A stretch of 41,578 nucleotides of DNA from Alphaproteobacteria bacterium (GTDB lineage: Bacteria > Pseudomonadota > Alphaproteobacteria > SMXS01): contig JAURPT010000026.1 of the NCBI GenBank assembly GCA_030836535.1, positions 1 through 41,578 on the forward strand, given 5' to 3'. How positions within the stretch are numbered: the stretch's first letter is position 1; the number at the start of each line of letters is the position of its first letter. Positions 1 to 41,578 of the stretch are shown piece by piece. Below the pieces are notes generated by a model. The model was not told the DNA's origin, ran no database searches, and saw only the letters and a program-made list of their open reading frames with translations. Made by a program: the position numbers and the translations under genes.

Positions 1-1263
1 GAACATCAATTGCCGCGCCCGTGGCATGAGGGCAGCGAACAACAACTGATTGAAGAAGCACTCGAGCAAGTCGAGCTGGCCGATCAGTTGGGGCTGGACT
101 ATGCGTGGGAAGTCGAACACCACTTCCTGGAGGAATATTCGCATTCTTCCGCACCCGAAGTGTTCTTGGCTGCCTGCTCGCAACGCACCAAGAATATCCG
201 CCTGGGCCACGGCATCATGCTGATGCCGCCGGGCTATAACCACCCGGCCAAAGTCGCCGAGAAGATCGCCATGCTGGATTTGGTCTCTGGCGGACGGGCT
301 GAATTCGGTACAGGTGAATCGTCATCGCTCGCAGAATTAGGCGGCTTTGGCGTGCCAGAAGACCTCAAACGCGACCAGTGGCTGGAGGCGACAGAACAAT
401 GCGCCAATATGATGGCGATGGAACCTTACCCGGGCTTTGAGGGCAAGTATTTCTCAATGCACTGCCGCAATGTGGTGCCCAAACCGGTCCAGAAACCGCA
501 CCCGCCAATCTGGGTCGCCTGTTCTAACCGCGACACAATCCGTCTGGCTGCCCGGCTGGGCATTGGCGCGCTGACCTTTGCCTTCGTGGCCCCCGAAGAA
601 GCCAAGAAGTGGGTCGACGAATATTATGAGATCATCAAGTCCGACGAATGCGTGCCCATCGGCCATACGGTGAATGCCAATGTGGCCGCTGTTGCTGGTT
701 TTTCCATCCACCCGGATGAAGAAGAGGCGCGCAGGCGGGGTGAAGATGGCTTCCGCTTCTTCAGCTTTGGACTGGGGCATCACTATATCTTTGGCGAACA
801 CAAGCCGGGCCGCACTAACATCTGGGAGGCCTTTGAAGCCGCACGGGAAACGATGGACCCAGCCGGGTCCAACAATGCCATTGGTACGCCCGAGAAAGCC
901 CGACGCTATCTGCGGGAAATGGAAGCCGCCGGTGTTGACCAGGTGTCGTTCATCCAGCAGGGCGGGCGCAACAAGCACGAACATATCTGCGACTCGCTAC
1001 GCCTGTTCGCCAGCGATGTGATGCCCGAGTTCAAACAACGCCACGAAGAAAACGAGCGGCGTAAGAATGAAGAACTCGCACCCTATATTGAGGCTGCCAT
1101 GGCTCGCAAGAAATGGATGAAACCGCTGGAGGATGACGAGATCCCCACCCTGGTAGCGCTGGGTCGCCAAATTGCCGAACGCGGCTATACGGAAGAAGAA
1201 AAGGCCCGACACCGGGAAAACCAGTGGGACGATTCGAATGGCAAGGAAACGGCGGCAGAATAG
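1..1263 (+). CDS. LLM-class (luciferase-like) flavin-dependent monooxygenase, 5'-truncated
   Basis: The frame is open from the first base of the window, so the true start lies upstream; the TTG at position 10 is only the first possible start inside the window. The protein (about 420 residues visible) has the bacterial-luciferase TIM-barrel signature: an early EHHF segment, a RLGHGIMLMP strand, the GRAEFGTG turn, and the KPVQKPHPPIWVA stretch typical of LLM oxidoreductases. Members use reduced FMN (F420 in some lineages) and O2 on diverse organic substrates; the substrate cannot be read here. The C-terminal 80 residues are charged and probably helical. Family assignment is strong, function is open. 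A weak hairpin follows the stop codon. Confidence 0.85.
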   Translation, partial: EHQLPRPWHEGSEQQLIEEALEQVELADQLGLDYAWEVEHHFLEEYSHSSAPEVFLAACSQRTKNIRLGHGIMLMPPGYNHPAKVAEKIAMLDLVSGGRAEFGTGESSSLAELGGFGVPEDLKRDQWLEATEQCANMMAMEPYPGFEGKYFSMHCRNVVPKPVQKPHPPIWVACSNRDTIRLAARLGIGALTFAFVAPEEAKKWVDEYYEIIKSDECVPIGHTVNANVAAVAGFSIHPDEEEARRRGEDGFRFFSFGLGHHYIFGEHKPGRTNIWEAFEAARETMDPAGSNNAIGTPEKARRYLREMEAAGVDQVSFIQQGGRNKHEHICDSLRLFASDVMPEFKQRHEENERRKNEELAPYIEAAMARKKWMKPLEDDEIPTLVALGRQIAERGYTEEEKARHRENQWDDSNGKETAAE

Positions 1264-1299
1264 CGAGCAAAACGCTTAACAAAACTTAGCGCTATCCCC

Positions 1300-1322
1300 G
1301 GCGACTCTATGTCAGAGTCACC
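1300..1322 (+). terminator. weak hairpin after the LLM gene
   Basis: An 8-bp inverted repeat with one mismatch (GGCGACTC / GAGTCACC, 7-base loop) lies 37 bases after the stop of the monooxygenase and is followed by TTGTTCTTTCC. It could end the upstream transcript, but the T tract is interrupted. Confidence 0.3.
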
Positions 1323-1392
1323 TTGTTCTTTCCAAAGGAAATGAACAGACAACTGCTTTCTTCTGTGGAACACAGTGTCACGACACCTAAGA

Positions 1393-1427
1393 AAAAATGC
1401 CTGTAGTATGTTCCTGCAGGCATTTTT
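1393..1427. terminator. strong symmetric hairpin with A and T flanks
   Basis: A perfect 11-bp inverted repeat, AAAAATGCCTG / CAGGCATTTTT, encloses a 13-base loop. A tract on the left and T tract on the right give the classic intrinsic-terminator layout in both directions. It separates the monooxygenase gene from the tRNA-Thr promoter. This and the hairpin at 1300-1322 are the only structures I see between 1264 and 1460. Confidence 0.6.
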
Positions 1428-1460
1428 GATTCCTGCGCGAACAGAAGCCCTTGCAAGCGC

Positions 1461-1489
1461 TTGACCAATTTGGCCAAGCCCGGTACATA
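1461..1489 (+). promoter_or_regulatory. predicted sigma70-type promoter of tRNA-Thr
   Basis: TTGACC (1461-1466) and TACATA (1484-1489) are separated by exactly 17 bases, with predicted initiation about 15 bases before the tRNA. The spacer holds the palindrome TTGGCCAA (1470-1477), which may be chance. Confidence 0.55.
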
Positions 1490-1509
1490 GCGTTCCGCAT
1501 CAATGATGA

Positions 1510-1585
<76 letters not shown>

Positions 1586-1612
1586 TCACTCTCATGAAGA
1601 AAACAACACCAA

Positions 1613-1626
1613 CCCGAAATTTCGGG
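1613..1626. repeat. perfect 14-bp palindrome downstream of tRNA-Thr
   Basis: CCCGAAATTTCGGG is fully self-complementary and sits 28 bases after the tRNA and 39 bases before the next start codon. There is no T tract, so it is a poor intrinsic terminator. A processing hairpin, a dimeric protein site or chance are all possible. Confidence 0.35.
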
Positions 1627-1664
1627 ATACACTCTTCTCTCCAGCTATGGGGGAGGACGCTTGG

Positions 1665-2129
1665 ATGTTGGAACAGGCTTATTACATTGCTGAACTGGTG
1701 GGCGTTGTCGCCATTGTCTGCTCGCTGATTTTTGTTGGCGTTCAGATGCGACAAAACAACAGGGTGACAATGTCTGCGACACGGCATTCGCTCTCTGAAC
1801 ACGCCTTGCAGCTCATTTCCTTCCAGGCAACCCATGCGGACCGGATGGCGCGGGCCATGCGTGAACCCAATTTGGAACCTGGTGATGCGCTGTTTCTCGA
1901 AAATATCTTCCGCATGACGTTTCAACTGGCAGAGAATTATCACACCCAGTTCAAGCTGGGCCTGATGCCTGAAGAACACTGGACAGGTTTTGCCAAATTT
2001 ATCGAAGACATGTTGCAAGGCCGCCGGGCTGTCGAATTTTGGCAACGCTACAATGGCCATTATGGCGGCGACTTTGCAACATGGGTCGACGGCCTCATCA
2101 CCCCGAAAGAACCGAAAGAAAAAGTCTAG
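1665..2129 (+). CDS. small membrane-anchored protein of unknown function (154 aa)
   Basis: I place the start at the ATG at 1665 because GGGAGGA (1651-1657) lies 7 bases before it; an upstream in-frame ATG at 1647 has no ribosome site. The protein begins MLEQ, has one hydrophobic segment at residues 8-27 containing SLIFVGVQM and then RQNN, and continues as a soluble, probably helical domain rich in Trp, Phe and His. The pattern SLIFVG(V/I)QM-x-QN recurs in the interrupted gene at 37380-37886, so the two are paralogs. The family is frequent among proteobacterial hypothetical proteins and I know no function. The next gene starts 15 bases after its stop, so the two are probably cotranscribed. Confidence 0.75.
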   Translation: MLEQAYYIAELVGVVAIVCSLIFVGVQMRQNNRVTMSATRHSLSEHALQLISFQATHADRMARAMREPNLEPGDALFLENIFRMTFQLAENYHTQFKLGLMPEEHWTGFAKFIEDMLQGRRAVEFWQRYNGHYGGDFATWVDGLITPKEPKEKV

Positions 2130-2144
2130 GATGAGGAACTTTTG

Positions 2145-2741
2145 ATGCCCCGCTACCCGACTGAATCCGCGCCCCGCAGCTTGGTAGACGCAGCCGCACG
2201 CGACCTTGTGATATTGGGGTTCAGCGTGGCCATATGTGTCGGGCTACAGCAATGGGTTGGCACAGAAGCGGGCCTGCTGGGCTTGTCGATCGCTGGTATT
2301 GTCAGCTTCCTTCTAGCATTTGCTGTCATTTATCTGAGCCACGAATGGGGCCACTATATTGGTGCCAGGCTGGGTGGTGCCGATATTCCGCTTGGGTCTT
2401 CAAGCAGTGCTTTTTTGGGGTTGTTCAACCCGGCGCTGTACAGTCGGCGCCAATTCCAATTCATGGCACTGGGCGGGGAAGTCGGCTACATGATCCCGTC
2501 GATCTTGCTGATGGCACTGTTTTGGGACACGTCACCATTACAGGGCTTGGCAGTGGCCGGGGCGGCCTTCATTATCCAGTCGCTCTATGTTGATGTGCCC
2601 GTCCTGTGGGCTATCCACAAGGGGGCCGACATACAAAAGACATTGGATGAAGGCACGGCCCCACCGGTACTGGCCCGCAAAACCAGCATCAGCTGGGTCA
2701 TGCTGGCAGTGGGCATCATGACATGGTCGTATCTGGGCTAA
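2145..2741 (+). CDS. polytopic membrane protein with HExxH motif (possible metalloprotease)
   Basis: The start is the ATG at 2145, served by GAGGA at 2133-2137; a TTG directly before it is less likely. The 198-residue protein has about five to six hydrophobic segments. One contains VIYLSHEWGHYIGA, an HExxH zinc motif at a membrane segment as in site-2-protease (M50) enzymes. The partner motif of true S2Ps (LDG or NxxPxxxxDG) is not evident; NPALYSRRQFQFMALGGE occupies the corresponding region. It may be a divergent membrane peptidase or a non-catalytic relative. It follows a membrane-anchored protein by 15 bases and overlaps the convergent nitrobindin-like gene by four bases at the stop codons. 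Confidence 0.7.
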   Translation: MPRYPTESAPRSLVDAAARDLVILGFSVAICVGLQQWVGTEAGLLGLSIAGIVSFLLAFAVIYLSHEWGHYIGARLGGADIPLGSSSSAFLGLFNPALYSRRQFQFMALGGEVGYMIPSILLMALFWDTSPLQGLAVAGAAFIIQSLYVDVPVLWAIHKGADIQKTLDEGTAPPVLARKTSISWVMLAVGIMTWSYLG

Positions 2742-3307
2742 TCCTGAACCCTACTCAGCGTGTTTTCGTCGGTGTGTTCGACAGAACGGCCATAGATGTC
2801 GAGATAGGTCGTCTCGGTATAAACCAGCGTGTCACCATTTACTGAAATACGGTGGTCAAAGCCTGTCGTCCTGGCCTTTTCCGTCATAAAAGGTGACTGG
2901 GCGATATTGAAATGGGGGTCATCTTCCCTGGCCGCCACGTCAATGGTCACCGCACGATCTGCGCCAACCGAGCCGTCATGGCTACCGCCTGCCAACAGGG
3001 CAACGCCGCGGGGGATTACCAACGACTGCATGATCACCTGTCGGTCTGCATCCCACATTAGGTACCCCGTTTCGTCGTGGAAAACCTTATTGTCTGCCGT
3101 CCGCGTCACTGTCTGGTAATAGCGCACAACCATCATGGTCTGCTCTTCAGCATTGGTGACGTCACCAACAGCGTCAAAGGACAGCGTCTCATAATAGGGA
3201 CTCGCCTCCATGCCATCAGGCTCAGGCGATACGTCCATGCCCTTCGACCCTTCCCAGGTGCCGATCAGGGCGGCCAATGGTCCGAATGCTTCGTTATTGT
3301 CTGTCAT
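2738..3307 (-). CDS. heme-binding beta-barrel (nitrobindin-like, DUF1794/THAP4-type) protein
   Basis: 189 residues with the nitrobindin-type N-terminal hallmark GTWEGSKG (about residues 16-23), followed by YYETLSFDAVGDVTNAEEQ, a VFHDETGYLMWD strand pair and IPRGVALLAGG, the conserved order of this lipocalin-like family. Characterised nitrobindins bind ferric heme and react with NO or peroxynitrite; whether this one keeps the heme-ligating His cannot be settled by eye. There is no signal peptide, so it is probably cytoplasmic. It is transcribed divergently from the MoxR operon and its stop codon interlocks with that of the HExxH protein. Confidence 0.8.
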   Translation of the reverse strand: MTDNNEAFGPLAALIGTWEGSKGMDVSPEPDGMEASPYYETLSFDAVGDVTNAEEQTMMVVRYYQTVTRTADNKVFHDETGYLMWDADRQVIMQSLVIPRGVALLAGGSHDGSVGADRAVTIDVAAREDDPHFNIAQSPFMTEKARTTGFDHRISVNGDTLVYTETTYLDIYGRSVEHTDENTLSRVQD

Positions 3308-3382
3308 GCTTATTCTTTGATTCTGCCGCTTTAGGCCAACGAACAGGTCCGTATATAGGGATTGTCGCGGGTGCTTGAAACC

Positions 3383-3410
3383 CTGTCAAACGGGTCATCA
3401 ACAATATAAA
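3383..3410 (+). promoter_or_regulatory. possible promoter of the DUF4129-MoxR operon
   Basis: CTGTCA (3383-3388) and TATAAA (3405-3410) are 16 bases apart in the gap between the divergent nitrobindin-like and DUF4129 genes. Initiation near 3417 would place the farthest-upstream candidate start (TTG 3375) outside the transcript, supporting an internal start for DUF4129. Confidence 0.4.
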
Positions 3411-3491
3411 TACGCGACTTTCCCATTGGCCGGGGTCATGGCATCATCCTTTTTTGTCAGGCCGCCGATTCCGGCGGTTAGGGAGACGTCA

Positions 3492-4217
3492 TTGGCCGCA
3501 TTCCGGCACATTGATTTGAAACGGGCTGCCGCACTGCTGTTCTTGCTGTGTGGTTTGTTCACTGTGCCACACCAGGCATTCGCGCAAGCAGATTTTGCCG
3601 ACCTGGCGGCGCAGGAACTCGCCGACAGTGACTATCAGACCAAACTCCCCGGCCCCATCGAGCGCCAACCACCGCCAGACCTGCCGGATTGGCTTGTGGC
3701 GGTCTTCGATTTTCTGGGCAAGGCGCTTTACTATGTGCTGATAGGCGGCGGTATCCTCGCGGTAGTTGCCATTGTCTGGTTTTTTATTGCTGAGGCTAAA
3801 GGCTGGTCCCTTCCGTTTCAGCGCAAAAAACGCTCAGAAGGCGACGCAACCCCGGCACAGGCTATACGTGTTGGCAGCGGGCGAAAAGCCGAGGGTAGCA
3901 TCGAGGATGCAGATAGGCTTTTCGCCAATGGTGATCTGTTGGCGGCCATGCGGCTGTTGTTGCAGTTGATCATTGGTGAACTGGTCACGCGCCGCCTGCT
4001 CCGTATTACACGCGACCATTCAGGCCGGGACGTTGTAGCGCTGGGTGAACACCAGCTTGCGGACACTTCAAACCTTCAACTTCTGGTCGCTGGCATTGAA
4101 CAGCATCTGTTTGCTGGTCAGACGGCAGACCAGACCGCCTATCAGCGCTGCAGGGCGGCCTATGAGGCCCTGTTGGCACAATTGGCTCAAGAAAAGGTTG
4201 GTACCCAGAATGCCTGA
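3492..4217 (+). CDS. DUF4129 domain-containing membrane protein
   Basis: First gene of the MoxR-type operon. The reading frame is open from 3375, but the TTG at 3492 has AGGGAG six bases upstream and gives a well-formed signal peptide (FRHIDLKRAAALLFLLCGLF... with an AFA-QA cleavage site). An ATG at 3438 is the main alternative. The mature part has a short Pro-rich stretch (ERQPPPDLPDW), a transmembrane segment (YYVLIGGGILAVVAIVWFFIA), a basic linker (FQRKKR) and a cytoplasmic C-terminal DUF4129-like helical region (ADRLFANGDLLAAMRLLLQLIIGEL). DUF4129 proteins are commonly encoded beside MoxR and DUF58 genes; the biochemical role is unknown. A GC-rich 6-bp hairpin (3462-3477) precedes the proposed ribosome site. 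The stop overlaps the next start by eight bases. Confidence 0.75.
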   Translation: MAAFRHIDLKRAAALLFLLCGLFTVPHQAFAQADFADLAAQELADSDYQTKLPGPIERQPPPDLPDWLVAVFDFLGKALYYVLIGGGILAVVAIVWFFIAEAKGWSLPFQRKKRSEGDATPAQAIRVGSGRKAEGSIEDADRLFANGDLLAAMRLLLQLIIGELVTRRLLRITRDHSGRDVVALGEHQLADTSNLQLLVAGIEQHLFAGQTADQTAYQRCRAAYEALLAQLAQEKVGTQNA

Positions 4218-5439
4218 TCAACCTTTTTCCCCCAAAACTATCGCCTGGCTGGTTGGCATTGGCCTGCTTGCCTTTGTCGGCATGGCCCTGACCTCGACCC
4301 TGACAGGCGACGGGCGTTATGCCAGCACCGCAGGCGCCAACAGTTTTTCGTCTTCTGCCATTGGCCACAAAGCGCTGGTGGAAACCCTGCAGCAGTCGGG
4401 CAGACGTATTGTGATTAGCCAGTCCCAGTCGGCCGACAAAGCAGCCAGCGCCGATCTTCTGATGGTGATCGAGCCGTCGACCGACTTTTCCCTGATCCGA
4501 GATTCAGAAGACAGATACTGGACCCAAGATACATTGCTTGTCTTGCCAAAACGCCATGGTTTCCAGGACATCACCAATTCAGACTGGATCATGACAGCGG
4601 GAATTATGTCCGCCAAAAGCGCGTTGCGACCCCTCAAGATTCTAGACGAGGAAGCAGACCTTGTCCGCCTTGCAGATGACCAGGCGCCTGACCTGCAGTC
4701 GACGATGTCGATGCCGGACCCGGCCATCTCTGACCTGCAACTCATCAAGTCGTCGAAAATTTCACCGATAATCTGGACCGACGAGGGCACCCTTTTCGGC
4801 AGCCTGCACAGCGATGATAATCGTGTCTTCTATGTTCTCTCTGACCCGGATGTACTCTCAAACTTCGGCCTCACCACGCCCAAGAACGCCTCCTTTACCG
4901 GCGCGCTGATGGACTTTCTGGTTCCGGTTGGGCTGGCGGCCATTGTGGATGAAACCAGTCATGGATTCTCGCTCAACAAAGGGCTTGGCAGCCAGATTCT
5001 GGCACGCCCCTTTATTTACCCCGCCTTGGCCTTTGTCCTGCTGATAGCGGCCTTGCTGGCCTTCTCGGCCCGGCGGTTTGGGCCGACCTTGCGTGGGGAA
5101 AAAGGCGTTGAACCCGGCCTATCGGGCTTTGTCTCCCTGACCGCCAACCTGTTCCAGATCGGTGGCTATGAAGGCGAGGCAACCCGACAATATGTGGACC
5201 GTGTTATCGCCCATGTGGCAGCGGGCCTGCATGCCCCAGCCCACTTGAGTGACAGGACCCTGGCCGACTGGCTCGACGATATTGCCGCCCGGCGCGGTTT
5301 GCCCGGCGGCCTGCGCTGCAAACGCTTTATGCAGGCAGCCGAACGAATGGAAACGGATCACTTTGTCTTCGGCGAGACAAGAGAACAACTGGCCCGAAGC
5401 GTATATGATTGGAAACAGGAGATGTTACGTGCAGATTGA
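4210..5439 (+). CDS. DUF4350 domain-containing membrane protein
   Basis: The ATG at 4210 (MPDQPFSPKT) overlaps the end of the DUF4129 gene, indicating translational coupling; the longer open frame back to 4045 lies inside that gene. The 409-residue protein has an N-terminal transmembrane helix (TIAWLVGIGLLAFVGMAL), a long extracytoplasmic DUF4350-like domain (ANSFSSSAIGHKALVETLQQSGR...), and a second helix (FIYPALAFVLLIAALLAF) followed by ARRFGPTLRGEKGVEP and a helical tail. Two helices with a long middle domain predict a periplasmic loop with cytoplasmic ends. It is a standard companion of MoxR/DUF58 operons with no assigned activity. The stop overlaps the moxR start by 11 bases. Confidence 0.8.
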   Translation: MPDQPFSPKTIAWLVGIGLLAFVGMALTSTLTGDGRYASTAGANSFSSSAIGHKALVETLQQSGRRIVISQSQSADKAASADLLMVIEPSTDFSLIRDSEDRYWTQDTLLVLPKRHGFQDITNSDWIMTAGIMSAKSALRPLKILDEEADLVRLADDQAPDLQSTMSMPDPAISDLQLIKSSKISPIIWTDEGTLFGSLHSDDNRVFYVLSDPDVLSNFGLTTPKNASFTGALMDFLVPVGLAAIVDETSHGFSLNKGLGSQILARPFIYPALAFVLLIAALLAFSARRFGPTLRGEKGVEPGLSGFVSLTANLFQIGGYEGEATRQYVDRVIAHVAAGLHAPAHLSDRTLADWLDDIAARRGLPGGLRCKRFMQAAERMETDHFVFGETREQLARSVYDWKQEMLRAD

Positions 5440-6385
5440 TGAAATCCAGGCACTCGCGGGAAATATCAGCGAACAGGTAGGCCGCATCATTGTCGGGCAG
5501 GACGAAGCCGTTCGGCTCCTGACCATTTCGTTGCTGTCAGAAGGTCATATGTTGCTCGAAGGCGTGCCGGGTGTCGCCAAAACATTGCTCGCCCAGACCT
5601 TCTCGGCCTGCGTCGACCTTGACTTTCGGCGCATCCAGTTCACCCCGGACCTTATGCCCGGGGATGTTCTGGGCACGAACATCTACAGCTTTGAGGACAG
5701 GGCCTTCCACCTGACAAAAGGGCCGGTTTTCACTGACATCCTGCTGGCCGACGAAGTGAACCGCACACCGCCTAAGACCCAGGCCGCCCTGCTGCAGGCC
5801 ATGCACGAACGGGAAGTCACGATCGACGGTACCGTCTACCCGCTCGGCGAAGGGTTCATGGTGATTGCCACCCAGAACCCCATCGATCATCAGGGTACTT
5901 ACCCCCTGCCCGATGCACAGCTTGATCGCTTCCTTTTCAAGCTGGTGCTCGACTACCCCGACCGGGATGAAGAACGGGCCATCATTGCCCAACACGGACA
6001 TCAGGCCATTATGCCGGACACAGGTGATTATGCTGTGCAGGCTGTCTGCAACCTGGAGACTATCCAGGCGGCCCGCCAAACGATTGCCGGTATACGCATG
6101 GCCGACGAAGTGCTGGACTATATTGTCGACCTTGTACGCATTACACGTGAACACCCCTCCATTCGCATCGGCGCCTCACCCCGAAGCGGCGCCATGCTTG
6201 CCCGCGCGGCACGGTCTGTTGCCGCCCTTGATGGGCGCGATTACACGCTGCCGGATGACGTTAAGGCCGTTGCTTCGCATGTGTTTGCACACCGCCTGAC
6301 ACTGACGCCGACGGCAGAAATTGAAGGCCAGCAGGTGGCAGATATTGTATCGAGCCTGCTGCAACAGGTCAGCGCACCACGCTAG
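5429..6385 (+). CDS. MoxR-family AAA+ ATPase
   Basis: I choose the GTG at 5429 because AGGAG (5417-5421) lies seven bases upstream; the product is 318 residues, normal for the family. Walker A is GVPGVAKT (residues 45-52, Lys51) and Walker B LLADEVNR (around residue 112). Also visible are the MoxR segments RIQFTPDLMPGDVLG, PPKTQAALLQAMHE, sensor-1 ATQNP and GTYPLPDAQLDRF, and a C-terminal lid with RIGASPRSG. MoxR proteins act as ATP-driven chaperones or remodelers that work with von Willebrand A-like partners; the DUF58 protein encoded immediately downstream is the expected partner. Cytoplasmic, fully intact. Confidence 0.95.
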   Translation: MQIDEIQALAGNISEQVGRIIVGQDEAVRLLTISLLSEGHMLLEGVPGVAKTLLAQTFSACVDLDFRRIQFTPDLMPGDVLGTNIYSFEDRAFHLTKGPVFTDILLADEVNRTPPKTQAALLQAMHEREVTIDGTVYPLGEGFMVIATQNPIDHQGTYPLPDAQLDRFLFKLVLDYPDRDEERAIIAQHGHQAIMPDTGDYAVQAVCNLETIQAARQTIAGIRMADEVLDYIVDLVRITREHPSIRIGASPRSGAMLARAARSVAALDGRDYTLPDDVKAVASHVFAHRLTLTPTAEIEGQQVADIVSSLLQQVSAPR

Positions 6386-6387
6386 TC

Positions 6388-7701
6388 ATGCTGCCTTCCC
6401 CCCTCGCCATATGGATTCTGGTCGGCGCCTTCCTGCTCAGCCTGGCAGGGGCCGTCGTCGCGCCTTCCTATGCCGATGCTGCTCTGGCACCCCTCGTATT
6501 GTTTCTCTATGTCTTGGTGTGGGAATGGCGGATGACCCCCTCAGCCCGTGATGTGGAAATCCGGATAGATGAGGCACAGGGCGCCCATATCGGCAGCGAC
6601 ACCACGGTCACTGTATCCGTCAGCCCCTTATCCGGCATCCAATTGGGCACGGTTGATATTCGGGTGGCCACCAACGCCTATTTCGCCGAACAACCGGACC
6701 AGCACTGGCGCCTCGATGCAGGCGAAGAAACCAGCGTTGATATTACGCTGACGCCCATAGCCCGTGGCCCCGGTAAGCTGGAGAAGCTTTGGCTAAGATG
6801 GCAGTCTCCCTTCGGTTTGATGATCCGCCAGATGGCGTTCGACCCGGACATCACCATTCCCATTACGCCCAACCTGACACCTCAATTCGATGAACAGGTC
6901 GAAATGGTGGTGAACAGCTATCAGCAACGTGGCTCACGCGCTGTCCAACTTGGTGGCGAAGGCAGTGAATTTCAGGCCCTGCGCAAACGATCCAGTGGCG
7001 ATGATACGCGCATTATCGACTGGAAACGGTCAGCCCGCTATCGCACGCTGCTGGTCAAGGAATTTGAAGTCGAACGAAACCAGCAGGTTATCCTGTCTTT
7101 CGATACCGGTTACCTGATGAGCCAGCAACGCGACGGCCTGTCGAACCTCGACCACTCCATCAACGCAGGGATGCTGTTGGCCAATATCTGCCTGCGCGAA
7201 GGCGACCGCCTGGGCCTGTTCGCCTTTGATTCCCAGATCCGCACATTCGCAGCGCCTGTCGCTGGCCTGGCGGCCTACCCGATCATTGGCGAGACACTGG
7301 CCCATCTGGACTATTGCCAGGAAGAAACCAATTATACGTTGGCGACAAGCCATCTGTTGAGCCAACTCCAGCGGCGGTCGCTGCTGGTCTTTTTTACAGA
7401 CTTTGTAGACACGGTCAGTGCCTCACTGATGGCCGACAATCTCAAGAAACTGGCCGCGCATCACCTGGTGGTCTTCATGACGTATCAGAATCGGTTCCTC
7501 CAGGAAGAAGAACAGGCCCTGCCCGGTTCCATGGAGCAGGTTGGCAGAAGCGTGGTAGCGGGTTCCATGCTGCAGGAACGACATAGCCTGATGCGCGAAC
7601 TGGAAATGATGGGCGTGCATATTCTTGAGGTGCCCCACGAACGCGCTGCTGCCCGGCTGATCAATGAGTACCTGTCGATCAAACATCGGGAGCTTCTGTA
7701 A
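6388..7701 (+). CDS. DUF58 domain-containing protein (vWA-like MoxR partner)
   Basis: 437 residues starting two bases after the moxR stop. Two N-terminal transmembrane helices (LAIWILVGAFLLSLAGAVV and AALAPLVLFLYVLVWEW) precede a beta-rich region and the DUF58 core: GEGSEFQALRKRSSGDDTRI, IDWKRSARYRTLLVKEFE and QQVILSFDTG, the last resembling a degenerate MIDAS strand of von Willebrand A domains. The family is almost always paired with MoxR and is thought to be its adaptor or substrate receptor at the inner membrane. The C-terminal half continues as a vWA-like fold (LLVFFTDF, HLVVFMTYQ). The stop TAA shares one base with the ATG of the next gene (TAATG). Confidence 0.9.
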   Translation: MLPSPLAIWILVGAFLLSLAGAVVAPSYADAALAPLVLFLYVLVWEWRMTPSARDVEIRIDEAQGAHIGSDTTVTVSVSPLSGIQLGTVDIRVATNAYFAEQPDQHWRLDAGEETSVDITLTPIARGPGKLEKLWLRWQSPFGLMIRQMAFDPDITIPITPNLTPQFDEQVEMVVNSYQQRGSRAVQLGGEGSEFQALRKRSSGDDTRIIDWKRSARYRTLLVKEFEVERNQQVILSFDTGYLMSQQRDGLSNLDHSINAGMLLANICLREGDRLGLFAFDSQIRTFAAPVAGLAAYPIIGETLAHLDYCQEETNYTLATSHLLSQLQRRSLLVFFTDFVDTVSASLMADNLKKLAAHHLVVFMTYQNRFLQEEEQALPGSMEQVGRSVVAGSMLQERHSLMRELEMMGVHILEVPHERAAARLINEYLSIKHRELL

Positions 7702-8723
7702 TGGCTGTCGAAATGAAGAGTCACCAGTTCCGGCGTGAACGCGAAGACACGTGGAAGCAGCTGGAATATCTCACCACCAAGGCAGAAAAAAAGGGCATCA
7801 AGTCACTGGATGCTGATGAAATTACCCGCCTGCCGCAGCTGTACCGGGCCACGCTGTCTTCACTTTCCGTCGCACGGGCCATTTCGCTGGACCAGAACGT
7901 CCTTACCTATCTTGAGGGGCTGGCGACACGGGCTCATCTGGTGCTGTATGGCAACCACGAGCGGGCCTATGAGGCATTCTCGCAATTTTTTGACCACCGC
8001 TTGCCGCGGGCTATTCGCGCCATGGGCTGGGAACTGGCCCTGGCCACATTGACGTTGCTGCTTGGTGCCCTGGCCGGTTTCTTTCTGACAATGATGGACC
8101 CAGACTGGTTCTACGCCTTTGTCAATTCAGAGATCGCACAGGGGCGCACGCCAACCACGTCGACAGAAGAGCTCCGCGAAGTGATTGACGGATCCAAGAG
8201 CAACGGCGTTGCTGGCCTCGACCTGTTCACAACCTTCCTGGTGACGCACAATGCCCAGGTAGGCATCACGGCCTTTGCACTGGGGATCGCCTTTGGTCTG
8301 CCAACGCTGTACCTGCTGTTCAGCACGGGCACCATGCTAGGCGGTTTCCTTGCGCTCTATGCCAGCCGCGACCTGGGCGTTGAGTTGGGTGGGTGGTTGA
8401 TGATCCACGGCACCACCGAGCTATTTGCGGTCATTGTTTGCGGAGCTGCCGGGCTGCATATCGGGCGGGCCATGGTGTTCCCCGGCAAACGTCTGCGCAT
8501 GGAGAATTTGGCAACCGCAGGCAGAACAGCGGCCATGGCCGTTATGGGTGGTGTCTTTATGTTTGTTATTGCCGGGTTCCTGGAGGGGTTTGGGCGACAA
8601 CTCATCATTGACACCGTCACCAGATATACCATTGCCACGGTCATGCTGGTGTTGTGGTGCAGCTATTTCTATCTGGCCGGTCACAAGAAAGAAGACGATG
8701 CGCAATCTATTCAAGCGCAGTAG
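7701..8723 (+). CDS. stage II sporulation protein M (SpoIIM/DUF95) family membrane protein
   Basis: 340 residues. An N-terminal cytoplasmic helical region of about 110 residues (REREDTWKQLEYL...) is followed by five or so membrane segments. The SpoIIM signatures are present: NAQVGITAFALGIAFGLPT, TMLGGFLALYASRDLG and HGTTELFAVIVCGAAGLHIG. In Firmicutes SpoIIM belongs to the engulfment machinery; in non-sporulating proteobacteria the family travels with RDD, MoxR and DUF58 and its role is not established. The start is fused to the DUF58 stop as TAATG, and the downstream RDD gene starts inside its last 26 bases, so translation of all three should be coupled. Confidence 0.9.
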   Translation: MAVEMKSHQFRREREDTWKQLEYLTTKAEKKGIKSLDADEITRLPQLYRATLSSLSVARAISLDQNVLTYLEGLATRAHLVLYGNHERAYEAFSQFFDHRLPRAIRAMGWELALATLTLLLGALAGFFLTMMDPDWFYAFVNSEIAQGRTPTTSTEELREVIDGSKSNGVAGLDLFTTFLVTHNAQVGITAFALGIAFGLPTLYLLFSTGTMLGGFLALYASRDLGVELGGWLMIHGTTELFAVIVCGAAGLHIGRAMVFPGKRLRMENLATAGRTAAMAVMGGVFMFVIAGFLEGFGRQLIIDTVTRYTIATVMLVLWCSYFYLAGHKKEDDAQSIQAQ

Positions 8724-9615
8724 CAGGCCCAAAGCCGTCCGCGCGCCCAGTGGCCGTGAAATTCGGGCACTGGAAACCGCAGAAGGCGTTGCCCTGCAAC
8801 TTGAATTGGCCAGTGTGGGCGAGCGGATTGCCGCCTTTGCCCTCGACATGGTGATTCAGTTTTTCGGCATTCTTGCTGTCAGTGTCGGTGTTGGGTTCAT
8901 TTCTTCAGCCATGGACTCACCACAATTCTGGGTCATTTTTGTCATGCTATTCACCTTTTTGGGCCGGAATTTCTATTTCATCTTTTTCGAACTACGCTGG
9001 GCAGGTCAAACACCGGGTAAGCGGGTGGCTAAAATCCGGGTCATCAATCGTGGCGAAGGCAGGCTGACCGCAGACGCCATATTTGCGCGAAACCTGCTTC
9101 GGGAAATTGAACTGTTCCTGCCGCTGACCCTGTTAATGGCCATGAACCTGACAGATGGTGCCAGCGGGCGGACAATCACGCTGGCGGCTATATGGACAAC
9201 AATCCTGCTGCTGTTTCCCCTGTTCAACCGCGACAATCTGCGCGCCGGCGATCTGATCGCAGGGACACTGGTTGTCCATAAAAACACCCAGGCGCTTTTG
9301 GCAGATGCTGCAGAAGTAGCCGAGGCGCAGGACGAAGCCATCCATTTCACCAGCCGGCAACTGGGCTTTTATGGAGAATTCGAGCTCCAGAAGCTCGAAG
9401 ATATTATGCGGTCCAAGACCTTCTGGTCGCGCGATGATGAACTCAAACGGGTGGCGCAAACCATTGCCAACAAGATCGGCTGGGAAGGTAATGAGCCTGA
9501 AACACAGACCCGGTCTTTCCTGTCCGCCTTTTATGCGGCGCAGCGCAACCAGTTGGAAGGCCGGATGCTGATGGGCAACCGCCGCGCGTCAAAGCACGAC
9601 GACGCCTCCGAATAA
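8698..9615 (+). CDS. RDD family membrane protein
   Basis: Start ATG at 8698, inside the 3' end of the SpoIIM gene; AAGAAAGAAG just upstream is a poor but usable ribosome site. The 305-residue protein carries the RDD signature: ERIAAFALDMVIQFF, then GQTPGKRVAKIRVI, then DNLRAGDLIAGTLVVHK, with about four transmembrane helices. A cytoplasmic C-terminal region of roughly 100 residues (FTSRQLGFYGEFELQKLEDIM...) is longer than in minimal RDD proteins. RDD proteins have been proposed as transporters or membrane-organising factors; none is firmly characterised in this context. It is the last gene of the operon; three bases separate its stop from the convergent pseudogene's stop. Confidence 0.9.
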   Translation: MRNLFKRSSRPKAVRAPSGREIRALETAEGVALQLELASVGERIAAFALDMVIQFFGILAVSVGVGFISSAMDSPQFWVIFVMLFTFLGRNFYFIFFELRWAGQTPGKRVAKIRVINRGEGRLTADAIFARNLLREIELFLPLTLLMAMNLTDGASGRTITLAAIWTTILLLFPLFNRDNLRAGDLIAGTLVVHKNTQALLADAAEVAEAQDEAIHFTSRQLGFYGEFELQKLEDIMRSKTFWSRDDELKRVAQTIANKIGWEGNEPETQTRSFLSAFYAAQRNQLEGRMLMGNRRASKHDDASE

Positions 9616-9618
9616 CTG

Positions 9619-10364
9619 TTATTCGAACGTGCTGATGATGGATTCTGCGTTGCCGCCTTCTTTGGCCACCAGCAAATGTTCATACAAGACAGCAACAAAT
9701 ATAGCCTCCACCGCCGACACTATACATAGCCAGGCATTTTCCAGCCGCCAGCTATACTGCCACGGCACCAGGTCACCCAGAAACACGACTGCCAATGTGA
9801 AAAAAAGTACAACACGAAGCCCAAAAAAATCCGCCACCGACACCCTTTGGTCAACGCGGCGCTCCGTTCCATGCTGACAAAAGCATCTGCATCTTCAAGC
9901 ACCAATACCGGAATAACAATAGCGAACATCAGTCCCAGAATGATGCTCGGTATGACCAACAACAGTAAGCCGATGGTGGTCGCAATTCCCACCATGATCA
10001 TGGCGCCGATAGCGCTGCCCAATTTCCGCATCCCAGCTGATGCGGCGTCCGTCAGGAAAACCTCTCGACCCCGCATGCGACCGACAATAAAGGGGGCAAC
10101 AATTAGTCCCTGTATCGTTGCCATAAGGGAATAAAGAATGTTTTCTACGCCGGTCGTAGCGCCCAGAATAAACCCAACAAAGCCTTCGTCTTCGTCGCCA
10201 ATATCCGGAAATTCGCGGAAAAACAGATCGAATGCGATCAAGGGTGAAAACACCAGCAGCGACAACAGTAGTAAGGGCAAAAAGTTCCTAAAAAACTACT
10301 GACCGGTTCCTGTCAGCACGGCGCCAATTGACATAGTGCCGGTTTGCACGACCGATTCATTCAT
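9619..10364 (-). pseudogene. disrupted paralog of the neighbouring polytopic membrane protein (TAG plus frameshift)
   Basis: A gene of about 248 codons can be traced from the ATG at 10364 (MNESVVQTGT...) to the TAA at 9619. It has two lesions: an in-frame TAG at 10296-10298 (codon 23), and loss of frame inside a run of seven T (minus strand; 9800-9806). One extra T there would join LGFVLYFF to FTLAVVFLGD. Alignment to the intact gene at 10435-11232 supports both: SIGAVLTGTGQ-stop-FFRNFL against SIGSVIGETFSLYGGNFL with no gap, RSAALTKGCRWRIF against RSRELTKGHKWGIF, and matching tails ending in TFE / VFE. GAGAG lies upstream of the start. It looks like a decaying tandem duplicate; a homopolymer sequencing error could explain the frameshift but not the TAG. 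Confidence 0.8.
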
Positions 10365-10379
10365 ATCATCACTCTCTCA

Positions 10380-10412
10380 AAAGAAAACGGGGCGACCATA
10401 GATAGCCGCCCC
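10380..10412 (-). terminator. intrinsic terminator of the 10435-11232 gene
   Basis: On the minus strand GGGGCG (10412-10407) pairs with CGCCCC (10394-10389) around a 12-base loop and is followed by GTTTTCTTTT. It lies 23 bases past the stop codon of the membrane protein and would insulate it from the broken paralog. Confidence 0.6.
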
Positions 10413-10434
10413 GGTACTTTTTGATGGACAAGTC

Positions 10435-11232
10435 CTATTCGAAGACCGCTGCCATCTGTTCGATGCTGACGCCTTCCTTGGACTCACGCAGATTGGTGTA
10501 AAGCGAGGCAAAGAAGGTGCTCGATAGGGCCAACAAAATGGCATAACTCAGCAATGTACCAATAAGAGCGCCAATTTCACCCAGGGCAATCGACACCATA
10601 ATCAATACCAGCTGAATGATCATTGAGATAATGTAGAAGACCAGATAGCCCCCAAAAATGCCCCATTTATGGCCTTTGGTAAGCTCCCGGCTGCGCCCCA
10701 ACGCCTCGATAGGACCAAGACCTTCCGCCAGAATAACCGGCCAGGTCACGATCAACATCAGCGCAATAATGATCCCCGGAATGATCAGGAAGATCATGCC
10801 AATACCGATCAGCACCGTCATCACAATCGAGGCCAACACCAGCGGAATGATCTTCACCAAGGCCCGGCCAATCATGGCTCCAAGGCCGACATCATTCCCG
10901 CTTTTTGACTCAATAGCGCCATAGGTGATGGCACCACTGCCCACGGAAAAGGCCAGCAGCATAAAGAACATGCTGGTCACCAGGCCTGTCATCATGGCCC
11001 CAATCGCACCCGGGTCTGCGATTGCTGAATTGGGATCAAAAGCACCACTGCCCGTCACTGCCGCCATCCCCATGGTGGCCACCATGATCGCCAAAACTGG
11101 TACGTATATGAGAATACCCGTGACGGTGAATTTCAGGAAATTGCCACCATACAGGCTGAATGTCTCACCAATCACCGAGCCGATGCTGAACGGCTTGCCG
11201 CCCCCCACGGCGCTTTCGATATCTGAACTCAT
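10435..11232 (-). CDS. polytopic membrane protein, GPDPase_memb/DUF975-like
   Basis: 265 residues from the ATG at 11232, preceded by GGGGAGGATCTA, an excellent ribosome site. About six hydrophobic segments are seen, including FLKFTVTGILIYVPVLAIMV and FLIIPGIIIALMLIVTWPVI. The amphipathic stretch GPIEALGRSRELTKGHKWGIFG is typical of the membrane domain found in some glycerophosphodiester phosphodiesterases and related YciC/DUF975 proteins. No catalytic domain is attached. It faces the MoxR/DUF58/SpoIIM/RDD operon; related membrane proteins might act with that module, but this is inference from position. The adjacent broken gene is a tandem paralog, so this is the surviving copy. Confidence 0.8.
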   Translation of the reverse strand: MSSDIESAVGGGKPFSIGSVIGETFSLYGGNFLKFTVTGILIYVPVLAIMVATMGMAAVTGSGAFDPNSAIADPGAIGAMMTGLVTSMFFMLLAFSVGSGAITYGAIESKSGNDVGLGAMIGRALVKIIPLVLASIVMTVLIGIGMIFLIIPGIIIALMLIVTWPVILAEGLGPIEALGRSRELTKGHKWGIFGGYLVFYIISMIIQLVLIMVSIALGEIGALIGTLLSYAILLALSSTFFASLYTNLRESKEGVSIEQMAAVFE

Positions 11233-11457
11233 TAGATCCTCCCCAATCTAGTGGGCCGCAATACAAGCCTGGCCCTTACCTTTCGAAACGCGAAAAAGCT
11301 TAGCACAGGCCCACTTGTACACAAGACCAATATGTACCGCGCGCCTCGGACGCACCCGCCCTGCCTCTCGGATTCGGGGGGTAGTCCTGCCAAGGATATT
11401 TTGCCAGCATGCGGACCGCACGATATGCTGTGCGCACCATAACCGGGGGAGGGAACC

Positions 11458-13410
11458 ATGGGACAATACGACAATATCTTTCAGCCTATCCAGGTCGGCG
11501 GGGTCACGATCCCCAACCGAATTGTCCGTGCACCCCATGGCACGCTTTTGTTTGGCGATGACCTGATTGCCTATCACGAAGCCCGCGCCAAAGGCGGGGT
11601 TGGCATGTCAACCCTGGAGGCCACCAGTGTGCATGCCCATGCACCCGGTCGTATCCCGCTATGGTCCGATGACTGCAAGCCCTTCTACGAAAAACTGGTC
11701 GAAACCATAGAACCCCACGGGATGAAGCTGTTTCAACAGATCTACTATCCCGGCGCTACCGCCATGGGGCCGGATGGCGAGGCATGGTCGTCGAGCGCCG
11801 TGCCTAATCCCATGGGTAATGTCATGCCGTTCGAGATGACCAAAACGCAGATCGACGACATGGTCGGCGCTTTTGCCTCTGCGGCCCGCCGCCTGTGTGA
11901 AGCGGGCATGCATGGGGTCGATATTCATGCGTCCTCTGGCTATTTGATCCACGAATTCCTGTCGCCCGCCCTGAACAAGCGTGAAGACTACTATGGCGGC
12001 TCCTTCGAGAACCGCATGCGCTTCCTGCTTGAGGTGATTGCCGCCGTGCGCGCCGAGGTGCCAGACCCCAACTTTGTGGTCGGTGTGCGCATCCCGAACG
12101 AAGACTATGTCCCCGGCGGCCTGACAGCCGAAGACAATGCCGAGATCGCCAAGGTCGTTGACCCGCTGGTCGATTATGTATCGCTGCATATGGGCGCCTA
12201 TTGGCGCTTCCACAAGCTGATCGCCCCGTCAGACGACCCGCTGGGGATTGAGATGATCCCCAACAAGAAAATCACGCCCTTTATTACCAAGCCGCGCATT
12301 GTCACGGGTCGCATCATGACCATGGATCACGCGAGCTCCATCGTTGGCAGTGGCGAGGCCGATATGGTCTCCATGGTCCGCGCGCTGATTGCCGACCCGG
12401 AACTGGTCAACAAGGCTAAGCGCGGTGAAGAACACAAAATCCGCCCCTGCGTTGGCTCCAATATGGGTTGCGTTGGCCGGGTGATGAGCGGCGGCACACT
12501 CAGCTGTGTGGTAAACCTGTCTGCAGCCCGCGAAAAAGACATCAGCTTCGAGCCAAATGACACGACCGAAAGCGCCAAGAAGGTGCTTGTCGTTGGTGGC
12601 GGCCCGGCCGGTATGGAAGCCGCCCGCACCGCTGCCCTGCGCGGCCATAATGTAGAACTGCATGAAGCTGGCCGCAGGCTCGGTGGTCAAGTAGCCCTGG
12701 CCGCCAGTGCCCCGCACCGGGCAGATTTGGGCACGATCACCCAATATCTGGCAGAGGAAATCCAGGACCTTGGCGTGGACATTCGCCTGAATTCCTATGT
12801 TGATGCCGACATGGTCAATGAAATTTCACCCGACGAGATCATTATCGCCACAGGCACCACACCGCGGGATGACGGCTTCCAGCTTTCAACGCCAGCTGAC
12901 CCCATCAAGGGCCACGACCTGCCGCATGTTCATAATTCCTGGTCGCTGTTCGGGGTGGGCCAGACTCCGAATATTGAGGGGCCTGCGGTTATTTTTGATG
13001 ATACCGGCACCTTTGAGGCCCTGTCGGTCTCCGATGTGCTGCTGAAGGCGGGCGTCCATGTTACGCTCGTTTCCCGCACCGAGGCCATGGCCGGGAATAC
13101 GCCTTACCCACCGGTGACAGCCGGGGCGGCGCGTGAACGCCTGATGTCCTCAGACTTCGACTTTATTGGCGGGCATTACCTGCGCGAAGTGCGCGAAGAC
13201 AGCGTCGACATCGGCGTGTTGTTTACCGACCGTGTGCGAACGCTGGAGGCCAAAACCGTTGTGCTGGTGTCCTATAACGAGCCCAACCGCGAACTGGCAG
13301 AAGCCCTGATGAACACCAACCGGTCCATGCATCTGGTCGGTGACGTCAAAGGCCGCAACTCCATGATGTCGGCCATTCATGAAGGGGCCGAACTGGCCCG
13401 AAGCCTGTAG
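11458..13410 (+). CDS. FMN/FAD oxidoreductase of the Old Yellow Enzyme / 2,4-dienoyl-CoA reductase family
   Basis: 650 residues, the normal size for the three-part DCR/trimethylamine-dehydrogenase class. An N-terminal FMN TIM barrel (FQPIQVGGVTIPNRIV ... HASSGYLIHEFLSP with the conserved Tyr ... GEADMVSMVRALIADPEL) leads to an Fe-S segment, then an NAD(P)/FAD Rossmann domain (VLVVGGGPAGMEAARTA). The cluster motif is odd: family members have C-x2-C-x3-C-x11-C, but here Cys331, Ser334, Cys338 and Cys350 occupy the four places. Substrate unknown; relatives reduce enoyl thioesters or demethylate amines. GGGAGG precedes the ATG. The SDR gene follows after 28 bases, so both probably act in one catabolic route. 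Confidence 0.88.
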   Translation: MGQYDNIFQPIQVGGVTIPNRIVRAPHGTLLFGDDLIAYHEARAKGGVGMSTLEATSVHAHAPGRIPLWSDDCKPFYEKLVETIEPHGMKLFQQIYYPGATAMGPDGEAWSSSAVPNPMGNVMPFEMTKTQIDDMVGAFASAARRLCEAGMHGVDIHASSGYLIHEFLSPALNKREDYYGGSFENRMRFLLEVIAAVRAEVPDPNFVVGVRIPNEDYVPGGLTAEDNAEIAKVVDPLVDYVSLHMGAYWRFHKLIAPSDDPLGIEMIPNKKITPFITKPRIVTGRIMTMDHASSIVGSGEADMVSMVRALIADPELVNKAKRGEEHKIRPCVGSNMGCVGRVMSGGTLSCVVNLSAAREKDISFEPNDTTESAKKVLVVGGGPAGMEAARTAALRGHNVELHEAGRRLGGQVALAASAPHRADLGTITQYLAEEIQDLGVDIRLNSYVDADMVNEISPDEIIIATGTTPRDDGFQLSTPADPIKGHDLPHVHNSWSLFGVGQTPNIEGPAVIFDDTGTFEALSVSDVLLKAGVHVTLVSRTEAMAGNTPYPPVTAGAARERLMSSDFDFIGGHYLREVREDSVDIGVLFTDRVRTLEAKTVVLVSYNEPNRELAEALMNTNRSMHLVGDVKGRNSMMSAIHEGAELARSL

Positions 13411-13438
13411 ACACTGCCCCTCTTAGTAAGGAAACTCG

Positions 13439-14221
13439 ATGAGCGATCAGGATTTTGACCTGCCCAATTTCAACACGGACCTGAGTGGTGAGGTTGCCCT
13501 GGTCACCGGCACCACTGCCGGGCTGGGCAAACGCTTTGCCCTCGTACTGGCCAAATGCGGTGCCAAGGTGACGCTGACAGGCCGCCGTACCGACCGGCTG
13601 GCCGAGCTGGAAGAGGAAACTCGTGCCTTTGGCGGGGAATGTGCTTCGTTCCATCTCGACATGACCAATACCGACAGCATCATGAATATTGTGCCTGCGG
13701 TGGAAGAAAAACTCGGGTTAGTAACTATTCTGGTCAACAATGCAGGTATTCCTGATGCCCAGCGCGCCCACAAAATGCCGCTCGACCTGATTGACCGCGT
13801 TTTCGATACCAATTTACGCGGGCCCTATGTGCTCTCTTGCGAAGTGGCCAAACGACTGATTGATGAAGAAAAACCGGGGCGGATGGTAAACATCTCCTCC
13901 GTCGGCGCCTTCCGCTATGACGGCAATGGGGCCGCGCTCTATTCCATCACCAAGGCGGGCATTATCCGCATGACAGAAGCCCTGGCGGTGGAATGGGCGC
14001 GCTACAACATCAATGTAAACGCCATCGCCCCCGGCGCGTTTTCGTCAGAGATGATGGACGGCATGCTTGAGCGTGTTGGCGATATTACCCAGAACTTTCC
14101 GCGCAAACGGCTGGGCCAGCCAGCCCAGCTGGACAGCACCTTGCTCTATTTCGTCTCGCCGTCGTCAGAATGCGTAACAGGCAGTTTTGTGAAGGTCGAT
14201 GACGGCCAGGGGATCCGCTAG
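13439..14221 (+). CDS. short-chain dehydrogenase/reductase (SDR)
   Basis: 260 residues, a complete classical SDR: cofactor motif TGTTAGLG near residue 21, NNAGIPD, the catalytic Ser in VNISSVG, Tyr/Lys in YSITK, then the AIAPGAFSSEM loop. Arg residues right after the glycine motif (TGRRTDR) suggest NADP(H) preference. It probably oxidises or reduces an alcohol/ketone intermediate made or used by the flavoenzyme encoded 28 bases upstream. AAGGAAAC lies before the start. Its stop interlocks with that of hemY at CTAG, so no terminator fits between these convergent genes. Confidence 0.9.
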   Translation: MSDQDFDLPNFNTDLSGEVALVTGTTAGLGKRFALVLAKCGAKVTLTGRRTDRLAELEEETRAFGGECASFHLDMTNTDSIMNIVPAVEEKLGLVTILVNNAGIPDAQRAHKMPLDLIDRVFDTNLRGPYVLSCEVAKRLIDEEKPGRMVNISSVGAFRYDGNGAALYSITKAGIIRMTEALAVEWARYNINVNAIAPGAFSSEMMDGMLERVGDITQNFPRKRLGQPAQLDSTLLYFVSPSSECVTGSFVKVDDGQGIR

Positions 14222-15609
14222 GGCTTTTCCGGCGGCTTGGGTTCTTCTGCCTCGTCCGTCAGCAGCATCACCTCATCATCATCCGCTTCCTCGTCGGCTG
14301 ACTGATCTGCCAGTTCCGGCGGCAAGGCCACTAAGGGCGCCTTTCGCTTCAGCGGCGCCCAGACAACGCTGGCAAACTCGCTGCAATCGGCGCAGGTAAT
14401 CTGCCACGAGAAATGCTCCTGCCCACAGGAAGTGCAGTGCCAGACCGGGTCCGGCATAGCGGTCGCCATGCGGTCCTTGGCCGTTTGTGCGGCCTGGGCG
14501 TCTCCAGCCGCCAGTTCAACATCGGCTAAAAGTTGATAGGTCCGTTGTTGCGGCAACAATTCGGCCATCGCGCGCAAATGCCCGCGTGCCGGGCCTGTTA
14601 GTCCCGCCCGCAAGGCATAGACTGCCTGAGCATAAAGTGTTTCGGGTTGCGGGTCGTCTGACCCCACCATCTGATTAACCCGCTTATAACTCTGGGCCGC
14701 GCTTTCCTTGGCGCGCAGAGAGACAAAGGCCTCCACCAAATCGGGGTGGGGGCCCTGTACCCAGGCATGTTTGAGGATGCGCTGCGCCCGGCGGTACCGC
14801 TTCTTTTCATGCGCCAGCTTGGCCGCCAAAACGGCTGCTGGCACCAGGCCGGGGTCGAACTTCAGGGCCTCGTTCACATGGCGGCGGGCAATATCCGGGC
14901 TGTCAGCATCCCGTGCCCGGCAAAGCGATACCATCGCCTGCATGCGCCTGCCTTCGTCGGCATCCAGATGACCCTGGGCAATGGCCGCGCGCAGTGCCTT
15001 GGCTGCACCATCCCAGCGCCCCAGGGCAATAGCTGCCTCCACAAAAGGCCGCTGCGACCAGCCTGCCTTGGGTGCGCTCGTCTGCGCCTGTTCAGACAGC
15101 GCATAAATGGCTTCGGTATCACCGGTATCTTCAGCAATTTCCAACAAGCCACGTAACGCCAGGGGTTTGGTGCGCTTGTCGGTCTCCAGGGCCTGAAAGT
15201 GCTGCTTTGCCCCTTCATGATCTTCCAGCAGCAGCGCACTCTGCCCCTGCAATATGTGGCTAAGCGGGACATCGCCCACCAAGCGGGCAAAGCTGTCTGC
15301 ATGGCGGCGGGCACGGGCACCATCATTGGCCATCAGCGCCCCGAGGCCCCAGCCCAGCTCGTCCAGGCCCTTCTCGTAACGGGCCATCTTGCGCTGTTCG
15401 CGGTAGCCTTTGCGAATCCATCGCCACAGACGCGACACAGCAGCGGTGGCAACCATCAGCATGAAGACAATTAGCGCCAACCAGATGACCGACAGCTCAA
15501 TAACATAGCCACGCCAATTGATAGAAACCTCGCCCGGATTATCCGCCAGCCAGACAGCGCCAATAGCGAGGGCTGCAATAATCACAACATAAAGGGCGAG
15601 GCGAAGCAT
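14218..15609 (-). CDS. hemY: HemY-type inner-membrane TPR protein with C-terminal zinc ribbon
   Basis: 463 residues. Two N-terminal transmembrane helices (LYVVIIAALAIGAVWL and VIWLALIVFMLMVATAAV) flank VSINWRGYVIELS, the usual HemY_N layout, followed by TPR-like helical repeats. The end holds CTSCGQ ... CADC, a rubredoxin-like zinc ribbon of the kind seen in the TPR protein LapB, then an acidic Glu/Asp-rich tail. Despite its name, this HemY (not protoporphyrinogen oxidase) has no proven enzymatic role; it is genetically linked to hemC and hemD. Its ATG overlaps the stop of prpE by one base (TGATG), so translation is coupled. Convergent with the SDR gene. Confidence 0.85.
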   Translation of the reverse strand: MLRLALYVVIIAALAIGAVWLADNPGEVSINWRGYVIELSVIWLALIVFMLMVATAAVSRLWRWIRKGYREQRKMARYEKGLDELGWGLGALMANDGARARRHADSFARLVGDVPLSHILQGQSALLLEDHEGAKQHFQALETDKRTKPLALRGLLEIAEDTGDTEAIYALSEQAQTSAPKAGWSQRPFVEAAIALGRWDGAAKALRAAIAQGHLDADEGRRMQAMVSLCRARDADSPDIARRHVNEALKFDPGLVPAAVLAAKLAHEKKRYRRAQRILKHAWVQGPHPDLVEAFVSLRAKESAAQSYKRVNQMVGSDDPQPETLYAQAVYALRAGLTGPARGHLRAMAELLPQQRTYQLLADVELAAGDAQAAQTAKDRMATAMPDPVWHCTSCGQEHFSWQITCADCSEFASVVWAPLKRKAPLVALPPELADQSADEEADDDEVMLLTDEAEEPKPPEKP

Positions 15610-17567
15610 CAGGCAGCCCCTCCGCTACCTTTGGGCGCCAGCGGACCCGGCCCGTTGCCGTAGCCAAGTGGCTGCACCGTTGTTTCAATTTCATCAAGGA
15701 TATCAACATCATCGATGGTGGCGGGAATGGCATAGGCTTCACCATCAGCAATTTTCTGCATGGTCCCCCGCAAGATTTTGCCAGACCGCGTCTTGGGTAG
15801 ACGGGCTGCAATCCCTGCCGTTTTGAAGGCGGCCACCGGGCCAATTTGTTCGCGCACCATCTGCACCATTTCGGTAGTGATCTCTGATGGGTCGCGATTC
15901 ACACCCGCTTTCAACACCGCCAAGCCCAGCGGTACCTGGCCCTTAAGCTTGTCTGCCACACCAAAGACGGCAACTTCGGCAATGTCGATATGGCTGGCGA
16001 GCACTTCTTCAATCGCCCCCGTCGACAGGCGATGGCCTGCCACATTGATGATGTCGTCGGTCCGGCTCATCACGAAGAGATAGCCATCCTCATCAATGAA
16101 ACCAGCATCACCGGTTTTGTAGTAGCCGGGATAGTCCGTCAGATATTTCTCGATATAGGCGTCGTCATGCCCCCAAAGGGTCGGCAAGCAGCCCGGCGGC
16201 AACGGCAGTTTGACGACAATGGCACCCGTTTCATTGGGGCCTACCTGCTGGGCGCCTTCATCTACCACATGCACATCAAAGCCCGGCACGGTTTTACCCG
16301 GTGAGCCGTGTTTCACCGGATAAAGCCCAAGGCCTGCACAATTCGCGTTTATCGGCCAGCCGGTTTCCGTCTGCCACCAATGATCAATGATAGGCACGCC
16401 CAGCACTTGCTCCGACCAGGCGATGGTATCTGGGTCGCCCCGTTCACCAGCAACATAAAGCACACGAAAGGCCGAAAGGTCGAACTGCTTGACCAGTTCA
16501 CCATCCGGATCCTGCTGCTTGATGGCCCGCAGCGCTGTGGGGGCGGTGAACATGGTGGTGACGCCATGGCGTTCAATAATCCGCCAATAGGTGGCGGCAT
16601 CCGGTGTGCCAACGGGCTTGCCTTCAAACAATATCCCCGTGCAGCCATGGAGCAACGGCCCATAGCAAATGTAGGAATGGCCGACGACCCAACCGACATC
16701 ACTCGCCGCCCAGAACACCTCACCCGGGGCCACGCCATAAATATTCTGCATCGACCAGGACAGCGCCACCAAATGGCCGCCATTATCGCGGACGATGCCT
16801 TTGGGCTCGCCTGTCGTACCGGACGTATAGATGATGTAAAGCGGGTCGGTCGCCGCCACAGTGACACAGCCGGTCGGCTCCTCCGCATCTTCAAAGGCAA
16901 CCCAGTCCAAATCGCGGCCTTCAATCATAGAAGCTTCAGCCTCGGGCCGCTGCAGAATAACGCAATGGTCGGGCTTGGCGGTGGCCAGCTCAATGGCTTC
17001 ATCCAACAGGGGCTTGTATTCGACCACCCGGCCCGGCTCTATCCCGCAAGACGCAGAGAGAATGGCCTTGGGTTCGGCATCATTGATCCGCGTCGCCAAT
17101 TCGTTGGAGGCAAAACCACCAAACACAACGGAATGTACCGCGCCGATGCGCGCACAAGCCAACATGGCGATGATCGCCTCCGGCACCATGGGCATATAGA
17201 TGATGACCCGGTCGCCTTTGCCGACACCCAGTTCAACGAGCCCGCCCGCCACCTTGGCGACGCGCGCCAACAGGGCCTCATAGGTGAAATGCTCTGTCTT
17301 GCCGGTGACGGGGCTTTCGTATATCAGCGCGTCTTGGTCACCGCGCCCGGCGTCGACATGCCGGTCGAGGCAATTATAGCACGTATTGACCTCGGCCCCG
17401 GTGAACCAGCGGCTCAGGGGCGCATTGCTGTCATCGAACACCGTGTCCCAACGCTTTTCCCAATGGATGGCCTCTGCGGCCTCAGCCCAGAAGGCTTCCG
17501 GATCAGCGGCAACACGCGCACGGGCGGCCTCAAAATCGGGAGAGATGGGAAAGGATGATGTACTCAT
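15609..17567 (-). CDS. prpE: propionyl-CoA synthetase (acyl-adenylate-forming)
   Basis: 652 residues from the ATG at 17567 (MSTSSFP); the frame runs on to 17603 without a better start. Adenylation motifs YTSGTTGEPKGIV and YKTGDAGFIDEDGYLFVMSR are intact, and KTRSGK holds the catalytic Lys that is acetylated in this family. ASCGIEPGRVVEYKPL and CYNCLDRHV are typical of PrpE rather than Acs. It converts propionate, ATP and CoA to propionyl-CoA, feeding the methylcitrate or methylmalonyl route. Its position is unusual: it lies between mic60 and hemY, 19 bases after one and fused to the start of the other, inside a block normally made of tetrapyrrole genes. Confidence 0.92.
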   Translation of the reverse strand: MSTSSFPISPDFEAARARVAADPEAFWAEAAEAIHWEKRWDTVFDDSNAPLSRWFTGAEVNTCYNCLDRHVDAGRGDQDALIYESPVTGKTEHFTYEALLARVAKVAGGLVELGVGKGDRVIIYMPMVPEAIIAMLACARIGAVHSVVFGGFASNELATRINDAEPKAILSASCGIEPGRVVEYKPLLDEAIELATAKPDHCVILQRPEAEASMIEGRDLDWVAFEDAEEPTGCVTVAATDPLYIIYTSGTTGEPKGIVRDNGGHLVALSWSMQNIYGVAPGEVFWAASDVGWVVGHSYICYGPLLHGCTGILFEGKPVGTPDAATYWRIIERHGVTTMFTAPTALRAIKQQDPDGELVKQFDLSAFRVLYVAGERGDPDTIAWSEQVLGVPIIDHWWQTETGWPINANCAGLGLYPVKHGSPGKTVPGFDVHVVDEGAQQVGPNETGAIVVKLPLPPGCLPTLWGHDDAYIEKYLTDYPGYYKTGDAGFIDEDGYLFVMSRTDDIINVAGHRLSTGAIEEVLASHIDIAEVAVFGVADKLKGQVPLGLAVLKAGVNRDPSEITTEMVQMVREQIGPVAAFKTAGIAARLPKTRSGKILRGTMQKIADGEAYAIPATIDDVDILDEIETTVQPLGYGNGPGPLAPKGSGGAA

Positions 17568-17586
17568 TTGGTCTTCAATCTTCTGT

Positions 17587-18729
17587 TTATTCTGCGGCTG
17601 CATCCTGCAGCGCCGGCAAGGCCATTGCCGCTTCCAGATGTTGTTCAGCCCGCCCGCGCCAGGTGTTCAAAGCCTCTTGTTGTTCAGCACTCAGCGTTGC
17701 CATGGCCTCCAGCGCGGCGGACACATCGCCTCCGGCCAGCACACTTTCAAAATTATCAAGCGGGGTACTTACGACAGGTGTCGCATCGGGTTCTTCATCC
17801 AAGCGACGAATGCTGATGCCGTCCGTCAGCGAAGACCAGGCGCCTTCCCACCAGCTGCCAGGTTCTGCGGGTTCTGGGCCAGCAATGGGTTCAACGATGA
17901 TCTCTTCCAATGCACCCGCTGCTTCGGCCTGCAGGCCAGCCAGCGTTGGCACACCGTCAATGGCCTGCGTTTTCAGTTGCCGAATGACGTCAACAGCCGA
18001 CAATGAGGGCGACGGTTGCCGCGCGATCTGTTGCTCAACCGCATTCAACTCCGCCAGAAATGCGCCACCAGATTCCACAGCGGCCTGTAGCCGTGAAACC
18101 GCCAAAGCCAATACACCCTGTTCCAACCCGGCCAGGGCATCCTGATTGATGGTGTCGAGGGCGGCAGCCTGCTGACCGGACCGTGCTTCCAGGGCAGAAA
18201 GCCGATCTGCCATGGCATCCAGCCGTTCCTGCTGGCTGTTGGCGCGGGATTTCAAGGCGTCCGTGCTGTTGTTATCAATCAATGGCACGAACTGGCTTTC
18301 CAGACCTTTGAGCCGGGCGTCCATGGCCGCAAGTTTCTCTTCCAGCGGTGTTAAATCGACAGGTTCCTGGACCGGTGCTGTTATCTGTTCTGAAATGTTG
18401 GCGGTAATATCGTCGGCACGCGCCTCCGACGCGTCCAGCCGTTGGCGCAACGCTTCCAACTCCGCAGAGAGCGCGTTCAATTGTTGAGTATTGGTCGCTG
18501 GGGCTTGCTGCAGGCCCAACATCTGTGCCCAGCCGGGGCCCCAAATGGTACCCGCTGCAAAACCGGCAATGATGAGCACAACCACAAGACTACTTATCAG
18601 TGGCCATTTCTTCGTCGATTTGGGTAAGGCTTTCGGCGCCGTATCGTCGGACGCCGCACCATTATCTGATGCAGCATCGGCCACCTCTTCGGGTGTGACA
18701 TCGATAATGACGTTTTCTTCTTCAGCCAT
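17587..18729 (-). CDS. mic60: Mic60/mitofilin family inner-membrane protein
   Basis: About 380 residues. A very acidic N-terminus (EEENVIIDVTPEEVAD) is followed by a single transmembrane helix (WPLISSLVVVLIIAGFAAG), a long coiled-coil region (LNALSAELEALRQRLDASEAR...), and a C-terminal helical domain ending in Ala-rich sequence. This is the layout of alphaproteobacterial Mic60, the homolog of the mitochondrial cristae-junction protein, which bends membranes and contacts outer-membrane partners. It sits directly after hemD, its usual neighbour in Alphaproteobacteria, with a gap of 33 bases. A GTG immediately before the ATG is an alternative start. Confidence 0.85.
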   Translation of the reverse strand: MAEEENVIIDVTPEEVADAASDNGAASDDTAPKALPKSTKKWPLISSLVVVLIIAGFAAGTIWGPGWAQMLGLQQAPATNTQQLNALSAELEALRQRLDASEARADDITANISEQITAPVQEPVDLTPLEEKLAAMDARLKGLESQFVPLIDNNSTDALKSRANSQQERLDAMADRLSALEARSGQQAAALDTINQDALAGLEQGVLALAVSRLQAAVESGGAFLAELNAVEQQIARQPSPSLSAVDVIRQLKTQAIDGVPTLAGLQAEAAGALEEIIVEPIAGPEPAEPGSWWEGAWSSLTDGISIRRLDEEPDATPVVSTPLDNFESVLAGGDVSAALEAMATLSAEQQEALNTWRGRAEQHLEAAMALPALQDAAAE

Positions 18730-18762
18730 CACTCACCATTTTGCCGACTGTCGGGCGAATTG

Positions 18763-19464
18763 TCAGGTCAGTAGTTCCAGAAGCGCTGCCTCATCGGGCG
18801 TTTTGGCGACCTGTAAAACAGCCCCGGAAAGAGCACCAAGCTCTGCTGCGACTGCCTGACTAAGACATAACAGGCGAAGCCCCTCGCATGCACCCTCCAA
18901 ATGGGCATCGCAGACCAATTTGGCAAATGTTTTTGCGGTCCGAGGAGAAAACAGCAGAACAGCATCGACCCCCCCACTTTCAAGCGCGGCGCGGGCCTCT
19001 GACGTCAGTTCATCGCTGACCTGGGCCGCATAGAGGACCTGTCGGTCGACCTTGTAACCGGCCTTCGTCAAGGCGCCTGCCAAGTCGCCCGCCACAACTG
19101 TGCCAGCCACGTGCAAGAGCGGGCCGTTTTCAGGCACACAGCGTTGTTGCGCCAAAGCCTCCAGCGCATGCACATCACCGTCTGCCGAGCGTACATCTGT
19201 AAAGCCTTCCTCCCGGGCGGCATCTGCACTAGCAGCCCCGACACATAATACGGGCAGGGCGCGTTCCGCGGTGCGCTGTGCCAGAGCACGGATACCGTTG
19301 GCACTGGTAATCAACACCGCCTGAACACCTGACAGCTCGGCAGGTGCACCCTTCTCATAAGTGATGGACAACAAGGACTCGAGAACTGGCGTATGGCCAA
19401 GTGCACGCAGCTGGCCCGCCAATTTGGACGCATCAGGCTCCGGGCGGGTGATCAGCACACGCAT
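18763..19464 (-). CDS. hemD: uroporphyrinogen-III synthase
   Basis: 233 residues starting MRVLITRPEPDAS, the typical HemD opening. It continues with two Rossmann-like halves; LITSANGIRAL and LLFSPRTAKTF are the recognisable loops. The enzyme closes hydroxymethylbilane with inversion of ring D to give uroporphyrinogen III, the branch point to heme, siroheme and cobalamin. HemD sequences are poorly conserved, so the call rests on the N-terminal motif, length and position four bases downstream of hemC. Confidence 0.88.
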   Translation of the reverse strand: MRVLITRPEPDASKLAGQLRALGHTPVLESLLSITYEKGAPAELSGVQAVLITSANGIRALAQRTAERALPVLCVGAASADAAREEGFTDVRSADGDVHALEALAQQRCVPENGPLLHVAGTVVAGDLAGALTKAGYKVDRQVLYAAQVSDELTSEARAALESGGVDAVLLFSPRTAKTFAKLVCDAHLEGACEGLRLLCLSQAVAAELGALSGAVLQVAKTPDEAALLELLT

Positions 19465-19468
19465 GGCA

Positions 19469-20413
19469 CTAGCCGTGTTTCAAAAAGTCCGGCCCGGCGC
19501 GGGAAAGCAGCGCGTCGCCAACGGCTTCACCCAACGCTTCGGGTGCGGTGGCATAACCAGTTTGGGCTTCCTCATGCATTTCGGTGCCATCGGGCAACAG
19601 GATTTGCGCCGTCAAAGACAATGTATCGCCATCCAGGCTTGCCAACCCGGCAATGGGCGTACGGCATGAACCATCGAGCCTTGCCAGACAGGCCCGTTCC
19701 GCCTGCACGCAAATTTCCGTCGACGTCTCGTTAAGAGGGGCAAGCAGTGCTTGAGTTGCCGCATCTTCGCTCCGGGTTTCTACCCCGATAGCGCCCTGGG
19801 CAATAGCGGGCAACATGGTCTCGATGGGGACGACCTGCGTTGCCAGCTCTGACAAGCCCAAACGATTTAACCCGGCAAGCGCCAACATGGTGGCGTCAAC
19901 CTCGCCTTCCCGCAATTTCTTCAGGCGGGTTTGGACATTGCCGCGAAAGGTCGTGACCTTGAGATGCGGCCAGTGATGTAAAATCTGCGCCTGCCGCCGC
20001 AAGGACGCGGTGCCGACAACTGCGCCTTCTGGCAGGTCTGCCAGGCTGGATGCTTTGTCCGATAGGAAGACGTCTTCTACAGCTTCCCGCTTCAGATAAG
20101 CGGCCATAGCAAGGCCGTCCGGCAATTGGGTGGGTACGTCCTTCATGGAATGCACGGCAAGGTCCAGTGAGCCATCAAGCAGGCCTTGTTCAATCTCGGC
20201 GGTAAAGAGGCCTTTACCGCCTAACTCCGTCAACGCCTGGTTCTGGATCCGGTCGCCCTTCGTGGAAAGGCTGATAACCTCAACATCATCGTGCGACAGA
20301 CCATCATGCGCGGCGACCAACTGGTCGCGCACCTGGTGCGCCTGGGCCAGCGCCAGGGGGCTGCCCCGCGTACCGATGCGGATTTTGCCCGCGGAAGAGG
20401 TGTCATTCGTCAT
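19469..20413 (-). CDS. hemC: hydroxymethylbilane synthase (porphobilinogen deaminase)
   Basis: 314 residues from the ATG at 20413 (MTNDTSSAGKIRIGTRGSPLALAQ); the frame is open to 20506, but that extension would run into the divergent tsaD start. Visible motifs: RIGTRGSPLALAQA, the TKGDRIQ loop, HSMKDVPT, GTASLRRQAQ, TFRGNVQTRL, and RLDGSC, whose Cys anchors the dipyrromethane cofactor. It polymerises four porphobilinogens into hydroxymethylbilane for HemD. It is divergent from tsaD with 56 bases between start codons, an arrangement common in Alphaproteobacteria. Confidence 0.95.
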   Translation of the reverse strand: MTNDTSSAGKIRIGTRGSPLALAQAHQVRDQLVAAHDGLSHDDVEVISLSTKGDRIQNQALTELGGKGLFTAEIEQGLLDGSLDLAVHSMKDVPTQLPDGLAMAAYLKREAVEDVFLSDKASSLADLPEGAVVGTASLRRQAQILHHWPHLKVTTFRGNVQTRLKKLREGEVDATMLALAGLNRLGLSELATQVVPIETMLPAIAQGAIGVETRSEDAATQALLAPLNETSTEICVQAERACLARLDGSCRTPIAGLASLDGDTLSLTAQILLPDGTEMHEEAQTGYATAPEALGEAVGDALLSRAGPDFLKHG

Positions 20414-20469
20414 AGGCCCCGCTATAACAAGTGCAGCCGACGATAGGAAGGCCGAAAGGACGAAGCAGC

Positions 20470-21690
20470 ATGACCCTGGCAGGGCCGGTACTGGGCATTG
20501 AGACAAGCTGCGATGAAACCGCCGCTGCCGTCGTGGCGCCGGACGGCAACATTTTGGCCAATGTCATCCTATCCCAGCTTGATGACCACCGCCCCTATGG
20601 CGGCGTGGTGCCAGAAATTGCAGCGCGCGCCCACATTCACCACTTGCGCGACCTGATCAGCGAAGCCATGGGCCAGGCCGGGCTAGGCTATTCAGATTTG
20701 GGCGGCGTTGCAGCAACCGCTGGGCCGGGGCTTATTGGCGGGGTTATGGTTGGGCTCATGAGCGCCAAGGCCATTGCCAATGTGCACAGGCTACCCTTTG
20801 CCGCCGTCAACCATCTGGAAGGTCACGCGCTAACCGCACGGCTTACCGAAAAGCTGGCCTTTCCCTATTTGCTGTTGCTGGTGTCTGGCGGACATTGCCA
20901 ATTGCTGATTGTTCATGATGTTGGAAAGTTTGAGCGGCTGGGTACGACCATTGATGATGCCGTCGGCGAGGCTTATGACAAGACCGCCAAGATTTTGGAC
21001 CTGGGCTACCCCGGCGGACCCATTGTTGAGCAAACAGCTTTGGAGGGGAATGCTTCAAGGTTCAATCTGCCAAGACCTCTACTGAAAAGACCAGACTGTC
21101 ACTTTTCTTTCTCCGGACTGAAGACAGCTGTCACCCGAACAGCAGAAAGCCTGGGCGCTGATATCACAGAGAATGACAAGGCTGATTTGTGTGCTTCCTT
21201 CCAGGCCGCCGTTGCAGACGTGCTTGAAAACCGCACAAAGCGCGCGATGGATATTTTCCAGCGGAAGGCTTCTGAATCAGAAGGGGCCGGTCAGAACCCG
21301 CTGGGACAAGCAGGGGACGACCGACCCCAGCACCCTGGGAGGGATGCGTTGGACGCAGGGGGAGACTCACACATGAAAAACCCTGCATCCGGGGATTATG
21401 ACCCAGCATCACTAGCATTGGCTGAGGGGGCGCCGTCACTGGTTATTGCCGGGGGTGTTGCAGCCAACCAATATCTGAGGGGGCGGTTGGGGGCGTTATG
21501 CGCCCACAAGGGGTTTAACCTTGCCTGCCCGCCGATTGCCCTGTGTACGGACAATGCGGCAATGATTGCCTGGGCTGGGGTGGAGCGTCTGTCACGTGGG
21601 CTGCAAGACAGCCTGGACACGCCCGCCCGCGCCCGTTGGCCGCTGGACCCGGACGCCCCTGCCGCCATTGGCGCGGGGGTCAAGGCCTAG
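20470..21690 (+). CDS. tsaD: tRNA N6-threonylcarbamoyladenosine (t6A) transferase TsaD, with an in-frame insertion
   Basis: From the ATG at 20470 the protein has 406 residues; bacterial TsaD is usually about 340-365. It is otherwise canonical: [31 protein letters not shown], the metal-binding [49 protein letters not shown] and the final CTDNAAM with catalytic-site Asp. The extra length is a low-complexity Gly/Asp/Pro/Ser stretch at about residues 264-310 ([15 protein letters not shown]... [10 protein letters not shown]), between a helix and the strand before GGVAAN, where E. coli TsaD has a short turn. TsaD with TsaB/TsaE installs t6A37 on ANN-reading tRNAs. The frame is uninterrupted, so the gene is probably functional. 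Confidence 0.93.
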
Positions 21691-21707
21691 GGCCGGGCAA
21701 TCCGTTC

Positions 21708-21815
21708 TTAGACGAGGATAGCAACCAGAACGACGGCCAGCATGCCACCGGCGATGTCGCCAACAAGGCTTTCATTGCGGTTGCGGATGATGCTTTTCTT
21801 CACTGCTTCGGTCAT
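21708..21815 (-). CDS. 35-residue single-pass membrane peptide
   Basis: Opposite the end of tsaD, an ATG at 21815 opens a 35-codon frame ending in TAA. AGGAG (21826-21822) lies six bases before it, an excellent ribosome site. The peptide has a basic, polar N-terminus (TEAVKKSIIRNRNES) and a C-terminal hydrophobic helix (IAGGMLAVVLVAILV), the usual plan of small inner-membrane proteins with the N-terminus inside. It is too short for ordinary gene callers. I know no family for it. An AT-rich stretch at 21930-22035 upstream may hold its promoter. The alternative is chance, but SD, charge asymmetry and helix together make a real gene likely. Confidence 0.6.
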   Translation of the reverse strand: MTEAVKKSIIRNRNESLVGDIAGGMLAVVLVAILV

Positions 21816-22027
21816 TTTCAACTCCTGTGTCGATGCCCGGCTCGGCCGATATGGCCCGAATTCCTGGGGGACATTTTGGGGAACAACATGTTCCGTTTCG
21901 TCCCGACAGGCCTGATATGGGGACCCTCAAAAGAAAAACAATGAATTTTTTTCATTTTTTTCAATTTTCATTACAGAAATATGGCGCCAGTGCGAAAACC
22001 CGCACGATATCAACGGGTTAGAATCTC

Positions 22028-22059
22028 AAAAAAAGATGGAATTTTTAGCCTTTTTAGGC
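22028..22059 (-). terminator. weak terminator-like element overlapping the tetR stop
   Basis: On the minus strand GCCT-AAAA-AGGC (22059-22048) contains the TAA stop of the TetR gene and is followed, after 13 bases, by a run of seven T. A second hairpin GTGCG/CGCAC (22005-21990) lies further on. The short stem makes intrinsic termination uncertain. The rest of 21816-22047 is AT-rich with no other gene. Confidence 0.3.
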
Positions 22060-22680
22060 GGCGACGCTATTTTCGCTTTCTGTCGAGGTCGACAGCGCCC
22101 GCAGAATGAGGTTGATCACCCCATGGGCAGACGGCTCCAACTCTTCGAGCGTCTGGTCCGTATGCAGCTGGGAATAGCGGAACTTCAAGGTCGCAGCCTG
22201 GATGGTTTTAGCCGTTTCCTCCAGATCATCGATCTGGAATTCACCTTGTTCAACACCCATGGACAAAATCTGAACCAACAGCACCCGCGAAGCCTCCAAA
22301 TATTCTTCCCCCAACATGGGCCCGCTGCCATTGGGGTCGCGAACATGCTCAAGAAGCGTCGGATAGGTGTTCAGCTGGTGATGGGTGAAGTAAAGCTCCT
22401 GCAGAAAGAATTCTTCCAGCCGTTTGGCCGCTGTAATATCGGGCAGATCAAGAACAGACTTCAACTCTGCCAATGTGCTGTCCAGCGACATCCGCATAAT
22501 GGCCTCGGCAATCTGCGACTTGTTTTTGAAATAGCGATACAGATTACCTGCAGACATGCCACAATCGCAGGCGATTTCAGCGACATTGGTTTTGCCATAG
22601 CCAAACCGTTGAAACCGCTGGGCCGCGGAATCGATGATTTTCTGGCGAATTTCGTCGAGTTTTTCAGTCTTTAAAGCCAT
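22054..22680 (-). CDS. TetR/AcrR family transcriptional regulator
   Basis: 208 residues. The N-terminal helix-turn-helix is clear: IIDSAAQRFQRFGYGKTNVAEIA, then CGMSAGNLYRYFKNKSQIAEAI (residues about 12-62). The C-terminal ligand domain is helical with no recognised effector site. It separates tsaD from gpsA, genes often adjacent in Alphaproteobacteria, and is transcribed away from gpsA. The perfect palindrome TGAATATTCA upstream of its start is a candidate autoregulatory operator. Targets cannot be assigned; gpsA and the TetR gene itself share the 174-base intergenic region. Confidence 0.9.
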   Translation of the reverse strand: MALKTEKLDEIRQKIIDSAAQRFQRFGYGKTNVAEIACDCGMSAGNLYRYFKNKSQIAEAIMRMSLDSTLAELKSVLDLPDITAAKRLEEFFLQELYFTHHQLNTYPTLLEHVRDPNGSGPMLGEEYLEASRVLLVQILSMGVEQGEFQIDDLEETAKTIQAATLKFRYSQLHTDQTLEELEPSAHGVINLILRALSTSTESENSVAA

Positions 22681-22704
22681 GGTCGGACAATAAGAATGAA
22701 ATGC

Positions 22705-22714
22705 TGAATATTCA
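22705..22714. promoter_or_regulatory. candidate TetR operator palindrome
   Basis: TGAATATTCA is a perfect 10-bp palindrome 25 bases upstream of the tetR start in an AT-rich patch; an imperfect repeat CTCAATATTTA / TAAATGAG follows at 22716-22735. Position and symmetry fit a TetR site, but no binding data exist. Confidence 0.35.
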
Positions 22715-22802
22715 ACTCAATATTTACTAAATGAGCCCGTATTGCCCGGTTTTCTGCGGGTTTCGTGCACCCCTTGGGGAATTATCCAATGGAATGAAAG
22801 GG

Positions 22803-22830
22803 TTGCAAATAGCCCTGTTGTTGGCATGAT
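22803..22830 (+). promoter_or_regulatory. possible gpsA promoter
   Basis: TTGCAA (22803-22808) and CATGAT (22825-22830) are 16 bases apart, followed by the strong ribosome site AGGAGG (22839-22844) of gpsA. The layout resembles the predicted tRNA-Gly promoter (TTGCAT, 16 bases, TATAGT). Confidence 0.35.
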
Positions 22831-22854
22831 CGGCACACAGGAGGCTAGCTCATC

Positions 22855-23853
22855 ATGGCAACAGGTAAAATCGGGGTAATCGGCGGCGGCGCCTGGGGAA
22901 CGGCGCTTGCAGCAAGTGCAGCACGCACGGCAAGCGACGTGCGTATCTGGGCATTGGAGCCCGAGGTCGCAGATGCGATCAACACATCCCACGAAAACAC
23001 GACCTTCCTGCCCGGCATTGCCTTGGACCCAACCATTCGCGCAACAAACGACATAGCAGACATGGCTGGCTGCGATGCGCTGATGCTTGTCAGCCCGGCG
23101 CAACATCTGCGCACAGTGGGCACCCAGGTATGTGCCGCCGCTGGGCCAGATGTGCCCCTGATCATCTGCTCCAAGGGGATTGAAATCTCTACATTGGAAT
23201 TGATGAGCGATATTCTCGAAGAGGTCGCGCCGCAAAATCCCATCGCTGTTCTTTCCGGCCCGACCTTTGCCGCGGAGGTAGCCCAGAACAAGCCCAGCGC
23301 GCTGACATTGGCTTGTGCTGACGATGCCCTGGCAGAATCACTCGCCAACATGCTGGGGCACAGCCGCTTCCGCCCCTACCTGACCGACGACATTATCGGC
23401 GCCCAGATCGGTGGGGCCGTCAAGAATGTGCTGGCCATTGCCGCCGGCATCGTCGCCGGGGCAGAGCTGGGCGACAACACGGCGGCCGCGCTGATTACCC
23501 GTGGGCTGGCCGAGATCATGCGCCTGGGCGACATGAAAGGCGGCCGCCGAGAGACCCTGATGGGCCTGTCTGGCCTGGGGGACCTGTTGTTGACCTGCGG
23601 GTCGACCCAGTCCCGCAACATGTCGCTGGGCAAAGCACTGGGTGAGGGCAAAACACTGGAAGAGGTCATGTCCACCCGCAAATCTGTCGCCGAAGGCGTC
23701 CACACCGCCAAGGCCGTTGCCCGGCTGGCGGAGGAAAACGACATCGATATGCCCATCTGCCTGGCGATGAACCGGGTGCTGCACCACGATGCCTCTGTTG
23801 CCGAAGAAATCGAGGCCCTGCTGGCCCGCCCCTTTGTTATTGAGACGGCCTGA
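22855..23853 (+). CDS. gpsA: NAD(P)-dependent glycerol-3-phosphate dehydrogenase
   Basis: 332 residues with cofactor motif GVIGGGAWGTALA at the N-terminus, SGPTFAAEVA, the catalytic Lys in GGAVKNVLAIAAG, and SGLGDLLLTC. It makes sn-glycerol 3-phosphate from dihydroxyacetone phosphate for phospholipid synthesis; cytosolic. AGGAGG lies 10 bases before the ATG. The YciI and Rieske genes follow in the same direction with short gaps, so the three are probably one transcript. Confidence 0.96.
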   Translation: MATGKIGVIGGGAWGTALAASAARTASDVRIWALEPEVADAINTSHENTTFLPGIALDPTIRATNDIADMAGCDALMLVSPAQHLRTVGTQVCAAAGPDVPLIICSKGIEISTLELMSDILEEVAPQNPIAVLSGPTFAAEVAQNKPSALTLACADDALAESLANMLGHSRFRPYLTDDIIGAQIGGAVKNVLAIAAGIVAGAELGDNTAAALITRGLAEIMRLGDMKGGRRETLMGLSGLGDLLLTCGSTQSRNMSLGKALGEGKTLEEVMSTRKSVAEGVHTAKAVARLAEENDIDMPICLAMNRVLHHDASVAEEIEALLARPFVIETA

Positions 23854-23888
23854 ACCGCAAACCAGAAAAAGAGACCTGGAGACACACC

Positions 23889-24185
23889 ATGCAATTCGTC
23901 ATCTACGCGAAAGACAAACCCAACGGGCTGGACCACCGGATGCAGGTGCGCCCCACGCATCTCGACTATTGGGCCGAAAAAGGCGACGGGGTCATCCTGG
24001 CAGGCCCGCTGCTGGATGCCGATGAAAAGCCCTGCGGTTCCACACTGATTGTGGAAGCCGACAGCATGGACGCCGCCCGCGCGCTTGCCGAAGGTGACCC
24101 TTACTTTAAGGAAGGTGTGTTTGGCAGCCTGGAAGTCACCGCCGTCAACATGTTCCTGGGCAAGCTGGCGCCGCAGGGCGACTAG
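23889..24185 (+). CDS. YciI family protein
   Basis: 98 residues, a one-domain dimeric alpha/beta-barrel protein of the YCII type. RPTHLDYWAEKGDGVILAGPLLD contains the conserved His and the Gly-Pro turn; DPYFKEGVFGSLEV is the other conserved segment with its Asp. The family has a putative His-Asp active site but no general function is known. The usual neighbour of gpsA in Alphaproteobacteria. CCTGGAGA lies before the start. Confidence 0.88.
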   Translation: MQFVIYAKDKPNGLDHRMQVRPTHLDYWAEKGDGVILAGPLLDADEKPCGSTLIVEADSMDAARALAEGDPYFKEGVFGSLEVTAVNMFLGKLAPQGD

Positions 24186-24190
24186 CGCCC

Positions 24191-24586
24191 ATGGCCCGCC
24201 AGCCGGATCCGCGCCCGGAGGCCCTTTCCCTCACCACTGTCGATGGCGGCCCGGCCGCTGGCGACGTACTATGCCGCCTGGATGATATTGCCGACGGCAA
24301 GGCCAAGACGTTTACGTACAAAAAAGGCACCTGGCGGCTGGAGGTCTTCATCCAACGCCGGGGGGATGACTTCTTTGCCTATGAAAACACCTGTCCCCAT
24401 GTTGGCCTGCCGCTGAATCTGGCGCCCAACAAATTCCTGGACCGGGATGGCACGGCCCTGTTCTGTATGAACCACGCCGCCTACTTTCGGATAGAAGACG
24501 GGCTATGCACCGCCGGGCCCTGCCTGGACAAGTGGTTGATCCCCGTTGCCCTGCGGCTGGAAGACGGCAATATCATTGTTGAGTAA
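24191..24586 (+). CDS. Rieske [2Fe-2S] ferredoxin-like protein
   Basis: 131 residues starting five bases after the yciI stop. The two Rieske ligand boxes are complete: C-P-H near residue 66 ([11 protein letters not shown]) and C-M-N-H near residue 93 (FCMNHAAYF), followed by CTAGPC. There is no transmembrane helix, so this is a soluble electron carrier, not a cytochrome bc1 subunit. The first 45 residues show no known domain. A partner oxygenase is not encoded nearby. Confidence 0.85.
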
Positions 24587-24645
24587 GCCCGGGCAGCTTC
24601 GTATCATCCGGCCAATACCTACACTTCGACTTTCAGGAAGATCCC

Positions 24646-26583
24646 ATGTCTGACGATCAGCTTTTTCCCGTCTCTAACGAATGGTCCAACCGCGCGCTGG
24701 TAAACAGCGATACCTATGAAGAGATGTATGCCAACTCCATCAATGACCCGGAAGGGTTCTGGGGCGAGCATGGCAAGCGGATCGACTGGATCAAACCCTA
24801 CAACATGGTCAAGAATGTCTCCTATGAAGGCGATGTCTCCATCAAGTGGTACGAAGATGGCACTCTGAACGCCTGCTACAACTGCGTCGACCGGCATGTG
24901 CCCACCCGTGGCGACCAGACAGCCATTATTTTCGAAGGCGACGACCCGGCCGATTCTGCCCACATTACCTATGCCGAGTTGCTCGAGCATGTCTCGCGCT
25001 TTGCCAATGTGCTGAAGGAACGCGGCGTCCAAAAAGGTGACCGCGTCACCATCTATATGCCGATGATCCCCGAGGCCACCTACGCGATGCTGGCCTGTGC
25101 CCGCATTGGAGCCATTCATTCGGTGGTCTTTGGTGGCTTTTCGCCAGAAGCATTAGCGGGCCGCATTCTCGACTGTGAAAGCACGTGCATTATCACCACA
25201 GATGAAGGCGTGCGTGGGGGCCGGGCTATCCCGCTAAAGGCTAATACCGACGCTGCACTGGAAAGCTGCCCCGACGTCGACACGGTTATCGTCGTTACCC
25301 GCACCGGCGCCGATGTTGCCATGGCAGAGGGCCGTGACGTTGTGTATGAAGACGCCGCCGCCAATGTTTCGGCCGACTGCCCGGTCGAGGAAATGAACGC
25401 GGAAGACCCGCTCTTCATCCTTTACACCTCTGGGTCTACCGGCAAGCCAAAGGGCGTGCTGCACACCACCGGCGGCTATATGGTCTATGCGTCGATGACG
25501 CATCAATATGTCTTCGACTATCACGATGGCGACATCTACTGGTGCACCGCCGATGTGGGTTGGGTCACCGGCCATTCCTATATCGTTTATGGCCCACTCG
25601 CGAATGGCGCGACCACGCTTGTGTTTGAAGGCCTGCCAACCTACCCCGATGCATCGCGCCTGTGGCAGGTGGTCGACAAACACCAGGTCAACATCTTCTA
25701 CACCGCGCCCACCGCCCTGCGCGCCCTGATGCGCGAAGGCGAAGAGCCGGTAAAGAAAACATCGCGCGCAAGCCTGCGCCTGTTGGGCTCGGTGGGTGAG
25801 CCCATCAACCCGGAAGCCTGGCTGTGGTACCACCGCGTGGTGGGCGACAGCCGCTGCCCCATTGTCGACACCTGGTGGCAGACGGAAACCGGCGGCATCC
25901 TGATTACCCCCCTGCCCGGTGCGATTGCCCAGAAGCCCGGCTCCGCCACCAAGCCCTTCTTTGGTATCAAGCCCGCCCTGGTTGATGCCGAGGGCGCATT
26001 GCTGGAGGGCGCAACCTCAGGCAACCTGATTTTGACCGACAGCTGGCCCGGGCAGATGCGCACGGTCTATGGTGACCACCAGCGCTTTATCGATACTTAT
26101 TTTGCCACCTATAAAGGCAATTATTTCACCGGCGATGGCTGCCGCCGCGACGAAGACGGCTATTACTGGATTACCGGCCGGGTGGATGATGTCATCAACG
26201 TGTCCGGCCACCGCATGGGCACCGCCGAGGTGGAAAGCGCGCTCGTCGCCCATGACCTTGTGGCCGAAAGCGCCGTTGTTGGTTATCCGCACGACATCAA
26301 GGGCCAGGGCATCTACACCTATGTGACCCTGAATGTAGGCGTGGAAGCCACGGACGAGTTACGCGCCGAGCTGGTAAAGTGGGTGCGCAAGGAAATTGGC
26401 CCCATCGCCACGCCAGACCTGTTGCAATGGGCACCGGGCCTGCCAAAGACCCGGTCTGGCAAGATTATGCGGCGCATATTGCGCAAGATCGCCGAAGATG
26501 ACTTCTCAAACCTGGGCGATACCTCGACCCTCGCCGACCCCACCGTGGTCGATGATTTGATCGAGAACAGGATGAACCGCTAA
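24646..26583 (+). CDS. acs: acetyl-CoA synthetase (AMP-forming)
   Basis: 645 residues, the standard Acs length. Motifs: [19 protein letters not shown] (phosphate-binding loop), [31 protein letters not shown] and, at the end, [11 protein letters not shown] with the acetylatable Lys. [12 protein letters not shown] and the Trp in WWQTE fit a small acyl pocket, hence acetate. It activates acetate to acetyl-CoA through acetyl-AMP. CAGGAAGATCCC precedes the ATG. The related prpE in the same window shares about the same fold and length but is a distinct subfamily. Confidence 0.95.
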
Positions 26584-26595
26584 GAGTGCGCCGGT

Positions 26596-26982
26596 TCAGA
26601 AAACCATCTGCACCAAGGGGATAATCGCCCCGACGGTGGCGACGGCCAGCGGGGCCAGGGTCAACAACACGCCCGGCGTACGTTTCGTGGGATCTTTCTG
26701 ATAGGTGCTCATATACATGAGGCGGCCGATGAGCCACACCAGCGCCAGCGCACCGCCAACCGTATCGCCGAAATAGCCGACGGAGAGCCACAGCATCGGC
26801 AGGAACAAGATGAGCTGCTCGATGGTGTTGTAGTGAATGCGAAAGGCTTTTTCGAATTCCGGGTCACCCGAGGTGGCCGGGGCCAGTACCTTGCCGCGCA
26901 TGCGGCCCACACGAATGCTGAAATAAAACGTCAACAGCACCATCAAAATGGTGCCCAGGCTGGTAAGTGGCAAGGCTGTCAT
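26596..26982 (-). CDS. MAPEG family membrane protein
   Basis: 128 residues with four hydrophobic helices. RIHYNTIEQLILFLPMLW carries the Asn/Glu pattern of the MAPEG family (membrane-associated proteins in eicosanoid and glutathione metabolism), and VWLIGRLMYMSTYQKDPTKRTPG is the following loop and helix. Bacterial members are probably glutathione-dependent membrane enzymes but mostly unassigned. Convergent with acs, with 12 bases between stop codons. Confidence 0.85.
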   Translation of the reverse strand: MTALPLTSLGTILMVLLTFYFSIRVGRMRGKVLAPATSGDPEFEKAFRIHYNTIEQLILFLPMLWLSVGYFGDTVGGALALVWLIGRLMYMSTYQKDPTKRTPGVLLTLAPLAVATVGAIIPLVQMVF

Positions 26983-27053
26983 GTTTACTCCCCCTTCATG
27001 ACTGAATTGAAAGAGCAGCCTAACCTGAAAGACAAGGATTCGGGAAGCGCGCG

Positions 27054-27230
27054 CTAAAAGTCGCTGATGATGCCGTTCTTTTCCCAGTCGCCAAAGCGAG
27101 TGGCTTCCGGGCCTTCACGCCCGCCAACTTCTTTGGCCCGCTTGCGCGCCTGTTCTTCTTCCCGCGCGCGGCGCTCTTTGGCTTCGCGCAGGGCGTTTTC
27201 GGCATTCTGTTTCTGCTTGTCCGTCGACAT
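27054..27230 (-). CDS. DUF1674 / SdhAF4-type succinate dehydrogenase assembly factor
   Basis: A 58-codon gene: ATG at 27230, TAG at 27054. Residues 1-35 are highly charged and helical (KQKQNAENALREAKERRARE). The end GREGPEATRFGDWEKNGIISDF is the family hallmark (GPE-P/A-TR-x-GDWE-x-x-G-x-x-SDF) shared with mitochondrial Sdh8/SDHAF4, which guards flavinated SdhA before complex II assembly. It is divergent from rsmB, its habitual neighbour in Alphaproteobacteria. The C-terminal signature makes the assignment firm despite the small size. Confidence 0.9.
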   Translation of the reverse strand: MSTDKQKQNAENALREAKERRAREEEQARKRAKEVGGREGPEATRFGDWEKNGIISDF

Positions 27231-27293
27231 GGTGATCTTTCAAAAACAATCTGGCGCCTTGATAAACCAGTCAGCAGGGTTTAGGCAATCGCC

Positions 27294-28583
27294 ATGGATA
27301 AAGCCCGCGAAGCAGCACTGGCCACCCTTGGCCGTATTCTCGACAAAAACCAGGACCTCGACCGGGTGCTGGCCGCCCTGCCAGACGACATGCACCCGCG
27401 CGACCGCGCCTTTGTGCGCCAACTTGTCGCCACCTGCCTGCGCCAGTTGGGCCGTATCGATGACCTGATTGACACCAGCCTGCGCAAACCCCTGCCGCCG
27501 AGGATGACCGTGGTACGGCACATCTTGCGGCTGGGCATCACCCAATTACTGTTTATGGACGTGCCCAACCACGCCGCCATTAACACCTCGGTCGACCTGC
27601 TTGGCCGCCAAAAAGACAAGCGCACCGCCGGCTTCAAGGGATTGGTAAATGCCGTCCTGCGCCGCATGACCCGCCAGGGCAAAAGCCTGTTGCATAAACA
27701 AGACGCTACCCAGAACCTACCCGACTGGCTGTTCGAGCCATGGGAAAGCGCCTATGGCGGCGAAGCTGTTTCCGACATTGTAACCACCCAGAGCATCGAG
27801 CCGCCGCTCGATCTGTCCCTCAAACCGGGTGAAGACGCCGAGCATTGGGCCAAAGAACTCGACGCAGACATTTTGCCTACCGGCAGCCTGCGCCGCAAAA
27901 GCGGGGGGCGCATTGAAGACCTGCCCGGCTATGGTGATGGCCTCTGGTGGGTGCAGGACACCGCGGCCAGCCTGCCCGCCACATTGCTAGGAAATGTAAA
28001 AGGCCAACATGTTATCGACATGTGCGCCGCCCCCGGCGGCAAATCCATGCAATTGGCCGCAGCCGGTGCACAGGTCACCGCGGTGGATCGCTCTGCAAAT
28101 CGACTGACCCGCCTGAAGGAAAATATGACCCGCTTAGGGCTTGAGGCACAGATCATCACGGCTGATGGGGTAGAATGGACTCCGGATGCACCAGTTGATG
28201 CCGTCTTGCTGGACGCGCCCTGTTCGACCACCGGCACATTGCGACGGCACCCTGATGTCGCCTGGCTGAAAGGGCAGGAAGATGTCGACAAGCTGGTGCC
28301 GTTGCAGGCCAAGCTACTGGCGCATTGTGCCAGCTATGTGCGCCCAGGCGGCCTGATGGTCTATTGCGTGTGTTCCCTGCAACCTGAAGAAGGCGCCGCA
28401 CAGATCGAGGCGTTTCTGGCTGACAACCCGGATTGGCAACGCCAGCAAATCACCCCATCAGACGCGCATATTTTGCCCGAGATGATCACCCCGGAAGGCG
28501 ACCTGCGGACCCTGCCATCCATGCTTGCAGACGCGGGCGGCATGGACGGATTTTTCGCCGCAGGGCTGATCAAATCCACCTAG
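27294..28583 (+). CDS. rsmB: 16S rRNA (cytosine(967)-C5)-methyltransferase RsmB
   Basis: 429 residues. A NusB-like RNA-binding domain fills residues 1-140 (LDRVLAALPDDMHPRDRAFVRQLV ... VPNHAAINTSVDLL). The SAM-dependent domain follows: VIDMCAAPGGKSMQLA, VTAVDRSANRL, DAPCSTTGTLRRHPDV with one active-site Cys, and VYCVCSLQPEEG with the nucleophilic Cys. It methylates C967 of 16S rRNA. First of a run rsmB-rpe-heparinase-purH, all on the same strand with short gaps. Confidence 0.95.
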   Translation: MDKAREAALATLGRILDKNQDLDRVLAALPDDMHPRDRAFVRQLVATCLRQLGRIDDLIDTSLRKPLPPRMTVVRHILRLGITQLLFMDVPNHAAINTSVDLLGRQKDKRTAGFKGLVNAVLRRMTRQGKSLLHKQDATQNLPDWLFEPWESAYGGEAVSDIVTTQSIEPPLDLSLKPGEDAEHWAKELDADILPTGSLRRKSGGRIEDLPGYGDGLWWVQDTAASLPATLLGNVKGQHVIDMCAAPGGKSMQLAAAGAQVTAVDRSANRLTRLKENMTRLGLEAQIITADGVEWTPDAPVDAVLLDAPCSTTGTLRRHPDVAWLKGQEDVDKLVPLQAKLLAHCASYVRPGGLMVYCVCSLQPEEGAAQIEAFLADNPDWQRQQITPSDAHILPEMITPEGDLRTLPSMLADAGGMDGFFAAGLIKST

Positions 28584-28631
28584 GGCATTTGTTCCCTTGC
28601 AGGGGCGCTGGCAAGTTGGTACAGACGCTCT

Positions 28632-29300
28632 ATGCATCAGTCTGTCCGTATATCTCCGTCTATCCTTTCAGCAGATTTTTCCAAGCTGGGCGAGGAAGTG
28701 CGCGCCATTGACGCCGCCGGCGCCGACTATATCCACATCGACGTGATGGATGGCCACTTTGTGCCCAACCTGACGATAGGCCCAGGCGTGGTTAAAGCCC
28801 TGCGGCCCCATTCCGACAAGCCATTCGATGTGCATTTGATGATCTCGCCCATTGACCTGTTCATTGAAGACTTCGTCAATGCAGGAGCTGACATCATCAC
28901 CGTGCACCCCGAGGCCGGCCCGCATCTGCACCGGACAATCCAGAATATCAAAAGCCATGGCGTTAAAGCCGGCGTATCGCTGAACCCGGCCACACCGGTC
29001 GAGGTCGTCCGCCACGTGCTTGAAGAGCTGGATTTGGTGCTGGTGATGAGCGTGAATCCCGGTTTTGGCGGGCAGAAATTCATCCACAGCCAGCTGGAGA
29101 AAATCCGCAACCTGCGCGAGATGATCGACGCCACCGGCAAAACCATCGACCTGGAAGTGGACGGCGGCATCGACCAGAACACCGCACCATTGGCCCTTGA
29201 AGCAGGCGCAGATGTTTTGGTGGCTGGAACCGCCAGCTTTGTAGGCGGGCCCGACCAGTACCGGCAGAACATTGCCGGGCTGCGCGGTACATCAGTATAG
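28632..29300 (+). CDS. rpe: ribulose-phosphate 3-epimerase
   Basis: 222 residues, a full TIM barrel: [52 protein letters not shown] and DLEVDGGI supply the metal-binding His/Asp set and phosphate-binding turns. It interconverts ribulose 5-phosphate and xylulose 5-phosphate in the pentose phosphate pathway. The ribosome site before the ATG at 28632 is weak. Located 48 bases after rsmB and 12 bases before the heparinase-like gene. Confidence 0.95.
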
Positions 29301-29312
29301 GCGGCTTGCGTC

Positions 29313-30998
29313 ATGGCAGGCCGCGCACACAGCCCCGCCTGGATTGACCCTGCGCGCAGCCGCGCCCGCACTTTCCGCCAAAAACTGGACGACACCTTTT
29401 ACGCCACAAGCCTGTACCAGCGCATCCTGCGTGGCTACCACCCGGTGCAGATTGACTATGTACCGCGTGAGCTGTGGCCCGGTAACCCGGATACCGCCAA
29501 TGCGCTCTTCCAGGGCCAGTTTGAATTTGCAGGCCAATTGGTTTCTGCCCCCAATGGCAACCCTTTGCGGCTGGCCGCCCCAAGCCAGGCCTGGCTGGAT
29601 GAACTGAACAGTTTTGGCTGGCTACGTCATTTCCGCGCCATGGGGCTGGATGCCGCCACACGACATGTGGAAGCGATGGTCAAATCGTGGTTGGAAGATT
29701 TCGACCACTGGCACCCTAGCGCCTGGCGGCCAGATATTCTGGCCCGACGGCTGATTGCCTGGTTAACACACGCGCCCATGGCTATCAGCACCCGCGACCT
29801 CGTGTATCACAGTGCGGTTATGAACAGCATGGCGCGCCAGGCACGCCATTTAGCCCGTTCCATCGACCGCACAGAAGATGGGCTGCCACGCCTGGTGGCC
29901 GCTGTTGGGCTGGTCTATAGCGGTTTCTGCCTGCCGCAAGGGGAACTTCGGCTGCGCAAAGGCCTGGCGGCCCTGAACAGGGAAGTCGACCGGCAGGTGC
30001 TCGCCGATGGCGGGTTGGTCACCCGCAGCCCGCAGGACCAATACGAAGCGTTACGCCTGTTGGTTGGGCTGAACACCGCCTTGCGCGAAGCCAATGAGAC
30101 TATTCCGGCCAAACTGCAGCAAGCCATCGACCAACTGGCCCCCATGCTGCGGTTCTTCCGAATGGGGGACGGCGGGCTCGCCCTGTTCAACAATAGTTAT
30201 GAAGAAGATGCCGACACGCTCGATACCTTGCTGGATATCGCTAATGCGCCGGGCCAGCCGGTGAGTGGCGCCGTCTATAGCGGCTTCCAACGTGTGGTTG
30301 CAGGGCCCATGACCCTGCTATTGGACGCCGGCGCCCCACCACCGGCAGAACAGAGTATCCACGCTCATGCAGGACTTGCGAGTTTTGAGTTAAGCCTGGG
30401 CGACCAGCGGATGATCACCAATTGCGGCGCCAGCGAAATGCTGGGCGGCGGGGGTTGGCAGCACGTGTCGCGCACAACGGCTGCCCATTCAACCCTGGTG
30501 CTGGACAATCGAAACTCCTGCAGCATTCTGGAAAACCAGCGCATTGGCCGCAGGCCCTCACAGGTCAAGGTTACCCGCGATGAAGCGCGCGATACGATCA
30601 GCCTTGAAGTGTTCCACAACGGCTATGCTGAGTTGATGGGCCTGGGCCACCGCCGCAAATTGCGCCTGCGCCGCGACGGTACAGAACTTGCTGGCATCGA
30701 CACGCTGGAGAAAGTCGCCAAAGTCCGCAAAGGCTCGGCCACCATCTACGATATTCGTTTTCACCTGCACCCGTCTGTACAAACCCAAATGAGTGTTGAC
30801 GGCGGCGCCGTGAGCCTGCATTTACCCGACGGAAGCCAGTGGCAACTGGAATGTATGAACGGACTGATGATAGAAGAGAGCGTCTATCTTGGAGAGCGGG
30901 GCAACCCGCAGCGGTGCAAGCAGATCATCATCAATGGCACCGTCTCTGAAAACCCGACAACCATCCGCTGGCTGCTGTCACGCCTGCCCAATAGCTGA
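29313..30998 (+). CDS. heparinase II/III family protein
   Basis: 561 residues without signal peptide. The N-terminal half is an (alpha/alpha) toroid-like helical domain (LIAWLTHAPMAIST, MARQARHLARSIDRTEDG). The C-terminal half holds the heparinase II/III beta-sandwich signatures HAHAGLASFELSLGDQRMI, NCGASEMLGG and SRTTAAHSTLVLDNRNS. Characterised members are polysaccharide lyases, but this cytoplasmic version, placed between rpe or rsmB and purH in many Alphaproteobacteria, has no known substrate. The next gene starts 15 bases after the stop. Confidence 0.85.
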   Translation: MAGRAHSPAWIDPARSRARTFRQKLDDTFYATSLYQRILRGYHPVQIDYVPRELWPGNPDTANALFQGQFEFAGQLVSAPNGNPLRLAAPSQAWLDELNSFGWLRHFRAMGLDAATRHVEAMVKSWLEDFDHWHPSAWRPDILARRLIAWLTHAPMAISTRDLVYHSAVMNSMARQARHLARSIDRTEDGLPRLVAAVGLVYSGFCLPQGELRLRKGLAALNREVDRQVLADGGLVTRSPQDQYEALRLLVGLNTALREANETIPAKLQQAIDQLAPMLRFFRMGDGGLALFNNSYEEDADTLDTLLDIANAPGQPVSGAVYSGFQRVVAGPMTLLLDAGAPPPAEQSIHAHAGLASFELSLGDQRMITNCGASEMLGGGGWQHVSRTTAAHSTLVLDNRNSCSILENQRIGRRPSQVKVTRDEARDTISLEVFHNGYAELMGLGHRRKLRLRRDGTELAGIDTLEKVAKVRKGSATIYDIRFHLHPSVQTQMSVDGGAVSLHLPDGSQWQLECMNGLMIEESVYLGERGNPQRCKQIIINGTVSENPTTIRWLLSRLPNS

Positions 30999-31013
30999 AC
31001 CCAGAGAGGTCTT

Positions 31014-32594
31014 ATGAGTTCCACCCCCATCAAACGCGCATTGCTTTCTGTTTCCGACAAGTCCGGCCTGGTTGAATTTGGCCAGTTCCTTGCCGATAAC
31101 GGCGTTGAAATCCTCTCTACGGGCGGGTCTGCCAAAATGCTGGCCGATGCGGGCATCGCTGTTACCGAAGTGGCGGACTATACCGGCTTCCCTGAAATGA
31201 TGGACGGTCGCGTCAAGACACTACACCCCAAGGTCCATGGCGGCCTGCTGGGGCTGCGCGACAAGCACGCCGATGCCATGACCGAGCATAACATTGGTGC
31301 CATCGACCTGTTGGTCGTGAACCTCTATCCGTTTGAAGAAACCGTCGAAAGCGGCGCCGACTTTGCCACCTGCATCGAGAATATCGACATTGGTGGCCCG
31401 GCCATGATCCGCTCTGCTGCCAAGAACCACGGCTTTGTGACCGTGATTGTTGAGGCTGAAGACTATGAGTCGGTAAAACAGGCCATGAGCGAGAATGACG
31501 GCGCGACCACACCGGAACTACGCCGGAAGCTGGCCGCTAAAGCCTATGCCCGCACCGGTTCTTATGATTCGGCCATTTCCAGCTGGTTCGCCGACCAACT
31601 TGGCGAAACCTTCCCGGACCGCCTCAACGTTTCCGCCCAGCGGCAGGAAACCCTGCGCTACGGTGAAAACCCGCATCAGGAAGCCGCTTTCTACACCACC
31701 CGCAACCCGCGCCCGGGTATTGCCACAGCCACCCAGGTACAGGGCAAGGCGCTCAGCTACAATAATCTGAACGACACAGACGCAGCCTATGAACTGGTTG
31801 CCGAGTTTGACCCGGCAGATGCCGCAGCTGTTGCCATCATCAAGCACGCCAACCCATGTGGTGTGGCCACCGGCACCGATCTGGTTGATGCCTATGAAAA
31901 GGCGCTGATGTGCGACCCGGTAAGCGCTTTTGGTGGCATCATTGCCCTGAACCAGACGCTGGACGCAGCCACCGCAGAAGAGATCAGCAACATCTTCACC
32001 GAAGTGATCATCGCACCCGATGCCGATGCGGGGGCCCAGGAAATCCTGGCCGCCAAGAAAAACCTGCGCCTGCTGCTGACCGGCAGCCTTCCTGCCCCGC
32101 ATGACCCGGGCATGACCATGAAGTCGGTCGCCGGTGGGTACCTGCTACAGAGCCGCGACAATGGCCGCATCACCGAAGCCGACCTGAAGGTCGTGACCAA
32201 ACGCGCCCCCAGCGCCCAGGAAATGCAAGATCTTCTATTCGCCTTCACCGTTTGCAAGCATGTGAAGTCGAACACCATTGTTTACGCCAAGGATGGCGCA
32301 ACCATGGGCGTTGGCGCCGGGCAGATGAGCCGGTTGGACTCCGCGAAGATTGCCTATTCCAAGGCTGTTGAAGCAGCAGAGGCCGCAGGCCTGGAGGGTA
32401 GCTTGACCACCGGATCTGTCGCCGCCAGTGATGCCTTCTTCCCCTTTGCCGATGCACTTGAAATTATTGCCGAAGCTGGTGCCACAGCGGTCATCCAGCC
32501 TGGTGGGTCCATCCGAGATGAGGAAGTCATTGCCGCCGCCGACGAAGCCGGCCTGGCTATGGTCCTGACCGGCATGCGGCATTTCCGGCACTAG
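31014..32594 (+). CDS. purH: bifunctional AICAR transformylase / IMP cyclohydrolase
   Basis: 526 residues. The N-terminal MGS-like cyclohydrolase domain runs [43 protein letters not shown]. The C-terminal transformylase has [24 protein letters not shown] and the end [14 protein letters not shown] ... [11 protein letters not shown]. It performs the last two steps of de novo IMP synthesis. AGAGAGGTCTT precedes the ATG. Complete and canonical; its terminator is probably the first hairpin of the repeat element just downstream. Confidence 0.97.
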
Positions 32595-32597
32595 TAT

Positions 32598-32751
32598 TGG
32601 CCTCACGCTGATTTGCTAACACAAATGCTCCGGCAGGGCGGCAAACGATTGCCGGAGCGCAGTCGCGCTCTTCTCGCAAGTGGCCTCAAGGGCTATTCAC
32701 TTGCTCGTGGCTGGCCTCACGCTGATTTGCAACAGCGAGCGCATCGCAGGG
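32598..32751. repeat. REP/BIME-like intergenic element: direct repeats flanking two hairpins
   Basis: The 19-base sequence TGGCCTCACGCTGATTTGC occurs at 32598-32616 and again at 32712-32730, with weaker similarity extending about 20 bases further (AACA...CAGGG). TGGCCTCA appears a third time at 32681-32688. Between the copies are two hairpins: GCTCCGGCA/TGCCGGAGC (32627-32658) and GCAAGTG/CACTTGC (32676-32704). It fills the whole gap between the convergent purH and sulfotransferase genes. The first hairpin may also stop purH transcription, although no T tract follows. Confidence 0.65.
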
Positions 32752-32755
32752 GCAC

Positions 32756-33808
32756 CTATATATCGTAGCCCAACAGCTCTAACCCTTCGGCACAGGCAGC
32801 GTTCAGCGCTGCCTGTTCTGTTTCGGGTAGCTGTTTCCAGGCAGGCTCGCGGTAACGCGGCAGGGCACTGGCTTCTGCCATCCAGGCATCATCTTCCAGC
32901 CCCGGCCCCATGAAACTGATCAGCCGGGAAAGTTCTGACTGTGGGTTTACCACCAGGTCCTCGTAGCGCAGCGACATCAAGCGCTCTTCAGGAATGTCTG
33001 CCAGATTCTGCAGGCCGATCTTGACCATGTCGGACCAGAAGGCGCCCGTTTCCTGCGGCGGCAGAGGCGTATTCAGCTTCTTCTCCAGCCCCATCAACTT
33101 GACAGCGGCCCACTCGAACATGGGGACAATCGGTGTTTCAGCCAAAAGGAAAGGTCGCTTAAGGGGATTAATGCCGACACGTTTGGCCGTCTTCCACGCA
33201 TGGGCATAGAGACGCGTGGGCGAATGGTTGACCGTCGACATGGCCACGTCCCGCCCGTCCCTATAGACATGCACAAAGCGCGCGTCTGGGTAAATGTCCT
33301 TCAACACCGGCAAAAATGTCAGGGACGCACCAGAGCGCTCAACCCACATCTTCTTGTTCAGTCGTACCCGCAGCCAGTTGAACAAAAAGGCAAACTGTTC
33401 CCCCACCGGCGCCTTCGGGCGGGCGCGCAAAATGGGTTCCAGTTCAAAAAACAGGGCGTCATGGTCATCCGTCAGGTGCGGCAGGGTGACAAACAGCAAG
33501 GGGGGTAGATTATCGCGGTTAAACGCCGAATTCTCATTGTAGGGATAGAGAAATTCATCAACCAACGCCTCGGGATTAAACACCAGTTTTTCACCCGCAT
33601 GGGCCACCGTCAGCAGCTTCCATAGCTCTTCGCCATCCAGCGCTTTCTTCACAAAGGCGCGGGAGGCAAGCGACATGAAGAACTCGGAAATACTGAGAAT
33701 GTCCGGGTGCATCCGCATCAGCCTGGAGGCAAGCGTCGACCCGCACCGACCGGTACTGACAATGAAGGTGGGCGGATAGCCGCTTTCAGATGCAGAATTC
33801 GCTGACAT
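32756..33808 (-). CDS. PAPS-dependent sulfotransferase family protein
   Basis: 350 residues from the ATG at 33808 (MSANSASESG); the frame is open to a GTG at 33850 and neither start has a good ribosome site. FIVSTGRCGSTLASRLM is the 5'-phosphosulfate loop and FVHVYRDGRDVAMSTVNHSP the 3'-phosphate-binding motif. The middle and C-terminal parts fit Sulfotransfer_3-type enzymes (LMSLRYEDLVVNPQSELSRLISFMG). It should move sulfate from PAPS to an unidentified hydroxyl or amine. No PAPS synthesis genes or obvious acceptor pathway lie in the window. Confidence 0.82.
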   Translation of the reverse strand: MSANSASESGYPPTFIVSTGRCGSTLASRLMRMHPDILSISEFFMSLASRAFVKKALDGEELWKLLTVAHAGEKLVFNPEALVDEFLYPYNENSAFNRDNLPPLLFVTLPHLTDDHDALFFELEPILRARPKAPVGEQFAFLFNWLRVRLNKKMWVERSGASLTFLPVLKDIYPDARFVHVYRDGRDVAMSTVNHSPTRLYAHAWKTAKRVGINPLKRPFLLAETPIVPMFEWAAVKLMGLEKKLNTPLPPQETGAFWSDMVKIGLQNLADIPEERLMSLRYEDLVVNPQSELSRLISFMGPGLEDDAWMAEASALPRYREPAWKQLPETEQAALNAACAEGLELLGYDI

Positions 33809-33916
33809 GGGAAGGAGATTAGCGATCACGCCAACAAGGGCAATACCCACCTAATCAGATAGTCGACAAAAAGACTTGATGCCCCCACATTATGGGTAAC
33901 AACACTGGAGACCGGA

Positions 33917-34684
33917 ATGGATCTGTATCTACGACAGGTCGCGCTCGTCGCCTATGATTTGGAACCTGCCATAGACCAATTAGAAGCCATGTTCGGAACA
34001 CCCATCTGCTTTCGCGACGACGGCGTGGCCAAATTCGGATTGAAGAATGCACTTGCTGCCATCGGCAGCCAGTTCATCGAGATTGTCAGCCCAACCCAAA
34101 AGGGCACGACGGCTGAACGCTACCTTGAAAAACGCAAGGGGGATGGCGGCTATATGCTGATCTTCCAGTGCCCGGATAAAACCACGCAGGATGCCTGTGA
34201 AACCAATGCCGCCAACCAGAGGGTGCGGGTCGCCTGGGAACGACCAGAAGTCGATGGGCGGATCATGCAGTTGCACCCGGCAGACACGGGCGGCACATTC
34301 CTAGAGATTGACCACCACCAGCCCTTCGAACCCGAAGGCTTGTGGCCGCCCGCCGGCACCAACTGGCAAAAGCATATCAACATCCAACATGCCACCGGCA
34401 TAACCGGCGCAGAGATCCAGTCTCCCGATCCGGCAAAACTGGCAGAGCGCTGGGCCGCCATTATGGATATTGAGTTGCGCGATGGTTTTCGCGGGCCTGT
34501 GTTGCCGCTGGCCAATGGCGAAATTCGGTTTGTCGATGCAGTGGGTAACCGAGGCGAAGGCCTGACCGCCATCGACATCCACACCCCTGTACGGGCACCC
34601 GTGTTGTTTGCCGCGCGCAATGCCGGGCTAAAGATTACCGACAACTCCCTTGAATGGTGCGGCGTGGTCCTCAACCTTGTTTAG
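33917..34684 (+). CDS. VOC (glyoxalase/bleomycin-resistance) superfamily protein
   Basis: 255 residues, two tandem beta-alpha-beta-beta-beta modules: LRQVALVAYDLEPAIDQLEAMFGT opens the first and QHATGITGAEIQSPDPAKLAERWAAIMDIEL the second. IEIVSP and FLEIDHHQP contain potential metal-ligand Glu/His. Substrate unknown; the VOC fold serves isomerases, dioxygenases and binding proteins alike. CTGGAGACCGGA precedes the ATG. Divergent from the sulfotransferase gene. Confidence 0.78.
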   Translation: MDLYLRQVALVAYDLEPAIDQLEAMFGTPICFRDDGVAKFGLKNALAAIGSQFIEIVSPTQKGTTAERYLEKRKGDGGYMLIFQCPDKTTQDACETNAANQRVRVAWERPEVDGRIMQLHPADTGGTFLEIDHHQPFEPEGLWPPAGTNWQKHINIQHATGITGAEIQSPDPAKLAERWAAIMDIELRDGFRGPVLPLANGEIRFVDAVGNRGEGLTAIDIHTPVRAPVLFAARNAGLKITDNSLEWCGVVLNLV

Positions 34685-34898
34685 CATGGTGACGCGAAAA
34701 AGCACCTTTTCACGAAGAAAACAGCGTTGACCCAAAAAATAATTGGCCAACGCAGCCAACAAATATGACAAATATCTATTAGATGAAAAAACAGTTAATC
34801 GACTGTTATTGCTACCGAATGTGGCGTCTTCTTCCAAATCATAAACTAGAATTATTGTAAATTTATAAAGCCAACAATTGTCTAAACCCTGTAAATCA
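34685..34898. other. AT-rich intergenic stretch, no gene seen
   Basis: Together with the csp leader this makes a 379-base gap. The part before the promoter is clearly AT-rich and holds a hairpin AACAGT-TAATCG-ACTGTT (34790-34807) that reads as a weak terminator on the minus strand, and an imperfect inverted repeat near 34697-34718 just after the VOC gene. I see no convincing coding frame: the 154-codon minus-strand frame here lacks family features. Confidence 0.5.
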
Positions 34899-34929
34899 TT
34901 GACTTTTTCAGTCACCGCACCCATATGAT
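34899..34929 (+). promoter_or_regulatory. predicted csp promoter
   Basis: TTGACT (34899-34904) and TATGAT (34924-34929) are near-consensus hexamers with a 19-base spacer. Initiation near 34936 would give an untranslated leader of about 128 bases, typical of cold-shock genes. Confidence 0.5.
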
Positions 34930-34995
34930 TGTGGCGTTCGGCAATTGTTTGAGTGGCGTCCAGGGCTGGCAGGATCATCCGTGGGTACCCCGACA

Positions 34996-35056
34996 GTGTG
35001 AACGACACCAAGAAGTGATGATAACTCATCGCTAAGAGAAACGTCCTGCTAGAGGA
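34996..35056 (+). promoter_or_regulatory. structured 5' leader of the cold-shock gene
   Basis: Two hairpins lie just before the ribosome site: GTGT/ACAC (34996-35008) and a 7-bp stem GTGATGA/TCATCGC with loop TAAC (35015-35032). The site AGAGGA (35051-35056) is seven bases from the ATG. Cold-shock mRNAs of enterobacteria are regulated by temperature-dependent leader folding; a similar role here is inferred. Confidence 0.45.
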
Positions 35057-35063
35057 ACGAGAG

Positions 35064-35276
35064 ATGACGACTGGCACAGTAAAATGGTTCAATTCTGAAA
35101 AAGGCTACGGCTTTATCGAACCGGATGATGGCGGCAGTGACGCCTTTGTGCATATTTCAGCGGTTGAAAAGGCCGGTATGCGGACCCTGACCGAAGGCCA
35201 GAAGCTGACATATGAACTGGTAGAGGGCCATAAGGGTCGCTCTTCCGCAGAGAACCTGGCCGCCGTCGAGGGCTAA
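35064..35276 (+). CDS. cold-shock domain protein (CspA family)
   Basis: 70 residues, a single cold-shock OB fold. RNP1 is KGYGFIEPD and RNP2 is [20 protein letters not shown] is the canonical opening. It binds single-stranded nucleic acid and melts RNA structure; cytosolic. Length and motifs are complete. The long leader and own promoter suggest it is transcribed alone; the next gene is convergent. Confidence 0.95.
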
Positions 35277-35328
35277 AGCCCTCCTTCAGCGCAGGGTTGC
35301 CGCCCAGGCGACAACCAATAATCTGGTT

Positions 35329-36273
35329 TCAGTAAGTTTCCTGTTGGCTGTCACAGCGATAGCCAGCGAGAAACCTTTTTGTCCCTGCTATCGCATGGTC
35401 ATGCGACGGCAACATGCGATGGTATCCGCCGACAACGGTTAAGATATCATCGCTGCCGGGTATCTGTGCTTCGCCGACCCCGACAACACCATCATCATCA
35501 ACGCTAATCAGCGGGTTGGTACCCTTGCCACCATTGGTGCTCCCGATGATCAGGCAGTGCCGCAGCGTAACAGCGGGCAAAGCCTCAACACTGGTGGGCC
35601 GCAAGTCCTGCCCGGCATCGGTCGTCAGAACCCTGAAGGCCTCATTCTTGGCAAATATCTCTGCCAGGCTTGCCCCCCTGTTTGGCGTGCCGATCATCAC
35701 CAGACCACGGACTTTTTTGCCTTCGCGCCAGGGTGCCGGCTCCGCCAGCACCTGCCGCATGACCAGCCCGCCCATGGAGTGGGCAACAAAGCTGATATGG
35801 CTTACACCCTCAAGCCCGTTGAGCAAACGTATGATATCGCTGGCATGGTCTGCAATCGACTGACAGGTGGAAGGATAAGCCACATAGGCCACGTGATAGC
35901 CTTCGTCCTCCAACGCAGCCCGCAGTCCGCGGAAGCTGGACTCCATGCCACCCAGCCCCTTAATCAGAAAAACCAGCGGCTTGTCTTCATAGGAAAGATT
36001 CAGCGTCGACCGCAGCGTGGCAAAATGGGTGAGGCACTCGTCATAGGTGCCCCAGGCATGGCGGTGATCTTCGGGGTCCAGAAGGCGGTAATGGTCGGTG
36101 ACCAGATTATGCTGAATGCGCCAGCCGACATGATAGTACACATCTGTCCAGAATTGTTGGCCACCCATGGTGGGTGCAACAATATTGGGGTTGCCCGGTT
36201 GCGACCAATTGAAGCTGATGATGGCGACAGCCCCTGCAAGAACAGCGCCCAACCCGGCCAGTTTCCAGCGCAT
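35329..36273 (-). CDS. alpha/beta-hydrolase, lipase/PGAP1-like, membrane-anchored or exported
   Basis: 314 residues. The N-terminal hydrophobic segment (LAGLGAVLAGAVAIISF) is a signal anchor. The hydrolase core shows the oxyanion-region KGLGG, the nucleophile elbow FVAHSMGGLVMRQVL with catalytic Ser, VMIGTPNRGASLAEIF, an Asp-rich DDDGVVGVGEAQIPG that may give the acid, and His in PSHDHAIAG. The order matches triacylglycerol lipase/PGAP1-like enzymes. Probably faces the periplasm; substrate unknown. Confidence 0.83.
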   Translation of the reverse strand: MRWKLAGLGAVLAGAVAIISFNWSQPGNPNIVAPTMGGQQFWTDVYYHVGWRIQHNLVTDHYRLLDPEDHRHAWGTYDECLTHFATLRSTLNLSYEDKPLVFLIKGLGGMESSFRGLRAALEDEGYHVAYVAYPSTCQSIADHASDIIRLLNGLEGVSHISFVAHSMGGLVMRQVLAEPAPWREGKKVRGLVMIGTPNRGASLAEIFAKNEAFRVLTTDAGQDLRPTSVEALPAVTLRHCLIIGSTNGGKGTNPLISVDDDGVVGVGEAQIPGSDDILTVVGGYHRMLPSHDHAIAGTKRFLAGYRCDSQQETY

Positions 36274-36355
36274 ATGGTCTCTCGCTCCTGTTGACGTCGA
36301 TTCTATATGGGCTAGTCGAAGTCGGCTTCAAGCCCACGCTATGGAACGGCCCACG

Positions 36356-36784
36356 CTAGCCTTGCGCTTGCTGCAGACGATAGAAGTCTTCCCAGCTGCT
36401 GTAGCGGGTGAAGTTATCTTCATCAAAGAAGATCACCGGGCCATTGCATATGAACAGATATTCTGTGTCTTCCAGCGCGGTCGTTTCCCCGTGCAGCATG
36501 CCATTGGCTTCATAAACATAATCGCCAGCATTCAGCACGCCGTCGCGCACCTGCAGCTTGCCACTGAGGATGAAGGTGTGGGAGCCCGAAAGATGTTTGT
36601 GCGACGGGGCAACATAGCCTTCCAGCCACTTGAGCAACACAGCCCAGGTGCCGGTTTCAGACCCGGTATAGAGCACTTTGACGAAAGACTTGTCGCTGGT
36701 CTGCACCCAATCCATGTTTGAGGCTTCAACGAGCGTGTCCATAATTTCGCTGTTAACGGGGGTAATATCCTGCGGCAGCGGCAT
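36356..36784 (-). CDS. cupin-domain protein, 2,4'-dihydroxyacetophenone-dioxygenase/ChrR-like
   Basis: 142 residues from the ATG at 36784 (MPLPQDITPVNSEIM), preceded by GGAGAG five bases upstream; the frame continues to 36826 without a ribosome site. The cupin metal motif is visible as PSHKHLSGSHTFILSGKLQVRDG (His pair and His) and, in motif 2, GDYVYEANGMLHGET (His). The protein resembles small mononuclear-metal dioxygenases. The reaction cannot be assigned. Stands alone between the hydrolase and the broken gene at 36902. Confidence 0.78.
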   Translation of the reverse strand: MPLPQDITPVNSEIMDTLVEASNMDWVQTSDKSFVKVLYTGSETGTWAVLLKWLEGYVAPSHKHLSGSHTFILSGKLQVRDGVLNAGDYVYEANGMLHGETTALEDTEYLFICNGPVIFFDEDNFTRYSSWEDFYRLQQAQG

Positions 36785-36901
36785 CTTTTCTCTCCAGTAA
36801 TTTATATGCTGGAAATCGTGATCCATTCACGCCCCAAACACCAGAGAGAAAACACCAACGCGTGTCTTGGTCGCCGCATCTAAATTCGATAAGGTTTAAT
36901 C

Positions 36902-37309
36902 ATGACCGCTTCCCTCATCGCTTTTGTTGCCGGCACCCTGCTTAGTGGGCTCTGGATTGGCGCCGCACGTCGTTACCCGGAATGGGAAAAGTAAATATTC
37001 GGATACACCCTGGTGTTAGCTGGGGTTGTTTACGTTTTTTTCGGCTTTATCGAGGGAAGAGCAATCAACACCATGATGCCCGAAGCAATTGTCGGCCTCG
37101 GCTTTATTATACTTGCCGCTATCGGGCTGCGCGGGTCGCTTCTGGCGCTTGGGATCGGCTGGGCGCTGCACGGTACCTGGGATTATGTCGCCCCCATGGT
37201 ACTGGATGTGTCTTATGTGCCGTGGTTTCTGGAGCCATCCTGCATTGGCTACGACTTTATCGTCGGCCTCTATCTCATCCTTCGGTCACGCGGGCAATTT
37301 GCACCATAA
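36902..37309 (+). pseudogene. small polytopic membrane protein interrupted by an in-frame TAA (DUF6010-like)
   Basis: An ATG at 36902 opens a 30-codon frame (MTASLIAFVAGTLLSGLWIG... PEWEK) ending in TAA at 36992-36994. The same frame then runs on without a break as IFGYTLVLAGVVYVFFGFIEG and three further hydrophobic segments to a TAA at 37307. With one codon restored it would be a 135-residue protein with four or five helices. GIGWALHGTWDY and the later PSCIGYDFIVGLYLI resemble the DUF6010 family, only weakly by eye. A GTG at 37013 could allow internal reinitiation. A single-base nonsense mutation is the simplest explanation. Confidence 0.65.
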
Positions 37310-37379
37310 TATGTGTTGCCGGCGCAAATCCGCTTCAGTCCGTTTGCTGATGACCCAAAGCGAACACCCCTTTAAACCA

Positions 37380-37886
37380 TCAATCAGCTGCCAGGAAGCT
37401 CGCCCTACGTTCTTCTGCTTCAATTATCAGTGCATCAATATAAGCCCTGAAGCTCGCGCTATATCGATTCTTTTGTAGGCGCCATTGATCCGCATAGGTG
37501 CGATTGCTGGCGAAACTGACCACCATACCCTGGTGGTAACCGAACCAAATATCGTCCGGCAGGTGGCCGGATTGCCACTGCAGAAAAAGCGTTTCAGTCG
37601 TGCGAAAGGTAGCGTTTAACCACATCGCGAATTGTGAATTGGGGGTATTCGGGGACCCTACCTTCCCAATTATTTCCGGGTAGATGCCATCATTAAATGA
37701 TCCCATTAGTTTGTCGTTGGATGCCATCTCCATGGCATGGGTGTTCTAACTTTCGATCGACGACTGAATAAAGCTAGCGCGAAGCGCGCTGGTATTTTGG
37801 TTCATTTGAATACCAACGAAGATCAACGACCCGACGATGGCCGCAGCTGCCACAATTTCTGAGATTTTGTGAATACGATCCAGCAT
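37380..37886 (-). pseudogene. paralog of the 1665-2129 membrane-anchored protein, interrupted by an in-frame TAG
   Basis: The ATG at 37886, preceded by GGGAGGG, begins MLDRIHKISEIVAAAAIVGSLIFVGIQMNQNTS, near-identical in plan to the protein at 1665 (SLIFVGVQMRQN). The frame meets TAG at 37746-37748 (codon 47) and continues in register for 121 more codons to TGA at 37380. The downstream part (FRTTETLFLQWQSGHLPDD ... RYSASFRAYIDALI) aligns in layout with the C-terminal domain of the first gene (FRMTFQLAENYHTQFKLGLMPEE). Total intact length would be about 168 residues. Probably a pseudogene by one point mutation; an ATG at 37733 could restart translation without the membrane anchor. Confidence 0.75.
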
Positions 37887-37979
37887 GTTTCCCTCCCTTA
37901 GAATAAAGGAACAGAAGAACGCAGGTCAGACCAGTCTGCCTAATGTCTGCTTTGGGCCAATTGCGGGCAGTCATACAGG

Positions 37980-38360
37980 CTACGAAGAAAACAGATAAAG
38001 ATAGACACACAACGCGGGAAAACTCGCCGCAACTGTTGCCAAAATACCTGCTTTGGCCAAGACTGGTATATCCATGATCCGTTTAGCCACAATTTGCGGT
38101 AATTGGTCTTGCGGCAGAGTGGCGGCATCCTCGATTAATGCGCTGACGCGAGAAAAGGCCGCATTCAGGGCCTGCAGGACAATCACAAGAATAATGCCAT
38201 AGAAGGCCAACAGGACGCTGATACTCATTGCATCCAGCGAGCCGCCAAGAGCATAGGCAACAGCGAATGATGCAAACATCGCCGTCAGCCAAAGTCCTAC
38301 AACACCCAACATGAACGTATCAATTTGGGCTCGCATGTCAGAGATTTCGGATGCAGTCAA
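37980..38360 (-). CDS. small integral membrane protein, unknown function
   Basis: 126 residues with three hydrophobic helices: TFMLGVVGLWLTAMFASFAVAYALG, ISVLLAFYGIILVIVLQAL and AGILATVAASFPALCVYLYLF. I choose the TTG at 38360 since GGGGAGAG lies just before it; an internal ATG at codon 9 has no ribosome site. A charged stretch (RVSALIEDAATLPQDQLPQIVAKRI) between helices 2 and 3 is probably cytoplasmic. No family recognised. The interrupted gene at 37380-37886 follows in the same direction after 93 bases. Confidence 0.6.
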   Translation of the reverse strand: MTASEISDMRAQIDTFMLGVVGLWLTAMFASFAVAYALGGSLDAMSISVLLAFYGIILVIVLQALNAAFSRVSALIEDAATLPQDQLPQIVAKRIMDIPVLAKAGILATVAASFPALCVYLYLFSS

Positions 38361-38402
38361 TTTTCTCTCCCCTGAGTTGAGGGGAAGAGGATAGCGCAGA
38401 AC

Positions 38403-38417
38403 TATGCTTCAAGCATA
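38403..38417. promoter_or_regulatory. 15-bp palindrome upstream of the orphan membrane gene
   Basis: TATGCTT-C-AAGCATA has seven-base arms around one base and sits 43 bases upstream of the TTG start at 38360. It is shaped like a binding site for a dimeric regulator. Nothing else marks it. Confidence 0.3.
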
Positions 38418-38521
38418 ACGCCTGCTTCTTGCCTCTGGCTCAAATTGCGCAGAGACAACAGCGGGAGAAACGGCGCTGCAAGCAGCCGCTGAAATCAAGC
38501 CTGTTATGTTTTGAGAAAAAT

Positions 38522-38596
38522 TGGAGCGGGCGATGAGATTCGAACTCACGACCCTAACCTTGGCAAGGTTATGCTCTACCCCTGAGCTACGCCCGC
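38522..38596 (-). tRNA. tRNA-Gly (anticodon GCC)
   Basis: Minus-strand cloverleaf: acceptor GCGGGCG/CGCCCGC, D stem GCTC/GAGC, anticodon stem TAACC/GGTTA around TTGCCAA (anticodon GCC), T stem GTGAG/CTCAT with one G-T pair and loop TTCGAAT, discriminator T, encoded CCA. 75 bases. Confidence 0.95.
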
Positions 38597-38671
38597 ATCC
38601 GATGCGCTTATGCCTTCTTTTTGGAAGGCCCGGCCTGTGCCGGTTGCGGGTGATTCCCGCGCGCGAAGGGG

Positions 38672-38699
38672 ACTATACGCAATGACTTTTTCAATGCAA
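38672..38699 (-). promoter_or_regulatory. predicted promoter of tRNA-Gly
   Basis: On the minus strand TTGCAT (38699-38694) and TATAGT (38677-38672) are 16 bases apart, giving a leader of about 70 bases before the tRNA. The remaining gap up to 38878 shows no gene. Confidence 0.45.
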
Positions 38700-38878
38700 C
38701 CCCGAAAAAGCACTTAAACCTTCGGTTTTTACAATTATATGAAGGAGCACCGCACAGCGGCCCTGTGAGGCGCGCAACACGTCGCGCGCCCTTTGAACCC
38801 GGCCTTGGTTTGTGCTAGCCATGCGCCGCAATACTTATATGCTCATTTGCTCAGCGATCAGTCAGGACGAACGAAAAC

Positions 38879-39757
38879 ATGACGCAGTCAGAATGGATCA
38901 AGGACTCAGACACCGCCCGCTTTGGGGATGATGTTGTCAATGCATCGCTAGAGGTGCCCGTCATCGTCGACTTCTGGGCCCCATGGTGCGGCCCGTGTAA
39001 AGACCTTGGCCCGATCCTGGAAAAGAATGTGGACGCCGCCAATGGCGCGGTCAAACTGGTGAAGATCAATGTCGATGAAAACCAGCAGCTGGCTGCACAG
39101 CTCCGCGTCCAAAGTATCCCTGCCGTTTTTGCCTTCAAGGGCGGCCAGCCCGTTGATAGTTTTATGGGTGCCCTGCCGGAAAGCCAGGTAAAGACATTCA
39201 TCGAGAATTTGGGCGTGGCCATTGGCCCCACCCCGCTGGAAGAGCTGTTCTCCACCGCTGTCATTGCCATGGAGCAGGGCGACCTGGTAACTGCTGAATC
39301 TGTGTACCGCAAAGCGCTGGACCTGGAGCCAGGCAATGTGGAAGCCCTGGCCGGGCTGATTATCTGCCGCCTGAAGGCAGATGACACCCAGACAGCACAA
39401 GAGTTGTTCGACAGCCTGACACCGGAATATCAGAACGACCCGGCGATGGCGGGTGCTAAAGCTGCCCTTACCCTGGCGGGTGATGCTGGTAAATCTGACG
39501 ATGTAGAAGCAGCCCGCGCCGCTGTTGCCGCCAACCCGGATGATCTGCAGGCCCAGTTCGACCTGGCCAACGTACTGCTGGGAGTCGGGCAGAACGATGA
39601 AGGGGCGGAAATATTGCTGGCGATCATCAAGGCTGACCGCAGCTGGGAGGATGATGCAGCGCGCAAAAAGCTGCTGACCTTGTTTGATGCCCTGGGCCCC
39701 ACCCATGAAACGACAGTGAGTGCCCGCAAAGCGCTTTCGTCGATTCTGTTTTCGTAG
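38879..39757 (+). CDS. cnoX: thioredoxin-TPR co-chaperone (CnoX/YbbN type)
   Basis: 292 residues. Residues 1-110 are a thioredoxin domain with intact active site FWAPWCGPCKDLGP and cis-Pro loop QSIPAVFAFKGG. The rest is helical TPR-like (ELFSTAVIAMEQGDLVTAESVYRKALDLEPGNVEALAGL). E. coli CnoX lost the redox pair, whereas alphaproteobacterial versions such as that of Caulobacter keep CGPC and thioredoxin activity as well as holdase function; this one keeps both Cys. It protects substrates from oxidation and hands them to GroEL or DnaK. Next gene starts nine bases later. Confidence 0.9.
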   Translation: MTQSEWIKDSDTARFGDDVVNASLEVPVIVDFWAPWCGPCKDLGPILEKNVDAANGAVKLVKINVDENQQLAAQLRVQSIPAVFAFKGGQPVDSFMGALPESQVKTFIENLGVAIGPTPLEELFSTAVIAMEQGDLVTAESVYRKALDLEPGNVEALAGLIICRLKADDTQTAQELFDSLTPEYQNDPAMAGAKAALTLAGDAGKSDDVEAARAAVAANPDDLQAQFDLANVLLGVGQNDEGAEILLAIIKADRSWEDDAARKKLLTLFDALGPTHETTVSARKALSSILFS

Positions 39758-39766
39758 GGGCGCGCC

Positions 39767-40426
39767 ATGTATGACCGTAACGCCAGCCCGCCCGAGATTA
39801 TCCCCATCTTTCCGTTGTCCGGCGCCTTGTTGCTACCACACAGCCAGCTGCCACTGAATGTCTTTGAGCCGCGCTATATCAAGCTGGTGGACGACGTTCT
39901 GCGGGGGAACCGCTTAATCGGCATGATCCAGCCACGTGACCTGGAGGCAGAAGAGCGGGTACCGGAAAAAGCACCCCTTTACGACATCGGTTGCGTTGGT
40001 CGCCTGACAACCTTCCAGGAATATGAAGACGGTCGCTATTTCATCACGCTCACCGGCGTACAGCGTTTCCGGGTGGAAGAAGAGATTTCCACCACCACGC
40101 CCTATCGACAGCTTCGGGTGAATTATGACGACTTTGCCGCGGCCGACGAACATGTGGAGGCAGACTTTACGGCCGACCGCGACCGCTTCATGCAGCTGAT
40201 CCGCGCCTATGTGGATGTGCAGGGCTACCAGGTAAACTGGGAAATGATTGAACAGACGGATACGCTTACATTGGTGACTGCCGGTGCCACTTTGGCGCCG
40301 TGGCAACCCAGCGAAAAGCAGGCGCTGCTGGAGGCCATGACCATGCAGGACCGTTACGACACGCTGATAACGCTGTATGAAATTGCCGTTGCCATGGCCA
40401 GCACCAGCCCCGGCAAAGCCAATTAA
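39767..40426 (+). CDS. Lon N-terminal (LON substrate-binding) domain protein
   Basis: 219 residues consisting of the Lon N-domain only: IPIFPLSGALLLPHSQLPLNVFEPRYIKLVDD, GMIQPRD, IGCVGRLTTFQEYEDGRYFITLTGVQRFRV. No ATPase or protease domain follows. Stand-alone Lon-N proteins are common in Alphaproteobacteria beside the thioredoxin/TPR gene; function unproven, presumably recognition of unfolded peptides. Part of an operon with cnoX, Trm112 and DUF971. Confidence 0.9.
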   Translation: MYDRNASPPEIIPIFPLSGALLLPHSQLPLNVFEPRYIKLVDDVLRGNRLIGMIQPRDLEAEERVPEKAPLYDIGCVGRLTTFQEYEDGRYFITLTGVQRFRVEEEISTTTPYRQLRVNYDDFAAADEHVEADFTADRDRFMQLIRAYVDVQGYQVNWEMIEQTDTLTLVTAGATLAPWQPSEKQALLEAMTMQDRYDTLITLYEIAVAMASTSPGKAN

Positions 40427-40444
40427 GGCGAACAGGAGAGGGTT

Positions 40445-40630
40445 ATGACCGCTGATCTGGACCAGAAACTGCTCGATATTCTCGTCTGCCCGCTGACCAA
40501 GGGCCCACTACGCTGGGACCGCGATGCGCAGGAACTTGTCAGTGAGCAGGCTGGCCTGGCCTTTCCGGTACGGGATGGCATTCCCATCATGCTGGTGGAA
40601 GAAGCCCGCAAGCTCGACGAGACCGCATGA
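40445..40630 (+). CDS. Trm112 family protein
   Basis: 61 residues: [46 protein letters not shown] is the complete Trm112 pattern. Only one Cys is present, so the zinc ribbon of eukaryotic Trm112 is degenerate, as is usual in bacteria. Eukaryotic homologs activate methyltransferases; the bacterial role is unclear. Its stop overlaps the DUF971 start (ATGA). Confidence 0.9.
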
Positions 40631-40992
40631 GCGAAGACCAGGCCCATTGGCCCACATCATTAGACTTTGACCGCGCAGCCAAACTGCTGAACATCACCTT
40701 TGATGATGGCCAGTCTTTTGCCCTGCCGTTTGAGTTGCTGCGGGTTGAAAGCCCCTCAGCCGAGGTACAGGGCCATGCCCCCAGCCAGAAACAGATTGTG
40801 CCCGGCAAACAGCATGTGGGGGTCACCCGCGCCGAGCCTACCGGCAATTACGCGGTACGCATTGTCTTTGATGACGGCCACGACACCGGCCTGTTTAGCT
40901 GGGACTATCTGTATGAACTGGGCCGTACGGCCGACCAGAAATGGGCAGTTTATCAGGCAGTGCTAGCTGAGCAGGGGCTCAGCCGCACTTAA
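40627..40992 (+). CDS. DUF971 (gamma-butyrobetaine-hydroxylase N-terminal-like) protein
   Basis: 121 residues. [32 protein letters not shown] and [23 protein letters not shown] are the DUF971 hallmarks. The domain also occurs at the N-terminus of gamma-butyrobetaine hydroxylase and in some Fe-S proteins; the lone bacterial form is suspected to act in Fe-S metabolism. Translationally coupled to Trm112. The stop interlocks over four bases with that of the convergent hydroxylase gene. Confidence 0.88.
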
Positions 40993-41578
40993 AGGCTTTC
41001 GCCCTTCAACAGTTTCGGCAGATTACGACCACCGGCACCGCGAGCCTGGTTCATGAAGAAATTCTTTACCGGTCGCAGACGTTGCACCGCCGCCAGGCCT
41101 ATATCGCGCGCCAGACGCACCGGCGTGATATCATTGGAAAACAACCTGTCGAGCACATGGGTTGCGCCAGCCATCAACATGGTGTCGTGCTTGCGCCAAT
41201 GTTCATAGTCCTGCAGTACACGGTCACCGCCGATATCAAGGCCCAACCGGTGGGCATCCACAATCAGCTCTGCCAAAGCGGCAACGTCGCGCCAGCCCAA
41301 ATTAATACCCTGCCCGGCGATGGGATGTATGCCATGGGCGGCATCACCAATCAGCGCCAGGCGCTCGCTAATGAATGTCCGGGCTATCTGGAGCGATAGC
41401 GGATAGGAAAAATGCGGGCCAACCGCGTGGGTCTTGCCCAAGACATCACCCATGCGCTTTTCCAGCTCCGCATCAAAACCCGCCTCGTCCAAAGACAGAA
41501 GCGCCTTGGCCGTGGCCGGTTTTTCCGCCCAAACGATGCAGGAGCGGTTGTTCTGTAGCGGTAAAATGGCAAAGGGGC
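40989..41578 (-). CDS. UbiH/UbiF/COQ6-family FAD-dependent hydroxylase, N-terminus outside the window
   Basis: The frame is open to the right edge, so about 195 C-terminal residues are visible. It reads PFAILPLQNNRSCIVWAEKP, then RLALIGDAAHGIHPIAGQGINLGWRDVAALAEL, the second FAD-binding motif (GD...P..GQG.N) of aromatic hydroxylases of ubiquinone synthesis. It probably hydroxylates a polyprenylphenol ring; position on the ring cannot be told. Convergent with the DUF971 gene. Confidence 0.9.
   Translation of the reverse strand, partial: PFAILPLQNNRSCIVWAEKPATAKALLSLDEAGFDAELEKRMGDVLGKTHAVGPHFSYPLSLQIARTFISERLALIGDAAHGIHPIAGQGINLGWRDVAALAELIVDAHRLGLDIGGDRVLQDYEHWRKHDTMLMAGATHVLDRLFSNDITPVRLARDIGLAAVQRLRPVKNFFMNQARGAGGRNLPKLLKGESL

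Follow-up and report, generated by a model that had tools for sequence, protein, structure and literature searches.

For the FMN/Fe-S/FAD flavoenzymes, the motif CX2CX3CX11-13C is described as conserved, and a [4Fe-4S] cluster is predicted from it in members of the family (excerpts of PMC11574389). Regarding NCR, an enzyme of the same family, the cluster lies at edge distances of 6 Å from the FMN and 9 Å from the FAD, the first FAD couple and the cluster are near −350 mV, and a weak [3Fe-4S] signal is reported as a breakdown product (PMC6502838, in the sections available). As for clusters held by three cysteines, the Mycobacterium marinum ferredoxins with Asn, His or Ser in place of the second Cys contain [3Fe-4S] and do not take up a fourth iron; the CxxSxxC ferredoxin Fdx9 binds such a cluster with a potential at or below −340 mV, and the Thr-type Fdx2 gave too little folded protein to be studied (PMC6237146, in part). 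Finally, in glutamate synthase a native [3Fe-4S] cluster near −280 mV relays electrons to FMN (from the accessible portion of PMC8097209).

The stretch of DNA analyzed here, hereafter the window, is 41,578 nucleotides long, comes from a draft genome of 183 contigs, and encodes a protein of 650 amino acids in which one residue of this motif differs. The features of its cluster loop are the following.

11458..13410, + strand: open reading frame of an FMN/FAD two-domain oxidoreductase, 650 amino acids, with the variant motif C-x2-S-x3-C-x11-C (frame and translation)
12448..12450, + strand: Cys331 (TGC), ligand 1; Cys in 143 of 143 aligned rows
12457..12459, + strand: Ser334 (TCC), replacing ligand 2; the 13 clade members all have Ser or Thr here, the 18 sister paralogues all have Cys, and the sister row from Rhodococcus has Ala
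12469..12471, + strand: Cys338 (TGC), ligand 3; Cys in 143 of 143 aligned rows
12505..12507, + strand: Cys350 (TGT), ligand 4; Cys in 143 of 143 aligned rows

The translated segment reads IRPC331-VG-S334-NMG-C338-VGRVMSGGTLS-C350, and the residues, codons and spacing given in an earlier, sequence-only reading of this DNA proved right. The frame has no internal stops, and a purine-rich stretch resembling a ribosome-binding site precedes its ATG. Pfam places an Oxidored_FMN barrel at the N-terminus (187.9 bits) and an FAD/NAD(P)-type domain, Pyr_redox_2, at the C-terminus (52.6 bits); this is the architecture of the FMN/Fe-S/FAD flavoenzymes, and the fold match extends over residues 1-650. The fold predicted by AlphaFold2 appears intact, with a mean pLDDT of 95.6, a pTM of 0.93 and a pLDDT of 94 at residues 331-340 and 341-350; whole-chain structural comparison gave Z values of 51.2 for trimethylamine dehydrogenase (2tmd), 50.4 for dienoyl-CoA reductase (1ps9), 50.0 for naphthoyl-CoA reductase, 49.8 for HisD and 49.3 for histamine dehydrogenase. 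Its motif makes the protein a variant member of a known family: it departs from CX2CX3CX11-13C at the second Cys, which is replaced, and the resulting arrangement, with three cluster Cys and a CxxC pair that has lost its second Cys, is that of [3Fe-4S]-type sequences. The only other cysteines, C73 and C147, are Cys in 4/13 and 1/13 clade members, respectively; no further Cys is conserved among the 13 members that could stand in for ligand 2, and the refuting condition named in the sequence-only reading, homologues in which a neighboring Cys supplies the ligand, found nothing in its favor. Candidates for a substitute ligand other than Cys may lie in the 27 columns where a polar residue is invariant in the clade and present in less than 20% of the sister rows.

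A search of 385 genomes of the class and 10 of the family (an order-level search gave the same 10) returned 12 orthologues in 11 other genomes, with identities between 62 and 83%; one genome has two copies, and some orthologues are near-copies of each other. The residue at ligand 2 is Ser in two of them, Thr in ten and Cys in none; including the window, the codons are TCC (three), ACC (nine) and ACT (one), and the three retained Cys use TGC and TGT. Nine of the ten family genomes, that of the window among them, encode an orthologue; G386 has only paralogues at 41-43% identity, and the two copies are in G264. In the genomes sampled, the clade is confined to the family of the window plus G091, G123 and G227, which belong to two other families of the class, and no further member appeared at E ≤ 1e-85 in 398 genomes of the phylum, where the hits besides the two proteins of the window's own genome were 33-40% identical.

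In the tree of 143 rows, calculated with the motif columns omitted, the 13 Ser/Thr rows form a single group with an SH-aLRT support of 100; it adjoins 18 four-Cys rows (support 96), many from the same genomes, and the joint group has a support of 99. The ligand first noted as missing is indeed missing; all 18 sister paralogues have the four Cys. The suggestion that C-x2-S defines a clade stands as to the clade, whose signature is rather C-x2-[S/T], with 3 Ser and 10 Thr. A sequencing or assembly error, or a gene in decay, could have produced the Ser codon, and the draft state of the genome speaks for this; the explanation is refuted by the 12 orthologues with Ser or Thr from 11 other genomes, and it fits poorly with a frame free of stops and a clade conserved over its full length (mean column identity 0.80), so that it is hardly conceivable. 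Since all 12 orthologues carry Ser or Thr, Ser334 is, on this comparison, an inherited change, and not the product of faulty assembly or of a mutation confined to this genome. Simple decay had also been discounted in the sequence-only reading, because of the conservation around the motif; the outcome was correct and the conservation is real, although 273 of the 631 twenty-residue windows of the protein are better conserved in the clade than residues 331-350. Around ligand 2, only the three Cys stand out in the alignment, and the conservation of the neighboring residues is ordinary.

Three orthologues outside the family of the window deserve a comment. That of G091 (L008/L060, G091:C22:49092-51041; family f91) has 82% identity, nearer than most orthologues of the family itself, and may reflect a recent transfer or a mis-binned contig. 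The frame of G227 (L067:4336-7671) is open for 1112 amino acids, as an upstream frame with no Pfam match continues into it without a stop, and may be a fusion or a chance open frame; in G123 (L068:6551-8011), a 487-residue frame and the orthologue are separate and overlapping.

In the whole set, the clade included, the second Cys is absent in 45 of the 143 relatives, and ligands 1, 3 and 4 are Cys in every row; at ligand 2, Cys occurs 98 times, Ala 26, Thr 10, Ser 4, Gly 2, and Ile, Met and Val once each. These rows are the window protein and 142 relatives, left after removal of L001, L005 and L006, which lack the cluster loop, of L038, of L003 and L007, which are the window itself, and of near-identical duplicates; 84 of 90 prepared sequences entered the structure alignment. 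A second set of 77 rows, collected across the phylum with a family profile, gave Cys 61, Ala 15 and Val 1, hence 16 of 77 without Cys, and Cys 1 and Cys 3 are present in 77/77; these rows are the new, non-redundant ones among 90 hit frames from 89 loci, of which 29 were given by the search and 60 were picked from the listed rows, mostly of other classes. The genome searches scored the top three (class set) or four (phylum set) candidates per genome and listed the best matches, so these counts describe strong relatives and not the whole family, and the set of 143 rows is biased towards the window protein.

The transition between Cys and another residue at ligand 2 occurs nine times on the best tree of the 143 rows, and at least four times on well-supported branches; 40 of the 140 inner branches lack support, which makes nine a best-tree count and four the safer figure, and the long rows of unsure placement include L004, L103 and L137. 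If any ligand were equally likely to be lost, four separate losses at one and the same position would have a probability of 4 × (1/4)^4 = 0.016, and nine of about 1.5e-5. Decay would hit all four ligands. On these alignments, the pattern indicates that ligand 2 is dispensable and that ligands 1, 3 and 4 are not. The replacing residue drifts through Ala, Ser, Thr, Gly, Ile, Met and Val across the family, which fits a vacant corner; a new ligand would not be expected to vary in this way.

Some of these rows have features of their own. In L103 the loop is C-x2-G-x2-C, and the refined alignment places Cys in all three other ligand columns. The phylum-sample rows L172, L174, L176, L178-L183, L185 and others carry CVGANYCIDRQYQGLDVLC, or nearly so, which is the Ala variant with the x2 spacing. 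The genome of the window encodes a four-Cys paralogue (on contig C22) and, in addition, L004 (G000:C86:19316-21265), with Ser at the second position in CTGSNQGC-x9-C; this protein is outside the Ser/Thr clade, on a long branch, and its Ser appears, to the extent that the tree allows a judgment, to have arisen independently. A link between the loss of the second Cys and the spacing C-x2-x-x2-C was considered and dropped, because the independent-pairs test had no power.

The order of the changes is suggested by a homologue on a plasmid of Rhodococcus sp. DMU1 (L252:5998-7953), which has 45.4% identity over 100% of the query and the motif C-x2-A-x3-C-x11-C. In a tree of 47 rows that includes the named plasmid homologues, this row is sister to the Ser/Thr clade (support 100/99); Cys is present at ligand 2 in the rows of Burkholderia, Novosphingobium and M. 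avium. The Rhodococcus row keeps the pocket of the sister type (His at 160, Gln at 166, Ser at 244), and it has Gln at 157, where both groups have His. The second cluster Cys was probably lost a single time, in an ancestor shared with the Rhodococcus-type homologue, and the simplest order would be loss of the Cys, divergence into Ala and Ser/Thr lines, and rebuilding of the pocket in the latter; a single sequence carries both this order and the sister position of Ala. The Rhodococcus locus also has genes for an indolepyruvate ferredoxin oxidoreductase, an acyl-CoA dehydrogenase, a MaoC protein, an SDR, a citryl-CoA lyase and a TRAP transporter, and it looks like a plasmid-borne catabolic cluster. 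Viral contigs gave no relative, and the scan of genome contigs gave two loci: L037, which belongs to the record G389 and is a true orthologue, and L038, a 32-residue match that was dropped. A plasmid search also counted two records in the 60-80% identity range; they are short pieces, because none remained at E 1e-90.

The reading that we put forward with modest confidence is that of a native three-Cys cluster, most likely [3Fe-4S] at rest, which occupies the usual site between FMN barrel and FAD domain and continues to relay single electrons from one flavin to the other, with Ser/Thr334 lining the vacant corner. Of the options listed in the sequence-only reading, a 3Fe cluster is the one favored by the three invariant Cys, the drifting residue at ligand 2 and the precedent of the ferredoxins. 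In this mechanism, a folded flavoenzyme whose lineage lost the second cluster Cys and kept the other three would bind its cluster where the family does; FMN and FAD would exchange single electrons by way of this cluster, and the residue at 334 would tune the potential with no need to bind iron. Given that the FAD couple and the cluster of NCR are near −350 mV, a Ser-type 3Fe cluster could serve in a chain of that kind. The ferredoxin analogy is limited by the spacing, CxxXxxC, and by the small, single-cluster nature of those proteins.

The main competing explanation, unlikely in our judgment though a serious contender, is a site-differentiated [4Fe-4S] cluster, with three Cys and, on the fourth iron, either the alkoxide of Ser/Thr or water/hydroxide, and with an altered potential or a labile iron. 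The hydroxyl side chain in all 13 clade members is what keeps the Ser/Thr-ligated form alive: a vacant corner would not demand one, and this counts against the 3Fe reading. The loop and fold are otherwise retained, and the Asp-type ferredoxin of Pyrococcus furiosus contains a 4Fe cluster when isolated anaerobically and a 3Fe cluster when isolated in air (PMC6237146, in part). The serine-ligated cluster proposed from the sequence is nevertheless the less supported option, because the clade itself alternates between Ser and Thr at this site and its sister row has Ala; moreover, Ala, Gly, Ile, Met and Val, which are not expected as side-chain ligands, occur in other lineages with the same three Cys retained, an argument that leaves a water/hydroxide ligand unaffected.

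Turning to the flavin site and the electron donor, three codons of the FMN domain are relevant.

11935..11937, + strand: Ser160, in the FMN pocket; Ser throughout the clade (13 of 13), and His in 77 of the other 130 rows, all 18 sister paralogues among them
11941..11943, + strand: Tyr162, the position of the catalytic Tyr, where DCR Tyr166 and NCR Tyr197 align; conserved in all 13 clade members
12187..12189, + strand: His244; all 13 clade members have His, and all 18 sister paralogues have Ser

Compared with the 18 sister paralogues, the clade has S160 for His, E166 for Gln, H244 for Ser and D155 for Glu, and it retains His157 and Tyr162 in 13/13 members. The alignment of Y162 with Tyr166 of 2,4-dienoyl-CoA reductase, which we take to have a catalytic role, means that the enzyme named in the sequence-only reading shares this residue with the clade. 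The equivalent NCR Tyr197 is called catalytically active (excerpts of PMC13101529), and its protonation is discussed in the available sections of PMC6502838.

That name lacks support in other respects. The DCR-like rows have GAGGIG in the second Rossmann part, a GxGxxG segment that presumably binds NADPH, and the window protein has FDDTGTF in its place, with DD-[TS]-G in 13/13 clade members. NCBIfam matched 34 models, and among the 25 matches listed none reaches its cut-off: TIGR03997 (mycofactocin OYE 2), the best-scoring curated model, matches over the full length with 444.5 bits against a cut-off of 793.15, and the BaiCD model NF041087 has 358.8 against 825. With the GxGxxG segment replaced and the pocket changed, the dienoyl-CoA reductase label is unsupported, and the alignment makes NADPH doubtful as the donor.

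The missing segment and the pocket changed at several positions are also what could be expected if the cluster had been lost, with the three Cys being structural or holding another metal, and FAD and FMN uncoupled or FMN reduced directly by an outside donor. We consider this improbable: the three Cys are invariant in 143 rows while the two other Cys of the protein are unconserved, and the 18 sister paralogues, which have four Cys, likewise lack GxGxxG, so that its absence does not track cluster loss. A loss of electron transfer between FAD and FMN, as had been envisaged, is less supported for the same invariance of the three Cys and for the relay through [3Fe-4S] in glutamate synthase (PMC8097209, accessible portion). 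Across the family, a link between the loss of the second Cys and the absence of GxGxxG was tried and rejected: the segment is present in 0/45 rows without the Cys and 14/98 with it, but this reduces to two changes on the tree, and the independent-pairs test, with four pairs, has no power (p 1); a looser pattern finds 15 Cys rows and one Ala row that matches by chance (WDGTGRHA).

For the three-Cys relay proposed above, we infer cluster binding, a 3Fe content, electron transfer through it and a partner other than NADPH, which might be an ETF; the genome of the window has two adjacent genes of the ETF family. The next gene, which bears on the function, is the following.

13439..14221, + strand, 28 bases downstream of the 650-residue frame: SDR gene, probably co-transcribed (Pfam adh_short, 160.4 bits); same order in the same-genus genome G389

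The neighborhoods were compared over 12 loci and L037, and 20 neighbor proteins were scanned with Pfam; several of the frames, for which Pfam found nothing, are possibly not real genes. At the threshold used, the SDR is shared only by the same-genus genome (L037/L059, one record); the plasmid homologue of Burkholderia has an SDR gene as its immediate upstream neighbor, and that of Rhodococcus has one three genes downstream. In the other neighborhoods of the clade there are a ring-hydroxylating dioxygenase subunit, an enoyl-CoA hydratase, a TonB receptor, and PQQ-type and thiolase-like proteins. These neighbors suggest catabolism and name no substrate; a role in degrading an unsaturated or alicyclic carbonyl compound is a reasonable guess and nothing stronger. 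A mycofactocin link was discarded, as the radical-SAM model TIGR03962 is below its cut-off in the genome of the window and in all 14 control genomes alike. Upstream, on the minus strand (9720-11232), two frames look like related multi-helix membrane proteins, with a shared LTKG-x2-W-x-IF-x-G noted by eye.

In conclusion, we advance as a tentative generalization that the FMN/Fe-S/FAD flavoenzymes have repeatedly and stably turned a [4Fe-4S] relay into a three-Cys relay, either [3Fe-4S] or open-site [4Fe-4S], through ligand 2 alone and in a fifth to a third of the members sampled; in the clade of the window this would have come with a rebuilt FMN pocket, so that cluster type and potential would be evolvable settings that match the substrate or the electron partner. 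If many members have three ligands only, the motif-based [4Fe-4S] assignments are wrong for them; if the generalization is true, the family is a natural series on the control of flavin-flavin electron flow by 3Fe or 4Fe clusters, with the four-Cys paralogues of the same genomes as controls. No report of a widespread loss of the second Cys in the family, and no biochemical work on the clade, was found among the matches listed in a search of the open-access literature, where few subscription journals are covered, and PMC7371122 has no mention of cysteine, motif or 4Fe-4S.

Regarding the known systems, FadH (2,4-dienoyl-CoA reductase, 1ps9) is like the window protein in domain order, fold, position of the cluster loop and catalytic Tyr; it differs in having four Cys (CIGCNQAC...C) instead of three, and the two are 29% identical over the structural alignment. 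The DCR-like rows sampled have segments of the GxGGIG type, whereas the clade has DD-[TS]-G. Trimethylamine and histamine dehydrogenases and HisD (2tmd, 3k30, 6l6j) share the fold, and 6l6j has a D-rich YDED where the window protein has FDDT; unlike the latter, HisD 6l6j has the second Cys and an x2 spacing (CIGCN-AC), and we know of no substrate common to the window protein and these enzymes. Mycofactocin OYE 2 (TIGR03997) is alike in its full-length match and unlike in that the score is below the cut-off and the genome has no radical-SAM gene over the cut-off. The C-x2-A relatives of the CVGANYCIDR type, which we believe to include the dimethylglycine/N-methylproline demethylases, also lack the second Cys and keep the others (26/143 and 15/77 rows), and they differ in a spacing that is mostly C-x2-A-x2-C and in their position on other branches of the tree. 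Finally, the M. marinum ferredoxins of the CXX?XXC type are small, single-cluster proteins with no flavin and the CxxXxxC spacing, but they have in common with the window protein the replacement of the second Cys, by Ser, Thr, Asn, His and others, and their Asn, His and Ser types hold [3Fe-4S] by mass spectrometry and EPR (PMC6237146, in part).
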